Source of the DNA: Haloarcula halophila
Lineage (GTDB): Archaea > Halobacteriota > Halobacteria > Halobacteriales > Haloarculaceae
DNA length: 64,000 bases
Assembly: GCF_029278565.1 (NCBI RefSeq)
Contig: NZ_CP119559.1
Location: forward strand, 1,736,001 to 1,800,000
Direction of reading: 5' to 3'
Positions 1 to 64,000 of this stretch are shown here, one piece after another. A program made the position numbers and the translations under genes. The notes beneath the pieces were generated by a model. It was not told the origin of the DNA and searched no databases. It saw only the letters and a list, made by a program, of their open reading frames with translations. The stretch's first letter is position 1; each line of letters starts with the position of its first letter.

Positions 1-608
1 AGAGCGAGGGCCACGAAGTCAGCATCGTCGAGAACAATCTCGAGAAGGCCGATCGGGCCCGCGACGCCGGGTTTACCGTCTTCGAGGGCGACGGCACCGA
101 CGAGAGCGTCCTCGAAGACGCCGGCATCGAGACGGCAGACGCCATCGGCGGGCTGACCGGCGACCTCAACACCAACTTCACCGCCTGTATGATCGGCAAG
201 GAGTTCGACTGTCGGACCGTCCTGCGGATCGACGCCGACTACCGCGAGGAGATCTACGAGAAGTACGCCGCCGACGTCGACGAGATCATCTACCCCGAAC
301 GGCTCGGAGCCGCCGGCGCGAAGACGGCACTCCTGGGCGGGGACTTCAACGTCTTCGCGGACCTGACCGAGAAGCTCTCGATCGCCAGCGTCCGGGTCCC
401 CGAGGGATCGCCGGTGATCGGCACGCGTGTCGTCGAACTGGACCTGCCCGGCGAGGCCCGGGTGTACGCACACGGCCGCGCCCACGAGTCGATGACGATC
501 CCGCTCCCACAGACGGAGATCGAGGCCGGTGACAGCGTCGCCGTGATGGCTGCGCCCGAGGGGCTCGACGAAGTCCGGGCGGCGTTCGGCGGCGAGGCCT
601 CTGCCTGA
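1..608 (+). CDS. TrkA family potassium uptake regulatory protein (5' end outside window)
   Basis: This is the 3' part of a cytoplasmic NAD-binding regulatory subunit of a Trk-type potassium channel. The reading frame is already open at base 3, so the start lies outside the window. The visible residues begin inside a TrkA-N Rossmann domain (GHEVSIVENN, then the FEGDGTDE stretch typical of its C-terminal half). They continue into a TrkA-C domain over roughly the last 80 residues (GTRVVELDLP, then GDSVAVMA). About 200 residues are present, ending at TGA. In the family the N domain senses NAD(H) or ATP and the C domain binds a further ligand to gate the channel. No Trk membrane subunit is visible here, so the partner is unknown. 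Family is clear, exact orthology is not. Confidence 0.85.
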   Translation, partial: SEGHEVSIVENNLEKADRARDAGFTVFEGDGTDESVLEDAGIETADAIGGLTGDLNTNFTACMIGKEFDCRTVLRIDADYREEIYEKYAADVDEIIYPERLGAAGAKTALLGGDFNVFADLTEKLSIASVRVPEGSPVIGTRVVELDLPGEARVYAHGRAHESMTIPLPQTEIEAGDSVAVMAAPEGLDEVRAAFGGEASA

Positions 609-766
609 GAGCGGCGAAGAGGGGTATCCGGGCGCGCTGTGGGAGGATAGGATAGGATTGGTCGCCGGTGCGCGCCCGGATAAGGCGAGGGTTCCTCGGG
701 AGATAAACACCCGTCAGACATGCGGCAGACGGTACGGCTTTTGCGCTCCCGTCCGTTCGTTGTTGT

Positions 767-862
767 ATGACCTGGGGCGACCTGTTCGAACGAGCCAGCG
801 AGTACGGGACGAGCGTCGAGCACGTCCGCGAAACGCTCTCGGAACGCCGCGACGATGGCTGA
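767..862 (+). CDS. Very small ORF (31 aa) overlapping the next gene
   Basis: The ORF encodes 31 residues beginning MTWGDLFERASEYG and ending in a charged tail (RETLSERRDDG). Its TGA overlaps the start of the PIN-like gene, whose ATG begins at 855, by 8 nt, so the two look translationally coupled. The composition (acidic, amphipathic helix-like, ATG start) resembles a real haloarchaeal protein. I recognise no family. A short helical protein ahead of and overlapping a PIN-like protein has the layout of an antitoxin-toxin pair, but nothing in the sequence proves this. It is too short for statistics, so conservation of the pair in relatives would be decisive. Confidence 0.55.
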   Translation: MTWGDLFERASEYGTSVEHVRETLSERRDDG

Positions 863-1328
863 GTCGTCGCCGGCCCGCGTCGTCGCCGACGCCGACGTGC
901 TGGCGGCGGACCTCCTGTGTGGCGACGGCCCCGCCCGGGCCGCGCTGGACCACGTGCGGTGCCACGCCTGGATGACCCTCGTCGCCAGCGATCCCCTGCT
1001 GGACGACGCACAGGCGGTGATCGAGCGGCTGAGCGATCCGCCGCTGGCGACCGACTGGCGCGAACGGATCGAGGGCGAACGCGAGCGGGTCGAACACCCG
1101 TCGGGGGACCACCCGGCGCTGGCCTCGGCCTATCGGGGCGGGGCCGCACACCTGCTGTCATTCGACGAGCGGCTTGGCAGCGCACAGACCGGCGCTGCCC
1201 TCCAGTCGCACATGCGGGTGAGCATCAGACCACCGGACGCCTTCGCGGGGCTGTTCGATCCGGAATCGCTGTACGCTGCCGTCGAGGGCGGGGAGTACCC
1301 CGGCCCCGACCGGGACCCGCGTGCCTGA
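855..1328 (+). CDS. PIN-like domain protein (DUF7384-type)
   Basis: The product is a 157-residue protein with features of a PIN nuclease fold. Near the N-terminus, VVADADVLAADLL matches the first beta strand with its acidic residue. At about residue 100, HLLSFDERL resembles the C-terminal acidic strand of PIN domains. I associate it with the haloarchaeal DUF7384 family, from memory of annotation. No experimental function is known to me. The ATG at 855 is chosen because it gives the complete first strand and overlaps the 31-codon ORF upstream. The acidic residues suggest metal binding, but a full catalytic quartet cannot be assigned by eye. It may act on RNA or may be structural only. Confidence 0.65.
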   Translation: MAESSPARVVADADVLAADLLCGDGPARAALDHVRCHAWMTLVASDPLLDDAQAVIERLSDPPLATDWRERIEGERERVEHPSGDHPALASAYRGGAAHLLSFDERLGSAQTGAALQSHMRVSIRPPDAFAGLFDPESLYAAVEGGEYPGPDRDPRA

Positions 1329-1383
1329 CCGGTTTCGCCCCGTCGAATTTTTCTCCACGAGCCACGAACGACCGGACATCGAT

Positions 1384-2196
1384 ATGTTGTCCCGTCTCCG
1401 CAACCCCGAGTACACCGGAGCGAACCGCTGTCTTCCCTGTACGGTCGTCAACAGCGCCATCGCCGTCACGCTGGCGGGTGCGGTCGGTGTCGGGGTCGCG
1501 ACGGTCGCGACGCCCGTCGCCGGTGGCGTCGCCGCCCTGCTTGTGCTGGCCGGATCGGCGCTGTCGATCTGGCTCCGGGGATATCTGGTTCCGGGGACTC
1601 CGGAACTGACGAAACGATACATGCCGCCCTGGCTGTTGGCCTGGTTCGGGAAGGGGCCGGCGGCCGAGACGGGCACCAGCCACTTCGAGCAAGAGGACGT
1701 CGAACTGGAGACGATGCTGCTGGAACTCGATGTCCTGGAACCCTGTGACGACGTCGACGACCTCTGTCTGACCGACTCCTTCGACGAGGCCTGGACCCGC
1801 GAACTCCGGCAGGTCCCCGAGGATATCGACCCCCGTCGTGTCGTCGAACTGCTCGGGCTGGAAGCCGCCGAGGTCGGCATCCAGCAGTTCGACGACGCAG
1901 TCACGATCCACCGTGACGGTAGCCGTCTGGGGCAGTGGCCATCGAAGACGGCACTGCGTGTCGACGTCGCAGCCGCCCGGACGCTGGCCGAGTGGACCGA
2001 CGAGTGGGGGAAGCTCTCGCCCGGTGCCCGGGGGGAGACCCTGGCCGGCCTGCGCGTGTTCGTCCGGGAATGTCCCGACGGCAGCGCGGCGACCTTTACG
2101 ACCGAGACCGTCGAGTCCTGCTGTTCGAACTACGAGGTCGTCACGGTCCTCTGTGAGGGGACCGGCGAGCGCCTGCTCGAACAGCCCGTCAACTAA
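1384..2196 (+). CDS. Haloarchaeal conserved membrane-anchored protein, unknown function
   Basis: This 270-residue protein has two closely spaced hydrophobic segments near the N-terminus (about residues 20-60, separated only by a Gly/Ala-rich turn), followed by a long acidic soluble domain. Cysteine pairs stand out: NRCLPC just before the membrane segments, one C..C pair mid-protein (EPCDDVDDLC) and CC plus another C near the end. These could bind metal or form redox pairs. The start is the ATG at 1384. A GTG 63 nt upstream stays in frame but adds an uncharacteristic Phe/Arg-rich extension. It converges with the SDR gene on the other strand, overlapping by 4 nt at the 3' ends. I recognise the type only as haloarchaea-specific, with no function. 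Confidence 0.75.
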   Translation: MLSRLRNPEYTGANRCLPCTVVNSAIAVTLAGAVGVGVATVATPVAGGVAALLVLAGSALSIWLRGYLVPGTPELTKRYMPPWLLAWFGKGPAAETGTSHFEQEDVELETMLLELDVLEPCDDVDDLCLTDSFDEAWTRELRQVPEDIDPRRVVELLGLEAAEVGIQQFDDAVTIHRDGSRLGQWPSKTALRVDVAAARTLAEWTDEWGKLSPGARGETLAGLRVFVRECPDGSAATFTTETVESCCSNYEVVTVLCEGTGERLLEQPVN

Positions 2197-2969
2197 CGCC
2201 CCTCGTTGACCAGCCGGGCGATCCGCCGGGTCGCCGAGCGGGGCGCGATTCGCCCGAGGAGATCGACCGCGCGCATCAGCCGGCTCGGGATCACGACGGT
2301 CTCGCCCGCGACGAGGCCCTCGTAGGCGGCCTCGGCGACCGCTTCGGGGGAGTTAGTCGTCAGCGAGCCGACCGTCGAGTCGCCCATCCCGGCACGCTCC
2401 TGGAACTCCGTGGCGACCGGGCCGGGACAGACGACCGTCACGTCGACCGGGTCGTCGCGCAGTTCCTCGGCGACGGCCTGCGTGAAACTGTTGACGTAGG
2501 CCTTGCTGGCGTAGTAGCCCGGGAGGAACGGGCCGGGCTGGAAGCCGGCCATCGAGCCGACCGACAGCACCGCGCCGCCGTCCTCGAACTCGTCGAGGAA
2601 AAGGCGGGTCAGCTCCACCGGAAGGACGACGTTGAGCCGTAACTGGGTGCGCTCGGCGTCGAGGTCGCTGTCGGCGAAGGGGCCGTAGGTGCCGACGCCG
2701 ACGTTGTTGACGAGCACGCCGATCTCCAGCCCCCGATCGGTGACCGTCTCGTGGAGGGCGATCGCTGCCCGCGGATCGTCCAGATCCATCGTGATCGGCG
2801 TCGCGGTCACGCCGTGAGCCCGTTCGATCTCGGTCGCCAGCGACTGGAGTCGATCCTCGCGGCGGGCGACCAACACCACGTCGTGGCCGTTCGCGGCGAA
2901 CTCGCGGGCCAGCGCCGCGCCGATACCGGCCGACGCGCCCGTGATCAGCGCCGGTCCCGCGACGGTCAT
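2193..2969 (-). CDS. SDR family NAD(P)-dependent oxidoreductase
   Basis: This is a 258-residue classical short-chain dehydrogenase. The nucleotide-binding motif GASAGIG lies near residue 11. NNVG follows at about residue 86, a catalytic Ser lies in SVGSMAG, and the YYASK motif supplies the catalytic Tyr and Lys. CPGPVATEF follows as usual. The C-terminus (SRLMRAVDLLGRIAPR) resembles the DltE/DHRS7-like acyl-CoA or ketone reductase subgroup, and the substrate is not predictable. The start ATG at 2969 forms an ATGA overlap with the TGA of rdgB, so the two are an operon. An ATG 15 nt upstream would extend into rdgB and is less likely. Confidence 0.88.
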   Translation of the reverse strand: MTVAGPALITGASAGIGAALAREFAANGHDVVLVARREDRLQSLATEIERAHGVTATPITMDLDDPRAAIALHETVTDRGLEIGVLVNNVGVGTYGPFADSDLDAERTQLRLNVVLPVELTRLFLDEFEDGGAVLSVGSMAGFQPGPFLPGYYASKAYVNSFTQAVAEELRDDPVDVTVVCPGPVATEFQERAGMGDSTVGSLTTNSPEAVAEAAYEGLVAGETVVIPSRLMRAVDLLGRIAPRSATRRIARLVNEGR

Positions 2970-3541
2970 CGGTCGGCGTACCATCCGGCGAACGATTCGA
3001 GGGCGCGGCCACGGTGGGAGACGGCGTTTTTCTCGTCGGTGCTCATCTCCGCGAAGGTGGCCCCGTCGTGCTCGAAGATCGGGTCGAAGCCGAAGCCGCC
3101 GTCGCCGCGGGGCGCGACGATGGTCCCGTCGACCCGCCCCTCGAACAGCGCCACGGGTGGCTCGTCGTCGCCCCCTTCGTGGACCCGGTCGGTCGAGAGC
3201 GGATCGCCGTCACAGTAGGCGAGGACGGTCTTGAACGCCGCCGAGCGGTCGGACTCGGGTTCGGTCATGCGCCAGACCCGCTCGACGCCGACGGTGTCCT
3301 CAACGTACGAGGAGTACGGGCCGGGGAAGCCGTCGAAGGCGTCGACGAAGAGGCCGGCGTCGTCGACGACGACGGGGCCGTCCGCCGCCCGGTAGGCCGA
3401 CCGAGCGCCGTGGGCGGCCACCGCCGCCAGGTCGTCGGCCTGGATCTCCGGGTAGTCGAAGTCGAACTGTTCGACGGCGTCGTCGAGATAGGCGGTCGCC
3501 TCCCGGACCTTCCCGGGGTTGGTCGTCACGAAATTGAGCAT
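2966..3541 (-). CDS. rdgB: Non-canonical purine NTP pyrophosphatase (RdgB/HAM1)
   Basis: This enzyme hydrolyses XTP, dITP and ITP to monophosphates so that deaminated purines are not incorporated into nucleic acid. The 191-residue length is normal. Family signatures are the N-terminal FVTTNPGKVREA (Ham1 T/SxNxxK motif), VVVDDAGLFVDAF (catalytic Asp region), the PGPYSSYV substrate loop, GGFGFDPIF, and the C-terminal SHRGRAL. It overlaps the downstream SDR gene by 4 nt. The leader is a short intergenic space from the DUF5808 gene, which is transcribed in the same direction. Confidence 0.95.
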   Translation of the reverse strand: MLNFVTTNPGKVREATAYLDDAVEQFDFDYPEIQADDLAAVAAHGARSAYRAADGPVVVDDAGLFVDAFDGFPGPYSSYVEDTVGVERVWRMTEPESDRSAAFKTVLAYCDGDPLSTDRVHEGGDDEPPVALFEGRVDGTIVAPRGDGGFGFDPIFEHDGATFAEMSTDEKNAVSHRGRALESFAGWYADR

Positions 3542-3615
3542 ACCGGAACCGGTGGGTCGACGGCAAAAGAGCCGTCGAAACCGCCGCTATCGACCGCCGA
3601 AAACAGTCGCCCTCG

Positions 3616-3891
3616 TCAGTCGACGACGACTTCGACGGGTTCGTCCTCGTCGTCCTCGTCGAACGGCGCTTCCTCCCCGCCGCGTTCGAGGTACAGCATC
3701 ACGCCGGCGACCAGCAGCACGACCCACGCGCGCCAGTTCGCCAGGTTCAGCGTGTAGCCGATGCCGAACGGTTTCTCGACGAGCATCCCGTCGCCGGGCT
3801 TCCAGTACGAGGACACGAGGCGCTTGAGGCTCGGTCGCTCGAAGTTGTACGGCACGCCGAAGAGGGTCCCGGACTGTGGCTTGTCGTCCAT
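3616..3891 (-). CDS. DUF5808 domain membrane protein
   Basis: This small protein of 91 residues starts at the ATG at 3891 (MDDKPQSGTLFGVPYNFERP). The LVEKPFGIGYTLNLAN stretch is the hallmark of DUF5808. It is followed by one transmembrane helix (WVVLLVAGVMLYL) and a highly acidic C-terminal tail rich in Asp and Glu. It sits between Kae1-Bud32 and rdgB on the same strand. The function is unknown, and the name reflects the domain only. Upstream in-frame extension is possible but gives an Arg/Thr-rich sequence that belongs to a shadow frame. Confidence 0.85.
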   Translation of the reverse strand: MDDKPQSGTLFGVPYNFERPSLKRLVSSYWKPGDGMLVEKPFGIGYTLNLANWRAWVVLLVAGVMLYLERGGEEAPFDEDDEDEPVEVVVD

Positions 3892-3973
3892 ACCCTCTGA
3901 TACTGTCCCGGGCATTAAGTCAGTTGTCACCTCGGCAGTGTTGCGGCCGGGCGGGTACGTCGGACCGACCGTC

Positions 3974-5641
3974 TCACTGATACCGGCCGCGTCCCTCGAT
4001 GTCCGAGAGCGACGAGCGCACCGGACCGGGATCGCTCGCCTCGGTTCGGTAGGCCGACAGCGCCGCGTCGAACAGCGTGTCCGGGTCGTCGGCGGTACCG
4101 GCGAGCGACTGGGCGAAGACGTGGAGATCCATCGCGTAGTCCTCTGGTTCGTCGGTGTAGTAGCCCAGGCCGAAGTCGATGAGGTACGTCCGGCGGCTCT
4201 CGGCGTCGGGGGCGACACGGACGTTCCGCGTCGTCGGGTCGCCGTGGACGAAGCCAGCGTCGTGGATGCGGGCCAGCGACCGGCCGACGTCTCGGACGTG
4301 CGGTTCGGTCAGCACGCCACGCAGGTCGTCGTCGCCGACCCGCTGGAAGACGATCCGGGACTCCCGGAGGTCGACGTCACGCACCAGCGGCGTCGGGACG
4401 CCGTGGCGGCGCGCGTCGCTGGTCAGGCGGACCTCCTGGCGGGTCCGTTCGGTCCGGAGTCGGTCGTCCAGCGTCGGGTGGCGATAGCTCCGGGGAACCC
4501 GCTCTTTGACGACGCGGTCGGGTTCGATCGAGACGGTCGCCTCCGCGCCGGTGACGGCCGTCGCGTCGTCGGCCGCGCCGTCGACCCGCCGATCGGCGTC
4601 GGTCCCGACGGCCTCGTCGGCCCGCCAGGTGACCGGCACCTCGTCGGGCCGGAAGTTCGAGTCGATGCGTGAGTCCGCGACCGCGGTGGTATCCCCGACG
4701 GCGGCCATCCGCGCGCCCAGCATCGCGATCATGCCGGCGTTGTCCCGCAGGAACCGGTCCTCGGGGGCGTGGAAGTCGGCACCCCGCTGCTCGCACATCT
4801 CCCGGAGCATCCCCTGGAGGCGCTCGTTCTGGCCGACGCCCCCGCCCAAGACGAGTTCGTCGGCACCGGTCAGTGACAGCGCACGCTCGGAGACCTCGGT
4901 CAGCATCGCGAAGATGGTCTCCTCCAGTCCCCGGCAGACGTTTTCGACCGGGCGACCGTCGTCGACGGCCTGCTTCGCGGCGGACATGATCCCCGAGAAG
5001 GAGAAGTCCATCCCCTTGACGACGTACGGTAGCGGGTGGTACTCGCCGTCACGGGCGCGGCGCTCGACCTTCGGGCCGCCGGGGTGTTGCCAGCCGACGT
5101 GGCGGGTGAACTTGTCGATCGCGTTGCCGACGCCAGTGTCCATCGTCTCGCCCAACACGCGGTAGCGGCCACCCCGGTAGCCCAAGACGTGGGCGTTCGC
5201 GCCGGAGGCGTTCAGACAGACCGGGGACTCGAACCCCGAGCGGTAGCGGCCGACCTCCAGGTGGGCGACCATGTGGTTGACACCGACGAGCGGAACGTCG
5301 AGTCGCTGTGCGACGGCGCGGGCGGCCGTCGCGACGATGCGGAGACAGGGACCGAGGCCGGGACCGCGAGAAAAGGCGACTGCGTCGACCGGCGGCCCGT
5401 CCTCGCCGGCAGTCTCGGCTCGCTCGCGAGCGTGGTGGAGTGCTGTCTGAACCACCTCTGGGATCGCCTCGCCCATGTGTTCGGCGGCCTCGCGTGGGTG
5501 GATGCCGCCGCTGTCGGGCTGGTAAGCGTCGGTCTCGATGAAGACGTGGTCGTCGTCGCTGGCCGCGACGGTGGGGTCGTCCGTCTCGAAGACCGAAGCA
5601 CTGGCTGCCCAGGCGGTCCCTTCGATACCGAGAACGCGCAT
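3974..5641 (-). CDS. kae1-bud32: Bifunctional Kae1-Bud32: tRNA N6-threonylcarbamoyladenosine synthase subunit fused to kinase/ATPase
   Basis: Two KEOPS subunits are fused, as in several Euryarchaeota. The product transfers threonylcarbamoyl from TC-AMP to A37 of ANN-decoding tRNAs. Kae1 covers about residues 1-325: VLGIEGTAWAASAS at the start, HMVAHLEVGRY with the two metal-binding His (HxxxH), and ELVLGGGVGQNERL. Bud32 covers about 350-555: EVRLTSDARRHGVPTP, HGDPTTRNV catalytic loop and IDFGLGYY metal-binding Asp. The start is the ATG at 5641 (MRVLGIEG). The 11-residue in-frame extension is not family-like. The Sua5/YrdC gene at 42325 would make its TC-AMP substrate. It is co-oriented with S24e/S27ae, a common euryarchaeal arrangement. 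Confidence 0.96.
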   Translation of the reverse strand: MRVLGIEGTAWAASASVFETDDPTVAASDDDHVFIETDAYQPDSGGIHPREAAEHMGEAIPEVVQTALHHARERAETAGEDGPPVDAVAFSRGPGLGPCLRIVATAARAVAQRLDVPLVGVNHMVAHLEVGRYRSGFESPVCLNASGANAHVLGYRGGRYRVLGETMDTGVGNAIDKFTRHVGWQHPGGPKVERRARDGEYHPLPYVVKGMDFSFSGIMSAAKQAVDDGRPVENVCRGLEETIFAMLTEVSERALSLTGADELVLGGGVGQNERLQGMLREMCEQRGADFHAPEDRFLRDNAGMIAMLGARMAAVGDTTAVADSRIDSNFRPDEVPVTWRADEAVGTDADRRVDGAADDATAVTGAEATVSIEPDRVVKERVPRSYRHPTLDDRLRTERTRQEVRLTSDARRHGVPTPLVRDVDLRESRIVFQRVGDDDLRGVLTEPHVRDVGRSLARIHDAGFVHGDPTTRNVRVAPDAESRRTYLIDFGLGYYTDEPEDYAMDLHVFAQSLAGTADDPDTLFDAALSAYRTEASDPGPVRSSLSDIEGRGRYQ

Positions 5642-5649
5642 ACGGCCCG

Positions 5650-5784
5650 TTACTTCCACTCGGTGTAGCCGCACTTCCCGCAGTGCTTGCGGTCCTCGTG
5701 GTCGGCAAGCACCGTGTCACCGCAACGCGGACACTGTTCGCGGTCGAGTTCGCCGTCGTCGGAGTAGTACTCGTTGTGCGCCAT
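5650..5784 (-). CDS. rps27ae: 30S ribosomal protein S27ae
   Basis: This 44-residue small-subunit zinc-ribbon protein has C-x2-C pairs QCPRCGD and KHCGKCGY spaced for one zinc, and the C-terminus YTEWK is typical. The start ATG overlaps the TAA of rps24e by 1 nt (TAATG), so the two are translationally coupled. The stop is 8 nt upstream of the Kae1-Bud32 start, so the three genes probably share one transcript. Confidence 0.95.
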
Positions 5785-6089
5785 TATGCTTCCTCACCCT
5801 CTTCGCCGTCGGCGACGATCTTGTTGCGTTCGAGCATGTAGTCCTGCTCGACGTCGCGGGCGTGTTCGGGACTCTCGTAGACTTTGGCGTAGCCGACGGT
5901 CTTGCGCATCCCGAACTTGGTGTCGAGTTCGTGGATGACGACCTCGGCCGCGTCTTTGTTCAGCATCGCGGCGAGGGAGTCACGCACGGAGAGTCGGGAC
6001 GGCGTGGCCTCGTCGTGGACGACCTCGAACCGGACGTCCGTCCTGTGCAACATCGGATTCTCGTCTTCGTTGATGATATCGATGTCCAT
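5784..6089 (-). CDS. rps24e: 30S ribosomal protein S24e
   Basis: This 101-residue small-subunit protein begins [16 protein letters not shown], with [12 protein letters not shown] and GYAKVYES as family marks and an acidic haloarchaeal C-tail. It is the first gene of the S24e-S27ae-Kae1/Bud32 unit. Its upstream gap to the next co-oriented gene is short (78 nt) and includes a C/T-rich stretch just before the ATG. Confidence 0.95.
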
Positions 6090-6167
6090 AGTTCGTTGGC
6101 CTTACTTCCCCCCGAAGCGCCTAAAAGGATTTCGAAGCCGCTACCCCGCCGTTTCCAGTGTGTGCCG

Positions 6168-6494
6168 TCACCGGCTCTCGTCACCGGACGAATCACGGCC
6201 GTCGGCCGGCTCGGAATCCGCCCCCCGAAGCTCCTGTCCGTCGAGTGTCTCGGGGAGCCGGTTTGCGACGACCCACAGGGTCAGCCGATAGATACCGTAG
6301 CCGACGACCGCGAACAGGACGAGGTCGATGAGGTACAACTCGATGAAGTCCAGCAGGGAGATGTCGCTCAGGACGAGATCTCCGGTGAGGATGAGAAACT
6401 CCAGCGTGACGACCACGAACAGGGCAGGCGCGAAAAGGAGGAACAATCCGACGAGCAGGAGCTTGAGATTGTTCCGCTGGTCCGACTGTGACAT
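6168..6494 (-). CDS. Small membrane protein, unknown function
   Basis: The protein has 108 residues and two long hydrophobic helices: LLLVGLFLLFAPALFVVV near residue 12 and LYLIDLVLFAVVGYGIY near residue 55. The C-terminal tail is acidic and Ser/Asp-rich and probably soluble. The ATG at 6494 gives MSQSDQRNNLK, an ordinary N-terminus. I do not recognise a family. It lies 78 nt upstream of rps24e on the same strand and could be co-transcribed with it. Confidence 0.7.
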   Translation of the reverse strand: MSQSDQRNNLKLLLVGLFLLFAPALFVVVTLEFLILTGDLVLSDISLLDFIELYLIDLVLFAVVGYGIYRLTLWVVANRLPETLDGQELRGADSEPADGRDSSGDESR

Positions 6495-6626
6495 GGGTGT
6501 TCTATCGGACCCCCGTCTGAAGAGTCCTGTGTGGTGTCCTGGGCGGGTGGAACGCCGACGGTCCCCTCGTGTCACCGCCGTCGCTCCGCCGAACGTGGCG
6601 CCGCCGATGGACCCGGACGGCTGGGC

Positions 6627-7655
6627 TCACTGTCCCGGTTCCGACGGCTGGAGGTCACCCAACTCCGCCAGCAACTGCGAGAGGTGGATTCGCTCGTTCG
6701 CCGCCTCGGTCAGCGCCATATCCGTCTCGCCGGCCAGCCGGTGGATCTCGGCCAGTCGGTCGCCCGAGTGTCGGGAGCGAGCGACCGCCAACAGGTCGTC
6801 GAGGACGTCCTCGGCTCCGTAGCCCTCGTCGACCAACAGGTCGTCGAGCGTCGAGCGCGCGTCGGTGAACCGCCCCTCCTCGGCGGCGACGACCATCGAC
6901 TCGACCTGGTCGTCGGCCTCCAGATCGTTGAGCGTCTCGTAGGCGGTGTCCATCGTCACCGCGCCCTCGGCCTCGTAGGTGGTCTGGGCCGCGAGGATGG
7001 CCGTCCGAAGGTCGCCGTCGGCGTAGCCGGCGACGTACTCCAGGCCGTCGTCGTCGTAGTCGGCCCCGGCCGCCGTCGCCACGCCCTCCAGGACCGACAC
7101 CGTCTCCTCGTGGGTCGGCGCCCGCATCACGACCGGGAAACACCGCGACCGGATCGGCGGGATCAGCGCCGACGGCTGCCGGGTGGCGATGACGAACTGC
7201 GTTGCCTCGTAGTACTGTTCCATCACGCGGCGCAGCGCCTGCTGGAAGTCCTCGCGCATCGCCTCTGCGTTGTCCAGCAGGATCGTCTTGTAGCTGCCCG
7301 AGACGGGCGAGTAGCTGGCCGACTCCTTGAGGACGTGGTTGATGAGGTCGGCCTTCGAGGACTCCCGCCGGCGCTTGCTGTCGATGAACGAGGAAAAGCG
7401 GGGGTCGTTGGCGACCTCCTTCTTGGTCAGATCGAAGACGTCGGCGACGTTGAGTTCGGTGAAGTCGGCGTCCGGGTTGTCGTGGACCTCGCGGGCGAAC
7501 GCCCGGACCGCGGCGGTCTTGCCGGCTCCCTTGGGACCGTGGACGAAGAGGTTCATCGGCTCCTCGATCGCCCCCTGGAGATGCTCGCGGGCCTGCGGCT
7601 GGGGAATCTCGTCGAGGTCCGGCGCGTAGGTTTCGGTCCACAGCGGAGCGTCCAT
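6627..7655 (-). CDS. rfcC: Replication factor C small subunit-like AAA+ ATPase (RfcC)
   Basis: This is a clamp-loader AAA+ protein of 342 residues. Walker A is GPKGAGKT near residue 41. The Walker B equivalent is ILLDNAEAM, where the usual DEAD box is altered to DNAE. IATRQPSALIPPIRSRC contains sensor 1 and the SRC arginine finger. Haloarchaea carry two small subunits. The divergent Walker B and shorter similarity fit RfcC, which joins RfcA and RfcB to load PCNA. The start is the ATG at 7655 (MDAPLWTETYAPDL). Upstream in-frame sequence is Arg-rich and lies in the intergenic hairpin region. RfcA-type paralogue identity cannot be excluded by eye. Confidence 0.87.
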   Translation of the reverse strand: MDAPLWTETYAPDLDEIPQPQAREHLQGAIEEPMNLFVHGPKGAGKTAAVRAFAREVHDNPDADFTELNVADVFDLTKKEVANDPRFSSFIDSKRRRESSKADLINHVLKESASYSPVSGSYKTILLDNAEAMREDFQQALRRVMEQYYEATQFVIATRQPSALIPPIRSRCFPVVMRAPTHEETVSVLEGVATAAGADYDDDGLEYVAGYADGDLRTAILAAQTTYEAEGAVTMDTAYETLNDLEADDQVESMVVAAEEGRFTDARSTLDDLLVDEGYGAEDVLDDLLAVARSRHSGDRLAEIHRLAGETDMALTEAANERIHLSQLLAELGDLQPSEPGQ

Positions 7656-7892
7656 CTGTCGACTGTCGATTGGCGTGGCCGGGACAAGTATCCCTCGCTC
7701 CGCTCGCGGGTCCCTGCGGTCACCGCTCGCAGTTCGAGGGCCTCGCTCTGCTCGGCGGCTCGTTGCTCCACGGCTCCCGATGATCGCCGTTCCGTCCGGG
7801 AGCCCCGTCCTGCGGGCGGCGCCGCCCGCTACTCCACGGTTCGCTTCGCTCACCGTTCCGTCGAGGCCCCTCCCTGCGGTCGGCCCCTCGCG
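7656..7892. repeat. Intergenic cluster of GC-rich inverted repeats, no gene
   Basis: This stretch between rfcC and the bat-like gene has no credible ORF and is built from short C/G/T-rich repeated words (variants of CTCCGCTCGC and ACGGTTCGCTTCGCT). An 18-bp perfect palindrome sits at 7812-7829 (GCGGGCGGC then GCCGCCCGC). An 8-bp inverted repeat pairs 7772-7779 with 7797-7804. Both flanking genes point left, so the cluster lies 3' of the bat-like gene and 5' of rfcC. It could terminate or process the upstream transcript, or be a dispersed repeat. Confidence 0.7.
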
Positions 7893-10283
7893 CTACTCGA
7901 ACAGCTCCTCGAACACCTTCTGCTGTGCAGCCCGCAGGTGCTGGTGGTAGGTCGGCCGGGAGATGTCCATCGCAGTCGCGAGTTCGTCGCCGTCGATCTC
8001 GCGCGGCCAGTCGAAAAAGCCCCCGAGGTAGGCCGTCCTGAGGGCGGTCTCCTGGCGGTCGGTGAACCGCTCGGACAGCGACGCACGGAACTCCTGGCGG
8101 GTCTGGACCGGACGTTCGTGTTCGTGGTAGCCGACCAGATCGGTCCTGTCGTAGCTGTCCTCGACGAGTCCGAACACCTCGCGGGCCTCGGTCTCGTAGG
8201 GGAGTTCGATCGTGTAGCGGGCGACGCCGTCGGCGGCGGTCACGCCGGTCGTCACCGCGCCGTGGTCGGCCAGCCGTGCGACGAGCGACTCCGCGAGCGT
8301 GATGTCGAACAAGGCGTCGCCCTCGTGTTCGACGATCCGTTTGACGCTCCGGACAGACTCGTCGGCCTCTAAGGCGTCGAGGACCGCGTCGGTGTCGGCC
8401 CCCTCGACGGTGAGATACATCCGGAGCGTCCCGTCGTCGTTGATGACGGTCCCCTCGGATTCGAGGGCGGCACCGGTCGAGGCCGAGAGCCGACTCAACA
8501 ACAGGTCCCGGTCGTCGACGGTGAACTCCAGTTCGACGACCCGATCCGCCGAGAGGATCTTCCCGCTCTCGATGGCGTTGATCGCGTTGGCGACCGCCTG
8601 TCCCAGCGCCTCCAGGACGACCCGTTCGCGCTCGTCGAAGGCGTCGGCCTGGTCCGAGCAGACGTAGAGGACACCGTAGTTCGAGTCGGTGTAGGACAGC
8701 GGGATCGCCATCACGGACTCGATACCGGCCGCACGGGCGCGTGGCCCCCACTCGGCGTCGACGGAGTCCAGGTTCGTGAGGATCTCCGGCTCCTGGGACG
8801 CTAGGGCTCGGATGCCGGGTTCGTCCGCGTCCATCGACACCGAGCTACCGTCGACCTCGACGGCGGCGTCGCCGGCCCAGGCACGGGTTTCCAGTCGGTC
8901 GCTCCGGACGTTCGGCCGGGCGATCCAGCTAAAGACGTACGGATCGGTCGCCGCGACCTGCTCGCAGACGCCGGTCTCGACCTCCTCACGGGTCGTCGCC
9001 TCCACGAGCACCCCGATAGTGTCCTCCACGAGGCCGTTGATCCGTTCGAGGATGGCGGCGATACGCTCGCGGGTCTCCCGTACCTCCTGTTCGCGTTTCG
9101 CCCGGTTACACGCCGCCGCGGCGTTGGTCGTCAGCAGGTCCACGACCATGTGATCGATGTCGTCGAAGGCGTCCGCCTCCGTCGACATCACGCTGAGGAC
9201 CCCGTGGACGCCGATCGGGAAGTACATCGCCGAGCGGAACTCCGTCCCGTCCTCGACGATGTCGTCGTAGGTGGCCGGCTCGCCGGTGGCGAACACCTCG
9301 CCGGGCCGGCCCTCGTCGATACCGTAGACCGGACGGTCCCCGAGCAGGTCGTCGGCCCGGCCCGACGTCGCGGCCGGCCACAGCGTCTGTGTGTCGGCAT
9401 CGTACAGCCTGACGACGTTGAGATCCATCCCCAGCACGGTCTCGGCCGCACTGGAGACGATGTCGGCGACGGCCTCGCGACTCGGCGCCTGCATCAGCGC
9501 CCGCGAGGTCTCCTGGAGTTCCGAGAGCATCTCCTCGCGGCGCTTTCGCTCGGTGATGTCACGGATGACCCCGGCGGTCCCACGGAACCGCCCGTTCGGG
9601 CCGTACAAGACCGTCATGTGGTCCTCACACGGGAACGGCTGGCCGTCCTTGGGTCGGATCTCCAGTTCGAACGTCGTCTCGACGTCCTCGGGGCCGGAAC
9701 TCGACAGCAGCGAGGCGAGTTTCGACTCCGCGAGTTCGACGGTCCCGCGGTCCTTGATGATCTCCGTGTGCTCGCCCAGCAGTTCCTCGGTCGGATAGCC
9801 AGTCAGGTTCGCCATCGCCTCGTTGGCGAAGACGAACTGTCCCTGGTCGTCGAGCGCGTAGACCCCGTCGTCGAGCGCGCTGATGACCTCCTCGTACCGG
9901 TCGAACTCGGTATCGGCGTCGTAGCTCGTATACGCGTCGGCGGCCCGTTCGACACGGTGGCCAAGGACGGCGTACTGTTCGTCGGTCCCCCGCTGGACGT
10001 AGTCGGTCGCCCCACCGGCGAGCGCGTGCTGGACCGTTTCCGGCCCCCCGCTGTCGAAGACCACGATCGGTATCGACGGGGACCGGGCGCGCAACTCCGT
10101 GGCGACCACGGGCAGGTCGCTGCCGACGCTCACGACACAGTCGACCGAGCCGACTTCGTCGGCGGCCACTGCCCCAGTCGCCGTCTGAACGGTCATCCCG
10201 TCCCGCTCTTCGAGTGCTGCCGCCGTCTCCGCGACGGTGGTCTCGTCCCCGCCACAGACGAGGGCGTTGACTCCGCTTGCCAT
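7893..10283 (-). CDS. PAS/GAF multi-domain regulator with bacterio-opsin activator-type HTH
   Basis: This is a 796-residue cytoplasmic sensor-transcription regulator of the haloarchaeal Bat type. An N-terminal region (about 1-125) looks like a degenerate receiver (CVVSVGSDLPVVATEL). A PAS domain follows at about 140-255 (LDDGVYALDDQGQFVFANEA, then IRDITERKRREE). Two GAF domains occupy about 270-400 and 420-570. Then come the bat-associated domain and, in the last 60 residues, an HTH_10 helix-turn-helix (LSERFTDRQETAL, then ISRPTYHQHLRAAQQK). The ATG at 10283 is used; a GTG 18 nt upstream is in frame. Its target is unknown and no opsin gene is near. A leaderless promoter with a palindrome lies directly upstream, suggesting local control. 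Confidence 0.9.
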   Translation of the reverse strand: MASGVNALVCGGDETTVAETAAALEERDGMTVQTATGAVAADEVGSVDCVVSVGSDLPVVATELRARSPSIPIVVFDSGGPETVQHALAGGATDYVQRGTDEQYAVLGHRVERAADAYTSYDADTEFDRYEEVISALDDGVYALDDQGQFVFANEAMANLTGYPTEELLGEHTEIIKDRGTVELAESKLASLLSSSGPEDVETTFELEIRPKDGQPFPCEDHMTVLYGPNGRFRGTAGVIRDITERKRREEMLSELQETSRALMQAPSREAVADIVSSAAETVLGMDLNVVRLYDADTQTLWPAATSGRADDLLGDRPVYGIDEGRPGEVFATGEPATYDDIVEDGTEFRSAMYFPIGVHGVLSVMSTEADAFDDIDHMVVDLLTTNAAAACNRAKREQEVRETRERIAAILERINGLVEDTIGVLVEATTREEVETGVCEQVAATDPYVFSWIARPNVRSDRLETRAWAGDAAVEVDGSSVSMDADEPGIRALASQEPEILTNLDSVDAEWGPRARAAGIESVMAIPLSYTDSNYGVLYVCSDQADAFDERERVVLEALGQAVANAINAIESGKILSADRVVELEFTVDDRDLLLSRLSASTGAALESEGTVINDDGTLRMYLTVEGADTDAVLDALEADESVRSVKRIVEHEGDALFDITLAESLVARLADHGAVTTGVTAADGVARYTIELPYETEAREVFGLVEDSYDRTDLVGYHEHERPVQTRQEFRASLSERFTDRQETALRTAYLGGFFDWPREIDGDELATAMDISRPTYHQHLRAAQQKVFEELFE

Positions 10284-10311
10284 ACCTAACTGGTTAGCCA
10301 CCCAGGTATAA
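10284..10311 (-). promoter_or_regulatory. Leaderless promoter with palindromic operator candidate for the bat-like gene
   Basis: A TATA core at 10307-10310 lies 24-27 nt upstream of the ATG (10283), the normal spacing for a leaderless haloarchaeal transcript. Between them, CTAACTGGTTAG at 10286-10297 is a palindrome apart from the central TG. It lies immediately upstream of the start codon, between the TATA box and the ATG. Binding there would block polymerase or TFB/TBP escape. The site could be bound by the encoded HTH protein itself, which is inference. Confidence 0.5.
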
Positions 10312-10674
10312 CAACTTAGTGGTCGGCGACCGATGTCGAGGTCTTTCTTGTCCAGAAAGGGTGGCGTCTTGAACCTCCCAGATACCGATTTGGTTCGAGA
10401 GATACCACGGCGGAGTACGACGTATAAACCGTTCCATCACGTCCACACAGTGCATGTGAGAGGGTGTGGAAATATACTCGTTCCGCAACGACGGAGCACG
10501 GACCACTTCACGCTGCTCTCTCGGCTCGCAGACATCGGTATCGTTCCGGAAAGGTGAACTGACGAACGCAAAGTTGGCGTTTGTGACCGAATCGAGTACG
10601 GATGGACCCCCATCAGGTTCACTGAGAGATCGATGAGAACGAATTTGTGTCACTGCACTATTGGAGCAAACAGG
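10312..10674. other. Gene-free interval with lower GC
   Basis: About 360 nt between the divergent bat-like gene and the pilin gene. Short ORFs exist here (for example 10333-10557 on the plus strand), but their protein sequence lacks the acidic composition of the neighbours and I do not accept them. Base composition is visibly more AT-rich than the surroundings and continues so into the pilin gene. I find no RNA gene and no strong repeat. Confidence 0.5.
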
Positions 10675-11226
10675 GTGAAGACTCACTCGCCGTCACGCGC
10701 TGTCTCACCAGTTATAGCAAATATCCTACTGGTCGCTATCGTAGTGGTACTTACCGCGACGGTTTCGGTGTTCGCGCTTGGAGTTGCCGGCGACGCCAGC
10801 CAACCCGGCCCGATAGTTGGTCAATCGAGCGGTGAACTTCTGACGCAAGATGGGTACGAGGGTGGGACGGTCAATATTACCCATGTTGCAGGTGATACGC
10901 TGTCGGCTTCTACCCTCGAAATTGCTGTCGACGCACAGGACGCCTGTGGGAAATCCGGTCGGTTGGTGAACCTACCAGCGAGTGGGGGCGATCCGGTACC
11001 GACGAGCGAGTACGTCCGAGGTGACGATATTTTCGACAACTCGTATAACTCAGTGGACGGGCCGATCGGCGAAGCGGGTGGGCAATGGCAGGCGGGCGAG
11101 ACGGCAATATTCCGAATCGCCGGGACGCCATGCCAACTCAGTAGTGGTGATACGATTACCGTTCGGGTGGTCCACACGCCGACGAACTCGGTCGTAATCA
11201 GGCAAACACTGACAGCGGCGGGGTGA
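10675..11226 (+). CDS. Archaeal type IV pilin/archaellin N-terminal domain protein
   Basis: This secreted pilin-like subunit has 183 residues if the GTG at 10675 is used. The N-terminus KTHSPSRAVSPVIANILL is the class III signal of haloarchaeal pilins (PF07790 type): basic residues, the SRAVSPVI processing region and a long hydrophobic stalk (LLVAIVVVLTATVSVFALG). A PibD-type prepilin peptidase would cleave before or within the AVSPV stretch. Such an enzyme is encoded at 16056. The rest is a Gly/Ser/Thr-rich beta-type head with two Cys that could pair. An ATG at 10633 would put 14 more residues before the signal and is less likely. Codon and base usage is more AT-rich than neighbours. Confidence 0.85.
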   Translation: MKTHSPSRAVSPVIANILLVAIVVVLTATVSVFALGVAGDASQPGPIVGQSSGELLTQDGYEGGTVNITHVAGDTLSASTLEIAVDAQDACGKSGRLVNLPASGGDPVPTSEYVRGDDIFDNSYNSVDGPIGEAGGQWQAGETAIFRIAGTPCQLSSGDTITVRVVHTPTNSVVIRQTLTAAG

Positions 11227-11254
11227 ACGTCGGGCGGCGTGTGACGACCGGGAG

Positions 11255-11325
11255 TGCGCCGGCCGGGAATTGAACCCGGGCTATTGCCTTGGGAAGGCAA
11301 TGTCCTACCACTGGACCACCGGCGC
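11255..11325 (-). tRNA. tRNA-Gly (anticodon CCC)
   Basis: The minus strand folds as a 71-nt cloverleaf: acceptor GCGCCGG/CCGGCGC, D-arm GTCC/GGAC with loop AGTGGTA, anticodon stem TTGCC/GGCAA with loop TTCCCAA (anticodon CCC), T-arm CCGGG/CCCGG with loop TTCAATT, and A as discriminator base. No intron and no encoded CCA. A perfect 8-bp stem with loop AAAG (GCGTCGGG at 11336-11343, CCCGACGC at 11348-11355) lies just upstream of the tRNA's 5' end. Confidence 0.96.
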
Positions 11326-11534
11326 GCACGGCAGAGCGTCGGGAAAGCCCGACGCGCGACGGGTCGTCGGTCCACGCGAAGCGCGGACGACTGCTCGCAC
11401 TCGTGGGTGAACGGTCGTCGCACTTGAACGTAGCGTTTCGGCTGGCGCCGCTTCGTGGCCCGGACAGGTGACGAGCGTAGCGCCACCACCGCCGTGACTG
11501 GACGGACGTACGGAAATCACGCATCGATAGGTGG

Positions 11535-11564
11535 GTATTAGTCATCACCGACCTACATGTCGGT
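11535..11564 (+). promoter_or_regulatory. nadE promoter with inverted repeat abutting the start codon
   Basis: An AT-rich GGTATTAG element around 11534-11541 lies 24-30 nt before the nadE ATG, consistent with leaderless transcription. ACCGAC (11547-11552) and GTCGGT (11559-11564) form a perfect 6-bp inverted repeat around CTACAT, ending directly at the ATG. That position would let a repressor cover the start site. The assignment is by eye only. Confidence 0.4.
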
Positions 11565-12398
11565 ATGGCCGAAGCCGAAGCGATCGTTCGCGCCGAGGAG
11601 CCCCTGGATCTGACGTTCTCCGAGGCGGAACTGGAGGCGTACCGCGAGCACTGTACCACCTTCGTCCGTGACCAACTCGACGCCGCCGGCGTCGATCGGG
11701 CCGTCATCGGCCTCTCGGGCGGGATCGACAGCACGCTGACCTCGCATCTCGCCGTGGAGGCGCTGGGTGCGGATTCCGTCCACGGGCTCGTGATGCCAAG
11801 CGAGGTCAACCGCGCGGAGAACATGAGCGACGCGGAACGAGTGGCCGAGGAGCTGCTGGGCATCGACTACGACGTCGTCGAGATCAACCCGCTGGTCGAC
11901 GCGTTCCTGGAGGCGTTCCCGGCCGCCGACGGCGACCAGCTCGCAGTCGGGAACCTCCGGGTCCGCTGTCGGGCCGTCCTGAACTACCTCGTCGCCAACC
12001 ACGAGGACGCGCTGGTGTTGGGCACCGGAAACCGCAGCGAGGCGCTGGTGGGCTACTACACGAAGTACGGCGACGGCGCCGTCGACTGCCACCCCATCGC
12101 GCCGCTGTACAAGCAACAGGTCCGCCAACTGGCGAGACACGTCGGCGTCCCCGAGGACCTCGCCGAGAAGACCGCGAGCGCCGAGATGTGGTCGGGCCAG
12201 ACCGACGCCGGCGAGATGGGGATGGACTACGACACGCTGGACTCGATCCTCGCGTTACACGTCGACGGCGGCGTCCCGGCGGCCGCGACCGCCGACCACA
12301 TCGGCGTTCCCGAGTCGGCCGTCGAGCAGGTCCGCGGGATGTACGAACGCAGCGCCCACAAGCGGGCGATGCCGCCGGGTCCGGAGCCACTGTACTGA
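11565..12398 (+). CDS. nadE: NAD+ synthase (NadE)
   Basis: The enzyme makes NAD+ from nicotinic acid adenine dinucleotide, ATP and ammonia, the last step of NAD synthesis. The 277-residue length fits ammonia-dependent or small archaeal NadE without a glutaminase domain. The PP-loop motif SGGIDST lies near residue 49. VLGTGNRSEALVGYYTKYGDG and HPIAPLYKQQVRQLA are family blocks around the deamido-NAD and ATP sites. The ATG at 11565 follows a promoter and inverted repeat. It is convergent with the enoyl-CoA hydratase gene. Confidence 0.96.
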   Translation: MAEAEAIVRAEEPLDLTFSEAELEAYREHCTTFVRDQLDAAGVDRAVIGLSGGIDSTLTSHLAVEALGADSVHGLVMPSEVNRAENMSDAERVAEELLGIDYDVVEINPLVDAFLEAFPAADGDQLAVGNLRVRCRAVLNYLVANHEDALVLGTGNRSEALVGYYTKYGDGAVDCHPIAPLYKQQVRQLARHVGVPEDLAEKTASAEMWSGQTDAGEMGMDYDTLDSILALHVDGGVPAAATADHIGVPESAVEQVRGMYERSAHKRAMPPGPEPLY

Positions 12399-12399
12399 G

Positions 12400-13074
12400 T
12401 TACTCGCGGGCCGCGATCAGCTCCGCGAACGCCGTCCGCTCGCGCGCTTCTCGCTGTTCTCGGTCGCCGCCCCCACGGAGGAGTTCGTTCAGCGTTCTGA
12501 GTGCCGCGTGGTCGACCGCAGCCAACTCCGTCGCGACCTGCCGTGGCTCGTCGGTGACTCGCGAGACCAGTCCGAGTCGGAGCGCCTCCGTAGCGTCGAC
12601 GGTCCGCCCGGTCAACGCCAGGTCCAGCGCCGCGCTCTCGCCGACGATCCGCGGGAGCCGTACCGTCCCGCCCCAGGCACCGAACAGGCCCAGTCTGACG
12701 CCGGTCTCGGCGAACGTCGCCGCCGGCGTCGCCACCCGGAGATCACAGGCCAGTGCCAGTTCGACGCCGCCACCCCTGGCGGCCCCGTCGACGGCAGCCA
12801 CCACCGCCCCGTCGTAGGTCTCGATCGTCCGAGCGACCCGCTGGCCCAACGCGGCGAACTCGGCGGCAGTGTCGGCGTCGAGCTCGTCGACGATGGCCAG
12901 GTCGGCACCGGCACAGAACGCCTCACCGGCCCCCCGGAGGACGACGACCGGCGCCGATGTGCCGGCGACCGCGGTTTCGAGATCGTCCAGGGCTTCCCAG
13001 GTGAGCGCGTTGCGTTTTTCGGGCCGGTCGAGCGTGACGGTACAGACATCGCCGTCGACCGTCGTCCGCACCAT
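12400..13074 (-). CDS. Enoyl-CoA hydratase/isomerase family protein
   Basis: This 224-residue crotonase-fold protein starts MVRTTVDGDVCTVTLDRPEK. RNALTWEAL and GEAFCAGADLAIVDE form the first oxyanion-hole block. AVDGAARGGGVELALACDLR is the second, in which the usual G-x-A-x-GGG-x-E pattern is kept, while LGLFGAWGGTVRLPR carries the second half of the site. It probably hydrates or isomerises enoyl-CoA esters. The exact substrate is unknown. The ATG at 13074 is chosen because upstream in-frame sequence belongs to a shadow frame of the opposite gene. The 5' ends of this gene and the 13135 gene are divergent and only 60 nt apart. Confidence 0.9.
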   Translation of the reverse strand: MVRTTVDGDVCTVTLDRPEKRNALTWEALDDLETAVAGTSAPVVVLRGAGEAFCAGADLAIVDELDADTAAEFAALGQRVARTIETYDGAVVAAVDGAARGGGVELALACDLRVATPAATFAETGVRLGLFGAWGGTVRLPRIVGESAALDLALTGRTVDATEALRLGLVSRVTDEPRQVATELAAVDHAALRTLNELLRGGGDREQREARERTAFAELIAARE

Positions 13075-13134
13075 GTCCTCCCTCACACCGGTGTTTCCAA
13101 AGGTCTTTGCCCTTCGCGGGCCTAGGTTTTGCCA

Positions 13135-13791
13135 ATGGAGGAAGTGGCGGCGGTCCGCCGAGCCGCGGTGGCAGCGGTCGACGACATCGAGCCTGGACAG
13201 CTCCGAGACCGGATCACTTCGCGCCTCGACGACGCCGCGTTCGCACCTGGCGTGTTGACCCTCGCCAGTGCCGACGCTGCCCGGGATCGGACGGCAGAGC
13301 CAGGCGACGGTCTCACCGACCGTGCAGCGGGCGTCCAACTCATCTACGAGGGGCTGTCGCTGACCCGGACGCTCGCCCACGACGATCCCTGGGAACACGG
13401 GGACCGTGACGCCGGCGATCTCGATATCCTCATCGCCGATATCCTGGTCTCCCGCGGGTTCTATCTGCTCGCCAGAACCGAAGCCGCCGACGACGCCGTC
13501 CAGGTCGTCCGTTCGTTCGGCTCCGACCAGACCGTGTTGCGCTCGACCGGCGACGAGGGGCTCGACGCCAACTTGGAGACCGATGTCCTGGAACTGGCCG
13601 CCGTCGCCGGCGTGACCGCGGCCGGAGTGACGCCGACCGCGGGCCTCCGGGAGTACGCTGCAACGCTGGCAGACGGCGGGTTCCCGGAGAACGCGGCCCT
13701 GCTGGGCGAGGAGGTGCGGGCGACTGTCGCGGCTCGCGTCGGCGTCGACCCGCCGGCGACCGACGGGACCGAAGCGGCAGCCGACCACTGA
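13135..13791 (+). CDS. Haloarchaeal conserved helical protein (DUF7114-like)
   Basis: The product has 218 residues beginning MEEVAAVRRAAVAAVDDIEP and is nearly all alpha-helical by composition. The GVQLIYEGLSLTRTLAHDDPW and DLDILIADILVSRGFYLLA stretches resemble the helical bundle of polyprenyl synthase-fold proteins, including an Asp-rich segment, but no DDxxD motif is present. I recall such proteins as DUF7114 in haloarchaea. The function is not established. The ATG at 13135 is preferred over a TTG two codons upstream. Confidence 0.7.
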   Translation: MEEVAAVRRAAVAAVDDIEPGQLRDRITSRLDDAAFAPGVLTLASADAARDRTAEPGDGLTDRAAGVQLIYEGLSLTRTLAHDDPWEHGDRDAGDLDILIADILVSRGFYLLARTEAADDAVQVVRSFGSDQTVLRSTGDEGLDANLETDVLELAAVAGVTAAGVTPTAGLREYAATLADGGFPENAALLGEEVRATVAARVGVDPPATDGTEAAADH

Positions 13792-13858
13792 GAACGACCG
13801 CCATACTCGAGTGGAATCGAAACGCCTAAAGACAATTGCCGGGAAGAAAGGCATGCGT

Positions 13859-13930
13859 GCCTGGGTAGCTTAGCGGTAAAGCGCGTCCTTGGTAAGGACG
13901 AGACCCCGGATTCAAATTCCGGCCTAGGCT
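13859..13930 (+). tRNA. tRNA-Thr (anticodon GGT)
   Basis: A complete 72-nt cloverleaf: acceptor GCCTGGG/CCTAGGC (one G-T pair), D-arm GCTT/AAGC, anticodon stem CGTCC/GGACG with loop TTGGTAA (anticodon GGT), T-arm CCGGA/TCCGG with loop TTCAAAT, discriminator T. No intron. The 3' part of this tRNA is repeated 132 nt downstream; see the repeat entry. Confidence 0.96.
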
Positions 13931-14065
13931 TTTGCCGACTTCATTTCTGCGAGGCGCTCCGTCGCCGAGCGACTGCTGAAGTCGGCAAACCGGTAGCGGG
14001 ATTTGAATCCCTGGAAGACGAGCGTAGCGAGTCTTCCTCTGGTTCAAATTCCGGCCCAGGCTTTT
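13911..14065 (+). repeat. Duplicated tRNA-Thr 3' end flanking nested palindromes (att-like scar)
   Basis: The 23-nt 3' end of tRNA-Thr with its T-tract (13911-13933) recurs at 14043-14065 with a single mismatch. Between them are three inverted repeats: TTTGCCGACTTCA (13931-13943) with TGAAGTCGGCAAA (13977-13989), a perfect 13-bp pair. GGGATT/AATCCC pairs 13998-14003 with 14006-14011 and reads as a T-arm in the minus direction. GGAAGAC/GTCTTCC pairs 14013-14019 with 14031-14037. Direct duplication of a tRNA 3' end is the footprint left by tyrosine-recombinase integration. Here the intervening element is only about 110 nt, so a deletion remnant is likely. Confidence 0.65.
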
Positions 14066-14195
14066 CACGCGAACGACTGACCCGAAGGGAGCGACAGGTC
14101 CGGAGGGCGTCGAAAGCCGGACGAGTCCACCGCCACTCCCAATCACCCGACACAGTCGGGTCAGATTTTTCTTCCGTCGCCGACGATATCCGACA

Positions 14196-14948
14196 ATGGC
14201 CGACGAAGCGGTCGAGACAGACGTCGGGATCGCCTGGTGTGGGGAGTCGTGGCTGGCGGTGGCGTTCTCGGCGGACGGGTTCGACCACGTCGCGGTGTGT
14301 GACGGGATCGGTGACTGTTGGGCCCGCTACGAGGAGACGGCACGGCGGGTCCTGGTGGACCTGCCGATCGGACTCGTCGAGTCGGGCGACCCGGAGCGGC
14401 GGTGTGACGAACTCGCTCGCCAGGTGCTGGGGCCACAGGCCGAGACGGTCTACACGCCGCCGGTCCGGGAGGCGACCCGCAAGCGGCGCTACTCGGCAGC
14501 GGGTCGCGTCCACGAGCGAAAGAGCGGGGCGGCGCTGTCCGAAGCGGCCTTCGAGGCCCGCGAGGGGATCGCGATGCTCGACGAACTGCTCCAGGAGGTC
14601 CCCGAGGCCGCCGCGGTGATCCGGTCGTCCCATCCGGAACTGTGTTTCCGGGCGCTAGCCGGCGAACCACTCGAACAACCCCGCGGGACGGCAGCGGGCT
14701 ACGCCGAACGGATGCGCGTGTTGGCCCACTACGACCGGGACGCGGCCCCGACCGTCCAGCGGGCGGCCGACGAGACTGCGGGCCACGCGGTCACCGTCGC
14801 CGACGTGCTCGACGCCGTGGTGCTCGCGTACACGGCCGCGCCGGGCGAAGGGGCGCTGCGGACGCTCCCGCTGGAGCCGCCGACGGACGCGAAGGGACTG
14901 CCGATGGAACTGGTCTACCGGGGACAGGCGTCGCTGTCGGGTGAGTGA
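14196..14948 (+). CDS. DUF429 domain protein (predicted RNase H-like fold)
   Basis: The product is 250 residues. The beginning DVGIAWCGESWLAVAFSADG and VLVDLPIGLVESGDPERRCD are the conserved DUF429 blocks with acidic residues on predicted beta strands. SHPELCFRALAGEP and the late VLDAVVLAYTA complete the pattern. The family is predicted to have an RNase H-like fold with a putative nuclease site. The reaction is unknown. It begins 130 nt after the tRNA-Thr scar and is the first intact gene beyond it. Confidence 0.85.
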   Translation: MADEAVETDVGIAWCGESWLAVAFSADGFDHVAVCDGIGDCWARYEETARRVLVDLPIGLVESGDPERRCDELARQVLGPQAETVYTPPVREATRKRRYSAAGRVHERKSGAALSEAAFEAREGIAMLDELLQEVPEAAAVIRSSHPELCFRALAGEPLEQPRGTAAGYAERMRVLAHYDRDAAPTVQRAADETAGHAVTVADVLDAVVLAYTAAPGEGALRTLPLEPPTDAKGLPMELVYRGQASLSGE

Positions 14949-15008
14949 GCGGGACCGGCGACAGCAGTCGCTGGCCGGTCAGTGAAAAGACTGCAGGCAG
15001 AAGGCGCC

Positions 15009-15203
15009 TTACAGTCGGGTGACGTTGGTCGCTCGCGGACCCTTGTCAGCTTGTTCGATGTCGAATTCGACTTCCTGTCCCTCTTCGAGGTCCGGGCCGC
15101 CAACGTCTTCCATGTGGAAGAAAACGTCCTCGTCCTCGTCCTCAGTATCGATGAAACCGTAACCGCCAGTGTCGTTGAAGAAATCAACCGTTCCTTTCGC
15201 CAT
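15009..15203 (-). CDS. cspA: Cold shock domain protein (CspA-like)
   Basis: This single cold shock domain of 64 residues binds single-stranded RNA or DNA. MAKGTVDFFNDTGGYGFI contains RNP1-like GYGFI and EDVFFHMEDV contains RNP2. The net charge is acidic, as usual in haloarchaea. Upstream of the ATG (15203), a TTATCC-like element about 28 nt away on the minus strand could be the promoter. Confidence 0.95.
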   Translation of the reverse strand: MAKGTVDFFNDTGGYGFIDTEDEDEDVFFHMEDVGGPDLEEGQEVEFDIEQADKGPRATNVTRL

Positions 15204-15383
15204 TGCATCCGAACGAACGCCGAGACCACGGATAACAGTTCCGGTATGCGTACTCCGGGTGAGACAGCCGAACCACGGGACAGCAGTTCGCTGGTGTATG
15301 CTACCGCTACACACCTCGTCGGGCTGGACACGAACCGTCACGACTAGCACAGTCGCTATAGTCGTCGGCGGACACCCATCGGT

Positions 15384-15908
15384 ATGCTCCGTGGCCTCCG
15401 CGAGAACGGACCTATCGTATTGGTGCCCCTCGCCTGGACGTTCGCACTGGCTGCACACGTCGGCGCCATCACGCTCCGGACGGTACTGATCGCCCATCTG
15501 GTGATGGCTACCGTCATCGTCGTGTTCACCGCCCTCTCCTGGCGGGAGATGACCACCGGGGTGTTGCGCGCCTGGAAACTCGTCCTGCTTGCGGGCCTCG
15601 CCGTGACGCTTCTCGGGACCGCCGGCCTGCTCGTCACACCGCCGCTCCGACCGCTGCTGACCGCGACAGTGGTCGGCTGGATGCTCGTCCCGGCCGCCGG
15701 ACTGATCTATACGGGCCGTCACGTCGACGCGCTGGCGTCGGTGTACACCGTCGGGGCCGCGTTCGGCGTCGTCGGTGCCGTCGTCTACACGGCGGGTGTC
15801 GCCATCGGAGCGACGAGCGGCGTCGGCCTCGGACTCGTCGCCGCCGGACTGGGACTGACCGGCGTCGGGCAGACTGCCGGGATCGTCGCTGCGGTAACGC
15901 AGTACTGA
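15384..15908 (+). CDS. Integral membrane protein, about six helices, unknown function
   Basis: The 174-residue protein is almost wholly hydrophobic, with about six predicted helices (for example VLVPLAWTFALAAHVGAITL, VMATVIVVFTAL, LVLLAGLAVTLLGTAG, and Gly-rich GVGLGLVAAGLGLTGVGQTAG at the end). No binding motif or charged active residue is apparent. It is isolated between cspA and the prepilin peptidase. I do not recognise the family. Confidence 0.75.
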   Translation: MLRGLRENGPIVLVPLAWTFALAAHVGAITLRTVLIAHLVMATVIVVFTALSWREMTTGVLRAWKLVLLAGLAVTLLGTAGLLVTPPLRPLLTATVVGWMLVPAAGLIYTGRHVDALASVYTVGAAFGVVGAVVYTAGVAIGATSGVGLGLVAAGLGLTGVGQTAGIVAAVTQY

Positions 15909-16055
15909 CCGGCGGGTGGATGTACGCACCGAGCTACCGAGACGGGGCGGACCCAGCCGTGAGCGGTGGGAAGCTACCGCCGGTACTCCGGGCGAGGAGA
16001 CGGGGCCGCAGTCCGACGCTTCGCTGGCACCCTCGGACGCACGCAGCGACCGGTA

Positions 16056-17054
16056 CTAGGCCAGTCCGACCGCCTGCATGATCGCGAAGAGCACGTCCCC
16101 GTAGGTCAGCGAGACGAGCAAGCCGGCGAACATCGGGACGATGAACGGGATGCCCGGCGAGATCCACACGTCTTCGGCCTCGACCAACACGTCCAGTCCT
16201 TCTCGAAGTTGGACGGGTGTCGCGCCGTAGGCCGAGTGGTCGATCTCTGCGAGGAACTGCTCGGCACCCCAGGGATCGGCCGGTTCACCCGCGGTATCTG
16301 TGTCTCCAGCGACGCTGGAGGCGGGTTCGCCGCCGTCGGTCGCCAGGGAGCCGTCACCGGGCGGGTTCGGGTCCGCAGGGAGCGAGGCCGGGTCGCGGTA
16401 CTGATTGGGGTGTTCCCGCAGTTCCGAGAGCGAGAGCCCGCGGTACTGGAGATACATCCGGAGGGCATCGAGATCCAGGCCACTCCGGGTGAACCCGTCG
16501 GGCGATTCCAGCAGCCGGCCGTACTCCTCGGTGACCTCGTCGACGGCGACCGGTCGCCCGATGAACATCGCGAGGCCGAACTCCCCCCGTGCGACGTTGC
16601 TGGCTGCCACACCCAGCGGATAGACGACGCCGGCCAGCACGGTGTTCGAGAGGATGGTCAGCGAGAACACGCCCAGCGTCGTCGGTTCCAGCGGCAGGGC
16701 GACCGACGGCGAGGACAGCAGGTACGTCGGATAGACGGGAAAGAGGACGGCGATCAGCATGAACGCCTTCGCGTCGGCGCCGCCGAACCCGCCGATCCGC
16801 CAGAACAGGTACGACAGCGGCATGACGAACCCGAGGCTGATCGCGACCCGGAGGAAGAACAACCGGCCGCCGGCCCCGTTCACCACCGTGTAGGTGTCCC
16901 AGGCCAGGAGGGCGACCGCAAACAGCGCGAGCGGCCCCCAGATCCGGTTGGGAATCCGACGCGTCTTCACGTCACGGTAGGCCGCCCACCCGAAGACGGG
17001 GACGGCCACCAGTCGCAACAGGTCCGGTATCGACCCGAGCACGACTGTCACCAC
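16056..17054 (-). CDS. pibD: Prepilin/preflagellin peptidase, A24 family (PibD-like)
   Basis: This membrane aspartic protease cleaves the class III signal of pilins and archaellins. It has 332 residues. The first catalytic Asp lies in [11 protein letters not shown] near residue 29 and the second in GGADAK near residue 90 (archaeal equivalent of GxGD). Six or so membrane helices are visible, interrupted by a long hydrophilic insert (about residues 180-290) rich in Pro, Asp and Ser. A final helix pair follows. This insert makes it longer than minimal FlaK enzymes. A likely substrate is the pilin at 10675. Confidence 0.92.
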
Positions 17055-17132
17055 TGGATGGGGCGTCCTAATGGTTCCGGTCAGTGAAGCCGCGGCTACG
17101 GGGGGAGAAGACGGTAAGAACTGCAGGGAGCG

Positions 17133-17522
17133 TCAGATGACGCGGTTCTGCAGGTAGTCGAGATGCTTCGCGTTGTAGACGATCTTGACCTCGTCGGCGT
17201 CGGGGCTGCCGATACAGGTCAGTCGGACGTTCTTCTCCTCGACTTCCTCGTCGCTGAGGATCTGCTGCATGTCCATGTCGATGTCGCCCTCGACGACGAT
17301 GGCGGCACAGTTCGCACAGGCGCCGGCACGGCACGAGAAGGGCCAGTCGTAGCCCTGTGCCTCGGCGGCTTCGAGGATGTACTCGCCCTCGTTGACGTCG
17401 ATCGTGCCGTGGTCCTCTTCGTCGAGGCCTTCGTCGCCGGCCTTCTCGAAGAGGTCGTCGTCGTAAATGTCCCAGCCGTTGTCGTCCACTACTTCGTAGT
17501 TAAGGTACTCTACCGTGGGCAT
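17133..17522 (-). CDS. fer: Halophilic 2Fe-2S ferredoxin
   Basis: This plant-type ferredoxin of 129 codons has the acidic N-terminal insertion known from halobacterial ferredoxins ([16 protein letters not shown], then several Asp/Glu-rich turns). Cluster ligands are CRAGACANC near residue 64 and the distal Cys in RLTCIG. It is the general electron carrier for 2-oxoacid oxidoreductases in haloarchaea and the expected donor to NirA and NasA encoded further on. The ATG at 17522 is chosen. The preceding codon GTG would add one residue only. Confidence 0.97.
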
Positions 17523-17592
17523 CACTGCCGGGTTCGGACGCCGACTTGTTAGACTTTGCCCTTCAGTAGCGGGAAACGAACAATGATGAGGG

Positions 17593-18795
17593 TTACGCGA
17601 CCGGCAGAAACCGGAAGACGAGGTAGGCGGCCACCGTCGCGATCGAGGGGACGATGTTCTGGAGGAAGATGACGCGAGCGGTCGTCGCCGGTTCGAACAG
17701 GTCCGAGGCCTTCGGGAGGTCCTCCCCCGACTCCTCGCCGATCGGTTCGGTCTCTTTCGGTTCTGGGGTCCCCTTCTGGCCGCCGACGGTGGGGGCGTCG
17801 TCGGCGTCGGCGGTCAGCGCGCCGACCGAGACCTCGGGTGCCTCGCCCTGGACCGTCTCGGAGAGCCGCGTCGTCCGGGTCGCCCGGCCCCAGCCGAGAC
17901 CGACGATGCTCATCGTCGCGATGATGACGAAACTGGCCGGGATACCGAGCGCCGAGAGGAACGTGACGATCGTCGAAGCGACCGCCGCGACGACGATGGC
18001 CGCCACCAGCGGGAGATCCGTGAGGTCGTTGCCGACCGTATCCATCGTCCGGCGAGCGATCGTAAAGGCACCGAGCCCGATTGCAGCCCCGCCCAGCAGG
18101 ATCGCCGGATACAGATCCAGCGAGCCGTTGCCAACCAGGGGTGCGACGGCGTTTGCGACGTTCGAGGCCCCCGCCGAGAAGCCCATGTAACAGCCGATGC
18201 CGATGACGACGACGGTCCCGACGAACTCCCGGGGTGTCGTGTTCTGGCCCAGTCGGACCCAGGGGAAGCCGGCCGAGGAGTCCACGTCGACGAGCGACCC
18301 CTCGCTCTGGGAGACGGCGAACCACTCGACCAGTTTCGGGTAGAAGTACCGCCCGATGACGCCGCTGACCCAGAACGCGATGATCGGCGAGACGAGCCAC
18401 CAGGAGACGATTTCGAGCATCAGTCCCGAGTTCAGCGTGCCACGAGCCAGTCCGAGCCCGGCGATCGCACCGACCGCCGTCATCGACGTCGACGCAGGGA
18501 CGCCGGCGACGTTCGAGAGGAACAGCGCCGTCCCGATGAAAAAGAGGACGACGATGCTGATGAGCGGCGAGAACTGCGTGGCGACCAGATCACTCCCCAG
18601 GCTCTTGACGACCGCCGGACCGACGAGCAGCCCGCCGGCGAGGGCAAACACCGTCATCAGGACCGCCGCGGAGAACTTCGTGAGGGTGTTCGATCCCACC
18701 GCGGGTCCGAAGGCGACGCCCGTCGAGGAGCCACCGATGTTGAACCCGACGAAGACCGCGACGACGACCCCCAGCGCGAAGAGAACCTCGACCAT
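17593..18795 (-). CDS. Inorganic phosphate transporter, PiT family
   Basis: The product is a 400-residue secondary transporter for phosphate with a monovalent cation. The two repeated PiT signatures are present: [21 protein letters not shown] in the first half and [18 protein letters not shown] in the second. About ten helices are visible, with an acidic cytoplasmic loop near the C-terminus before the last helix. It is one of two PiT genes in the window; the other, at 37915, is clearly different in sequence. No PhoU-like partner is adjacent. Confidence 0.93.
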
Positions 18796-18884
18796 ACGTC
18801 TGCCAGATTCCGGCGGCGGTAAAGGGTACCGTCTTCGGAGCCGGCCGGTCGAACTGGGGCCGGGACGAGAGGGTGCCCGGTCGA

Positions 18885-19613
18885 TCAGGTATCGTCGGTG
18901 TCGGTAGCGTCCTCGTCGGTATCGTCCGCGTCGGTATCGTCCGCGTCGGCAGCGTCTTCGTCGGTGTCGCTCTCGGCGTTAGCGAGCCGCTTGCGTTTCT
19001 CGGCGGCCGTCTCCTCGACCTCGGAGACGGTCTCTTTCGCGGCCTCGACTTCCTCGGTGACGGACTCGGCGGTCTTCTTCGCGTCGCTCGTCTTGGTCTG
19101 GGCGTCCGTCGCCTTGTCCTTGACTTCGGTCACCGTCTCGGCAGCGTCGTCTGCACCGGTCTCCGCTGCGGTCTGTTCGACTTTGTCGGCCGTCTCCTCG
19201 ACCTCGGCGGCGGCCTCGTCGACCGTCTCGGCGGCGTCCTCGACGGAGTCGACGGTCGTCTCCAGTTCGTCGGCGGTCTGTTCCAGTTGCTCGGCCGCCT
19301 GTTCGAGTTCGGCGGCCTGTGCCGCGACGTCCTCGTTGGTCCGTTCGAGCACGTTCGCCAACACGAGAAACTGGAGGAGACCGACGACGACGAACGCCGA
19401 GACGGCGATGCTCGCGGCCGTCGCGAGTATCTCGCGCCAGGCCGGCGTCGTCTCGACGACCCCCGCGACGACAAGTGCCCACGCCAGCGACAGCGCAACG
19501 GCGACGACCAGAACCGCCTGTGCGAACAGCCGGTACTGTTTCTCGTACCGGCCGAACATGGCGGATTCGAGGGTGCGAGCGAGCGGTGTGAGCAGTGGAA
19601 CACGCGAGGACAT
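18885..19613 (-). CDS. Membrane-anchored acidic coiled-coil protein
   Basis: This is a 242-residue protein with two transmembrane helices at about residues 30-55 and 65-90. They are followed by a long heptad-repeat coiled coil (LEQAAEQLEQTADELE, then VEDAAETVDEAAAEVEE) and a terminal low-complexity Asp/Thr/Ala tail (DTDADDT units). It resembles apolipoprotein-like or methyl-accepting coiled coils in composition only. The ATG at 19613 (MSSRVPLLTPLART) is used. An ATG at 19559 is possible. The function is unknown. The tail is encoded by a tandem GTC/GGT-rich repeat that is prone to slippage. Confidence 0.75.
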   Translation of the reverse strand: MSSRVPLLTPLARTLESAMFGRYEKQYRLFAQAVLVVAVALSLAWALVVAGVVETTPAWREILATAASIAVSAFVVVGLLQFLVLANVLERTNEDVAAQAAELEQAAEQLEQTADELETTVDSVEDAAETVDEAAAEVEETADKVEQTAAETGADDAAETVTEVKDKATDAQTKTSDAKKTAESVTEEVEAAKETVSEVEETAAEKRKRLANAESDTDEDAADADDTDADDTDEDATDTDDT

Positions 19614-19763
19614 ACGGAACTGTTCCGGACACAGCGGGAAAAACCCGGGGTAGACGACTGTCACGTAGCGTCGAGAGCGGCCGGTGGGTTCGGCTGGGAC
19701 TCATCCGTCGGGCGAGCCTCCAGGACACCACAACTACGTGCCAGTGACCTGTCGGTGTCCAGT

Positions 19764-20411
19764 ATGGATCTCACGGGCGCACTCAAACGCAGTTTCGTCG
19801 CGGGGCTGTTGTTGCTCACTCCGCTGGTCATCACGCTGTACGTCCTCAGACTGCTGGTCTCGTGGTCGCTCCAGTTCGTCGACCCGGTCGTCCAGGGGAC
19901 CAGATTGACACAGTACACCGGGAACGTCGAGGCAGTCGCACAGCTCGTCGCAGTCGTCCTGATACTGGTCGTGGTCACGGTGCTTGGCTATCTGGCACAG
20001 AAGAACGTCGGCCGCCAGCTGTTCGGCGGTATCGGCCGGATCGTGAACGTCATCCCCCTGTTTAGCACGATCTATCTGACCGTCCGGCAGGTCGCCAACT
20101 CCCTGGTCGACCGGAGCACGGCCTACGAGAGCGTCGTCCTCGTCGAGTACCCGCGGGAGGGGATCTACTCGCTGGGCCTGGTCACCGGCGAGAGCCCGCG
20201 AGAGGTCGAAGAGGTCGCGGATCAAGAGGTGTACAACGTCTTCCTGCCGAACAGTCCGAACCCGACCGGTGGCCGCCTCGTGTTGCTCCCCGAAGACCAG
20301 GTCCGGGAACTCGATATGAGCGTGCGGCGGGCGCTCCGGCTCGTCGTCACCACCGGCGTCGGGGCCGAGGACGAACCCGCGGCGCTGATCGACGGCGACC
20401 GGTCCGGCTGA
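19764..20411 (+). CDS. DUF502 family membrane protein
   Basis: The product is 215 residues. The N-terminus LKRSFVAGLLLLTPLVITLY and IVNVIPLFSTIYLTVRQV are DUF502 signatures. Two N-terminal helices are followed by a conserved soluble domain containing VVLVEYPREGIYSLGLVTGE and VFLPNSPNPTGG. The function is unknown. The ATG at 19764 is chosen because the family begins at this point; upstream frame is a shadow of the coiled-coil gene. It is 60 nt upstream of hisA and may be co-transcribed. Confidence 0.9.
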   Translation: MDLTGALKRSFVAGLLLLTPLVITLYVLRLLVSWSLQFVDPVVQGTRLTQYTGNVEAVAQLVAVVLILVVVTVLGYLAQKNVGRQLFGGIGRIVNVIPLFSTIYLTVRQVANSLVDRSTAYESVVLVEYPREGIYSLGLVTGESPREVEEVADQEVYNVFLPNSPNPTGGRLVLLPEDQVRELDMSVRRALRLVVTTGVGAEDEPAALIDGDRSG

Positions 20412-20471
20412 GGAACCGCCCGTGACGGCGGGACCGACACGCTTTCGACAGCTGGTGCCCCAGCCGTTCGC

Positions 20472-21206
20472 ATGTTCCCCGAGTTCGAGGTCGTCCCGGC
20501 CGTAGACATGCAGGACGGACAGGTCGTCCAACTGGTCGGCGGCGAACGCGGGACCGAGAAGACGTACGGCGACCCGGTCGAGGCAGCCCAGCGGTGGGTC
20601 GAGGCGGGCGCGCGGACGCTCCACCTGGTCGACCTCGACGGTGCCTTCGAGGGCGAGCGACAGAACGCCGAGGCGATCGACGCCGTCCTGGACGCCGTCG
20701 ACGACGATATCGGGGTCCAACTGGGCGGTGGCATCCGGACCGGGAGCGACGCCGTCTCGCTGCTGGACCGCGGCGTCGACCGGGTGATCCTCGGGACCGC
20801 TGCCGTCGAGACCCCCGAGATCGTCGGCGAGATCAGCGAACGCCACCCCGGCAGCGTCCTCGTGAGTCTCGACGCGAAAGACGGCGAGGTCGTCGTCTCG
20901 GGCTGGACCGAGGGAACCGGGCTCGACCCGACCGAGGCCGCACAGCGGTACGCCGACCTCGGTGCCGGCGGCATCCTCTTTACCGACGTCGACGTCGAAG
21001 GGCGACTGGCGGGCGTCCGGACCGACCCCGTCCGGCGGCTGGTCGAATCCGTCGACGTCCCCGTGATCGCTAGCGGGGGCGTCGCGACCGTCGAGGACGT
21101 GGTCGCGCTGGAAGAAGCCGGTGCGGCCGCCGTCGTCGTCGGCAGCGCGCTCTACGAGGGCGAGTTCACGCTCTCGGAAGCGATGGCGGCGGTCGAGGAC
21201 GCGTGA
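20472..21206 (+). CDS. hisA: Phosphoribosylformimino-5-aminoimidazole carboxamide ribotide isomerase (HisA)
   Basis: This (beta/alpha)8 isomerase of histidine biosynthesis converts ProFAR to PRFAR. It has 244 residues, normal for the family. The N-terminal VVPAVDMQDGQVVQLVGGE carries the first catalytic Asp. SLDAKDGEVVVSGWTE carries the second Asp, and GGIRTGSDA, FTDVDVEGRLAG and IASGGVATVEDV are phosphate-binding blocks. hisB lies 2.4 kb downstream, separated by a TrmB regulator and an MFS gene. Confidence 0.97.
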   Translation: MFPEFEVVPAVDMQDGQVVQLVGGERGTEKTYGDPVEAAQRWVEAGARTLHLVDLDGAFEGERQNAEAIDAVLDAVDDDIGVQLGGGIRTGSDAVSLLDRGVDRVILGTAAVETPEIVGEISERHPGSVLVSLDAKDGEVVVSGWTEGTGLDPTEAAQRYADLGAGGILFTDVDVEGRLAGVRTDPVRRLVESVDVPVIASGGVATVEDVVALEEAGAAAVVVGSALYEGEFTLSEAMAAVEDA

Positions 21207-21237
21207 CTGCGAGCGGTGGTCGCGAACGCTGCGGGGC

Positions 21238-22302
21238 TTACCCCGAGTACAGCGTCACCGCCGTTGCCCCGTAGCCCTCGTAGAACGGTCTGATCCCACC
21301 CTGCGTGTTGCCGGCCGAGACACGCCCGTCGGGCGTCTCGAAGACGAGGCTGTTCTCCATCGGGAAATCGTTGGTCGGGTCGCCGACGAGTCCCTGACGG
21401 ACCTCGACGACGGGGACCCGCTCGTAGCTCTGCTCGCTGCCGTCGAGGTCACTGAGTGTCACGTCCGCGAGCAGATCGCGGCCGGCCGCCCGATGGAGCG
21501 CGGCGTTGGTCGCCGCCGTCCGGAGGTGGTCGTAGGTCGCCGGCAGCGGGTCCGGCTCGGTGACGTAGCGGTCCTCACCCATCGGCCAGAAGTTCGCGAC
21601 GACGTTGCCGAAGAAGCCGCTGCCGACCTCCCGCTGTGAGAACGCCAGCGCGTACTCCTCGCCGTGTCGCCCTGAGAGGACGCCGTGAGAGCCCATCAAC
21701 CCTCGCGTCTCGTCGACGAGGACGTAGACCGGTGCCGCCGCCTCCCAGGTCCGGACCACGTCGGCGATCCGCCCCCACTCGACGTCCAGTGGGTCGGCAG
21801 ACAGCGGCGAGACCACGAGCAGATAGACGAACACGCCCCGGTCCTGTGCCTCCAGCAGTGCCTCTCGGAGGTGGTCGATCTCCGGTTCCGGAACGACCAG
21901 CAGCGCCTCGTGGCGAGCGGCCTCCAGTGCGCTGCGTGCCCGCTTGCGGACGGTCGCCCGCGAGTGGACGACCTCGACGGGTACCCCCTCGTCGGCCGGT
22001 TGCTCGTAGAGGTCGTCGATGGTATCGCCCAGTTCCTCGACCCGCGTCGAGAGCGCGCCGATTGCGTCCTCGGGCCGACGGGCGCGTAAGACGGTCGGGC
22101 TCCGTGTCTCGTCGACGGTCACCAGTCCCCGGTCGGCCAGTGCGGCGGCGATGTCGTAGACGTACCCCTGTGAGACGTCCGCGGCTCGTGATACCTCCCC
22201 CGTGGTGGCCGTTCCCGCCCTGAGGACGGCCAGATAGGCCTCGATCTCCTTCTCCGAGAGTCCGAACGCAGCGAGGTGATCCCGGAGCGCGTCGGCAGAC
22301 AT
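21238..22302 (-). CDS. TrmB family transcriptional regulator
   Basis: The product is 354 residues. An N-terminal winged helix (LAAFGLSEKEIEAYLAVLRAG, then DVSQGYVYDIAAALADRGL) is typical of TrmB. A phospholipase-D-like dimerisation and effector domain follows (EALLVVPEPEIDHLREALLE), and a C-terminal sugar-binding-like domain completes it. TrmB proteins control sugar uptake and central carbon genes in archaea by binding maltodextrin, glucose or similar effectors. It is divergent from an MFS transporter, with 61 nt between, so that transporter is the likely target. The ATG is at 22302. Confidence 0.9.
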   Translation of the reverse strand: MSADALRDHLAAFGLSEKEIEAYLAVLRAGTATTGEVSRAADVSQGYVYDIAAALADRGLVTVDETRSPTVLRARRPEDAIGALSTRVEELGDTIDDLYEQPADEGVPVEVVHSRATVRKRARSALEAARHEALLVVPEPEIDHLREALLEAQDRGVFVYLLVVSPLSADPLDVEWGRIADVVRTWEAAAPVYVLVDETRGLMGSHGVLSGRHGEEYALAFSQREVGSGFFGNVVANFWPMGEDRYVTEPDPLPATYDHLRTAATNAALHRAAGRDLLADVTLSDLDGSEQSYERVPVVEVRQGLVGDPTNDFPMENSLVFETPDGRVSAGNTQGGIRPFYEGYGATAVTLYSG

Positions 22303-22363
22303 GGAAGAGGATTGTACTACTATATACAAAATATTTTTCCACAGGGGGCGTCCAGGGTGGAGT
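22303..22363. promoter_or_regulatory. Divergent promoter between trmB-type regulator and MFS gene
   Basis: This 61-nt spacer is strikingly AT-rich in its centre. ATATAC at 22320-22326 lies about 20-25 nt before the regulator start on the minus strand. AAAATATTTT at 22328-22337 is a perfect 10-bp palindrome about 27-36 nt before the MFS start on the plus strand. A shared, overlapping promoter lets one bound regulator control both genes. I see no certain copy of a published TrmB operator. Confidence 0.5.
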
Positions 22364-23560
22364 ATGAACGAGACGGCCGGGACACACGAGACGGAAACAC
22401 AGCGTGACACCAGAAGGTGGTGGACGCTGGCCGTCTTCGCGTACGTCGCCCTGGAGGGAGCCGGACTCCAGATGCGCGGGGCCGTCATCCCGGAGTTGCG
22501 GGCGACCTTCGGTGCGCCCGACTGGCAGTTGGGACTGGTCGCGCCGGCCGGGACCCTGGGGTACCTGTTGGTCGTGATGGTCGTCGGCGTGGTCGCGAGC
22601 CGGTTCGACACGCGCCGGTTGCTCCTGGTGGGGTTCGTCGGGACCGGGGTCGGCATCTTCTTTATGGGTGTCGCACCGTCGTTCCTGCTGTTCCTGTCGG
22701 CGCTGGTGGGCCGGGGACTGTTCACCGGCGTCGGCCGCGGAACCGACCGACCGCTGTTGAGCCACCTCTACCCGACCCAGCGAGGGCGGCTGTTCAGCTA
22801 CTACGACATGATGTGGGCGGTCGGTGCGACCACCGGGCCGGCGCTGGTCGCGGCGGCGGTCTGGCTGGGCGACTGGCGGCTGGCGTACTACACGCTGGGG
22901 CTGGCCTTCGTCCCGCTGATCGGGCTAGTGTGGTTCCTCCCGACGCCCGACATCGCGGGCGGCGACGACACCCTCGATCTGGCGGAGTTGCGCCGGATCG
23001 GCCGCCAACCGGAGGTAGTGGCGACCGCCGTCACGCTGTTTCTCTCGGCGGGCATCGAGGGCGGCCTGTTCACCTGGCTGACGACGTTCGCACAGGGTCG
23101 GGTGCCCGGGGCGCTCGCGACGGCGTCGCTGAGTATCATGCTCGTCGCGTACATCCCCGGACGGTTCGTCTCCGGACGGCTCTCCGAGCGGTTCGGCTAC
23201 GCCCGTCTCGGCCTCGTACAGGCCGGGTTGCTCGTCCCCGCGTTCCTCTACACGTTCTTCCTCGCGGAGGGGCTGGCGCTGCTCGTGGGCTTTTTCGCCA
23301 TCGGGCTGGTGCTGTCGGGGCTATACCCGACGATGTTGGCCTACGGGACCGAGGCCGTCCCCGAACACAGCGCGCCGGTCAACGCCATCGCCGCGGTCAC
23401 CTCCGCGGCGGGGATCGCGGCCGTCCCGGCGGTGATGGGCGTTCTCATCGGCGGCGAGGGGATCCTCCAGACGATGCGGTTGCTGTGGGCGCCGATCGCA
23501 GTGTTGCTTGCGGTGACGCTGGTGACCTGGCTCGTCATCGGCCGGGTGACAGAGCCGTGA
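22364..23560 (+). CDS. MFS transporter
   Basis: The product is a 398-residue major facilitator with 12 predicted helices. GVVASRFDTRRLLLVG resembles the loop 2-3 MFS motif, and SGRLSERFGYARLGLV is its second-half equivalent. The N-terminus is a short hydrophilic Glu/Thr tail before the first helix (WWTLAVFAYVALEGAGLQMRG). The substrate is unknown. Linkage to a TrmB regulator suggests a sugar or related carbon compound. The ATG at 22364 is preceded by GGTGGAG, a possible ribosome site. Starts further upstream would lie within the promoter. Confidence 0.87.
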   Translation: MNETAGTHETETQRDTRRWWTLAVFAYVALEGAGLQMRGAVIPELRATFGAPDWQLGLVAPAGTLGYLLVVMVVGVVASRFDTRRLLLVGFVGTGVGIFFMGVAPSFLLFLSALVGRGLFTGVGRGTDRPLLSHLYPTQRGRLFSYYDMMWAVGATTGPALVAAAVWLGDWRLAYYTLGLAFVPLIGLVWFLPTPDIAGGDDTLDLAELRRIGRQPEVVATAVTLFLSAGIEGGLFTWLTTFAQGRVPGALATASLSIMLVAYIPGRFVSGRLSERFGYARLGLVQAGLLVPAFLYTFFLAEGLALLVGFFAIGLVLSGLYPTMLAYGTEAVPEHSAPVNAIAAVTSAAGIAAVPAVMGVLIGGEGILQTMRLLWAPIAVLLAVTLVTWLVIGRVTEP

Positions 23561-23592
23561 GGTCCAAATAGCCGGCCCGACACCGTCCGAGT

Positions 23593-24180
23593 ATGACCGA
23601 TCGTACGGCGGCCCTCACGCGCGAGACGGCCGAGACGGAGATCGAGGTGACACTGGACGTCGACGGTGACGGCGAATCGACCGTCGAGACGGGCGTGGGC
23701 TTTTTCGACCACATGCTGACCGCCTTCGCGACCCACGGGCTGTTCGACCTGACCGTCCAGTGTGACGGCGACCTGGAGATCGACGACCACCACACCGTCG
23801 AGGACGTGGCGATCACGCTGGGCGAGGCCTTCGAAGCGGCGCTGGGTGAGAAACGCGGTATCCAGCGCTTCGCCGACCGGCGGGTCCCGCTCGACGAGGC
23901 GGTCGCCAGCGTCGTCGTCGACGTCTCCGGGCGGCCCTACTTCGCGTTCGACGGCGCGTTCTCACAGGCCGAAGTCGGCGGGATGACCAGCCACATGGCG
24001 AAGCACTTCGGGCGCTCGCTCGCGATGAACGCGGGGCTGACGCTACACTGTGGCGTCGAGGGCGAGAACGCGCACCACGAGATCGAGGCGCTGTTCAAGG
24101 GACTGGCCCGGGCCTTGGACGACGCGACGCGGATCGACGAGCGCCGCAGCGACGTCGCCAGCACGAAAGGCGAGCTATAG
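23593..24180 (+). CDS. hisB: Imidazoleglycerol-phosphate dehydratase (HisB)
   Basis: The enzyme dehydrates imidazole glycerol phosphate in histidine synthesis. It has 195 residues, normal for the monofunctional archaeal form. Metal-binding and catalytic histidine motifs are [13 protein letters not shown] near residue 37, [11 protein letters not shown] near residue 60, MTSHMAKHF and [18 protein letters not shown]. The stop codon TAG directly abuts the ATG of the HTH-ACT gene, so the two form a tight operon. Confidence 0.97.
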
Positions 24181-24684
24181 ATGTTCGACGAGATCATGGA
24201 GAAGTTCGAGGACTCACCGGGCCAGCAGGCCGTCATCCGCCTGTTGCTCGAACGGGGGTTCTCAGTCAACGAGGACGGGCGGGTCGTCTCCGGCGGGATC
24301 GAGATCCCCAACACGGGGATCGCCCGCGAGGCCGGCGTCGACCGGCGGGTGGTCAACGCGACGACCGATGCCATCCTGGCCGACGACGAACTGCGACGCA
24401 TCTTCCGGAACATCTCGGCGGTCCCGAGTCTGCTGGATCTGGCACCGGTCCTGGATCTGACCGCCATCACCGTCCACGTCCGGGACGCCGACGAGTCGGG
24501 GATCGTCGCCACCGTCACCGGTGCCATCGCCGACCGTGACATCCCCATCCGGCAGGTGCTCACCGAGGACCCGGAGTTCACCGACGAGGCCGTTCTCTAC
24601 GTCATCACCGACGAGGAACTCCCCGGGGACCTGCTCAACGAGATCACCGGGATGGCGTTCGTCCGGACGATCGAGTTGGCGTGA
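24181..24684 (+). CDS. HTH plus ACT domain regulator-like protein
   Basis: The product is 167 residues. The N-terminal half carries a helix-turn-helix (GIAREAGVDRRVVNATTDAI) and the C-terminal half an ACT domain (LDLTAITVHVRDADESGIVA, then DIPIRQVLTEDPE). ACT domains bind amino acids, so this probably senses one. It starts on the base after the hisB stop, so a link to histidine or general amino acid regulation is reasonable inference. No catalytic domain is present. Confidence 0.85.
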   Translation: MFDEIMEKFEDSPGQQAVIRLLLERGFSVNEDGRVVSGGIEIPNTGIAREAGVDRRVVNATTDAILADDELRRIFRNISAVPSLLDLAPVLDLTAITVHVRDADESGIVATVTGAIADRDIPIRQVLTEDPEFTDEAVLYVITDEELPGDLLNEITGMAFVRTIELA

Positions 24685-24727
24685 CCGGCCCGCCACGGCT
24701 TTGTGCGGGCGCTCCCTCGGTCGGCGT

Positions 24728-25081
24728 ATGAACCCACGGACGCTCGTCCGCGCCGAGGGAGCGGTCGTCGCCGCCGCCGCGACGGTGACCTACGCGCTCG
24801 ACGGCCGATCACTGCTCGTCTTTCTCGCGGTGATCCTCCTGCCCGACGCGTCGATGGCCGGTTACCTCCACAGCCGTCGGGTCGGTGCGATCACGTACAA
24901 CGCCGTCCACACCTACGTCGGTCCGGTCGTGCTGGCGGCCGTCGGGGTCCTGACCGGGACCGGGCTGGCCGTCGGCATCGCGCTGATCTGGACCGCTCAC
25001 ATCGGGGCCGATCGCCTGTTCGGCTACGGACTGAAGTACGCCGACCGGGAGTTCGGCGACACGCACGTCCAGCGGCTATGA
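24728..25081 (+). CDS. DUF4260 family membrane protein
   Basis: The protein is 117 residues with about four helices. AGYLHSRRVGAITYNAVHTYVGPVV and LIWTAHIGADRLFGYGLKY are the DUF4260 marks, including the HIGxDRxxGYGLKY signature. The function is unknown. The stop overlaps the start of the ferredoxin-like gene by 4 nt (ATGA). The arrangement suggests an operon in which a small membrane protein precedes a 2Fe-2S protein. Confidence 0.88.
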   Translation: MNPRTLVRAEGAVVAAAATVTYALDGRSLLVFLAVILLPDASMAGYLHSRRVGAITYNAVHTYVGPVVLAAVGVLTGTGLAVGIALIWTAHIGADRLFGYGLKYADREFGDTHVQRL

Positions 25082-25428
25082 CCGCGACGATCACCGTCGT
25101 CACGCCCGAGGGCGACCGCCGAGAACTGACCGCCGATCCCGGTGCCGTCCTCCGGGACGTGTTGCTGGCGGCGGAGCTCTCACCGCACGGGCGGTACGCC
25201 CGCACCGTCAACTGTGGCGGCCGGGGGATCTGTGCGACCTGTGGCGTTCGCCTGGGCGGGGAGCCGACCCCCGAACACTGGCACGACGACCTGGCCGACC
25301 GCTTCGGCTATCCCCGCCTGTCCTGTCAGCTCCGGGTTCGGGACGGGATGGTCGTCCGCCTGCTCGACAAGCGGGTCTGGGGCGGCCGGAAGAGCGGGCG
25401 TGACCGAGACGGGTCCTCGGAAGGGTAA
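25078..25428 (+). CDS. 2Fe-2S ferredoxin domain protein
   Basis: The protein is 116 residues. It has a plant-type cluster motif CGGRGICATCG near residue 44 and a distal cysteine in RLSCQL. A basic C-terminal tail (GGRKSGRDRDG) is unlike the acidic Fer protein at 17133, so it likely serves a different partner. It begins within the DUF4260 stop, giving translational coupling. The donor or acceptor is unknown. Confidence 0.88.
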   Translation: MTATITVVTPEGDRRELTADPGAVLRDVLLAAELSPHGRYARTVNCGGRGICATCGVRLGGEPTPEHWHDDLADRFGYPRLSCQLRVRDGMVVRLLDKRVWGGRKSGRDRDGSSEG

Positions 25429-25460
25429 GCGCTATTCGCCCGCCGCCGGTACCGTCGGCC

Positions 25461-26063
25461 GTGACAGACAGCTACCGGACCGTCGCCGAGCGGGGCGAGG
25501 CGCGCTTCGAGGTCCGAGGGTCGGAGTTCATCGGCCACGTCGCCCCGGCGACGACGACCGAAGCGGCGGAAGCGTTCGTCACGGAGATCGAGGGGGCCTA
25601 CGACGACGCGACCCACAACGTCCCGGCCTATCGCGTGCGATCGGACCCGTTCCGGGAGTACTCCAGCGACGACGGCGAGCCCAGCGGCAGCGCCGGCAAG
25701 CCCGCGTTGAACGTCCTCCAGCAACGGGAGATCGAGAACGTCGTCGCCGTCGTCACCCGCTACTACGGCGGGACGAACCTCGGGGTCGGCGGACTCGCCC
25801 GGGCCTACTCACGAGCGGTCAAGGACGGCGTCGACGCCGCCGGCGTCGTCGAGGAGGTCCCCCACGAGACGTTCTCGGTCACGGTCGAGTACGACGATTC
25901 GGGCAGCGTCCGCGGCCTGCTCGAATCCGCCGGCGTGGAGTTCGACGCCGCCTACGAAGCGGACGTGCGGTTCGAAGTACGGGTGACCGTCGCCGAGGGG
26001 GCGGCCCTGCGCGACGAGATACGCAGCGCGACGAGCGGGCGCGCCGACATCGAGGGGTATTGA
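25461..26063 (+). CDS. YigZ/IMPACT family protein
   Basis: The product is 200 residues with a GTG start. The N-terminal UPF0029/Impact domain has the conserved EFIGHVAPATT, then DATHNVPAYRV, SSDDGEPSGSAGKPAL and VVTRYYGGTNLGVGGLARAY. A DUF1949-like C-terminal domain follows (FSVTVEYDDSGSVRGLLES). The eukaryotic relative binds Gcn1 and affects translational control. The bacterial and archaeal role is unclear. GTG at 25461 gives the expected N-terminus (TDSYRTVAERGEARFEV). Confidence 0.92.
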   Translation: MTDSYRTVAERGEARFEVRGSEFIGHVAPATTTEAAEAFVTEIEGAYDDATHNVPAYRVRSDPFREYSSDDGEPSGSAGKPALNVLQQREIENVVAVVTRYYGGTNLGVGGLARAYSRAVKDGVDAAGVVEEVPHETFSVTVEYDDSGSVRGLLESAGVEFDAAYEADVRFEVRVTVAEGAALRDEIRSATSGRADIEGY

Positions 26064-26212
26064 ACCGTCGGCGCTGTCGGCGACCGACCATCGAGGACCG
26101 CGTCACCGACAGCTTCGACTCTGACGGGTGGTAATCGGGAGAGGAGTGTGGACACACCACACAAAGAAGCCAGCGGTTCGTCTGGAACGAACAACAGACG
26201 GTGTACAGCTGT

Positions 26213-26232
26213 CTCCAGTTGAAACGAAGGGG
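26213..26232 (+). other. Origin recognition box (ORB)-like element
   Basis: CTCCAGTTGAAACGAAGGGG matches the archaeal ORB layout: a TCCAGTGGAAACGAA-like core followed by a G-string. It lies in the 248-nt space between the 3' ends of convergent yigZ and upp genes, so it is unlikely to be a promoter. Other small dyads surround it: GTGTGG/CCACAC (26146-26151, 26157-26162) and GTTCGT/ACGAAC around 26176-26190. No orc1/cdc6 gene is in the window. Resemblance is from memory of ORB sequences. Confidence 0.5.
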
Positions 26233-26311
26233 TCTTCCCGCGGGATCGCGGCGAGAAACCGCAGTGCCCGTCGTTCTCGCACGCCGGTAAAAGACGTTTC
26301 GGTCCGCGCGA

Positions 26312-26989
26312 TCAGTCGGTCCGGAACGCACGGTCGCCAGCGTCGCCCAGTCCCGGCACGATGAACCCGTCGTCGTCCAGTTCCTCGTCGATAGCGACGG
26401 TCAACACGTCGATATCGGGGAAGGCACTGGAGACGCGGACGATCCCCGGCGGGGCTGCCACCGCCGAGAGCGTGAGCAGCGTCTCCGGTTCGGTCTGCGT
26501 CCCGGTGATATGCTCCAGAACCGCACACATCGTCGACCCCGTCGCGAGCATCGGATCGGCGACGATGACGGTATCCTCCGGGCCGATCTCGGGCAGTTTG
26601 ACGTAGTCGACCGAGATGGGGAACTCGCCGTCGGTGTTCATCCCGGCCTCCTCGTCGCGGCTGGCGGAGATGACTCCCTGTCGGGCACGGGGAAACGCCT
26701 TCAACAGCCCCTCGACGAACGGTGTCGCCGCACGGAGGACGTTGATGATGACGACGTCGTCCAGCCCTTTGACGCGCTCACCCATCGTCGTTGTCAGCGG
26801 CGTCTCGATCTCGATGTACTCGGTCTCCATCCGTCCGTCGACGATCTCGTACCCACAGAGCCGTCCGAGACGGACCAATCCTTTTCGGAATTCGACCTGT
26901 TCGGTTCCAACGTCACGGAGCTTCGAGAGTTCGTCCTGCGCGAGAGCGTGGGTGACGACGGAGGCGTCGCCACGCTGTTCTATGGCCAT
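26312..26989 (-). CDS. upp: Uracil phosphoribosyltransferase (Upp)
   Basis: The enzyme salvages uracil with PRPP to give UMP. It is 225 residues. The PRPP-binding loop is [20 protein letters not shown] near residue 135. The family end-block [13 protein letters not shown] is intact at the C-terminus, and the N-terminal region ([19 protein letters not shown]) is standard. It converges with yigZ, and upstream lies the 3' end of the TRAP permease gene. Confidence 0.96.
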
Positions 26990-27029
26990 ATATCGAGGCT
27001 ACAGTAGGCTGGTGGTAAACAGTTTCTAC

Positions 27030-29726
27030 TTAGGTGGGTTCGGCACCGCCGGACTGCTCGGTCGGGACGCCCCCGCGCTGTCGGTTCGTGAACAACAGCA
27101 TGGCAAAGAGGACCACACCGACCGCACGGAGTCCCAGATCCATCGCGAGCGTGACCTCGCCGCCGCCCAGACCCAACAGGCCGGTGACGTCGAACAGGCC
27201 GGAGACGGCCAGGCCGGGTGCCATCAACAGCAGCGAACTGACCGCGAACGCGGCCCGTTCCGTCCGGGAGAGCGGGCCGTAGACGAAGCCGATCACCGTC
27301 GCCGCCAGCGCGACGACGCCGACGAACACGCCCAGGACCGGGATCAGGACCTCGAAGATCGCGAAGCCGGGGTCGGCGAAGTCCGACAACTGGACGACCC
27401 GGTACTGCTCGCGGACCGGTAACTCGTCGGCGTTTGCCTTCCGGCGCAGGAGGACGATCCCCGGCGAGAGGACGAAGGCGAACGGGACGATGGCCTTGTT
27501 CAACGACAGCGAGAACGCGTCGATCCCCGTCTGGAACGCGTCGGACTTGGCCACCCCCGCGGCGGCGTAGGCCGCCACCGCGACCGGCGGTGTGATGTCG
27601 GCGATCACCCCGAAATAGAGGATGAAGAGGTGCGCCGCCAGCAGCGGGACGCCGAAACTGGTCAGCGCCGGCGCCAGCAGCGAGACGAGGATGATGTAGG
27701 TGACCGTCGTGGGCATCCCCATCCCGAGGATGATCGAGGCGACCGCGGTCACCAACAGCAGGAGGACCAGCGACCCGCCGGCGACCGCCCGGATGAGCGC
27801 GACGAGGTTCGGTCCCAGTCCGGAGACGCTGATGACGCCGGGGATGATCCCCGCCGCCGCGACGGCGATGACGACCGGGACGGCCGTCCTGGCACCCCCC
27901 TCCATCGATTTCCCGAGGAAGACGCCGAGCCGGTAGAGCCCGTTGCTCGCCAACTCGGAGCGACCGAGCACGTTCGCCGTCGAGACGGACGCCTCGTCGA
28001 CCGCCTCGTCGAACGAGAGGATCGGCGAGTCCAGTTCCGGCCGGGTCACGAGCGTCAGCACGCCGGCGAGAATCGCGAGCGACCCGAGGCCACCGACGGT
28101 GGCGGCGAACGCTGCCTGTGCCGACTGGCCGCCGGCCCCCTGACCGGTAGCCGCGGCGACAATCCCCGCACCCGCGAGGAACTGCGCGAGGAACTCGGCG
28201 GCGAACAGGACGCCGAAGATCGCTCCCAGACGTGCACGCGTCTCGTCGCTGTAGGCCGCCACGAGCGTGATGAGCGCCCCGATCGCGATGAGCGTGAACC
28301 ACGCCGACCGGGCGACCGAGAGTCGCTCGACGATGAGGTAGTACAGGAGGAGCCCGATCGGGACCAGATAGAACCAGCCGGTCCGGAGGTGGCTCCGGAT
28401 GTCGACCAGCTCCGAGGGGTCCAGTCCGCCGATGTTCTGCTTGACGGCCTCGAAGTGGACCATCACCCACACGCCGAAGAAGAAGACGATCGCCGGGATC
28501 GTCGCCGCGACGATGACCTCACGGAACGGCGTCGCCGTGTACTGGACGATCAGGAAGGCGGCGGCACCCATCACCGGAGGGAGGATCTGTCCACCCGAAG
28601 ACGCCGAGGCCTCGACGCCGCCGGCGAACTCCGGGCGGTAGCCCGACCGCTTCATCAGCGGGATCGTGAAGGCACCGGTCGTCACGGTGTTTGCGATCGA
28701 CGACCCGGAGATGGTCCCCATGAAACCGCTAGCGAGGATGCTCGCTTTCGCCGGGCCGCCCCGACGGGTCCCCGTCGCGGCGTAGGCCAGGTCGATGAAC
28801 CACTGGCCCGCCCCAGACATCTCCAGGAACGCGCCGAAGAGGATGAAGATGTAGATGAACTGCACGGAGACCGTCACCGGGATGCCGAAGACGCCGTTTT
28901 CGGTGTTGTACCAGAGGTTCTGGATGATCGAGTCCCACCCCAGCGGCGGGATCGAGAGGACCCCGACGTAGGCGGCGTTCTGGGGGATCATGAAGCCAAA
29001 ACGGGCGTAGACGACGAAGGCCGCGACGATGAACATCAGGTAGAGACTGATCGCGCGCCTGGTCGCCTCCAGAACGAGCAAGACGCCGATGGCCCCCAGG
29101 ACCATCGCGTAGGACGTCTCGGTCAGCGGTCCGAGCAGACCCGCGACCGGTTCGAGGAACGTGAACACCGCCTGGATCGGCCGGCCGCTCTCCAGCCCGA
29201 GCGCGCGCATCCGCTGGATCTCGCTGAAGTCCGTGACGAAATACGCCGCCGCCAGCACGGAGATGGCCATCAGGACCACGTCGAAGGGAGTCACCCGGTC
29301 GAAGTCGGGATCGACGAACAGCCACGCCAGCGCGGCGCCGACTCCGTGGATCGCTCGCGCGAGCGGGTGGTCGGCGCCGAGTCGGTCCTCGACCCACCTC
29401 CCGAACCGGAGACACCGGGTCGCGATCGGCCCGTCGCCGGTGCTTGACGGATACAACAGGAACGCGAGCACCAGTCCGAAGGCGACGTGGATCGCGTTGA
29501 TCTGGAGCAACTGCAGCGCCGCGAACTCGACGGTCCCGACGACCGGAACGTCGAGCGAGAGGACGAACCCTTTCGCCGCCAGCCACATCTGGAAGACCGA
29601 AAACGAGACGCCGATGATCGCCACCGCGACGGCGGCCGGCCCCTGTAACGAACGCTTGCGTTCGATCTCCTGGAGCACCTCGTCGACTTCCTCGTCGGAG
29701 ATCTCAGACGATTGGTGTTGTGCCAT
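27030..29726 (-). CDS. TRAP transporter fused permease subunit (4TM-12TM)
   Basis: This 898-residue permease fuses the small DctQ-like and large DctM-like subunits, as is standard with TAXI-type binding proteins. About 17-20 helices are visible. The DctM part carries FGAFLEMSGAGQWFIDLAY, GSSIANTVTTGAFTIPLMKR and GMGMPTTVTYIILVSLLAPAL, the conserved TRAP blocks. Transport is driven by an ion gradient rather than ATP. It is the third gene of the unit TAXI binding protein, DUF1850 protein, permease. Its 5' end overlaps the DUF1850 gene by 23 nt. The substrate is unknown; TAXI systems often move dicarboxylates or glutamate. Confidence 0.94.
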   Translation of the reverse strand: MAQHQSSEISDEEVDEVLQEIERKRSLQGPAAVAVAIIGVSFSVFQMWLAAKGFVLSLDVPVVGTVEFAALQLLQINAIHVAFGLVLAFLLYPSSTGDGPIATRCLRFGRWVEDRLGADHPLARAIHGVGAALAWLFVDPDFDRVTPFDVVLMAISVLAAAYFVTDFSEIQRMRALGLESGRPIQAVFTFLEPVAGLLGPLTETSYAMVLGAIGVLLVLEATRRAISLYLMFIVAAFVVYARFGFMIPQNAAYVGVLSIPPLGWDSIIQNLWYNTENGVFGIPVTVSVQFIYIFILFGAFLEMSGAGQWFIDLAYAATGTRRGGPAKASILASGFMGTISGSSIANTVTTGAFTIPLMKRSGYRPEFAGGVEASASSGGQILPPVMGAAAFLIVQYTATPFREVIVAATIPAIVFFFGVWVMVHFEAVKQNIGGLDPSELVDIRSHLRTGWFYLVPIGLLLYYLIVERLSVARSAWFTLIAIGALITLVAAYSDETRARLGAIFGVLFAAEFLAQFLAGAGIVAAATGQGAGGQSAQAAFAATVGGLGSLAILAGVLTLVTRPELDSPILSFDEAVDEASVSTANVLGRSELASNGLYRLGVFLGKSMEGGARTAVPVVIAVAAAGIIPGVISVSGLGPNLVALIRAVAGGSLVLLLLVTAVASIILGMGMPTTVTYIILVSLLAPALTSFGVPLLAAHLFILYFGVIADITPPVAVAAYAAAGVAKSDAFQTGIDAFSLSLNKAIVPFAFVLSPGIVLLRRKANADELPVREQYRVVQLSDFADPGFAIFEVLIPVLGVFVGVVALAATVIGFVYGPLSRTERAAFAVSSLLLMAPGLAVSGLFDVTGLLGLGGGEVTLAMDLGLRAVGVVLFAMLLFTNRQRGGVPTEQSGGAEPT

Positions 29727-30213
29727 TGGTTGTGAGTATATCCGTGGTGCCAGCGACTGTCGACCGTCCGGTCAGATGGAGACGGACCGACTGTTCGTTG
29801 GTGCGTGCTACCAAGTCGTAGGTCTCCCCGGCGACGTGAAGTTTGTGCCCCGCGACCTCGCCGGGTGCGACCGTCACGCCCTCGTAGACGCCGGGGGGAT
29901 CGTAGACGAACGTCCCGTTCTCGCGGGTGACGTTGGCCCCGCTCGGGAGCCCCCAGCCGTAGGATTCGAACTCCATCCGCGTCATCTCCAGTCGGTCGCC
30001 GCGGACGGTGTACTCGTCGTAGACACGGGTCTTCTCGACGCTGTGTGTGTACTCCAGGGCGACGACGGTGCCGTTGCTGACGGGGACCTGCAGGTACCGT
30101 TCTCCGGTCTCGACGTCCTCGACGACGAGGGTCCGTCCGTCGGGGATCGCCGCGGCGCTGCCCGCGACGACGAGCGCGGCGGCGACGACGATAGCGACGT
30201 GTCCTCGGCGCAT
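29704..30213 (-). CDS. DUF1850 domain protein of the TAXI-TRAP system
   Basis: The protein is 169 residues. The N-terminal signal (MRRGHVAIVVAAALVVAGSA) suggests export. ALEYTHSVEKTRVYDEYTV and FESYGWGLPSG are DUF1850 signatures. This small family is regularly encoded between TAXI solute-binding proteins and fused TRAP permeases, so it probably assists that transporter, with an unknown mechanism. The ATG at 30213 is used. Its coding region overlaps the permease start by 23 nt. Confidence 0.88.
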   Translation of the reverse strand: MRRGHVAIVVAAALVVAGSAAAIPDGRTLVVEDVETGERYLQVPVSNGTVVALEYTHSVEKTRVYDEYTVRGDRLEMTRMEFESYGWGLPSGANVTRENGTFVYDPPGVYEGVTVAPGEVAGHKLHVAGETYDLVARTNEQSVRLHLTGRSTVAGTTDILTTNGTTPIV

Positions 30214-30244
30214 GGAACGTGAAGCGGTGAGCAAGCGGGACGGC

Positions 30245-31297
30245 TTACATCTCGAAGTACGACGCCGCGCCGGGGTGGAGTTCGATGGACATCCCGTCCT
30301 GAGCCGACTCCCTGCTGATGAAGTCGGTCTTGATCGTGAGGTCGTCGACGTTGTCGAAGATGGCCGCGGTGACCGTCTCGACGGTACTCTCGTCCACTCC
30401 CGACCGGGTCGCGATCATCGCCTGGACGGCGACGGTCTCGACGGCCTGATCGACGCCGGAGTAGGTACCGGCGGGGATGGTGTCGTCGGCGAACCAGGAG
30501 GCGGCGTCCTTGACCGCCTGGCGGTTGTCGCCTTCGATCGGGACGATGACGATGTCGTTGGTCGTCGCGAGGTCCTCGATGGCGCCGACCGGCCAGCCGC
30601 CGACGACGAACGCCGCGTCGATGTCGCCGTTCCGGAGCTGGTCGGCCGCCTGTGAGAAGGACGCGTTCTGCTCGTTGAAGTCGGTGATACCGACGGCTTC
30701 GAGGATCTGGAGGGCGTTGACCTGTGTCCCGGAGCCGAGGTCACCGGTGTTGATCGTCGCCCCCGAGAGGTCCGAGAGGCTCGTGATCTCCGTGTCCGCA
30801 AGCGTTACCACGGTGATCGTCTCGGGGTACAGCGTCGCGACGCCCATCAGGTTCTCGACGGGGTTGTCCTGGAAGGCGTCGATCCCGGTCCCGTTCTTGG
30901 CGAAGGAGGCGATGTCGTTCTGGATGAGCGCGAAGTCGGCGTCACCGCTGGAGAGGTTGCCGACGTTCTCGACGCTCGCTCCCGTCGACTGGACGTTCAG
31001 CGTGAAGTCCGTGTTGTCCTCGACGATCGTCTTGAACTCATTCGAGAGCGGGAAGTAGGTCCCGCCGGTCCCGCCGGCGTGCCACGAGAGGCGCGTGTCG
31101 CCGCCGTTGCCGCCGGAGTCGCCGTCACCCGAGCCACCGTCGCCGGAGCCGCCATCTCCGGAGCCGCCGTCACCCGATCCACCGTCACCGGAACCGCCAT
31201 CTCCGGACCCACCGTCGCCGCCACAGCCCGCGAGTGCGACGACGCCCGCGACGCCCGCTGTCTGTATGAACCGTCTGCGCGTGTGCTCTTTAGACAT
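30245..31297 (-). CDS. TAXI family TRAP transporter solute-binding lipoprotein
   Basis: The 350-residue binding protein captures substrate outside the cell. A Tat signal (RRRFIQTAGVAGVVALAGC) ends in a lipobox with Cys 25, typical for haloarchaeal lipoproteins. Six GDGGS units plus one GDGDS follow as a flexible tether. The TAXI domain starts at about residue 70 (WHAGGTGGTYFPLSNEF), with the diagnostic FALIQNDIASFAKNG region and AAFVVGGWPVGAIEDLA. It is the first gene of the TRAP unit, with a leaderless promoter upstream. Confidence 0.94.
   Translation of the reverse strand: MSKEHTRRRFIQTAGVAGVVALAGCGGDGGSGDGGSGDGGSGDGGSGDGGSGDGGSGDGDSGGNGGDTRLSWHAGGTGGTYFPLSNEFKTIVEDNTDFTLNVQSTGASVENVGNLSSGDADFALIQNDIASFAKNGTGIDAFQDNPVENLMGVATLYPETITVVTLADTEITSLSDLSGATINTGDLGSGTQVNALQILEAVGITDFNEQNASFSQAADQLRNGDIDAAFVVGGWPVGAIEDLATTNDIVIVPIEGDNRQAVKDAASWFADDTIPAGTYSGVDQAVETVAVQAMIATRSGVDESTVETVTAAIFDNVDDLTIKTDFISRESAQDGMSIELHPGAASYFEM
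31112..31222 (-). repeat. In-frame GDGGS tandem repeat of the TAXI lipoprotein
   Basis: Seven 15-nt units encode GDGGS five-residue repeats (last one GDGDS), directly after the lipidated Cys. The units differ in synonymous bases, so the repeat is old rather than a fresh slippage product. The encoded Gly/Asp/Ser chain would be a soluble spacer between membrane and binding domain. Confidence 0.9.
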
Positions 31298-31321
31298 ACC
31301 AACTGCTCTATCGGAGGGTGG

Positions 31322-31335
31322 ACATATTAATATAT
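31322..31335 (-). promoter_or_regulatory. TATA region of the TAXI-TRAP unit
   Basis: ATATTAATAT at 31324-31333 is a perfect palindrome and lies 27-36 nt upstream of the lipoprotein ATG (31297) on the minus strand. It forms a strong TATA-type element for a leaderless message. A second palindromic AT tract, TATTTAAAATA, follows at 31339-31349. Surrounding sequence is GC-rich, so the AT block stands out. Confidence 0.5.
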
Positions 31336-31453
31336 CTGTATTTAAAATAGCTGTATGGGTTATGCGGTTCCTCCGTCCCCCGTATTCGCGGTTTCGTTCT
31401 AGAGACGAGTGACTGACGCTCGAACGGTAGTATCAGCCAGGGGTCGTTTTCAC

Positions 31454-32146
31454 TCAGGCCGGTACCTCGATCCCGAGTTCTTCGAGAAGGGTCCGTGCGG
31501 CCCGGGCCGAGGACGGCGGCCCGCGGGCGGTGACCAGATCGCCGTCGACAGTGACGCTCGTGTCGGCGTCGAGTTCCGCGTCCCACGCAGCCCCGGCGGC
31601 TTTGACCTCGTCTTCGACCCAGTAGGGGAGTTTTCGACCGTCGGGCATCAGGTCGTCCTCGTCGACGATCCCCTCCTCCCAGGCGTTGGGGAAGCCGGTG
31701 ACCGACCGGCCGGCGACGAGCATGTCCCCGTCGCTGTCCCTGGTGAACGCGAGGATACCGACGGCGTGACAGACGACGAGGGCTGTCCCGTCCTCGCCCT
31801 CGACGGCGTCCCGGAGCAGTCGGCGAGCGTCGCTGTCCTGGGTGACGTCCCACTCGGTCCCGTGACCGCCCGGGAAGACGACGGCATCGTAATCGGCCGC
31901 CTCGACCCGAGCGATCGGTGTCGGGTCGTTGAGTCGCTCGTCGGAGTCGTGGACCGCGCGGACGTGTTCGGCGGTCTCCTCACCGACCTCCGCAGGGTCG
32001 ACGGAGCGTTCGTCCAGCACCGGTGGATCACCGGACGGTGTGGCGACGGTGATCTCCAGGCCGGCGTCGGTGAGCGTGGTGAGCGGCTCGATACACTCCT
32101 CTCCCCAGTAGCCGTGTTCGCTGACGACGAACAGTGCGGATGACAT
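31454..32146 (-). CDS. DJ-1/PfpI family protein (Hsp31-like)
   Basis: The product is 230 residues. The nucleophile Cys sits in LVVCHAVGIL near residue 124. Glu lies in GYWGEECIEPL, and the FPGGHGTEWDV block resembles Hsp31/glyoxalase III-type members. Such proteins act as methylglyoxal glyoxalases, deglycases or chaperones. Which applies here cannot be told. The ATG at 32146 begins MSSALFVVSEHGYWGEE. Divergent from the DUF5828 gene. Confidence 0.88.
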   Translation of the reverse strand: MSSALFVVSEHGYWGEECIEPLTTLTDAGLEITVATPSGDPPVLDERSVDPAEVGEETAEHVRAVHDSDERLNDPTPIARVEAADYDAVVFPGGHGTEWDVTQDSDARRLLRDAVEGEDGTALVVCHAVGILAFTRDSDGDMLVAGRSVTGFPNAWEEGIVDEDDLMPDGRKLPYWVEDEVKAAGAAWDAELDADTSVTVDGDLVTARGPPSSARAARTLLEELGIEVPA

Positions 32147-32239
32147 CGTCGGTCGTACGAGTCCGACGTGGATAAGCCGCCGGTCGGCGGGTAGGCGGAA
32201 ACGCTTAACCAGTCGGAGCGAATACTTGGATAGAACACG

Positions 32240-32299
32240 ATGGAGCGTACAGCAGCCGTGACTGCCCGACCCATCAGTACCCGATTCGACAATGGCTGA
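32240..32299 (+). CDS. Possible 19-codon leader ORF overlapping the DUF5828 gene
   Basis: ATG at 32240 opens 19 codons (MERTAAVTARPISTRF...) that end in TGA at 32297-32299, overlapping the start of the DUF5828 gene (32292) by 8 nt. A TTAACC-like element 30-37 nt upstream could place its ATG near the transcript start. If translated, it would couple to the downstream gene. It may be chance. Confidence 0.25.
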   Translation: MERTAAVTARPISTRFDNG

Positions 32300-32996
32300 C
32301 ATGGAAGAGAGCGTTTCAGGCTTCAAGACGCGAGGGGGCTGGGTCGCCGTCGTCGAACACGGCGAGCGGATCACCCGGGCGCTGAAGGACCTCGCGGGCG
32401 ACGAGGAACTGGCTGTCGACGAGGAGGCGCTCGCGGAGTTCGACGACTGGCGTCCCAAGAGCCACGAACGGCTCGACGAGGACGTCAACGAGAAGACCGC
32501 AGAGCAGGCGAGCGTCGACGAGGGGAAAGGCGAGCAGGCCGGCAAAGACCCCGACGAGGACCTCCAGACCGCGGGTGAGAAGCTGAGCGAGTCCTACGAG
32601 AACCTGGACGAACCCGACGAGGCGATCGACAAGTGGGGCGAGTCCGTCGACTACGTCGCCCGGGCAGCCGACTCGGCCGGCCGGAAGGCGCTGCGGAAGG
32701 TCGAGGACGCCGTCTACCGGAACGTGATGACACAGATTGCGCCCTACTATTTCGACAACGAACTCGTCAGTGCGAACCTCCAGCGGATCAACGGCGAGGA
32801 CAACCCCGAATACGTCTTCGAGGTCAACGTCAACGACGACGACCTCAAGCTCCGGGTCTCGAACCAACTCGCCGACTACGATCAGGACGTCGACCGCTGG
32901 CACGTCGACACCGAGAAAGTGACCGAGGCCGTCGAGGCCGCCGAAGGGGTGGACGCGGTCGAACCGGGCGAGGAGACCGACGCGAAGACGAACTAA
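32292..32996 (+). CDS. DUF5828 family acidic protein
   Basis: The product is 234 residues and very acidic, with an internal Glu/Asp/Lys-rich helix region (about 55-110). The C-terminal conserved portion contains RNVMTQIAPYYFDNELVSANL and PEYVFEVNVNDDDLKLRV. The N-terminal SGFKTRGGWVAVVEHGERIT is typical of the haloarchaeal family I know as DUF5828. The function is unknown and no membrane segment is present. Short overlapping leader ORF upstream. Confidence 0.85.
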   Translation: MADMEESVSGFKTRGGWVAVVEHGERITRALKDLAGDEELAVDEEALAEFDDWRPKSHERLDEDVNEKTAEQASVDEGKGEQAGKDPDEDLQTAGEKLSESYENLDEPDEAIDKWGESVDYVARAADSAGRKALRKVEDAVYRNVMTQIAPYYFDNELVSANLQRINGEDNPEYVFEVNVNDDDLKLRVSNQLADYDQDVDRWHVDTEKVTEAVEAAEGVDAVEPGEETDAKTN

Positions 32997-33117
32997 GCTC
33001 GCCGCCGTGCGAGCGCCGTCGGCTTCCACCATCGCAGGTGCCAAAACGAACTGAGGCCGCCTCTGTGCGGCCGCATCGGTTTTTTATGTTCCGTAGCCTA
33101 TTGTCCAGCAGAATCTG

Positions 33118-34791
33118 ATGGTGCTCAGCCCACAGCTGGTCGGGGGTGTTCAGATCGTCGCCGGGTTGGCGGCTCTGCTCCTGCTGAAACCAGCTGTCGA
33201 TAACCCAGACAAACCCGGCAGTCGGGGGTATGCCGTGTGCACCGTCGGGGTCGGGTTGTGGATGTTCGGGCTGAGTGTCCCGAAGTTCACCGTAGACTAT
33301 GCGCTGACAGTGAGTAGCTTTCACGTCCTCATACTAGGAACCGAGCTTGCGGTTACAGGATGGTTGTTGCTGGCCTTATCGATCACCGACCGCACGCATC
33401 TCATACGGCGGACCGCGATTGCCCTGGGCGGCGGTATTTTGCTTCTGCAGTTGCTGCTCTGGACGAACCCCCTTCACCATCTGCTGTACGAACCGGGTCT
33501 GGGACTCGACGAGTCCGGACTCGCCCGTGGTATCGATGCGGCGATTATGACGACGTTAGAGTGGTGGTGGGTCCACACTGCAGCGAGCTACCTGTGCGGG
33601 TTGACCGGTGAACTACTACTCGTGAGGGGTGCCCTCACATCGAGTGGAATCCGCCGGAAACAGTTCGGGTGGCTCTCGCTCGCCGCAGTCCCCGTTATTC
33701 TCGCAAGCACTGTGTCCACCTTTCAGCTATTCGATCTGCAGTACAACGTCTCCTCCGCCGGGTTTTTACTCGCAGTTCCGGTCCTGGCTGTGGTCCTGTT
33801 TCGCTCCCGGTTTCTGGATATCGTTCCGGTAGCCAGACGGACCGCGATGGACGAGATGGAGGCCGCGATGATCACGCTCGACAGCCAGGACCGGGTCGTC
33901 GACGCGAACAAGCGCGCCCGGGAACTGTTCGACTGCGGACCGGAATACGTCGGGATGCCCGGAAGCGAGTTCTTCGGTTCTGGCCCCGACGAGATGCTCT
34001 CAGGGATCAGCAAAGAGGCCGGTGAGGAAGCCGAACTCACAATCGCGGCCGACGGCCAGCAGCGACACTTTTCCGTGTCTAGTTCGCCGATCGGTGACTC
34101 CCCTGAACAAGGGCGGGTAGTCTTGCTTCACGACATCACACCGCAGAAGAGACGAGAGCGGGAACTCGAAGAGACGAAACAGTCCCTCGAACAGTCGAAC
34201 GAGCGACTCGACCGGTTCGCCAGTACGGTGTCTCACGACCTTCGGAACCCGCTCTACGTCGCCCAGGGGCATCTCGAACTCGCCGAAACGGAAAATGAGC
34301 ATCTCACCGCCGTGGAGAGAGCTCACACGCGGATGGAAGTCCTGATCGAGGACCTCCTGACGCTCGCTCGCCAAGGGGACGTGATCGAGGAGACGGACGC
34401 TGTCGATCTGGCCACGCTCGCAGAGACCACCTGGCAGAACGTGGCGACGGCGGAAGCGGTACTTGCTATCGAGACCGAGCAGACGATCCGTGCCGACTCG
34501 TCCCGGGTCGAAGAGCTGCTAGAGAACCTGTTTCGGAACGCGGTCGAACACGGTGGCGAGCGCGTGACTGTAACGGTGGGAGAACTAGACGACGGGTTCT
34601 ACGTTGCCGACGACGGCCCGGGCATCCCCGTCGAGGAACACGGCGACGTGTTCGATGCTGGCTACTCGACAGCCACTGACGGCACCGGTTTTGGACTGAG
34701 TATCGTCCACGAGATCGTCGAGGCACACGGGTGGGGGATCAGCGTCACTGACAGCGAGAGCGGCGGCGCGCAGTTCGAGATCCGTTTGTGA
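33118..34791 (+). CDS. 7TM-PAS sensor histidine kinase
   Basis: The product is 557 residues. An N-terminal seven-helix membrane sensor (about 1-225) is followed by a PAS domain (about 240-350; EAAMITLDSQDRVVDANKRA), then HisKA with the phosphoacceptor His in STVSHDLRNPL near residue 378. A HATPase follows, with N-box LLENLFRNAVEHGG, DDGPGIP and GTGFGLSIV. No receiver domain or response regulator is adjacent, as is common in haloarchaea. The membrane part is the histidine-kinase N-terminal 7TM type. The ligand is unknown. Confidence 0.93.
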   Translation: MVLSPQLVGGVQIVAGLAALLLLKPAVDNPDKPGSRGYAVCTVGVGLWMFGLSVPKFTVDYALTVSSFHVLILGTELAVTGWLLLALSITDRTHLIRRTAIALGGGILLLQLLLWTNPLHHLLYEPGLGLDESGLARGIDAAIMTTLEWWWVHTAASYLCGLTGELLLVRGALTSSGIRRKQFGWLSLAAVPVILASTVSTFQLFDLQYNVSSAGFLLAVPVLAVVLFRSRFLDIVPVARRTAMDEMEAAMITLDSQDRVVDANKRARELFDCGPEYVGMPGSEFFGSGPDEMLSGISKEAGEEAELTIAADGQQRHFSVSSSPIGDSPEQGRVVLLHDITPQKRRERELEETKQSLEQSNERLDRFASTVSHDLRNPLYVAQGHLELAETENEHLTAVERAHTRMEVLIEDLLTLARQGDVIEETDAVDLATLAETTWQNVATAEAVLAIETEQTIRADSSRVEELLENLFRNAVEHGGERVTVTVGELDDGFYVADDGPGIPVEEHGDVFDAGYSTATDGTGFGLSIVHEIVEAHGWGISVTDSESGGAQFEIRL

Positions 34792-34904
34792 TCGAGCTAC
34801 CGACCGACTGCGCGGTTGATGCGTTCCGAGAACGACGGCATGAACGGTTCGATGACAGCCTGTCGCAGACGACAGAACGAACCGAGCGACGCCCGCGTGA
34901 CGCC

Positions 34905-36134
34905 TCAAGCCGGCTTGCTTCCGACCACGCCACGGAGCAGGAGCGCCGCTGCGACCACCAGACAGCCGGCGAGCCCGGTGAAGGCCAGCCGGTAGCTCGC
35001 GACGGCCGCGATCCAGCCCATATACACCGGTCCGAGCGCGCCGACGCCGAGGAACAGTGCCCGCGCGGCCCCCAGGTCCGCACCCAGATTGTCGGCGGGC
35101 GCGGCGTCCAGCAGCGTGGCGTCGGCGACGGGGAACACCGCCTTGTAGCCGAGGGCGTAGGCGGCGATGGCGAGGCCGACGGCGATCAGCGAGTCGGTCG
35201 TGACGACGGCCGCCAGCGCGACGACGCCGAGCAGGAGGCCGCCTGCCCCGACCGCCCGGCGGGGAACCCGGTCGGAGAGCGCCCCGGCCGTGGGTTTGAC
35301 GACGACGCCGACGACGAACACCACGGCGTACAGCCCCGCGGCGACGGGTTCGGCAAAACCCTTCCCGTTGGTGAGATACGTCGGGAGGAAGTTCACCCAC
35401 GCGCCGACGACGAAATAAAAGAGCGCGAACGCGACAAGCGCCTCCCGCTGCCGGCGAGTGGTCGCCAGCCGTCGGATCGTCGCGAGGAGTTCCACGTTCG
35501 TCCGACCGATCCGGTAGGAGTCGCGGTTCCAGGCGACGTAGGCCAGACAGACCAGCCCCAGGACGGCCGCCACAGGGACGAACGGCGTCCGCCAGTCAAG
35601 TCCCGGGACCGGTTCGAGGCCGACCACCGCCATGGTCGCGCCGCCGCCGGTGACGACCACGCCTCCGACCGAGGCGAGAATCCCCCCGACGTCGGTCCCG
35701 GCGGCGTACAACCCGAGCGCCTGCCCGCGACGCCGGACGAACAGGTCCGACAGTTGCGCACGCGAGGGGACCGCGAACAGCCCCTTCCCGACGCCGAGCA
35801 GGAGCGCCGCGGCGACGAACAGCCACACGGTCGTCGTCCCCGAGACCACCAGGAAGCCGGCGGTGAGAACGACAAGCCCGGGCACCACCAGCGACGGACG
35901 GGTGAACCGATCCGAGAGCCGACCGCTGGGGAACTGGGTGACGGCGTAGACCGCCTGGAGCGTGCCCAGGGCGAGGCCGGCGACGACCGTCGTCGTCCCC
36001 AGGTCGGCGATGATCGACGGTAACAGCGGCGGCAGGAGGAACCGTCCCAACTGGAGCGTGGCCCAGGCGACGCTCAGGGTCACGAGCATCCGCCCGCCGT
36101 ACCCCGAGAACAGCCGCTCGGTGCGTGCGGTCAC
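34905..36134 (-). CDS. MFS transporter
   Basis: The product is a 409-residue transporter with 12 predicted helices. The MFS loop motif is FPSGRLSDRFTRPSLVV in the first half, and GALSDRVPRRAVGAGG is the second-half repeat. RAQLSDLFVRRRGQALGLY is the typical loop of haloarchaeal MFS exporters. The substrate is unknown. It is convergent with the histidine kinase at its 3' end and divergent from the CrtI-like gene. Confidence 0.88.
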   Translation of the reverse strand: MTARTERLFSGYGGRMLVTLSVAWATLQLGRFLLPPLLPSIIADLGTTTVVAGLALGTLQAVYAVTQFPSGRLSDRFTRPSLVVPGLVVLTAGFLVVSGTTTVWLFVAAALLLGVGKGLFAVPSRAQLSDLFVRRRGQALGLYAAGTDVGGILASVGGVVVTGGGATMAVVGLEPVPGLDWRTPFVPVAAVLGLVCLAYVAWNRDSYRIGRTNVELLATIRRLATTRRQREALVAFALFYFVVGAWVNFLPTYLTNGKGFAEPVAAGLYAVVFVVGVVVKPTAGALSDRVPRRAVGAGGLLLGVVALAAVVTTDSLIAVGLAIAAYALGYKAVFPVADATLLDAAPADNLGADLGAARALFLGVGALGPVYMGWIAAVASYRLAFTGLAGCLVVAAALLLRGVVGSKPA

Positions 36135-36301
36135 GATCGAAGGTCGCCGCCCGAGCGGTTTAGGCGGCCCGGTCCCGGCAGTCGCGTCACCGTCCGCGGA
36201 CGACCGGCCGGCATGGCTGCGTGGTGTCAGGAGGCCGCGGTATCCCGACCCACAGAACGACGGGTCGTGACCTACCCCACTCCTGTCCCTAGCCGGCGGT
36301 G

Positions 36302-37822
36302 ATGGGACCCAACGTGACAGCGACGACGGAACCGCTCGCGGGCCAGTCGGCGACGGTCGTGGGTGCGGGCTTCGGTGGGCTGGCGACGGCCTGCTATCTG
36401 GCCGACGCCGGGGCCGACGTGACGGTGCTGGAACGCCACGACCGCCCCGGCGGCCACGCGAACCGCATCGAGGACGGCGGATTCACGTTCGACACCGGCC
36501 CCTCGTGGTACCTGATGCCCGACGTCTTCGAGCGCTTCTTCGGCCACTTCGATCGGGACCCGGGCGACTACTACGACCTGGTCCGTCTGGACCCTCATTA
36601 CCGGGTCCTCTGGAAGGGGGGAGCCGACGGTGAGATCGCCGACAGCGTCGACATGCGCCCGGATATGGACCACAACCGGCGGGTGTTCCGGTCCTACGAG
36701 GCCGGTGCCGACGACGCGCTGGACGAGTACCTCGCTGAAGCCGAACACACCTACGAGGTCGGGATGGAGCGGTTCGTCTACGAGGACCGCCAGCGACTCC
36801 GGGACTTCCTGGACCCCGAGGTGGTCCGCTCGGCCCGCGGACTCACGTTCCTGGGCTCGATGCAGGACCACGTCGCCGACTACTTCGAGCACCCGAAACT
36901 GCGGCAACTGATGCAGTACACGCTGGTCTTCCTGGGCGGATCGCCGTACAACACGCCGGCGCTGTACAACCTGATGAGCCACGTCGACTTCGAGTTGGGC
37001 GTCTACTACCCCGACGGGGGCGTCTACAGCGTCGTCGAGGGGATGGTCGAACTGGCCGAGGAACTGGGCGTCGAGATCAGGACTGGGCTGGAAGTAACCG
37101 GCCTGGCGGGCGAACCCGACGGCGTGGCGGTGACGACGGCGGACGGGACGGCGGCGACTGATCTCGCGGTGGCGAACGCGAACCTCGCCCACGTCGACCG
37201 GGACCTGTTGCCCGACGGGACCCGGGAGACCCGCCGGGGCTACTGGGAGAACCGTACCTACGCACCGTCGGCGTACATGCTCTACCTGGGCGTCGAGGGC
37301 GACGTTTCCCCGCTGGAACACCACACGCTGGTGTTGCCCGAGGACTGGGAGCCACACTTCCGGAGCATCTTCGAGGAGCCACGCTGGCCGACCGACCCCG
37401 CCTACTACGTCAACGTCCCCTCCGTCACCGACGACAGCGTGGCACCCGACGGCCACCACGCCGTCGTCGTCCTGGTCCCTATCGCACCCGGGCTGGACGA
37501 CGACGAACCCGCCCGTGAGCAGTTCCGCGAGCAGGTCCTCTCGGACTTGGCACGGCACGCCGGAGTCGATCTGCGAGACCGCATCGTCGTCGAGCACGAG
37601 GCCTGCGTCTCGGAGTTCGCTCGCCGGTACGACGACCCCGAGGGGACCGCACTCGGACTCGCACACACGCTGCGCCAGACCGGCCCCCTCCGACCGGGCC
37701 ATCGCTCCTCGGCCGTCGACGGCCTCTACTACACAGGATCGTTCACCACGCCCGGTATCGGCGTGCCGATGTGTCTCATCAGCGGCCAGCACGCCGCCGA
37801 CGCAGTCGTCGACGATATGTAG
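36302..37822 (+). CDS. Phytoene desaturase (CrtI) family oxidoreductase
   Basis: This is a 506-residue FAD flavoprotein. ATVVGAGFGGLATACYLADAG is the N-terminal Rossmann dinucleotide motif. ERHDRPGGHANRIE follows, and the substrate-binding start DTGPSWYLMPDVFERFF is characteristic of CrtI. The C-terminus LYYTGSFTTPGIGVPMCLIS is the family's FAD-closing signature. In haloarchaea such enzymes desaturate C40 precursors toward bacterioruberin. CrtI and CrtD-type paralogues cannot be separated by eye. The ATG at 36302 is chosen; a GTG one codon upstream is possible. Confidence 0.9.
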   Translation: MGPNVTATTEPLAGQSATVVGAGFGGLATACYLADAGADVTVLERHDRPGGHANRIEDGGFTFDTGPSWYLMPDVFERFFGHFDRDPGDYYDLVRLDPHYRVLWKGGADGEIADSVDMRPDMDHNRRVFRSYEAGADDALDEYLAEAEHTYEVGMERFVYEDRQRLRDFLDPEVVRSARGLTFLGSMQDHVADYFEHPKLRQLMQYTLVFLGGSPYNTPALYNLMSHVDFELGVYYPDGGVYSVVEGMVELAEELGVEIRTGLEVTGLAGEPDGVAVTTADGTAATDLAVANANLAHVDRDLLPDGTRETRRGYWENRTYAPSAYMLYLGVEGDVSPLEHHTLVLPEDWEPHFRSIFEEPRWPTDPAYYVNVPSVTDDSVAPDGHHAVVVLVPIAPGLDDDEPAREQFREQVLSDLARHAGVDLRDRIVVEHEACVSEFARRYDDPEGTALGLAHTLRQTGPLRPGHRSSAVDGLYYTGSFTTPGIGVPMCLISGQHAADAVVDDM

Positions 37823-37840
37823 TGCGCTAGCATTTGACAA

Positions 37841-37855
37841 CCCCTTCGTTTCAGG
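37841..37855 (-). other. Second ORB-like core
   Basis: On the minus strand this reads CCTGAAACGAAGGGG. The 13 nt TGAAACGAAGGGG are identical to those of the element at 26213-26232, in opposite orientation and 11.6 kb away. It lies 18 nt after the CrtI-like stop and about 60 nt upstream of the PiT start, so a promoter role cannot be excluded here. No clear dyad surrounds it. Confidence 0.4.
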
Positions 37856-37914
37856 TAGAGATTCCCCACACCGAGCGGTAGGCTCATTGCACGGTAGGGC
37901 AAACGCCGGGGTAG

Positions 37915-39111
37915 ATGGTCGCGACGAGTGTGCTGGCGACGCTAGTGGTCGCGGCAGCGGCGAGTCTGTTCATGGCCTGGACGATCGGCGCCGGCTCCTC
38001 GGGGTCGACACCGTTCGCGCCGGCCGTCGGGGCGAACGCGATCTCGGTGATGCGAGCGGGTTTTTTCGTCGGGATCCTCGGACTCGCCGGTGCCGTGTTA
38101 CAGGGCGCGAACGTCACCGAGACAGTCGGGGGCGGGCTGATCCTCTTCCCCGACGGCGGCGGACTCTCTGCGGCGGCCGCCATCGTCGCGTTACTGACGG
38201 CGGCCGCGCTGGTCGCGGTCGGCATCTTCACCGGCTACCCTATCGCGACGGCGTTTACCGTCACGGGGGCCGTCGTCGGCGTCGGCCTGGCGATGGGTGG
38301 CCAGCCCGCGACCGCGAAGTACGTCGAGATCGTCTCGCTGTGGGTCGCGGTGCCGTTCGTCGGCGGCGGGATCGCCTTCGCGACGGCGTGGCTCCTGCGC
38401 CACGAGGGGACCAGCGAGGAACTGCTGGTGCCGGCGCTGGCCGCCCTCGTCGGTGCGATCATGGCGAACGTCCGGTTCGTCCTGCTGGCGCCGGGTGCCG
38501 AGCAGGCCTCCGTGGCGCAGGCACTGGCTACCGCGGCAGGAACACCCGAGCTACCGACGGTCGTCGGTGTGACGGTCGTGGCCGCGCTGCTAGCCGGCGG
38601 GCTGTTGTACCGGGACGTGCGGGCCGACCCGGCCGCGGGCCAGCGACACTTCCTGCTCGTACTGGGCGGCCTGGTCGCGTTCTCGGCCGGCGGGAGCCAG
38701 GTCGGGTTGGCGCTTGGCCCGCTCCTCCCGCTGTTGGGCGAGGGACCGACCGCCGCCGTCCCGATCACCGGCGTCCTGCTCTTCGGCGGGATCGGCCTGC
38801 TCGTGGGCTCTTGGACCGGCGCACCACGGATGATCAAAGCGATCGCACAGGACTACTCCTCGCTGGGGCCACGGCGCTCGATCGCGGCGCTGATCCCGAG
38901 TTTCATCATCGCGCAGGCGGCGGTCTTCCTGGGCGTGCCGGTCTCGTTCAACGAGATCATCGTCTCGGCGATCGTCGGCTCCGGGGCGGCCGCCGGCGGC
39001 GGCGAGGTGAGCCGCTCGAAGATGGGCAAGACGGTCCTGGCCTGGATCGGCTCGCTCGCGGTGGCGTTCGCGGCGAGCTACGGGCTCTTTCTGCTCGTCG
39101 ACGCGCTGTGA
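37915..39111 (+). CDS. Inorganic phosphate transporter, PiT family (second copy)
   Basis: The 398-residue permease has the PiT halves: AWTIGAGSSGSTPFAPAVGAN near the start, and SFNEIIVSAIVGSGAAAGGGE in the second half, where a PiT signature is expected. It lacks the long acidic cytoplasmic loop of the PiT gene at 17593. The ATG at 37915 follows a short gap after the CrtI-like gene. The 3' end directly abuts the stop of the convergent SDR gene, with no spacer. Confidence 0.9.
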   Translation: MVATSVLATLVVAAAASLFMAWTIGAGSSGSTPFAPAVGANAISVMRAGFFVGILGLAGAVLQGANVTETVGGGLILFPDGGGLSAAAAIVALLTAAALVAVGIFTGYPIATAFTVTGAVVGVGLAMGGQPATAKYVEIVSLWVAVPFVGGGIAFATAWLLRHEGTSEELLVPALAALVGAIMANVRFVLLAPGAEQASVAQALATAAGTPELPTVVGVTVVAALLAGGLLYRDVRADPAAGQRHFLLVLGGLVAFSAGGSQVGLALGPLLPLLGEGPTAAVPITGVLLFGGIGLLVGSWTGAPRMIKAIAQDYSSLGPRRSIAALIPSFIIAQAAVFLGVPVSFNEIIVSAIVGSGAAAGGGEVSRSKMGKTVLAWIGSLAVAFAASYGLFLLVDAL

Positions 39112-39975
39112 CTACTCCGGGCGGCTGTAGTCGGGATCGATCATCTGTGCCGAGGTCGGCGCCGGATCACCGGGCGTGAGGTTGTACCCCGAGAAGTCGG
39201 TGACCCCGGCCGCCCGGAGCACGTCCTCGTCGTACAGCGACTCGCCGGTGAACTCCGCGGGGTCGTGACGCAGTATCTGGAGGACGGCGTCCGAGACGAC
39301 CTCGGGCGTGCGCCAGTCGTCCTCGGTGCCCAGCCCGAAGTGTCGGGTCGCCCGGGTGTCGATCGCGGTGACCGGCCAGAAGGTGTTACAGCCGATGTCG
39401 TGGCCGCGCAACTCACCGGCCAGCGAGAGCGTGATGAACGACATCCCGAGTTTCGACCAGAGATACGGCCCCGATCCCGGGCTTCGATCGACGGTCACCG
39501 GCGGCGCGTTCGTCAGAATCCACGCTTCGTCGAGGCCTTTCAGATGATCGATGAAGGCCCGTGAGACCAGATACGTCCCCCTGACGTTCACCTCCGTCAG
39601 GAGGTCGAAGCGGTTGGGCGGCAGGTCCTCGACGGTCGCGAGTTGGATCGCGCTGGCGTTGTTGATGACGATGTCGACGGTGCCGAAGCGATCGATCGCC
39701 CGGTCGGCCGCAGCCTGGACGGCCTCGGGGTCACGTACGTCCAGTTGGATCGGCAGCGATTCGGCTCCCCGCTCGCGAACCTCGCGGGCGGTCTGTTCGA
39801 TCGATCCCTCCAGGTCGCGGTCCTCGCCGTAGTCACCCTCCTCGCTGGTCTTGCCCGTCGAGACGACGTTACAGCCCTGATCGGCCAGCGCGAGCGCGAT
39901 CCGCTTCCCGATACCGCGGGTCGTCCCGGTGATGAACGCGGTACTGCCCGAGAGATCGGGCGCCTCCAGTGTCAT
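39112..39975 (-). CDS. SDR family oxidoreductase resembling HSDL2
   Basis: The product is 287 residues from the ATG at 39975. SGSTAFITGTTRGIGKRIALALA gives the TGxxxGIG cofactor motif. NNASAI, and the YLWSK catalytic Tyr and Lys, fit the SDR fold. GPYLWSKLGMSFITLSLAGE and FWPVTAIDTRATRH recall the N-terminal part of hydroxysteroid dehydrogenase-like protein 2, which usually also has an SCP2 domain; none is present here. The substrate is unknown. An ATG at 40002 would add nine residues. It converges with PiT with no gap. Confidence 0.85.
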   Translation of the reverse strand: MTLEAPDLSGSTAFITGTTRGIGKRIALALADQGCNVVSTGKTSEEGDYGEDRDLEGSIEQTAREVRERGAESLPIQLDVRDPEAVQAAADRAIDRFGTVDIVINNASAIQLATVEDLPPNRFDLLTEVNVRGTYLVSRAFIDHLKGLDEAWILTNAPPVTVDRSPGSGPYLWSKLGMSFITLSLAGELRGHDIGCNTFWPVTAIDTRATRHFGLGTEDDWRTPEVVSDAVLQILRHDPAEFTGESLYDEDVLRAAGVTDFSGYNLTPGDPAPTSAQMIDPDYSRPE

Positions 39976-40052
39976 GCCGTCCCAGTCGGGACAGAGCCAC
40001 ATAGTACTGACTCTCGAACCGGACAGAAACGCCGAGAGCGACCGTGAGGAGT

Positions 40053-41432
40053 TTACTCGGTCGAGGCTTCCTCGGTTTCGACGGGTTCGTCCTCGCCCCG
40101 GTCGAGGCGGGCGACGCGGGCTTTCATGATCCGGGTGTTCTCGACCTGTTCGACCCGGATCTCGACGCCCTCGTAGGTGATCGTCTCGCCCTCCTCGACG
40201 AGCCGGCCCGCGCGGTTGAAGATGAAGCCGGCGATGGTCTCGAACTCCTCGCCCTCGGGGAGTTCCAGTTCGAGCGCTTCGTTGACCTGCTCGATGTTGA
40301 CCTCGCCTTTGACGACGACGGTGTCGTCGTCGAGGTACTCGATCGGTTCTTCCTCCTCGCCTTCGAGGATCTCGCCGACGATCTCCTCGGTGAGGTCCTC
40401 CATCGTCACCAGCCCCTCGGTGGTCCCGAACTCGTCGATCACGATGACCATGTGCATGCGCTCTTTCCGCATCTCCGTCAGGAGGTCGTCGACGTTCTTG
40501 GACTCGGGGACGTGCAGCGTAGGTTCGATGATGTCTTCGAGTTGGATGTCTTTCGCGATGGCCTCGCCGTAGTTCAGATCGCGGACGAGATCGCGAATGT
40601 GGGCGATGCCGATGACGTTGTCCAGACTCCCCTCGTAGACCGGGACCCGCGCGTGGCCGCTCTGGATACACGTTTCGAGGGCCTCCTGAACGGAGTCGTC
40701 CTTATCGACAGCGGTCATATCGAGTCGCGGGGTCATGACCTCCTTGGCGATGGTGTTGTTGAACCGCAACGTCCGCTGGAGCATCTCGCGTTCCTCCTCG
40801 TCCAGGACGCCCTCGCGTTCGCCCGTCTCGATGATGTCCTGGATCTCCTCGCGGGTGACGTAGGAGGTCTCGATCGCCGACCGACCGCCCGTGATCTTGT
40901 TGACGATCCGGGTGAGATAGTCGAACAGCAGGATGAGCGGGATGAGGACCTTCTCGGCGAGCTTCAGCGGTTTGGAGATGCGCAGCGCCCAGGATTCGGT
41001 GTTCTCGACGGCGTAGCTCTTGGGGGCGCTTTCGCCGAACAGCAGGACGATCGCAGTGATCCCGAAGGTCGCGGCCAGCACCGCCTCGCCACGGGAGAGA
41101 TAGAAGCCCAGCAGCCCCGTCGCGATCGAGGACATCGCGATGTTGACGAGGTTGTTGCCGACCAGGATCGTCACGAGCAGTCGGTGGGGATCGGACTTGA
41201 GTTGCCGGAGCGTCTTGGCGCCCTTGACCCCGTCCTCGACGAGTGCCTCGGTCCGGTGGGCCGGCAGGGAGAACATCGCGATCTCCGAGGAGGAGAAAAA
41301 CGCCGAGAGCCCGATGAGCACGACGATCGTGACGATACCGGTCCAGACGATGACGCTCTGTGGGATCTCCACGCCGAATACGGGGACAGACTGGAGCAAC
41401 AGCGCGAACGACGCAGGTGGGTCCAGGGCCAT
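40053..41432 (-). CDS. CNNM/CorC-HlyC family protein (DUF21 plus CBS plus CorC domain)
   Basis: The product is 459 residues from the ATG at 41432. Four N-terminal helices form a DUF21 domain (IGLSAFFSSSEIAMFSLPAHR). A CBS pair follows at about 200-330 (VMTPRLDMTAVDKDDSV and HMVIVIDEFGTTEGLVTMED), and the CorC_HlyC C-terminal domain ends the protein (GFIFNRAGRLVEEGE). Such proteins take part in magnesium or other cation export. A TTAA-type promoter element about 30 nt upstream favours 41432 over the in-frame ATG at 41474. Confidence 0.92.
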   Translation of the reverse strand: MALDPPASFALLLQSVPVFGVEIPQSVIVWTGIVTIVVLIGLSAFFSSSEIAMFSLPAHRTEALVEDGVKGAKTLRQLKSDPHRLLVTILVGNNLVNIAMSSIATGLLGFYLSRGEAVLAATFGITAIVLLFGESAPKSYAVENTESWALRISKPLKLAEKVLIPLILLFDYLTRIVNKITGGRSAIETSYVTREEIQDIIETGEREGVLDEEEREMLQRTLRFNNTIAKEVMTPRLDMTAVDKDDSVQEALETCIQSGHARVPVYEGSLDNVIGIAHIRDLVRDLNYGEAIAKDIQLEDIIEPTLHVPESKNVDDLLTEMRKERMHMVIVIDEFGTTEGLVTMEDLTEEIVGEILEGEEEEPIEYLDDDTVVVKGEVNIEQVNEALELELPEGEEFETIAGFIFNRAGRLVEEGETITYEGVEIRVEQVENTRIMKARVARLDRGEDEPVETEEASTE

Positions 41433-41526
41433 CAACGGTTCGAGTTGTAATGGATGGGGATTAAGACTTGTCATGGTCGGACAGTGGCGAAGCCCTTACC
41501 CTCGGCTCGGTCCTACGTCCCCCCGT

Positions 41527-41811
41527 ATGAGCGAGCCAGCGATCACCCTGTACCGACTGCAGGCCTGTCCCTTCTGTGAGCGTGTCGTCCGGACGCTCGA
41601 CGAGCACGGCCTGGACTACCGCTCGCGGTTCGTCGAACCGATGCACTCCGAGCGGGACATCGTCAAGCGCCTGACCGGCAAGCGGACCGTCCCGGCCATC
41701 GTCGACGAGACCACCGGGATCACCATGAGCGAGTCGGCCAACATCGTCGAGTACATCGAGCGGACGTACGGGAGCGAAGCGACCGCGGCCGAGCAGGGAG
41801 GTGAGGCCTGA
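41527..41811 (+). CDS. Glutaredoxin/GST-N-type thioredoxin-fold protein
   Basis: The product is 94 residues. It has the redox motif ACPFCERV (CPFC) near residue 15. TVPAIVDE is the cis-Pro loop and ESANIVEYIERTYG resembles the GST N-terminal domain. It probably reduces disulfides of a partner, with low-molecular thiol (gamma-glutamylcysteine in haloarchaea) as cofactor, which is inference. The stop overlaps the start of the redoxin gene by 1 nt (TGATG), and the pair is likely a functional unit. Confidence 0.92.
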   Translation: MSEPAITLYRLQACPFCERVVRTLDEHGLDYRSRFVEPMHSERDIVKRLTGKRTVPAIVDETTGITMSESANIVEYIERTYGSEATAAEQGGEA

Positions 41812-42323
41812 TGGAGTTGGAGTTCGATGTCATCGATCTCGGTCCCGCCGACGCGCCGGCCGAGGGCGAGCAGGCACCGGATTTCACCCGACCGCTCGTG
41901 AACGACGAGTACTGGGAGGACGTGGCGCTCTCGGACGTGTGCGAAGCGAGCGACGACCCCGTGGTTCTCGTCTTCCATCCGATGGACGGCGCCTTCCCGG
42001 CGACCTACGTCTGGAACGAGATCCGGGACCGGGCGTGGCACGAGTCCGCGACCGTCGTCGGCCTCTCGATCTCGACGCCGTACGCCCACACGGACCTGCT
42101 CGACGAGCGCGGGATCGCGGACGACTACCGGCTGTACTCGGACCCCGGAAACGGCGTCGCCGAACAGTACGGTATCGCGATGGAGACCGACGGGATGGCC
42201 GGCATCGAAGAACCCCGACCGGCCGTGTTCGTTCTCGGCGACGACCGGAGGATCGAGTACGCCTGGGTCGGCGAGGAGTGGCCCTCCTTCCCCGACTACG
42301 ATGTCGTCGAAGCCCAGCTGTGA
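41811..42323 (+). CDS. Redoxin (AhpC/TSA-like) without peroxidatic cysteine
   Basis: The product is 170 residues. The peroxiredoxin-type fold is indicated by GEQAPDFTRPLVND, VVLVFHPMDGAFPATYVWNEI and AHTDLLDERGIADDYRLYSD. At the place where peroxiredoxins have the peroxidatic Cys (FxPxxxTxxC), the sequence reads FHPMDGAFPATYVW and has no Cys. The only Cys is at about residue 44, upstream of the strand. It therefore cannot act as a normal peroxidase. It overlaps the glutaredoxin gene, so a chaperone or docking role with it is possible. Confidence 0.85.
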   Translation: MELEFDVIDLGPADAPAEGEQAPDFTRPLVNDEYWEDVALSDVCEASDDPVVLVFHPMDGAFPATYVWNEIRDRAWHESATVVGLSISTPYAHTDLLDERGIADDYRLYSDPGNGVAEQYGIAMETDGMAGIEEPRPAVFVLGDDRRIEYAWVGEEWPSFPDYDVVEAQL

Positions 42324-42324
42324 G

Positions 42325-42903
42325 ATGAGCGAGATCGAGACCGCCGCCGCGGCTATTCGGGACGGGGAGCTGGTCGTCTATCCGACGGAGACGGTGTACG
42401 GCCTGGCCGCCGACGCCCTCGATCCCGACGCCGTCGAGCGGGTCTTCGAGGCAAAAGGTCGGGCCAGGGACAAGCCCGTCTCGCTTGCCGTGCCCGACGT
42501 CGAGGCCGCCGGGGAGTACACCCGGCTCACGGAACGGGAGCTGGCGTTCATGCGCGAGTTCCTGCCGGGGCCGGTCACGGTGGTCGTCGAGCGCCGGGAG
42601 ATCGTCCCGGACGTGCTCGTCGACGGCGGTGATCGGGTCGGGATCCGGATACCGGACCATCCGGTGGCGCTGAACCTGCTGGACGCGGTCGCGCCGCTGA
42701 CGGCGACGAGCGCCAACGTCTCGGGCAACCCCAGCGCCACGTCCGCCAGGGAGCTGGATGCCATCCGTGAGCGGGCCGCCACGGTGCTCGACGGCGGTGA
42801 AACCGGCGGTACCGGCTCGACGGTCGTCGACGTGGAGACGGGGACGATCCACCGGCGGGGCGCTCGGGCCGACGCCGTCGAGACCTGGCTCGCCGACCGC
42901 TAG
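42325..42903 (+). CDS. L-threonylcarbamoyladenylate synthase (Sua5/YciO/YrdC)
   Basis: The product is 192 residues, a YrdC-only protein without the Sua5 C-terminal domain. VVYPTETVYGLAADALD and EAKGRARDKPVSL are the substrate-binding blocks. FLPGPVTVVV and RIPDHPVALNLL, then TATSANVSGNPSATSA, complete the family. It makes threonylcarbamoyl-AMP from threonine, bicarbonate and ATP, the donor used by the Kae1-Bud32 product at 3974. It starts 1 nt after the redoxin stop (ATG 42325). Confidence 0.95.
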   Translation: MSEIETAAAAIRDGELVVYPTETVYGLAADALDPDAVERVFEAKGRARDKPVSLAVPDVEAAGEYTRLTERELAFMREFLPGPVTVVVERREIVPDVLVDGGDRVGIRIPDHPVALNLLDAVAPLTATSANVSGNPSATSARELDAIRERAATVLDGGETGGTGSTVVDVETGTIHRRGARADAVETWLADR

Positions 42904-43568
42904 AGCAGCGACCGCAGCGAGCGGGTCCTGACACCGCACTGCTCCCGGTACTCGCAGGGCGAACACTTCGCGTCGCTGTCGGCTCTGGCGGGCGGGCCAT
43001 CGATCGATTCGGCGGTCCGTAGCGCCGCCCGGTAGACGCCGGCACGTCGCGCCGTCACCTCGACCCGACGGACGACGCCGTGGGCCGGGTACTCGGCGTA
43101 GGCGTGTTCGACCGGCCGTTCACGCTCCCAAGCGAGCGCCTTCGCCGCCGCGACGAGCCTGACGGTCTGGGGCTCCCAGACCCCCTGGTCGGGCGGCGAG
43201 CCGGCGAAGACGAGCGAGGGAGCCGGCCCCTCGGACCCGTCGACCAGTTTGTGTGCGACGCCACGGGCGTCTTTGCCGTCGAGACGGACGTCCCGGTCGA
43301 ACGGATCGACCAGTTCGTCCCAGGCGTCTAGCCGGTCGCGTGCCCGCCGGAGGCGCTCTCGGACCGTCGCAGGATCGACCTCGATCGGTGCGGCAAGCAA
43401 CGCGGCGTCGTCGGCCAGCAGTCGCTCGTAGTCGAAAGCGAGGTCACGGACTCGGCCCACCTCGTCGGGAATGTCGGGCGGCCCGTCGCGCCGGCGGTAG
43501 TAGAGCTTGCGCGGGCAGTAGGCTGCGGTCTCCAACTCACGGAACGTGTGGGTGTCGGTGGGTGACAC
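42900..43568 (-). CDS. Cas4/Dna2-like Fe-S protein, nuclease motif not recognisable
   Basis: The product is 222 residues with a GTG start (43568). Four Cys match the Cas4-type 4Fe-4S frame: one in ETAAYCPRKLYYRR, three near the C-terminus in KCSPCEYREQCG. The CPRKLYY start and C-terminal CxxC region are the RecB/Cas4 hallmark. In Cas4 a D then ExK motif follows; here the corresponding SLVFAGSPPDQGVWEPQTVRL lacks ExK. No CRISPR array or other cas gene is present in the window. It is probably a stand-alone DNA-binding or degenerate exonuclease. An alternative TTG start lies 27 nt upstream. Confidence 0.75.
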   Translation of the reverse strand: MSPTDTHTFRELETAAYCPRKLYYRRRDGPPDIPDEVGRVRDLAFDYERLLADDAALLAAPIEVDPATVRERLRRARDRLDAWDELVDPFDRDVRLDGKDARGVAHKLVDGSEGPAPSLVFAGSPPDQGVWEPQTVRLVAAAKALAWERERPVEHAYAEYPAHGVVRRVEVTARRAGVYRAALRTAESIDGPPARADSDAKCSPCEYREQCGVRTRSLRSLL

Positions 43569-43601
43569 GGCGGGTCTGGTCCCGGCTTCCGGCAAAAGGG
43601 T

Positions 43602-44222
43602 TCACATCGAGATGTCGGCGTCGGAGTCCAGCGAGTCGATGTCCTCGGTGGCCTCCTCCAGCCCGCTCTCCCGGATCGCGGCGGTGTGCTGTGTCGAGAG
43701 GCCCGCCTCCGTCAGCACGTCCTCGAACTCGCTCTGGAAGCGGTGGCTCACCCGCCGGGCGGCGGCCTGGGCCTCGACGACCGCGCGGTAGTGGGTCGCA
43801 GTCGACTCCTCGACTCCGAACTCGGCGGCCAGATCGGCGTCGGTCGCGTCGTCGTTGACGACCCGCTTGCGGAACGCGGACACGTCGAAGGGCACGTCGT
43901 CGTCGGCCTCCCGTAGCAGGTGGAGGTCGAGCCGGGCGCGGACGGCCGTCTCCTCGTCGGCGTCGAGCCGGTCGGCAAGCGCCGCGTCGCTCTCCCCCTC
44001 GTAGAACCCGCGGACCACCGCCACCAGTTGCTCGTCGTCCAGGTCGGTCCGGAACTCGTAGCGCTCGCGCATCCGGGAGACGACAGCGCTGAGTCGCTCC
44101 GACACCGACGTTTCGTCCGCGTCTGCCAGTGATCCCCGGGTGTCCTCCTGGGACTCCGTGACGCGCTCCTCGCCGGAGACGTCGATGAAGAGATCGCGGA
44201 GGTCCTCGGTCTTCTCGTCCAT
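43602..44222 (-). CDS. Conditioned medium-induced protein 4-like regulator
   Basis: The product is 206 residues, starting MDEKTEDLRDLFIDVSGEER. The first part is acidic, and the second carries repeated helix-turn-helix-like segments (DAALADRLDADEETAVRARL and DADLAAEFGVEESTATHYR). Haloarchaeal homologues are annotated as conditioned medium-induced protein 4, a name I recall without detail of function. It likely binds DNA and relates to growth phase. It is divergent from the CinA-like gene with a 92-nt gap. Confidence 0.75.
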   Translation of the reverse strand: MDEKTEDLRDLFIDVSGEERVTESQEDTRGSLADADETSVSERLSAVVSRMRERYEFRTDLDDEQLVAVVRGFYEGESDAALADRLDADEETAVRARLDLHLLREADDDVPFDVSAFRKRVVNDDATDADLAAEFGVEESTATHYRAVVEAQAAARRVSHRFQSEFEDVLTEAGLSTQHTAAIRESGLEEATEDIDSLDSDADISM

Positions 44223-44314
44223 TGGCGTGGAACCTGCGGTCCGAGCGGTAAGTATCTGTCGGGGAAGCAACCAGTCGTCGCCATCCTTACCGCCGCCGAC
44301 CCCGAGACCCAAGT

Positions 44315-45046
44315 ATGGACGTGGCACTGGTGACCGTCGGCGACGAGTTGCTCGCCGGCGAGACCGAGAACACGAACGCGACGTGGCTCGCAAAGCGACT
44401 CTCCGGGGCAGGGGCACGAGTCACCCGGATTCTCACGGTCCCGGACGACGAGAGCGTCATCGCCGATGCTGTCCAGCGGTACCGTACGGCGTTTGACGCC
44501 GTCGTCGTGACCGGCGGCATCGGCGGGACCCCCGACGACGTGACCAAGGCCGCCGTCGCTCGGGCGTTCGACCGCGACCTCGTCGTCCCCGAGGACGTGC
44601 GGGATCACCTCGAAGCGAAGGCCGAGCGGTTCGCCACCGACAACCCCGAGCTGGTCGACCGCTACGAGATGGAGCTGGACCTGGACGCGTGGGCCGCCAT
44701 CCCGGAGGGAGGCGAGCCGTTGCTGACCGACGAGAGCTTCGCCGCCGGCTGTGTCGTCGACGGGGTGTACGTCCTGCCGGGAATCCCCGAGGAACTCCGG
44801 GCGATGTTCGCGACGGTCGCCGACGACTTCGGGGGCGACCGGACGATCGAGACGATCCACACGCCGGCCCCCGAGGGCGCCGTCGTCACCCAGATTACCG
44901 AGGCCCGCGAACGTTTCGGCGTCGCCGTCGGGAGCTACCCCCGGAAAGCGGACACGCCGGGACGGGTGACCGTCACCGGCGACGACCCCGACGCGGTTCG
45001 GGCGGCGACCGACTGGCTGCGCGAGCGGATCGAGACGGTCGATTAG
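44315..45046 (+). CDS. Molybdopterin-binding domain protein, CinA N-terminal type
   Basis: The product is 243 residues. VALVTVGDELLAGETENTNAT is the MoCF-biosynthesis/CinA start. VVVTGGIGGTPDDVTKAA carries the molybdopterin-binding loop. It has only the N-terminal part of CinA, without the C-terminal amidohydrolase domain. Members act as ADP-ribose pyrophosphatase or molybdopterin-like binding proteins. Which applies is uncertain. The 3' end overlaps the convergent VapC-like gene by 4 nt. Confidence 0.9.
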   Translation: MDVALVTVGDELLAGETENTNATWLAKRLSGAGARVTRILTVPDDESVIADAVQRYRTAFDAVVVTGGIGGTPDDVTKAAVARAFDRDLVVPEDVRDHLEAKAERFATDNPELVDRYEMELDLDAWAAIPEGGEPLLTDESFAAGCVVDGVYVLPGIPEELRAMFATVADDFGGDRTIETIHTPAPEGAVVTQITEARERFGVAVGSYPRKADTPGRVTVTGDDPDAVRAATDWLRERIETVD

Positions 45047-45474
45047 AGCGTCGTCGGATCGAGTCGGTCGAGGATCCCATCGAAGTCGTCGTCGAACGAC
45101 AGCACGTGGTCGATGCCGCGATCCCTCATAACGGCGACCGTCGTCGCGTCGGTGAACGACAGCGCCTGGTCGTCGTACGCTCGTCTGATCTCGATGGCGT
45201 CGTGGAACTGCTCGTGACCGACGAACAGCATTCGCACGGCTTCGGGAAAGCTCCCGTGACCGCGGATGCGATCCCCGACCGCTGCGGCCTGCGCCGGATC
45301 GTTCGAGCGGGACAGGGTGAGCGTGACGGTCTCGTCGTAGACGTAGTCACTCGTCACAGGGCGCCCGAACCGGCCGCCGGCGATGGCCCGCATCGCTCGG
45401 GTTGCGGCGTCGTGGCGCTCTGTGTCTTCGTCCTGCTGTGCGTAGAACACGCCGGTGTCGACGAAGACGGTCAC
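45043..45474 (-). CDS. vapC: PIN domain toxin (VapC-like)
   Basis: The product is 143 residues. The PIN acidic residues are visible: VFVDTGVFYA at the start, YVYDETVTL, SFTDATTVAVM and LSFDDDFD near the end. VapC toxins cleave tRNA or rRNA. Its ATG overlaps the antitoxin TGA by 4 nt (ATGA), the usual order antitoxin first. Stop is 4 nt inside the convergent CinA-like gene. Confidence 0.88.
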   Translation of the reverse strand: MTVFVDTGVFYAQQDEDTERHDAATRAMRAIAGGRFGRPVTSDYVYDETVTLTLSRSNDPAQAAAVGDRIRGHGSFPEAVRMLFVGHEQFHDAIEIRRAYDDQALSFTDATTVAVMRDRGIDHVLSFDDDFDGILDRLDPTTL

Positions 45475-45761
45475 TCTTCGACAGCCTCGTCAGACAGTGT
45501 CTTGTCGATATCTGCCTCGGCGGCTGGATCGCCCGACTCCGCGGTACCTGCGAGCCACTGTTCGGTCTCGGCGTCGGTCAGCCCCTCCCAGTCGTCCCGG
45601 AACGAGTCGACGAGCGCGTCCTTCGACGCAAACTCCCGTGCAACGATCCGGTCCAGCAGTTCTTGCTGAGTGACGGTCGTCCCCGTTTCGAGTCGAATCT
45701 CCGCTTGGAGCCGTTCGAGGCGGTCTTTCGTCTCCTCGTCGACCTCCACCGAAGTTGCCAT
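45471..45761 (-). CDS. vapB: VapB-like antitoxin
   Basis: The product is 96 residues. The N-terminal [20 protein letters not shown] is of ribbon-helix-helix type and would bind operator [19 protein letters not shown] follows as its second helix. The Glu/Asp-rich C-terminal region ([18 protein letters not shown]) would wrap the toxin. Start at the ATG 45761. Overlaps the PIN gene by 4 nt. Confidence 0.85.
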
Positions 45762-45807
45762 ACGACACGGTAGTCCCTTCTCCGGTGTAAACCCTCCCAC
45801 GGCCAAC

Positions 45808-46434
45808 TCAGACCAGTTCCAGCACGCCCATCGCCGTGGCCGCCAGCAGAACCTCGAACGAGAGCGTCCCGAGCGCCGAGAGCGCGACGAACCGGCGGGT
45901 CTCCATCCCCGCGACGCCGGCCGGCACCGTCAACATCCCGCGGGTGAACAACAGCGTGTTGCTCAGCGGAACAGCGAGGACGCCGAAGCGGTCGAACATG
46001 TGACCGAATCGGTCCAGTCGGTCCTCGCTGACGCGGAACCAGGGCCGGTCCAACAGCCACTCGCGGCCGCCGCGTTTGGCCAGCAGGAAGAGCACGGTCT
46101 GGCCGACGGTCGCACCCGCGACCGCGACGGCCAGGATCGCGGCGACGCTCGGGAGGTCGTAGCCGCCGCCGGTCCGTGCGAGGATCGCCACGGCCGCCGG
46201 CACCAGCGCCTCGCTGGGCGCGAAATACAGCAACATCGCCCCCTCCAGGACGAAGACGAGAAAGAGCGCGGCCAGCCCGTACCGTTCGAGCAACCGCTCG
46301 GCGTACGCCGTATCGCCGAAGACGTAGAGGGCGATCCCGGCCACCCCCAGCAGAGCGAACCCGGCGGCGACCACGAGCAGGCCGTAGTCCTCCGCGAAGG
46401 TGCGGACCGGGCCACGGCTCGTGTCGGTCGCCAT
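45808..46434 (-). CDS. DedA family membrane protein
   Basis: The 208-residue membrane protein has a SNARE-associated (VTT) domain. The first helices ([20 protein letters not shown]) are followed by [23 protein letters not shown], the GxxxxFxPSE-type block of the family, and [26 protein letters not shown]. DedA relatives act in lipid flipping or membrane homeostasis. The start ATG at 46434 is 90 nt from the divergent hemB. Confidence 0.88.
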
Positions 46435-46524
46435 CTACCGCTGTCTGGTGGGGCTGCCGGTAAATCGTTTCTGTCCTGTGTCCCAAGCGGTGGGTTCATG
46501 GCTCCGAGCGTCCGACCCGGAGGT

Positions 46525-47505
46525 ATGGACATGACACGTCGCCCGCGACGGCTCCGGACCGACGGGGTCCGGCCGCTCGTCCGCGAGACCGACCTGGCCG
46601 CGTCGGACCTGATCGCCCCCGTGTTCGTCGACGCGACGACCGACGAGCGGGTCCCCATCGAGACGATGCCGGGCCACGAGCGGGTCCCCGTCTCCGAGGC
46701 CGTCGCCCGCGTCGAGGAGATCCGCGAGACCGGCGTCGAGGCCGTCATGCTCTTCGGCGTCCCCGAGTCCAAAGACGAGCGGGGCTCCCGGGCCTGGGCC
46801 GAGGACGGCGTCGTCCAGGAAGCGGCCCGACAAATCACCGCCGAGACCGACGCCTACGTCGTCACCGACGTCTGTCTCTGTGAGTACACCGACCACGGCC
46901 ACTGTGGCGTCCTGGAGGACGACGCCGCCGAAGACCCGACGCTGACGGTTCGCAACGACGAGACGCTGGAGCTACTGGGGGATATCGCCGTCAGCCACGC
47001 CCGGGCCGGGGCCGACATGGTCGCACCCTCGGGGATGATCGACGGCATGGTCGGGGCCATCCGCGGGGCGCTCGACGAGGACGGTCACACGGAGGTGCCG
47101 ATCATGAGCTACGCCGCGAAGTTCGAGTCGGCGTTCTACGGCCCGTTCCGGGACGCCGCCGACGGCGCACCCTCTTTCGGCGATCGCCGGCACTACCAGA
47201 TGGACCCCGCGAACGCCCGCGAAGCCCGCCGGGAGGTTTCACTGGACGTCGAGCAGGGTGCGGACGTGCTGATGGTCAAGCCCGCGCTGCCGTATCTCGA
47301 CATCGTCGCCCAGGTCCGGGAGCGCCACGACCACCCCGTCGCCGCGTACAACGTCTCCGGCGAGTACGCCATGTTGCACGCGGCTGCCGAGAAGGGGTGG
47401 CTAGACCTCGAATCGGTCGCCTCCGAGTCGCTGCTGTCGATCAAGCGCGCCGGCGCGGACCTGATCCTCACGTACTTCGCCGAGGACGTGGCCGACCGCC
47501 TCTGA
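46525..47505 (+). CDS. hemB: Delta-aminolevulinic acid dehydratase (HemB)
   Basis: The enzyme condenses two 5-aminolevulinate molecules to porphobilinogen, leading to heme, siroheme and cobalamin. It has 326 residues. The zinc-binding Cys cluster is [16 protein letters not shown] near residue 117. [14 protein letters not shown] and VMLVKP-like [13 protein letters not shown] carry the two active-site lysines. Siroheme from this route is needed by NirA. A GGAGG (46519-46523) immediately precedes the ATG at 46525, with only 1 nt spacing. The second ATG at 46531 would give better spacing to it and may be the true start. Confidence 0.96.
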
Positions 47506-47551
47506 GACAGACCCCGCAACCTATTCACCTGCCAGAACCACACACAGGCAT

Positions 47552-48199
47552 ATGCGACGACAGACCCTCCTCGTGGCCGTCGTGGCCGCGGTCGCCCTGC
47601 TGTCGTTCAGCGTCGGTGCTGCCAGCCTCGACGCGAGCACCGGCGAGGATCGAGTCGATCCACAGATGGACGACAGAGAGATCGACAACCCCGGCGCGGA
47701 CTACTCCGGGCCGGAGGACCCCAGCGACGCCTCGCCTCCCGCCGAGGACGGCGGTGCACGCTCGCTGATCCCGACCCTCTCCTCGCCGGCCCTCGGCGCG
47801 CTCGTGGCCGCCTTCGCCGTCGTGGTCGTCGCCGTCTGGCGCTTCGCCGGCGGCGGGGAGAGCCCCGACGACGGCACGGAAAAAGCGTTCGTGACGCCCG
47901 GCGAGTCGACGGACACGCCGACGTACTCGACCGACAGCATCGACGTCCCGCTCTCGAACGACGTCTACCGGGCCTGGGCCGACCTGACCGAACGGCTGGG
48001 GCCGGCCGACGGCGCGACGACGCCCAGGGAGTACGCACGGCGGCTAGCGGGTGCGAGCGAAGACCCCGCCGCGCTCGACCGGCTCCGGGAGACGTTCGAG
48101 CGGGTACGATACGGCGGTGAGCAACCGACGGCCGAACTCGAACGGACTGCGCGGGAAGCGCTGGAACAAGCGACCGTCGGACCGGAGGACGAGCGATGA
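47552..48199 (+). CDS. DUF4129 domain protein
   Basis: The product is 215 residues. A signal or N-terminal helix (LLVAVVAAVALLSFSVGAAS) is followed by an Asp/Gly/Pro-rich linker, another helix (ALGALVAAFAVVVVAVWRF) and a cytoplasmic DUF4129 domain with AWADLTERLGPADGATTPREYARRL. The motif TPREYARR is typical. The function is unknown; in bacteria DUF4129 accompanies transglutaminase-DUF58 operons. It overlaps the next gene by 4 nt, the first of four overlapping genes. Confidence 0.88.
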   Translation: MRRQTLLVAVVAAVALLSFSVGAASLDASTGEDRVDPQMDDREIDNPGADYSGPEDPSDASPPAEDGGARSLIPTLSSPALGALVAAFAVVVVAVWRFAGGGESPDDGTEKAFVTPGESTDTPTYSTDSIDVPLSNDVYRAWADLTERLGPADGATTPREYARRLAGASEDPAALDRLRETFERVRYGGEQPTAELERTAREALEQATVGPEDER

Positions 48200-48729
48200 G
48201 CGGGCTGCGCCCGGTGCCGCTTGCCATCGGGCTCGGCGCGACGGTGATCGCCGTCGGACTCGGAGCGGTCGGCGTCGCCGTCGTCCCCGACGACGCGCGG
48301 AACCTGCTGTTGATCGCCGTCGCGGTCGTCGCCGGTAGTTTCGCCCTGCTCGCCCTGCTCGTCCACTCGCTTGAGGGTGACGAGCGGCCGGGCCTACCCG
48401 ACACCGACAGCCGAACCGCCACGGTCCCCGGCGACGAGGTCGACGCGGCGCTGTCGGCCGGCCGGGACGGAAAGGCCATCCGGGACCGGCTCCAGTCGGT
48501 CGCGCTGTCGGTGCTGGAACGGCGCGGGCTGACCCGCTCGGCGGCCGAACAGCAACTGGCCGAGGGTACCTGGACCGACGATCCGCGGGCGGCGGCGGTG
48601 CTGTCCCGAGACGAGATCCGGCCGTCGCTCCGTGCCCGCATCGAGGGGTTGCTCTCCGGCGTCCGGCCGTTCCACCGGTGGATCGGCGCGGCGACCACGG
48701 AACTGCTCGCCCGCGAGGAGGAGCGATGA
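48196..48729 (+). CDS. DUF7269-like membrane protein of the DUF58 cassette
   Basis: The product is 177 residues. Two N-terminal helices (VPLAIGLGATVIAVGLGAVG and LLLIAVAVVAGSFALLALLV) lead into a soluble helical domain (GKAIRDRLQSVALSVLERRGL). I associate it with DUF7269. Its position between DUF4129 and DUF58 genes, with 4-nt overlaps on both sides, is the best evidence of role. The function is unknown. Confidence 0.75.
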   Translation: MSGLRPVPLAIGLGATVIAVGLGAVGVAVVPDDARNLLLIAVAVVAGSFALLALLVHSLEGDERPGLPDTDSRTATVPGDEVDAALSAGRDGKAIRDRLQSVALSVLERRGLTRSAAEQQLAEGTWTDDPRAAAVLSRDEIRPSLRARIEGLLSGVRPFHRWIGAATTELLAREEER

Positions 48730-49991
48730 GCGCCGACGGCGGAAGCGTCCACCAGACCGGTCGCTGGCTCGGGCTGACCGGGGCCGCGCTGCTGGCCGCG
48801 GCGGTCGGACTGGTCGCACAGACGCCCTCGCTCGTCCTGCTTGGCGGTGTCGGGGCGGCACTGGGTGCCTACGACCGGGTCGCGGTCCCGCCGGCAACCA
48901 GCGTCGCCATCGAGCGATCCATCGAGCCGACGGACCCCGGCGTCGGCGAGTCGGTCACCGTCCGGCTGACGGTGCGCAACGAGGGCGACCGGACTCTGCC
49001 GGACGTCCGCGTGGCCGACGGCGTCCCCGAGACGGTCCGGGTCGTCGACGGCACCGCGTCGGTCGGGACCAGCCTCCGGCCGGGCGCGAGCACGACCGTG
49101 ACCTACGAAATGACCGGCGGGAACGACCGCTGTGTGTTCGACCCGGCGACGGTCGTCGTCCGGGACGTGGTCGGCGTGGTCGCACGCCACGACCGGGTCG
49201 CGGTCAGCCCGGATTCGGTCACCTGGAAGCGCCCCAGCGGGAAGGCGATGTTGCCGCTGATCCCGGCGGTGTACCGCCGGCCCGGACAGGTCCCGGTCGA
49301 CGACGGCGGCTCGGGCCAGTCGTTCTACGCCGTCCGGGAGCGCCGGCCCAACGATCCGCTCTCGCGGGTGGACTGGAACCGCTACGCCCGCACCGGCGAG
49401 CTGACGACCGTCGAGTTCCAGCGCGAACAGGCGGCGACGGTGATCGTCGTCGTCGATACACGGCAGGCCGCCGCCGTCGCGCCCGGCGAGACGGCCCAGA
49501 CCGCCGTCGAGCGGTCGACGACGGCCGCGCTCGCGCTCGTCGAGGGGCTTCCCGAGGACGGCCACGCGGTCGGGCTAGCCGCACTCTCCCCCCAGGAGAG
49601 CTGGCTCCCCCCGGGACAGAGCGAGGCCCACCGCCGGCAGGCCCGGGACCGAATCCGGGAGGACCGCGCGTTCACCGCGACGCCGGTGACCGAGTCTCCC
49701 GACGTCGACCGGCTGTTCGCACAGCTCCCGGAAGCCGCGAACGTCATCTTCCTGAGCCCGCTGTGTGACGACGAGAGCGCCACCGTCGCTCGCCGGCTGG
49801 CCGCCAGAGGCCACCCGGTGACGGTGGTCAGCCCCGACGCGACGGCGACCGACACCGCCGGCCACCGGCTAGCCCACCTAGAGCGGGGCGACCGGCTCCG
49901 GGAACTGCGGGCGGCCGGCGTCGAGGTGTACGACTGGGACCAGGGCACCTCCCTGCAGGGACTGCTCGGGCAGGCCGGAGGGGGTCGGTGA
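48726..49991 (+). CDS. DUF58 domain protein with CARDB-like beta domain
   Basis: The product is 421 residues. Two helices (LGLTGAALLAAAVGLVAQTP and SLVLLGGVGAALGA) precede an extracellular or periplasmic beta domain (about 45-175; GESVTVRLTVRNEGDRTLPDV). A cytoplasmic-type DUF58 block follows: YAVRERRPNDPLSRVDWNRYAR, containing the xPxDPxxxIxW signature variant, then a VWA-like portion (VIVVVDTRQAAA). The family partners with MoxR AAA+ ATPases, but none is adjacent. The ATG at 48726 overlaps the previous stop. Confidence 0.88.
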   Translation: MSADGGSVHQTGRWLGLTGAALLAAAVGLVAQTPSLVLLGGVGAALGAYDRVAVPPATSVAIERSIEPTDPGVGESVTVRLTVRNEGDRTLPDVRVADGVPETVRVVDGTASVGTSLRPGASTTVTYEMTGGNDRCVFDPATVVVRDVVGVVARHDRVAVSPDSVTWKRPSGKAMLPLIPAVYRRPGQVPVDDGGSGQSFYAVRERRPNDPLSRVDWNRYARTGELTTVEFQREQAATVIVVVDTRQAAAVAPGETAQTAVERSTTAALALVEGLPEDGHAVGLAALSPQESWLPPGQSEAHRRQARDRIREDRAFTATPVTESPDVDRLFAQLPEAANVIFLSPLCDDESATVARRLAARGHPVTVVSPDATATDTAGHRLAHLERGDRLRELRAAGVEVYDWDQGTSLQGLLGQAGGGR

Positions 49992-50473
49992 TGGCGTCCG
50001 AAACGGGACAGTGGTGTGCGCTGGCGGCGGGCATCGCGACCGTCGGGACGCTGTTTACCGCGGGAATCGGCCCGCTTTCGACGGGCGCCGGCGTCGTCGC
50101 GCTCGTCGTGCTGGCCGGGAGCTGGATCGCCGACAGCGGGTCGCTGGCGAACCTGACCGGTGCGGCGCTGTTCGCCGAAGTCCTGCTCGCGGGCGTCCAG
50201 GGTGCCTCGACGACGACGGTACTGGCCGCCGGTGTGGGGACGGTACTGGCCTGGACGTTCGCCCACTCCGCGCTCGAACTCCGGGACGACCTGGGCGAAG
50301 CGCGGAGTCGACGCCTGGAGTTGAGCCACACCGCCGGGACGACGGCACTCGTGGCCGGTGCCGCGATCGTCGCTGCGGTGTTGTTCCGGGCGAGTTCCTT
50401 CGAGTTGCCGCCGCTGGCCCTGGCCGCGCTCGTTCTCGCAGGTGTGGCCCTGACGGCAGCGCTCAGGCGGTGA
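49991..50473 (+). CDS. DUF7519-like membrane protein of the DUF58 cassette
   Basis: The protein is 160 residues and very hydrophobic, with about five helices (WCALAAGIATVGTLFTAGIG, VVALVVLAGSWIAD, GTVLAWTFAHSALEL, GTTALVAGAAIVAAVLF, LALAALVLAGVALTAAL). The SHTAGTTALV region is typical of what I recall as DUF7519. It starts at the ATG at 49991, overlapping the DUF58 stop by 1 nt (TGATG). A GTG at 49988 is in frame. The function is unknown. Confidence 0.75.
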   Translation: MASETGQWCALAAGIATVGTLFTAGIGPLSTGAGVVALVVLAGSWIADSGSLANLTGAALFAEVLLAGVQGASTTTVLAAGVGTVLAWTFAHSALELRDDLGEARSRRLELSHTAGTTALVAGAAIVAAVLFRASSFELPPLALAALVLAGVALTAALRR

Positions 50474-50476
50474 CGG

Positions 50477-51823
50477 CTACTCCGGCAGCGTCTCGGACTC
50501 GGACTCACCGGCATCGAGATCGAGGATGTCCGCACTGTCGGCGGCCACGGCCGGCAGCCTGATCGTGACGACCGTCCAGCCCGCCGTCCGGTCGTAGCTG
50601 AGAGCGCCGCCGGCCGATTCGGCGACCCAGCGTGCGAGCCAGATCCCCAGTCCGCTGCCGTGCTGGAGGGTCGTGATCGTCTCACCGTCGAACACCGCCG
50701 CGCGTTCGATGGCGGGGATGCCCGGGCCGTCGTCGGTGACTTTGAGAAGGACCTCGTCGCCCTCCTCCTCGACGACCAGCCGGACGGCGGTTCCCTCGGG
50801 CGTGTGTTCGACAGCGTTCTCGACGAGGTTGTCGAGCGCGTCGTACAGCCCCGGTCCGCCAGGGACCGCCACCGACGGCCGTATCGACGGGTGGACGGTG
50901 ACCGTCTCCGGGTAGTCCTCTGTCACACTCCGGGCCAGCGAACCCGGATCGATCGGCCGTTCCGTCGTGTTCTCCAGGGCCGACTCGACCTCCTTGGCCT
51001 GCTGGCTGACCGCGTCGAGACGACCCGCAGCGTCCAGAATCCGCTCTGTCATCGTGATCGTGTACGAGTCCGTGGCGGCCGAGTTGAGATGTTGTGCCGC
51101 GCCGATGACCACAGAGAGGTCGTTCCGGAGGTTGTGTCGTAACACACGGTGGAGGACCCGAAGGCGCTGCTGGCGACGACGGTCCTCGGTGACGTCGGTG
51201 TAGATGGCAAAGCCGTACTGCCGACCGTCGTCGGCCTGATAGGGGACACTGTGGTAGTCGAACTCGCGCCACCCGTCGACGGTCTTCCGGGCGACGATGG
51301 CGTGGTTGGCCTTCCCGTCGGCGGTTCGCTGGTCGTAGTCCATCGCCTCCTCGTCTTTCTGTTCGGGGACGATGAACTCGTTGAGCGATTCGCCGACGAT
51401 ATCGGCCGGATCGTACCCGAACGTCTCCGCAAACGGCGTGTTGACCGCGTGGACGAGGGGCTCCCGATCGACGATCTCGAAGGCGACCGCCGGGTCCTGG
51501 ATGAGGTCGAACAGGCGGTCGAACCGGTCGTGGACGCTCGTCGACCGGTGGACCGAGCAGACGACCGCGCCGTCGGCGGCGGTAAGCTCGATCGTCGCCG
51601 GGACCTGCCGGTCGCCGAGATCGAACACGACTTGACAACGCCCGGTCTGTCGGTCGTCGGTCTCTTGGACGGCACGGAGTTCGCGCATGACCGTCTCGGC
51701 GTCGTCGGCCGGGAGCAGCGACGTGAGTTGCCTTCCTTGGAGGGCACCGGGTGCCATCGACAGCAGCGTCGCGAACTCCTCGGTGACGAACGAGAGCCGT
51801 CCGTCCCGGTCGATTCCGAACAT
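50477..51823 (-). CDS. PAS-PAS sensor histidine kinase
   Basis: The product is 448 residues and soluble. A first PAS domain (about 1-110) starts MFGIDRDGRLSFVTEEFATL. A second PAS domain covers about 115-225 (LFDLIQDPAVAFEIVDREPL, then DYHSVPYQADDGRQYGFAIY). HisKA has the phosphoacceptor His in HRVLRHNLRNDLSVV near residue 240, the haloarchaeal HisKA variant. HATPase follows with LDNLVENAVEHTPEG and DDGPGIP. The first codon ATG at 51823 overlaps the stop of the upstream small gene (TGATG). In-frame sequence upstream is a shadow frame. Confidence 0.88.
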   Translation of the reverse strand: MFGIDRDGRLSFVTEEFATLLSMAPGALQGRQLTSLLPADDAETVMRELRAVQETDDRQTGRCQVVFDLGDRQVPATIELTAADGAVVCSVHRSTSVHDRFDRLFDLIQDPAVAFEIVDREPLVHAVNTPFAETFGYDPADIVGESLNEFIVPEQKDEEAMDYDQRTADGKANHAIVARKTVDGWREFDYHSVPYQADDGRQYGFAIYTDVTEDRRRQQRLRVLHRVLRHNLRNDLSVVIGAAQHLNSAATDSYTITMTERILDAAGRLDAVSQQAKEVESALENTTERPIDPGSLARSVTEDYPETVTVHPSIRPSVAVPGGPGLYDALDNLVENAVEHTPEGTAVRLVVEEEGDEVLLKVTDDGPGIPAIERAAVFDGETITTLQHGSGLGIWLARWVAESAGGALSYDRTAGWTVVTIRLPAVAADSADILDLDAGESESETLPE

Positions 51824-52119
51824 CAGCGGGCCGTGACCCGAAGGAGCGGCGCTTCCGATAGTTCGGGTATCGGCCGCCGGACACCGGTCGTCCCCGTCGG
51901 TGACGCGAGGAGTTCGGCGGTCGTGTCGGCGACGGTGTTGCGTCCTGTCTCCCGAGCGTCGAAGACCCCGTCGTCGTTCTCGTAGCGAACTTCCCGGGCG
52001 GTCCGCTCGCCGACGGCGGCCGATGTCGCCTGGACGACGGCGAGTGCTCCCCGGGCGTTCGCGATACGCCGGTCTCCGGTCGTCACCTCCGGAACTGCTG
52101 GTTCGTTGTCTACGGGCAT
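51823..52119 (-). CDS. Small acidic protein coupled to the PAS kinase, unrecognised
   Basis: The product is 98 residues, starting MPVDNEPAVPEVTTGDRRIANARGA (first 15 shown as family-typical acidic). The NARGALAVVQATSAAVGERTA region looks helical. The end of the gene overlaps the kinase start by 1 nt. It has no recognised domain. It could be the N-terminal part of the kinase separated by a frameshift, because the kinase frame starts at the overlap. A TATA-like ATATGT on the minus strand (52138-52144) about 20 nt upstream favours ATG 52119 over the in-frame ATG at 52140. Confidence 0.55.
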   Translation of the reverse strand: MPVDNEPAVPEVTTGDRRIANARGALAVVQATSAAVGERTAREVRYENDDGVFDARETGRNTVADTTAELLASPTGTTGVRRPIPELSEAPLLRVTAR

Positions 52120-52567
52120 GGTCACAGAATGAGGTAACATATAGGCAGGTATTCAGGTAGTTCCACGACGATCGTCCGATAGGTCCGTTGGTACAGTAGA
52201 CTTGTTCGAACGAGTCCTCATAACCTTGGTGTCGGTGACAACACCCGCCACAGCGGCGCGCGCGCAAGCATTTCGGGGTGGTATCGGCCCGACCGGACGA
52301 TTCGACAGTCGACATTCGTCCAGAATGCTCGCAGACGAATGCGTTATTTCTTGACGGAGAACAACCTTATATCGATAATATTGTTCTGCAATTCGGACGA
52401 TCGTCTACTGTATCCCCCAAATACCCACGTTCATAAACCAAACCCTTATGTAGTCGACTCACAAGAGACTTCTCCGTGAACGAAGTGGATAAAGTTGGGC
52501 CAGATGGCGATAGAGTTGGACGTTCAAACTAAACTGCGAACCAAACTGAAACAGGTGAACACAAACA
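52120..52567. promoter_or_regulatory. Divergent regulatory region upstream of amt with a 30-bp palindrome
   Basis: This 448-nt gene-free stretch contains strong structure. 52358-52387 reads AGAACAA-CC-TTAT-ATCG-ATAA-TA-TTGTTCT, an inverted repeat with 11 of 15 base pairs matching (7 outer, 4 inner). Two direct repeats, GATAAAGTTGG at 52488-52498 and GATAGAGTTGG at 52509-52519, are 21 nt apart, two helical turns. AAACT words recur up to the amt ATG (52526-52552). The region is AT-rich relative to flanks. amt-glnK promoters in haloarchaea are nitrogen-regulated, so these are operator candidates. The amt TATA is not certain (TCATAAAC near 52431 is a candidate). Confidence 0.65.
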
Positions 52568-53863
52568 ATGGTACTTGCACCACTCCAGGTAACGGCTGAC
52601 GCACTCAATTACACGTGGATCCTCGTGGTATCGTTCCTGATCTTCTTCATGCACGCCGGCTTCGCCATGCTCGAGGCGGGGCAGGTGCGCTCGAAGAACG
52701 TCGCGAACCAGCTGACGAAGAACCTCCTGACCTGGTCGGTCGGGGTGACAGTGTTCTTCGCGATCGGCTCCGGCATCGCCTCACTGGCCGGTGGCGGCGG
52801 CTTCTCGGCCGCCTTCATGACCACCGGAACGGGCTGGATCGACTGGCTCTACGGCGCAGTGTTCGCGATGACCGCCGCGACCATCGTCTCCGGGGCCGTG
52901 GCCGGTCGCGCGAAACTCCGTGCGTACATGACCTACACCTTCCTGCTGGCCGCAGTCATCTACCCGGTCGTCATCGCGATGACCTGGAGTTCGACTGGCC
53001 CGGGACTGGTCGAAGTCATCACCGGCACCGCCTTCACTGACTTCGCGGGCGGGATGATCGTCCACGGGATGGGCGGCATCGCCGGCCTGACCGCGGCGGC
53101 CATCCTCGGCCCCCGGATGGGACGGTTCAACGAGGACGGCTCCGCGAACGTCATCCCCGGTCACTCGATGACCTTCGCCGTGCTCGGGACGTTGATCCTG
53201 GCCTTCGGCTGGTACGGCTTCAACGTCGGTACCTCGGCGATCATCGGTGACGCGTTCCTGGGCGAACAGCTCGGTCGCGTCGCGATGACGACAACCATCT
53301 CGATGGCGATGGGTGCCATCGGCGCCGCGGGCGTCGCGTGGTTCAAGACGGGCAAAGTCGACACGCTGTACGTCGCAAACGGCCTGCTGGCCGGCCTCGT
53401 CGGTATCACGGCGATCCCCCACACCACGGCGTGGTGGGGCGCGTTCGTCGTCGGTATCCTCTCGGGCGCTCAGCTCCCGATCGTCTTCAACTTCGTCGAA
53501 CGGACGCTCAACATCGACGACGTGTGTGCGGTCTTCCCAGTCCACGGCAGTGCGGGCGTGCTCGGGACGCTGCTGTACCCGTTCGTGGCCGCCGGTAGTG
53601 TCGCGATCGTCCCCGCGTTCATCGCACAGTTCGTCGGTGTCGTCATCATCGGTGGCTGGACGCTGACCGCGACGGCCGTGATCTGGTTCGTCCTGAAGTC
53701 GGTCGGGCAGGCACGCGTCACGCCCGAACACGAACAGGAAGGGCTGGACGTCAGCGAACACGGCGTCGAGACCTACCCCGAGTTCGGTAGTGACGGTGTC
53801 GTCGCGGACGGTGGCAACGTGAGTGAAATGATCCGCAGCGACGGAGGTTCCAAGGATGAGTGA
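52568..53863 (+). CDS. amt: Ammonium transporter (Amt)
   Basis: The product is 431 residues, with 11 helices expected. The N-terminal [24 protein letters not shown] and [15 protein letters not shown] are Amt signatures. [22 protein letters not shown] contains the twin-His channel first His region. [15 protein letters not shown] contains the second His. The trimeric channel conducts ammonium or ammonia. The cytoplasmic C-tail (about 45 residues) is the GlnK docking site. The 3' end overlaps glnK by 8 nt. Confidence 0.97.
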
Positions 53864-54218
53864 AACTGACGAACGCGAAATCAAGATGATCGTCGCAATG
53901 GTTCGACCGGACAAACTCGGTGACGTCAAGAAAGCCCTCGCGGAGGTCGGCGCACCGTCGCTGACAGTCACCAACGTCTCCGGGCGGGGCTCACAGCCCG
54001 CCAAGAAAGGGCAGTGGCGCGGTGAGGAGTACGTCGTCGACCTCCACCAGAAGGTCAAGATCGAGTGTGTCGTCGCCGATACCCCGGCCGGGGATGTCGT
54101 CGAGGCGATCAAGGAGGGTGCCCACACTGGCGAGAAAGGCGACGGGAAGGTATTCGTCCTGCCCGTCGAGGAGGCCCACCAGGTCCGGACAGGCGAAAGC
54201 GGGCCGGACGCGGTGTAA
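53856..54218 (+). CDS. glnK: Nitrogen regulatory protein P-II (GlnK)
   Basis: The product is 120 residues. [20 protein letters not shown] is the N-terminal P-II block. The T-loop [19 protein letters not shown] carries the Tyr (GEEYVVD) that is uridylylated in bacteria. [19 protein letters not shown] is the C-terminal signature. It binds ATP, ADP and 2-oxoglutarate and closes the Amt channel when nitrogen is ample. The ATG at 53856 overlaps amt by 8 nt. Confidence 0.97.
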
Positions 54219-54228
54219 AGCGCCGGGG

Positions 54229-54687
54229 ATGGTCGACGAGATCGACAGGGCGGTCGTGAACGCGCTGTTGGAGGACGGCAGAGCCAGCGCACGCGATGTC
54301 GCCACCGAGACCGGCGTCGCGGCGACGACCGTCTCACGACGGATGGACGAACTGGAGTCGGCCGGTGTCATCGAGAAGTACACGGCCCGCGTCGACTACG
54401 GTGCCCTCGGCTACGACGTGACGGCGGTGTTCCAGCTCTCAGTCGACGGTGACGGACTCGTCGAGGTCACCGAGTCGATGGGCGATCAGCACAACCTGCT
54501 GGCCGTCTACGAGGTCACGGGCAGCCACGACATCGTCGCGGTCGGGAAGTTCCAGGACACCGACGAGATGAACGCCTACATCAAACGGCTGGTGACAGAC
54601 GAACACGTCCGATCGGTCTCGACGTCGATCGTCCTGAACGCGGTCCGCGAGCACGAACAGTTCCCGGTCGACGAGGACGACCAGTAA
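54229..54687 (+). CDS. Lrp/AsnC family transcriptional regulator
   Basis: The product is 152 residues. The N-terminal HTH is VNALLEDGRASARDVATETG, then AATTVSRRMDELESAGVIEKY. A RAM/ACT-like effector domain follows (AVFQLSVDGDGLVEV). It starts 10 nt after glnK and is co-directional, so it is in the amt-glnK unit or directly behind it. Lrp relatives respond to amino acids or glutamine. This one may regulate nitrogen genes. Confidence 0.93.
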   Translation: MVDEIDRAVVNALLEDGRASARDVATETGVAATTVSRRMDELESAGVIEKYTARVDYGALGYDVTAVFQLSVDGDGLVEVTESMGDQHNLLAVYEVTGSHDIVAVGKFQDTDEMNAYIKRLVTDEHVRSVSTSIVLNAVREHEQFPVDEDDQ

Positions 54688-54746
54688 CGTCCCGTTTTTT
54701 TCCTCGGTGTCGGTTCCCAGGAAAGTATTACCAACAGGTGTAGTCC

Positions 54747-54753
54747 TATATAA
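54747..54753 (+). promoter_or_regulatory. TATA box of the binding-protein gene
   Basis: TATATAA at 54747-54753 is 24-30 nt upstream of the ATG at 54777, the standard leaderless promoter arrangement. So the lipoprotein gene is likely transcribed separately from the Lrp gene. Confidence 0.55.
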
Positions 54754-54776
54754 CCCGAACCGAATTGTCTCCCACG

Positions 54777-56147
54777 ATGGATAGTGAACAATCATCTAGG
54801 CGTGCGGTCCTTCGGGCCGTCGCAGCCGGGACCGCAACAGTTGGCGGGGCCGGCTGTATGGGTGGCGGCGGCGAGAGCGGGTCGACGGCGACACCGAGCC
54901 GCTACGCCAACCAGCCCGTCGGCGAAGACAGTGTCACGTTCGGCTTTCCGGTCGCCCTGTCGGGACCGTTCGGCTCGGACGGAGAGCGCCAGGAACGGGG
55001 GTTCAGACTCGCGGTCAAACATCTCAACGAGGGTGGCGGCTGGGTCGACAGCGAGAGGTTCGCTGCCCTGAGTGGGGACGGCGTGCTCGGGCGGACCGTC
55101 GAGATGGTAACCGGTAATACGGAGTCCTCGCCCGATACCGCCGTCAGTGTCGCCCGGGATCTCGTCGGCTCGGAGGGCGCGGTGATGATCGCCGGGGGGT
55201 CCTCGGCCAACACCGCAGTGAAGCTCCTCGATCTCTGTCATCCCCGTGGCGTCGTCCACATGATCGGGTTCGCACCGGGGACAAACGTCACCGGAGCCGA
55301 CTGTTCACGGTACGGGTTCCAGGAGATGTTCAACCCGAAGATGGCGGCACAAGCACTCATGCCGGTGTTGCTCGACCGGTTCGGTGAGCGTGCGAGCGTC
55401 TACGGGCTGCACGCGAACTCGGATTTCGGCTTCACGCAGGCGAACGAACTGCGGCGGGCGATGCTCGACAACAACTGGGATTACCAAGGGGATACGCAGA
55501 CGACCGTCGGAACCTCCGACTACGGCCCGCAGCTCGAAGAGGCAAAAGCCGCGAACCCGGACGTGTTGGCCCTCTCCTACCGTGGGATCGACGGCGCGAA
55601 CGCGATCCGACAGGCGAGCGAGGTGTTCGACGACATCGAGATCGTCGCGCCGCTGTTGAGTCCGACGACCGCGGAGCTGGCTGGCGAGGCCATCGAGGGC
55701 GTCCTCGGGACGATCTCGTGGGACCCAAGCATCGACACGCCGCTGTCGAAGACGTTCCGTGACTCGTTCCAACAGGAGTTCGGATCGCCGGAGGACCGGC
55801 CCAACTGGCGGCTCGGGTCCGATCAGGCCCACCTCGCTTACGGGCAGACGCTCCAGTACGCGGCAGCGGTCGAACGCGCCGGCACGTTCGAACCCCCGTC
55901 GGTCATCAGGGAACTCGAAGGCCACCAGTACGCGATGGGGATCGGCCAGGAGACGATGCGAGCCTGTGACCACCAGGCGATCCGCCCGGTCCCGGTCGTC
56001 GAAGGGCTCCCGGCCGCCGAGCAGGCCGAGAGTCGGTACTACGACTCCGTGACGATCGCTCGGAACGTCGGCTACGCCTGTAACGAGGACCCGGCCGACG
56101 ACTGTCGGGAGCTGGGGCCGTACGAGCCGACGACAGAGGTGGAGTGA
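54777..56147 (+). CDS. ABC-type substrate-binding lipoprotein (branched-chain amino acid/urea/amide type)
   Basis: The product is 456 residues. A Tat-type signal (SSRRAVLRAVAAGTATVGG) ends in a lipobox Cys (GGAGC) at about residue 27. The type I periplasmic-binding fold follows: VTFGFPVALSGPFGSDGERQ, VGSEGAVMIAGGSSANTAVKL and YGLHANSDFGFTQANELRRA. Substrate classes for this family include branched-chain amino acids, urea and short amides. No ABC permease or ATPase gene is adjacent, so it may be an orphan or use distant components, or act as a receptor. The neighbouring amt-glnK suggests a nitrogen compound. Confidence 0.88.
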   Translation: MDSEQSSRRAVLRAVAAGTATVGGAGCMGGGGESGSTATPSRYANQPVGEDSVTFGFPVALSGPFGSDGERQERGFRLAVKHLNEGGGWVDSERFAALSGDGVLGRTVEMVTGNTESSPDTAVSVARDLVGSEGAVMIAGGSSANTAVKLLDLCHPRGVVHMIGFAPGTNVTGADCSRYGFQEMFNPKMAAQALMPVLLDRFGERASVYGLHANSDFGFTQANELRRAMLDNNWDYQGDTQTTVGTSDYGPQLEEAKAANPDVLALSYRGIDGANAIRQASEVFDDIEIVAPLLSPTTAELAGEAIEGVLGTISWDPSIDTPLSKTFRDSFQQEFGSPEDRPNWRLGSDQAHLAYGQTLQYAAAVERAGTFEPPSVIRELEGHQYAMGIGQETMRACDHQAIRPVPVVEGLPAAEQAESRYYDSVTIARNVGYACNEDPADDCRELGPYEPTTEVE

Positions 56148-56188
56148 CGGCGGGGAAGACGTATACACGATCGACCAAATACGTAGCT

Positions 56189-56830
56189 ATGAGTCTGGAA
56201 GTCGATGTCAGAAAGCTCGACCTGTTCAACCAGATGGCCAAGGAGGGATCGAGCACCGTCGCCGATCACCTCGGGCAACTGACTGGGCTCGACGCCGGAG
56301 TCCGGACCTCACAGATCAACTTCCTCGACATCGAGGACGTCAAGACACACATCGGGACCGACCGTCGCGTCGGGATCTACGTCACGCTGGAAGAGGCCCC
56401 ACACGGCTACGTGTTGTTCATGCTCGAACCGGCAGACAGCAAGCGTCTGGCCGGCGCGATGATGGGCGGGATGGGCGACCCGAGCGAGGGAGAGGGGTTC
56501 AGCGAGATGGAACGGTCGGCGATGCAGGAGATCGGCAACATCATGACCTCGGGTTTCATCGACGGGTGGGCGAACGTCCTCCGGACGACCATCGACATGG
56601 GGACGCCGAACTTCGTTTACGGGCCGGCAAACGGCATCGTCGACGAGATGGGCGGGTGGCCCGACTCGGAACTCGTCTTCGTTATCAACTCCCGGATCAC
56701 CGTCGACGACGGCGATCTCGGGATGACCGTCTACACCTTCCCGGAACTGGCGGCGCTGGTCGATCTCATCCAGAACATCGACCTCGAAACGGACGTCGCC
56801 GAGGACACCGACGCGGACGACGTGCTCTGA
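56189..56830 (+). CDS. CheC-like chemotaxis phosphatase
   Basis: The product is 213 residues. CheC family proteins dephosphorylate CheY-P. The signature ERSAMQEIGNIMTSGFIDGWANV near residue 115 (E-x3-N type) is present once. At the N-terminus (LFNQMAKEGSSTVADHLGQLTG) the corresponding first motif is degenerate. EAPHGYVLFMLEPADSKRLAG and MGTPNFVYGPANGIVDEM are CheC blocks. The ATG at 56189 lies about 25 nt after a TATAC element (56161-56166), suggesting leaderless transcription. No other che gene is in the window, so it is an isolated copy. Confidence 0.87.
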   Translation: MSLEVDVRKLDLFNQMAKEGSSTVADHLGQLTGLDAGVRTSQINFLDIEDVKTHIGTDRRVGIYVTLEEAPHGYVLFMLEPADSKRLAGAMMGGMGDPSEGEGFSEMERSAMQEIGNIMTSGFIDGWANVLRTTIDMGTPNFVYGPANGIVDEMGGWPDSELVFVINSRITVDDGDLGMTVYTFPELAALVDLIQNIDLETDVAEDTDADDVL

Positions 56831-56835
56831 ACCGC

Positions 56836-57420
56836 TCAGGTCGACCGCGAACACAGCAACCGCAGGGTCGCCCGTGTGTCGATCTCCGCGACGGTCTCCG
56901 GCGGGGCGGGCTCTGAAACCACGGCCGGCGAGAGCCGATCGAGGAAGTCCGTGGCGGCCCGCGACCCCGTGCCGAGCGTCGTCTCACACGCCTCGATAGC
57001 CGCGTCGGTGTCGTAGACGGCCATCAGCGGCCGGCACCGCCCGGCGATCCGCGGGACGGCTCCGTCACCGCGACACTGCTCGAACAGCGTTTCGACGAGC
57101 GAGGGGTCGACGAACGGCGTGTCACAGGCGGCGACGACCGTCCACGCGCCGCGGGCGACCCGACAGCCGGTCCGGATGCCGGCGACCGGACCGCCGTCGG
57201 GAACCGGATCGATCGCGTAGCGCAGGTCGTGGTCGCCCACAGCCTCGTCGATGGCTGCCCGTTGCTCGTCGCGGCAGTTGACGACGACCTCGTCGACTCC
57301 CTCCGAGACGCTGTCGACGACCTGCCGGATCAGCGGGTCGCCGTCGAGTTCGGCGACCGCCTCGTCTTGCTGGCCGAAGCGGGTGGAGTGCCCCCCGGCC
57401 AGGACGACCGCGGACCGCAT
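56836..57420 (-). CDS. mobA: Molybdenum cofactor guanylyltransferase (MobA)
   Basis: The product is 194 residues. AVVLAGGHSTRFGQ is the nucleotidyltransferase GTP-binding start. DGDPLIRQVVDSV and AACDTPFVDPSLVETL (metal-binding Asp) complete the pattern. It attaches GMP to molybdopterin to give the MGD cofactor used by nitrate reductases. The ATG overlaps the narK stop by 1 nt (TGATG) on the same strand, so it is in the narK operon. It converges with the CheC-like gene, 5 nt apart. Confidence 0.93.
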   Translation of the reverse strand: MRSAVVLAGGHSTRFGQQDEAVAELDGDPLIRQVVDSVSEGVDEVVVNCRDEQRAAIDEAVGDHDLRYAIDPVPDGGPVAGIRTGCRVARGAWTVVAACDTPFVDPSLVETLFEQCRGDGAVPRIAGRCRPLMAVYDTDAAIEACETTLGTGSRAATDFLDRLSPAVVSEPAPPETVAEIDTRATLRLLCSRST

Positions 57421-58742
57421 CAGTCGTCCCCGGAGACGGCCGCGTCCGTTCCGCCCGCGCTCCCGACGAACCCGGCGGTGTTGGCGACCTTCGCGACCTC
57501 GGGGCGGAACACCCACGCCGACAGCAACACGATGGGGATCATCGAGGCCGCGACGACGGAGTAGCCCAGGTGGAGGTTCGCCAGCCACGGCGCGGAGTAG
57601 ATCAGCGGGTAGACGATGCCGCCGACGGTACCGACGCCGCCGACGACGCCCGCGACCGCCCCGGAGCTGTTGGGGAACATCGAGGGGACCATCGCGAAGA
57701 TCGACCCCTCGGCGAACGCACAGGCCGTGCCGACGAGGAAGCCGACGGCCACGGCACCCATCAGAACCCCCGAGAGGCCGGCCAGCGTCATCCCGAACAT
57801 GGTCAGGACGACGAAACACAGCGTGACGAACGTCCACTGCTCGCGGTAGCGCCCGGTGAAGAAGGGGAGGATGTTCCGTTCCGTGCGGGCGAGCACGTCG
57901 CTGACGTAGCCACCGATGGGCCGCAGGAGCCCCGCGGCCACGGAGAACGTCGCCGCGAACGTACTCGCGATGACGAGGTTGTCCTGGTTGAACGCCTCAC
58001 GGTAGTAGGTCGCGAGCCAGCCGTTCATCGACAGTTCGAGGCCGAAGGTCATCACGTACGCCAGCGCGAGGACGACCGTCCCGTAGCGGGTGGCGGTGTG
58101 GAGCCAGTCTTTGAAGCTCGCGTTGTCCTTGGTCGCCTGGCGCTTCTCCTCGCTCTTTGCGGCCTCACCCAGCGTGTAGTAGGCGACCGCCAGTCCGACG
58201 GAGACGACACCGGTGTAGAAGAAGGCCGCTCGCCAGTTCGTCGAGAACAGCGGTCCGCTCCACCCGCTGCCGAACACCCGCGGGAGGATGAGCGCGCCGC
58301 CCGCGGCACCGGCGTTGCCCACGCCGGCGTAGATGCCCTCTGCCAGCCCGAGGTTCTCCTCCTCGAACCACTCGGCGACGTGCTGGATGCCGATGACGAA
58401 CGTGATCCCGGCCGTCGCGACGATGATCCGGGTCACGAAAAACAGCGAGTAGTCCCGCATGAACGCACTCGCCATCGAGAACAGCCCGACGTAGGCCAGC
58501 ACGATGGCGAAGATGGCCGGCGCGCCGAACTTATCGGAGAGCCACCCGGTCAGCATCCGGCCGAACGGTGCCATCCAGATGGCCGAACTGGCGAGAATCC
58601 CGATCTCGGCCGTCGACAGGCCGAACTCCTCGGCCATCGGTCCCGTAAACGGCGCGAACGAGAACCAGATCAGGAACGAGAAGTTGAACCCGATCGTCGC
58701 CAGCAGCAGGGTCCGGTACTTCGTCATCTTGATCAGACCCAT
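57420..58742 (-). CDS. narK: Nitrate/nitrite transporter NarK (MFS)
   Basis: The product is 440 residues, with 12 predicted helices. [21 protein letters not shown] and [18 protein letters not shown] are NarK marks, as is the nitrate signature region [32 protein letters not shown] (first 20 covered by the family). It imports nitrate and may export nitrite. The ATG at 58742 is divergent from nasA. It is followed by mobA with overlapping codons, linking uptake to cofactor supply. Confidence 0.95.
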
Positions 58743-59286
58743 GCTACCACCTCCGCGGGCGTGGACGGCCGTGGGCGAACGATAGTTCTCGATTGTATTT
58801 CACGAACTTTATCCCAATTTTCCACTACGTTCGAGCACATTGTAGCTGTATTACCCAATGAAGCAATATCCTATAACGGTATCCGTTTACAAAACTGCAA
58901 TTAGCTCGGAGTTGGCGGACGAGCGGCAAATGTGGGTGTCGCTACACCGGTTTTGCCGGCCGGATTTCCCAACGTCAAATAGTCGATGGGGTATCTGTGG
59001 AATCGTCAATCGGGAGTTCCCCCCGCTGTTCGGCGACGAGGAGGCATCGATCGGTAGCGGGTGGAAAAATTGTGTATGTTTGTTTCCTGTATCGTGATAT
59101 TTTCACCAATCAGAAGGCCTATTTGGTAGTTTAGATAACAATACCCTAAGTATAAACCGTGGAAATGGCCGAACATCATATCACTCCACTCCGGTGTCGA
59201 ACAGTCGAACACCGGACGTGGACGCGGTTCAGTACCCGCACGCGAGCGGCGTCGATGGACAACGGGTGTCCGGAGGTGACCCGAGG
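58743..59286. promoter_or_regulatory. Divergent promoter region between narK and nasA
   Basis: This 544-nt gene-free region is the most AT-rich of the nitrogen cluster. GGTGT (58937-58941 region) and ACACC flank CGCT as a small hairpin. A TATA element GTATAAAC near 59150-59156 precedes a probable nasA transcript start. A small AT-rich ORF (58858-59097) is not considered coding. No repeat in common with the nirA upstream region was found by eye beyond short words. Confidence 0.6.
59272..59279 (+). promoter_or_regulatory. Strong Shine-Dalgarno for nasA
   Basis: GGAGGTGA at 59272-59279 is a perfect complement of the archaeal 16S rRNA 3' end, 7 nt before the ATG at 59287. It decides the nasA start in favour of 59287 over the GTG at 59194. 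In a genome with mostly leaderless messages this is a distinctive translation signal. Confidence 0.75.
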
Positions 59287-61389
59287 ATGACCCAGTGGAA
59301 ACCGACGACCTGTATGCGGTGTGCGGTCGGCTGTGGACAGCTCCAGCGTGGCGTCGACGAGGGATACGGTGTCGACGAGGTCCAGGGCAACCACAGACAT
59401 CCCACGGCCAACGGCCTCGCCTGCGAGCGGGGTATCCGGGAGACGAAAAACCCCGACGGGGAGTGGTTGACCGAGCCACTGATCAGGCGTGGGGACACCC
59501 TCCGACCGACGACCTGGGATACGGCGCTCGGAACCGTCGCCGCGGAGTTCCTCCGGGCGATCGGCGACGGGCGCGACTCGGTGGCGGTGCTGGGCAGCGG
59601 GCAACAGACCAACGAGGCGGCCTACGCGCTGGGGAAACTGGCCCGAGGGGGAATCGGGACCAGACACTTCGACGCCAACACGACGCTGTGTATGGCCAGT
59701 GCTGTCACCGCCTACTACGACGCCTTCGCCAGTGACGCGCCACCCTGTACCTACGACGATATCCCGGCCGCCGATACCCACCTCGTCTGGGGGGCGAACC
59801 CGGCGGTCGCCCATCCGGTGTTGTACCGGTGGCTCCTCGATAGCGCCAACGAGACGGACGGACGGTTGGTCGTCGTCGATCCGGTCGCCAGCGAGACCGC
59901 CGCCGACGCCGACCGCCACGTGGCGCTCGAACCCGGCACTGATCTCGTCCTCGCGCGCGCAGTCCTCGCTCAGCTGGTCGAGACCGGCGGGATCGACCGG
60001 GAGTTCGTCGAGGAGTACACCGAGGGGTACGAACAGCTCGTGGCCGACCTGCCGGACGTAGCGACCGCCGCGGAGACCGCGGGAGTCACCACCGAGACTG
60101 TCGCCGATCTCGCCGAGGCCTTCGCCGATCCGACGCTGCTGTACTGGGGGATGGGCGTCAACCAGAGCACCCACGGCACCGCCACCGCACGGATGCTCAT
60201 CAACCTCTGTCTGGCGACCGGGAACCTGGGGCCGGGCAGTGGCCCGTTCTCGTTGACGGGGCAGGCCAACTCGATGGGGACGCGGGTCTGCTCCTCGAAG
60301 GGGACCTGGCCCGGCCACCGATCCTTCGAGGACCCGGACAACCGGGCGCTGATCGCCGAGGCGTGGGACGTGCCCGTCGATCGGCTGCCCGCCGATCCGG
60401 GTCCAGGTCCGGTCGGCATCGTCGACAGGATCAACCGCGGCCACGTCGACGCCTGCTGGGTCGTCGCGACGAACCCGGCCGCGGGGATGCCCCACGCGAC
60501 GAACGTCAAGCGCGCGCTCGACGACGTGTTCCTCGTCGTCCAGGACGCCTTCCGCTCGGAGACCGTCGAACACGCCGACGTAGTCCTGCCGGCGGCGACC
60601 TGGGGGGAGAGCGAGGGGACGGTGATGAACATGGAACGGCGTATCTCCAGGGTCACCGCCGTCAGCGACGTCATCGACACCGTCAGACACGACCTCGACA
60701 TCATCGCCGAGATCGGGAACCGGATCGAACCGGGACTGTTCGACGACCCACCGCTTTCCCCCGAGTCGGTCTTCGACGAGATCCGCGACCTCACCGCCGG
60801 GACGCCCGCGGACTGTTCGGGGATCACCTACGACCGCCTGGCGGAGGAACTGGCGGTCCGCTGGCCCGCGCCCGACGCCACCAGCGAAGGCGGCTATCGC
60901 TACGTCGACGGCGAGGACTGGACCTTCCCGACCGACTCCGGACGTGCCCGCTTCTCCACGCCGACGACCTACGAGGGCGTCCCGGAACCGACCGATCCCG
61001 AGTACCCGCTGTTGCTGACGACCGGCCGGCGTGCCGGGGCCTACAACACCGGCGTTCGCAACCGCGAAACCGCCGAGGACGTACCGAGCGCGCGCATCAA
61101 TCCCGAGACCGCGGGCCAGTACGTCGAGTTGCTGGATCGGGGCCGGACCGTCGTCGAGTCCCGCCGGGCGAACGTCACCGTCACGCTCGTCCCGGACGAC
61201 AGCATCCCGCCCGGAGCGATCTGGATGGATCTCCACCACCCGTCGGTCAACGACCTGACGCTCCCGGCGATCGATCCCGACTCCAACGAGCCCAACTACA
61301 AACAGTGTGCGGTCCGTCTGGCGGCGCCGGACAGGTCCTCACCGGTCACTCGCGGCGGCGTCCACACGGGAACGGTCGTCAGACGATAA
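59287..61389 (+). CDS. nasA: Assimilatory nitrate reductase (NasA, molybdopterin oxidoreductase)
   Basis: The product is 700 residues from ATG 59287. It reduces nitrate to nitrite using electrons from ferredoxin. N-terminal 4Fe-4S ligands are CMRCAVGC (C-x2-C-x3-C) and, after about 30 residues, the fourth Cys in NGLACERG. Molybdopterin-binding blocks include FDANTTLCMASAVTAYY, LVWGANPAVAHPVLYRW and SLTGQANSMGTRV. The C-terminal MopB domain ends with YNTGVRNRETAEDVPSARIN and PNYKQCAVRLAAPD. MobA and NarK are encoded divergently. The start is set by a perfect Shine-Dalgarno. Confidence 0.95.
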   Translation: MTQWKPTTCMRCAVGCGQLQRGVDEGYGVDEVQGNHRHPTANGLACERGIRETKNPDGEWLTEPLIRRGDTLRPTTWDTALGTVAAEFLRAIGDGRDSVAVLGSGQQTNEAAYALGKLARGGIGTRHFDANTTLCMASAVTAYYDAFASDAPPCTYDDIPAADTHLVWGANPAVAHPVLYRWLLDSANETDGRLVVVDPVASETAADADRHVALEPGTDLVLARAVLAQLVETGGIDREFVEEYTEGYEQLVADLPDVATAAETAGVTTETVADLAEAFADPTLLYWGMGVNQSTHGTATARMLINLCLATGNLGPGSGPFSLTGQANSMGTRVCSSKGTWPGHRSFEDPDNRALIAEAWDVPVDRLPADPGPGPVGIVDRINRGHVDACWVVATNPAAGMPHATNVKRALDDVFLVVQDAFRSETVEHADVVLPAATWGESEGTVMNMERRISRVTAVSDVIDTVRHDLDIIAEIGNRIEPGLFDDPPLSPESVFDEIRDLTAGTPADCSGITYDRLAEELAVRWPAPDATSEGGYRYVDGEDWTFPTDSGRARFSTPTTYEGVPEPTDPEYPLLLTTGRRAGAYNTGVRNRETAEDVPSARINPETAGQYVELLDRGRTVVESRRANVTVTLVPDDSIPPGAIWMDLHHPSVNDLTLPAIDPDSNEPNYKQCAVRLAAPDRSSPVTRGGVHTGTVVRR

Positions 61390-61393
61390 CCGG

Positions 61394-61498
61394 CTACTCC
61401 AGCAGTTCCGGTGCGACGTCGTAGGCGACGGCCGCCCGTTGTGCCGTCGGCGGGTCCGACGAATCCGGGAGCACCTCCTCGTTCCGGTCCTCGTGCAT
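61394..61498 (-). CDS. Small ORF (34 aa) downstream of nirA
   Basis: The ORF encodes 34 residues starting MHEDRNEEVLPDSSD and ending DVAPELLE. Composition is acidic, as in real haloarchaeal proteins. It lies 2 nt after the nirA stop on the same strand and could be co-transcribed. It converges with nasA (4 nt away). I recognise no family. Chance cannot be excluded, but it fills the space exactly. Confidence 0.5.
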   Translation of the reverse strand: MHEDRNEEVLPDSSDPPTAQRAAVAYDVAPELLE

Positions 61499-61500
61499 GG

Positions 61501-63267
61501 TCAGTCGTCCGCCGAGAGCGGTTGGCCGCTGGCGTCTGTCGGTGCCGGGCTCTCGCCGTCGTCGAACGGATACCACGACTGTTTCCCGTCGGCCAGGCAG
61601 GGGTCGGTGTACCCCTCGACCTCCGCTGGTTCGGCCAGCTCGACGATGGTCTCGTGACCGGTGGCGTCGACCCACTCGCGGAAGGTCTGGCCCTCCGAAC
61701 GGAGCGCGGAGTAGGCCTCGACGATGTTCTTGATCATCCCGGGCAACTCGTCGGCCGGGACCCGCTGGCGGACCCACTCGATGAACGTCGGTTCCTCGCC
61801 GACACCGCCGCCGACGCCGACGTCTACCGCCTCGACCATCTGGCCGTCCTTGCGGGCACGCATCCCCTGGAGGCCGATGTCGGCAGTCATCGCCTGGCCG
61901 CAGTCGGCCGTACAGCCCGAGAAGTGCATCTTGATGCGGTCCACGTCGTCGGGGACGTCGACGTTGTCGCCCAGCCACCGCAGCAGGCGGGCCATCCGGG
62001 CTTTCGTCTCGGTGAGCGCCAGCGAACAGAACTCCGTCCCGGTACAGGCCATCGCGCCCTGGACGAACGGGTTGGGCTCGGGCGAGTGTTTCTCCAGCAG
62101 CGGCTCGTTGAGCAGGTTCGACAGGTTCCCGTCGGGCACGTCCATGATGAGGGGGTTCTGCCGGCGGGTCAACCGCACTTCACCGGAGCCGTACGCGTCC
62201 GCGAGGTCCGCGAGCTCGATCGCGTCCTCGGCCGACAGGCGGCCGACCGGCACCGAGAGGCCGACGTAGTTCTTGTCGTCTTTCTGGTCGTAGACACCGA
62301 CGTGGTCGTGGGCGCCGTACTCGGTGGGCTTGCCCGCGTTGTACGTGTACTCCCCGCGGAAGTCGGTCCCGGCGGTCTCGAACTCGAAGTCCAGCCGTTC
62401 GTCCAGTTCCTCCCGGATGGCGTCGGTCCCGTGTTCGTCGACGAAGAACCGGGCGCGGTTCTTCGAGCGGTTCTGGCGGTTGCCGGCCTCGTGGTAGAAC
62501 TCGACGAACGCCCGGACCGTCTCGACGGCGTGTTCGGGGCGGACGAACAGATCGAGCGGGCGGGCGTTGCGCGGTTCACGGCCGCCCAGGCCACCGCCGA
62601 CACGGACGTTGAACCCTTCGACCTCGTCCCCGTCGATGAACTTGTGAGCCGGTTCCAGCCCGATGTCGTTGATCGCGTCCTGGGCACAGCCCTGCTTGCA
62701 TCCGGAGACCGAGATGTTGAACTTCCGGGGCATGTTCGCCAGGTCGTTGTCGTCCCGGATCGTCTCCTGAATCTCGTCTAAGATCGGTCGGGAGTCGACG
62801 TACTCCTCGCCCTTGCCTGCGACCGGACAGCCCGAGATGTTCCGCATCGTGTCCCCGCCGGCGGAGCGCGAGGAGACGCCGACCGCTTCGAGTTTCTCCC
62901 AGATCTCGGGGATGTCTTCGAGTTTGAGCCAGTGTAGTTGGATCGACTGGCGGGTCGTGAAGTCGATCCAGCCGTTGCCGAACTCGGGGTTCTCGGCCGG
63001 CCCCTGTGCGTACTCCCGCGCGACCTCGCCGATCGCTCGCAACTGGTTCGGTTCGAGGATCCCGCCACAGTTGGTCAGTCGCATCATGAAATACGACTCC
63101 TGGCCACCCCGGTGGTGGAACACGCCCCAGAACTTGAAGCGGGAGAACCACTCCTCGCGCTCGTCCTCGGGGATCGACTCCCAGCCCCGCTCCGCGAACT
63201 CCTCGAGTTTCTCCCTGACCTCGTCGCCGTACAGCTCGCCCTTGATGTCCTCTTTCTTATGCGCCAT
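61501..63267 (-). CDS. nirA: Ferredoxin-nitrite reductase (NirA)
   Basis: The product is 588 residues. It reduces nitrite to ammonium with six electrons from ferredoxin, using siroheme and 4Fe-4S. Cluster and siroheme ligands are ACTGTEFCSLALTETK (C-x5-C) near residue 415 and HFSGCTADCGQ (C-x3-C). GNGWIDFTTRQSIQLHWL and the two ferrodoxin-like NISGCPVAG and NISVSGCKQGC blocks are standard. The ATG at 63267 (MAHKKEDIK) is chosen. A TTG/ATG three codons upstream is possible. It is convergent with nasA. Confidence 0.96.
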   Translation of the reverse strand: MAHKKEDIKGELYGDEVREKLEEFAERGWESIPEDEREEWFSRFKFWGVFHHRGGQESYFMMRLTNCGGILEPNQLRAIGEVAREYAQGPAENPEFGNGWIDFTTRQSIQLHWLKLEDIPEIWEKLEAVGVSSRSAGGDTMRNISGCPVAGKGEEYVDSRPILDEIQETIRDDNDLANMPRKFNISVSGCKQGCAQDAINDIGLEPAHKFIDGDEVEGFNVRVGGGLGGREPRNARPLDLFVRPEHAVETVRAFVEFYHEAGNRQNRSKNRARFFVDEHGTDAIREELDERLDFEFETAGTDFRGEYTYNAGKPTEYGAHDHVGVYDQKDDKNYVGLSVPVGRLSAEDAIELADLADAYGSGEVRLTRRQNPLIMDVPDGNLSNLLNEPLLEKHSPEPNPFVQGAMACTGTEFCSLALTETKARMARLLRWLGDNVDVPDDVDRIKMHFSGCTADCGQAMTADIGLQGMRARKDGQMVEAVDVGVGGGVGEEPTFIEWVRQRVPADELPGMIKNIVEAYSALRSEGQTFREWVDATGHETIVELAEPAEVEGYTDPCLADGKQSWYPFDDGESPAPTDASGQPLSADD

Positions 63268-63578
63268 AGCTATCAAATACAGAACCTTCGTTTTGTTTGG
63301 TTTCCGTCCTCGTATCTGCGTTCATGTGAAGTATTTCTCGTATCAGCTAATCATTCCACGACCTGATAAGCCTATTCGTTAAAATATCCCCACGAAAAAC
63401 TTCCCGAACTAGCAATCGGTCGATACAGTGTTGAGCGAGGGGGGCGTTCGGCCCCCGAATTTGGGTTCGTCCAACAATCGGTCGGTTGGGGGACGTTCGT
63501 CCACCGCGGTCTCCCGGAGCATGGATGCGGGAGACGCACCGCTGTGCGGTGTCAGCGGAACCGAAAACTGGACGGGCG
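63268..63578. promoter_or_regulatory. nirA leader/promoter region with two GC hairpins after the second nitrate reductase gene
   Basis: This 311-nt gene-free interval is downstream of the nasA-like gene and upstream of nirA. GTCTCCCG (63509-63516) and CGGGAGAC (63528-63535) form a perfect 8-bp stem. GGGGGC (63440-63445) and GCCCCC (63451-63456) form a 6-bp stem. The half near nirA (63268-63420) is AT-rich, with TATCAG/CTGATA repeats and a GTTAAAATAT tract (63378-63387), which may hold the promoter. No tRNA or ORF. Confidence 0.6.
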
Positions 63579-64000
63579 TCAGTCGGCGGTGGCGGGCGGC
63601 AGGTCCGCCTCGGGCGCGGCGAGTTTGACCGCACACTGTTTGAAGTGGGGTTCCTTCGACTGTGGGTCCCGATCGGAGAGGGTCAGCCGGTTGGTCGCGG
63701 GATGGTGGATCGGCAGCCAGATCATCCCCGTCGGGACGCCCTCGTCGGCGTCGATCCTGGCGGTGACGGTCCCGCGGCGGGAGGCGATCTCGATGTGGTC
63801 GTCGACCACCCGCTCGCTATGGGCCGCGACGGTGTCGGGGTGGATGCGGGCGACGAGCACACCGGCCGCTCCGTCGCGAGAGCGGACGCCGGTGTTGTAG
63901 CCGTCGGCCTCCCGTGCCGTGGTCAGGGTCAGTGGGTACTCCTCGCCGGCCGGTTCGGGGAGCGGTTCCTGGCGGCCGGTCGAGAACTGTGCCCGGCCCG
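63579..64000 (-). CDS. Second nitrate reductase-like molybdopterin oxidoreductase (C-terminal part, gene runs out of window)
   Basis: 140 residues of a C-terminal molydopterin-binding (MopB) domain are visible, with the gene entering from the right. The sequence parallels the end of NasA: GRAQFSTGRQEP, YNTGVRSRDGAAGVLVARIHP, MIWLPIHHPATNRLTLS and PHFKQCAVKLAAPEADL, against NasA YNTGVRNRETAED and PNYKQCAVRLAAPD. So it is a paralogue of NasA or a related formate/nitrate oxidoreductase. It is co-oriented with nirA, 311 nt away. The catalytic N-terminus is not visible. Confidence 0.88.
   Translation of the reverse strand, partial: GRAQFSTGRQEPLPEPAGEEYPLTLTTAREADGYNTGVRSRDGAAGVLVARIHPDTVAAHSERVVDDHIEIASRRGTVTARIDADEGVPTGMIWLPIHHPATNRLTLSDRDPQSKEPHFKQCAVKLAAPEADLPPATAD

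Follow-up and report, generated by a model that had tools for sequence, protein, structure and literature searches.

Short palindromic units 3' of haloarchaeal tRNA genes: a candidate family of mobile non-coding elements recombining at the T-loop

The window analysed here is a stretch of 64,000 nucleotides from Haloarcula halophila (NZ_CP119559.1, positions 1,736,001 to 1,800,000), in which the 3' end of a tRNA-Thr gene is present twice, with palindromic DNA between the two copies. This raises the question of what separates a tRNA gene from a second copy of its own end. The first-pass annotation offered two answers, an excised or degraded integrative element, or a mobile palindromic unit that targets tRNA genes. 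The analysis leads us to favour, with moderate confidence, the view that 13931-14062 belongs, as a single unit, to a family of short non-coding elements spread over the whole order; these would be mobile, recombine at the T-loop and restore the tRNA gene.

The host gene is a tRNA-Thr with the anticodon GGT (13859-13930, + strand), called by ARAGORN and scoring 66.8 bits with the Rfam tRNA model; its T-loop core, TTCAAAT, lies at 13911-13917. All features of the unit are given on the same (+) strand. An hp module of type A (13931-13989) begins right at the 3' end of the tRNA. Its arms, 13931-13943 and 13977-13989, form a perfect 13-bp inverted repeat with 33 nt in between, as the first-pass annotation had reported, and in a relative (G025) the hp module 3' of tRNA-Thr is 93% identical to it. 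The next element is an inverted T-arm (I, 13997-14010), also seen at first pass, which is 93% complementary to 13908-13921 and whose core, ATTTGAA (14001-14007), pairs with the copy at 14043. It is followed by a tip hairpin (14008-14042), with a base helix made of GGAAGAC (14013-14019) and GTCTTCC (14031-14037), and by the direct copy of the tRNA 3' end from the T-loop onward (D, 14043-14062), to the left of which the sequence is derived from the unit. The repeat of the tRNA tail was verified: 13904-13933 recurs at 14036-14065, at a spacing of 132 nt, with 87% identity over 30 nt. Only about 110 nt of hairpins lie between the end of the T-loop and the second copy, where an integrative element would have an integrase or other genes. 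The three palindromes described initially are present, with one refinement: the tip comes after the inverted T-arm and before the second 3'-end copy, and the three make up one long palindrome. In it, I is paired with the copied T-arm, and the tip forms the top of the structure. Downstream, 14063-14125 is probably a worn second hp module resembling type C, with no palindrome after it; this weak assignment was made by eye, and the segment folds no better than its shuffles (z +1.0, 175/200 as good).

Folded as DNA, the 59-nt hairpin is far more stable than shuffled sequences (z = -5.2, 0/200 shuffles as good), and the 66-nt palindrome is so to a lesser extent (z = -3.0, 3/200); the segment 13931-14075, folded as RNA, gives z = -3.8 (0/200). 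The recurrence of the structure at other tRNAs is stronger evidence against chance than the folding of this unit. Besides tRNA, the Rfam search returned one sub-threshold match to the Giardia RNase MRP over the tRNA and the unit (24.2 bits for a cut-off of 60), which was taken as chance, and 13931-14130 had no match in named plasmids.

The first-pass annotation had also suggested a genome-wide search with the 13-bp hairpin. This search returned no other full copy in this genome and only pieces of 17-23 nt; the shared part is the palindrome. All 41 chromosomal RF00005 matches were scanned with at most 700 nt of downstream DNA each (19 more matches on C3 were left unscored). At 15 of the 41, the last 24 nt of the tRNA gene recur 78-205 nt downstream. 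The copies have 0-6 mismatches, and none of 100 base shuffles of the DNA downstream gave as few; at most of these 15 loci the order is the same: tRNA 3' end, hp, I core, tip, D. Two units stand in tandem behind tRNA-Leu(TAG) at C1:101471.

A covariance model of the I-tip-D palindrome, R2, was built from 13 hand-trimmed units, an earlier model (R1) having been set aside because its arms were out of register. In the seed alignment 90.2% of the cells pair (shuffles, 79.5%), and changes on both sides affect 29 cells (shuffles, 9.5), figures which alone prove little because the seed was trimmed to structure. R2 matches the window at 13995-14055 (C1:1749995-1750055, + strand) with 68.8 bits and an E value of 3.4e-11, the window unit being itself one of the 13 seeds. 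In the Haloarcula halophila genome, once antisense duplicates of the same places are removed (7 of 25 rows), R2 finds 18 sense places at E <= 1: 16 are within about 250 nt 3' of a tRNA, one is 1.3 kb 3' of a tRNA, and the remaining one is inside a tRNA of a cluster on C3. Next to the tRNA-Leu at 508169-508252, the region C1:507809-508133 contains two copies of GGAAGACTGCAACGGAGCGGTCTTCC 299 nt apart, and at +205 the tRNA 3' end is repeated over 24 nt without a mismatch. R2 has no match at this locus, which shows that the model misses some unit types. A 25-nt tip hairpin, similar but not identical, occurs at C3:152997 with no called tRNA within 1.5 kb, so that the tip alone is not bound to tRNAs.

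Within the order, where no more than 17 candidates were scored in each genome, R2 has a match at E <= 0.001 in 276 of the 293 genomes. In a sample of 246 genomes from the phylum, examined with stricter filters, 41 match, and all 41 are the own genome or belong to the same genus, family or order. Record names among the loci that carry the pattern include Halorubrum, Haloarcula, Halosimplex and Halobacterium. Two bacterial contigs among these loci have no R2 match. One exact match to the pattern in the virus database IMG/VR falls in an apparent phage coding region without a tRNA and was taken as chance.

The linkage to tRNA genes was quantified in three single-contig genomes from three families, with 125 RF00005 matches and 102 sense R2 matches at E <= 0.01, after removal of antisense duplicates (12 of 114). 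Ninety-nine of the 102 units lie within 1.5 kb 3' of a tRNA and on the same strand, which is not the dispersion over varied targets by which MITEs are recognised. The first units begin 28-272 nt 3' of the tRNA, and 17/42, 21/41 and 21/42 tRNAs carry arrays of 1-5 units each in the three genomes. The units are 72-172 nt long, non-coding and palindromic. Two of the three unlinked units have arms that match a tRNA lying 11 kb upstream in one case and 54 kb in the other, and are preceded by a partial repeat of the end of that tRNA; they look as if they had been pushed away by an integrated element. The third is preceded by a partial tRNA end and has no clear host. A second count covered loci that had been chosen for carrying the pattern, 80 of 120 of which entered the R2 search of named loci. 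After removal of 11 antisense duplicates out of 104, 80 of 93 sense matches are at most 1.3 kb from a called tRNA; among the remaining 13, several are truncated by the end of a contig or lie behind an integrated element.

The arrays include exact tandem copies and units in the orders ABAB and ABA. In L279, units 1 and 3 have a common hp and units 1 and 2 a common tip, which indicates reassortment of modules. The hp sequence TTCTGCGACGAACGGACGTGAGGAGCGAA, of 29 nt, is present behind three tRNAs, each of them a different one and from a different genus (G004, L278, L284). The hp and tip modules, for example those of L278, L283 and L284, often contain CGAAC...GTGAG or CGAGC...GCGAG, a motif counted in 98 of 168 tips; it could give rise to tandem G.A pairs, restricted to the tRNA-sense strand.

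From the T-loop onward, D is identical to the host tRNA at 93-100% per position, a figure partly true by construction as near-matches (at most 3 of 12 nt) were selected. To the left of the T-loop, over 167 units, D agrees with the host at the common GG (0.93 and 0.92) and the agreement is lost at the third base (0.29). Unit copies begin at the T-loop. In 168 units, the likeness of I to the host exceeds the background over the core and some four bases of the T-stem, and nowhere else. The copies are also specific to their host: the own tRNA fits the downstream core within 3 of 12 nt in 109/164 cases, while 3.4% is expected for other tRNAs, a comparison which tests specificity and not frequency since the loci were chosen for carrying the pattern. 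Among the cores with I upstream, 173 fit their own tRNA, 4 another one (1 of them clearly) and 28 no catalogued tRNA end. The only clear foreign unit is found in G027, where a unit ending in the 3' end of tRNA-Asp (12/12 nt) lies inside a tRNA-Thr array. The other candidates for such crossing are not clear: a second one in G027, near a Gly end, is ambiguous, the host of L071 was wrongly called and the unit in L207 may belong to an uncalled tRNA-Phe.

The tRNA-Thr locus differs between relatives. By hand count, R2 units are present at tRNA-Thr in 22 of 37 genomes examined, some of them behind large inserts. The sequence of G016 behind its integrated element and that of G004 are 93.4% identical over 527 nt, the likeness starting exactly at a T-loop in both. 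In G004, a further 249 nt, corresponding to two units, separate this T-loop from the tRNA. In the pairs G009/G027 and G003/G018, the flanks are alike from the last copy on and the units are different. These gains or losses are differences between species, and none was found within one species. The ends of BLAST alignments are no guide to the breakpoints, as the alignments always run through the shared arms.

An insertion site is visible in tRNA-Cys genes. In the C3 cluster (C3:240146-240288, L009 3647-3789), the T-loop of tRNA-Cys is split by a 69-nt hp-tip insert. In G031, the tRNA-Cys has the same neighbours (Asn, Cys, Glu) and is unsplit, with 48/55 and 20/20 nt identical on the two sides. 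The T-loop of tRNA-Cys is also split, by different inserts, in two other genera of the family (C3 of G285 and C2 of G302). Both tRNA parts are well kept in the split genes. No bulge-helix-bulge motif was evident by eye at the insert, splicing having been considered, and the C3 tRNA-Cys stretch had no match in named phages. By reading, target duplication at tRNA-Cys amounts at most to a 4-nt ambiguity (CGGT), whereas the arrays duplicate the tRNA 3' end. The tRNA-Cys inserts have no spare 3' end; they therefore reveal the entry point, not the whole process by which arrays arise. The cluster itself, outside the window, groups more than 20 tRNA genes at C3:237543-242356, on the 363-kb C3. One of its tRNAs matches haloarchaeal plasmids, and a gene with a TROVE domain (Ro60-like) is nearby in the 6 records examined. 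TROVE genes accompany 20 of 29 archaeal tRNA clusters, according to PMC6333295.

Taken as a whole, these data are consistent with the following mechanism. A unit would recombine with a tRNA gene at the T-loop core, 7 nt long (TTCRAAT), and so enter it. As the unit would supply a tRNA 3' end of its own, the gene would be whole again and the old 3' end would be pushed downstream, where it would be seen as D. The I-tip-D palindrome would serve as a recombination site at the DNA level, I pairing with the copied T-loop across the junction, and would be recognised more by its structure than by its sequence. Our first guess for the mover is a tyrosine recombinase acting in trans. The arrays may later gain, lose and rearrange units, and the same tRNAs are separately used by larger integrative elements. 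The numbers of Phage_integrase matches, 2-8 in 8 genomes without R2 matches and 4-13 in 8 unit-rich genomes, overlap and do not separate the two groups. Several observations count against this mechanism: no enzyme was found, gains or losses were seen between species only, the tRNA-Cys inserts, lacking a spare 3' end, do not represent the same event as the arrays, and identical and ABAB repeats could stem from ordinary recombination. The pairing of the cores almost as often with shuffled tips, the lack of a strand preference in the fold energy, the selection of near-matches for D and the 28 cores without a catalogued tRNA end also weigh against it. A more specific form of the proposal is an integron-like system at tRNA T-loops, in which non-coding cassettes with a folded site and a spare 3' end would be added, piled up in arrays and rearranged, at as many as half of the tRNA genes, by a dedicated recombinase acting on DNA hairpins; we regard it as less likely than not.

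The palindrome might instead act as RNA, the units being fail-safe terminators, trailer elements or small RNAs produced together with the tRNA, with a structure under RNA selection. Their presence throughout the order would fit this idea, and so would the conserved tip: a helix at its base is found in 160/168 units and covaries (the second pair is C-G in 58, G-C in 48, T-A in 25 and A-T in 14). A T-rich start follows D copies (80/167) as it follows tRNAs with units (58/133) and without (63/144), and PMC5852579 describes in Haloferax mediterranei at least 12 small RNAs in intergenic stretches adjoining tRNA genes. However, the tip helix has few wobbles, with G.U in 6 of 800 pairs compared to 74/1060 (7.0%) in the T-stems and 40/1232 (3.2%) in the acceptor stems of tRNAs from the same loci (Fisher, 9e-13 and 1e-4, respectively), a contrast exaggerated by the selection of the tip helix for Watson-Crick pairs. 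In the arms, G.U and A.C are equally frequent in the stem (49:49) and stand at 2:10 in the core, which indicates no strand; nor does the fold energy favour one, the means being equal, with 76 units better on the top strand and 87 on the bottom strand. Folded as DNA, I pairs with D in 167/168 units, and in 158/168 when the tips are shuffled, so the arms alone suffice; a 2/3-nt internal loop is present in 89/168. The rarity of wobbles in the tip and the balance of G.U and A.C in the arms favour, without proving, a palindrome kept at the DNA level. Moreover, the units are patchy at the orthologous tRNA-Thr, and an exact copy of the host 3' end would be needless for an RNA function, which we consider unlikely as their explanation.

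Mobility might also be more passive, with no dedicated mover: rare ancient insertions would have been spread and multiplied as tRNA ends recombined homologously and as slippage and template switching occurred at palindromes. The exact tandem copies and ABAB arrays would be expected from such processes, and the correction of palindromes towards perfect pairing would leave few wobbles. The first 3'-end copy, the repeated insertions into the tRNA-Cys T-loop in three genera and the Asp unit at tRNA-Thr, which has the core alone in common with its host, are nevertheless unaccounted for, which makes this explanation distinctly unlikely. It is quite improbable that the units are non-autonomous elements of the IS200/IS605 type, similar to PATEs or SMRs, for which a Y1 transposase or another factor would put hairpin-ended single strands into the palindromic T-arm. 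Small size, lack of coding sequence, hairpins near both ends and the absence of a long target duplication at tRNA-Cys are all compatible with it, and PMC3119063 reports PATEs and SMRs of this kind from Haloquadratum; but nearly all the units are at tRNA 3' ends, and the sequence to the right of the unit is that of the host tRNA, with which I pairs across the junction. The idea of a remnant of an excised or degraded integrative element draws on the inserts of 1.5-13.3 kb that relatives carry at tRNA-Thr. By eye, two of these, of 9.8 kb (L079, G016) and 6.1 kb (L081, G031), have a tyrosine-recombinase-like gene near one end; both also contain large genes that read like restriction-modification. 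The border of these inserts is different, however. In 9 of 10 cases their 3'-end repeat is 34-56 nt long and extends as far as the anticodon arm (in the tenth, one mismatch ends it at 24 nt), and no I and tip were seen, by reading, directly before these repeats. Larger integrative elements use the same tRNA gene with another border. Among the tRNA-Thr inserts read, none is a full-size element with I-tip-D as its right end. With the conserved internal anatomy, the uniform small size and the arrays of up to five units, this makes a remnant very improbable. There is good support for the other proposal of the first-pass annotation, a mobile palindromic unit targeting tRNA genes, in the many copies, nearly all at tRNA 3' ends, the variable length of the arrays between relatives and the T-loop insertion. 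An identical layout in all relatives, with no larger insertion and no other copies, was what that annotation held would speak against an element, and the opposite was found on all three points.

If the reading as mobile units recombining at the T-loop is true, tRNA genes throughout an order anchor a mobile non-coding cassette system, which could be overlooked because its pieces resemble att scars or tRNA fragments, and which is based on a recombination site that repairs its own target. This would help to explain why the DNA 3' of haloarchaeal tRNAs is divergent between relatives. It would also turn into testable questions the identity of the mover, the strand that it uses, the effect of the units on tRNA transcription, and their competition with viruses and plasmids which integrate at the same genes.

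The openly licensed literature, in the parts available, describes integrative elements, tRNA fragments, PATEs and SMRs, archaeal integrons, tRNA clusters and small RNAs adjacent to tRNAs; these arrays were not found there. We know of no family which combines these traits, and the combination is provisionally considered as new. The units resemble integron cassette arrays and their attC sites in that they are in tandem at one entry point, with paired outer arms, an internal loop, a covarying inner helix and a variable tip. The fold is of the attC style (core paired in 167/168 units, 2/3-nt loop in 89/168, inner helix in 160/168). The attC boxes are RYYYAAC and GTTRRRY; by eye they are absent from the units, the core of which reads GTTCRAAT and ATTYGAAC. 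Unlike integrons, the units are non-coding, appear to have no integrase attached and would enter at the tRNA T-loop, and the likeness to attC sites is a functional analogy only. The words Halobacter and Halo are absent from the text of the paper on archaeal integrons (PMC9668308).

The SMR-A elements of Haloquadratum, as presented in the accessible part of PMC3119063, are about 110 bp long and insert into palindromes, their mover being unknown, and members of an SMR type are more than 95% identical. The present units are, like PATEs and SMRs, short, non-coding and palindromic. PATEs and SMRs cause no target duplication, to be compared with the 4-nt ambiguity at tRNA-Cys and the duplicated tRNA 3' end of the arrays; in contrast, that part of the source does not describe PATEs and SMRs at tRNA genes or with a copy of the 3' end of the target, and the units are diverse. 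In the available text of PMC9897764, fragments of archaeal tRNA genes are explained by integrations of 9-23 kb and by a CRISPR spacer; partial tRNA 3' ends in the genome are common to both cases, but short palindromic units are not the cause given there. Archaeal integrative elements that target tRNA genes use tyrosine recombinases, and the T stem-loop is one of their attachment regions, according to PMC8371274. The units would target the 3' part of the tRNA, restore the gene and leave a 3'-end repeat as these elements do; the integrative elements carry genes and measure kilobases, whereas the units are 72-172 nt long, non-coding, palindromic and arrayed, and have another repeat border than the elements found at the same tRNA.
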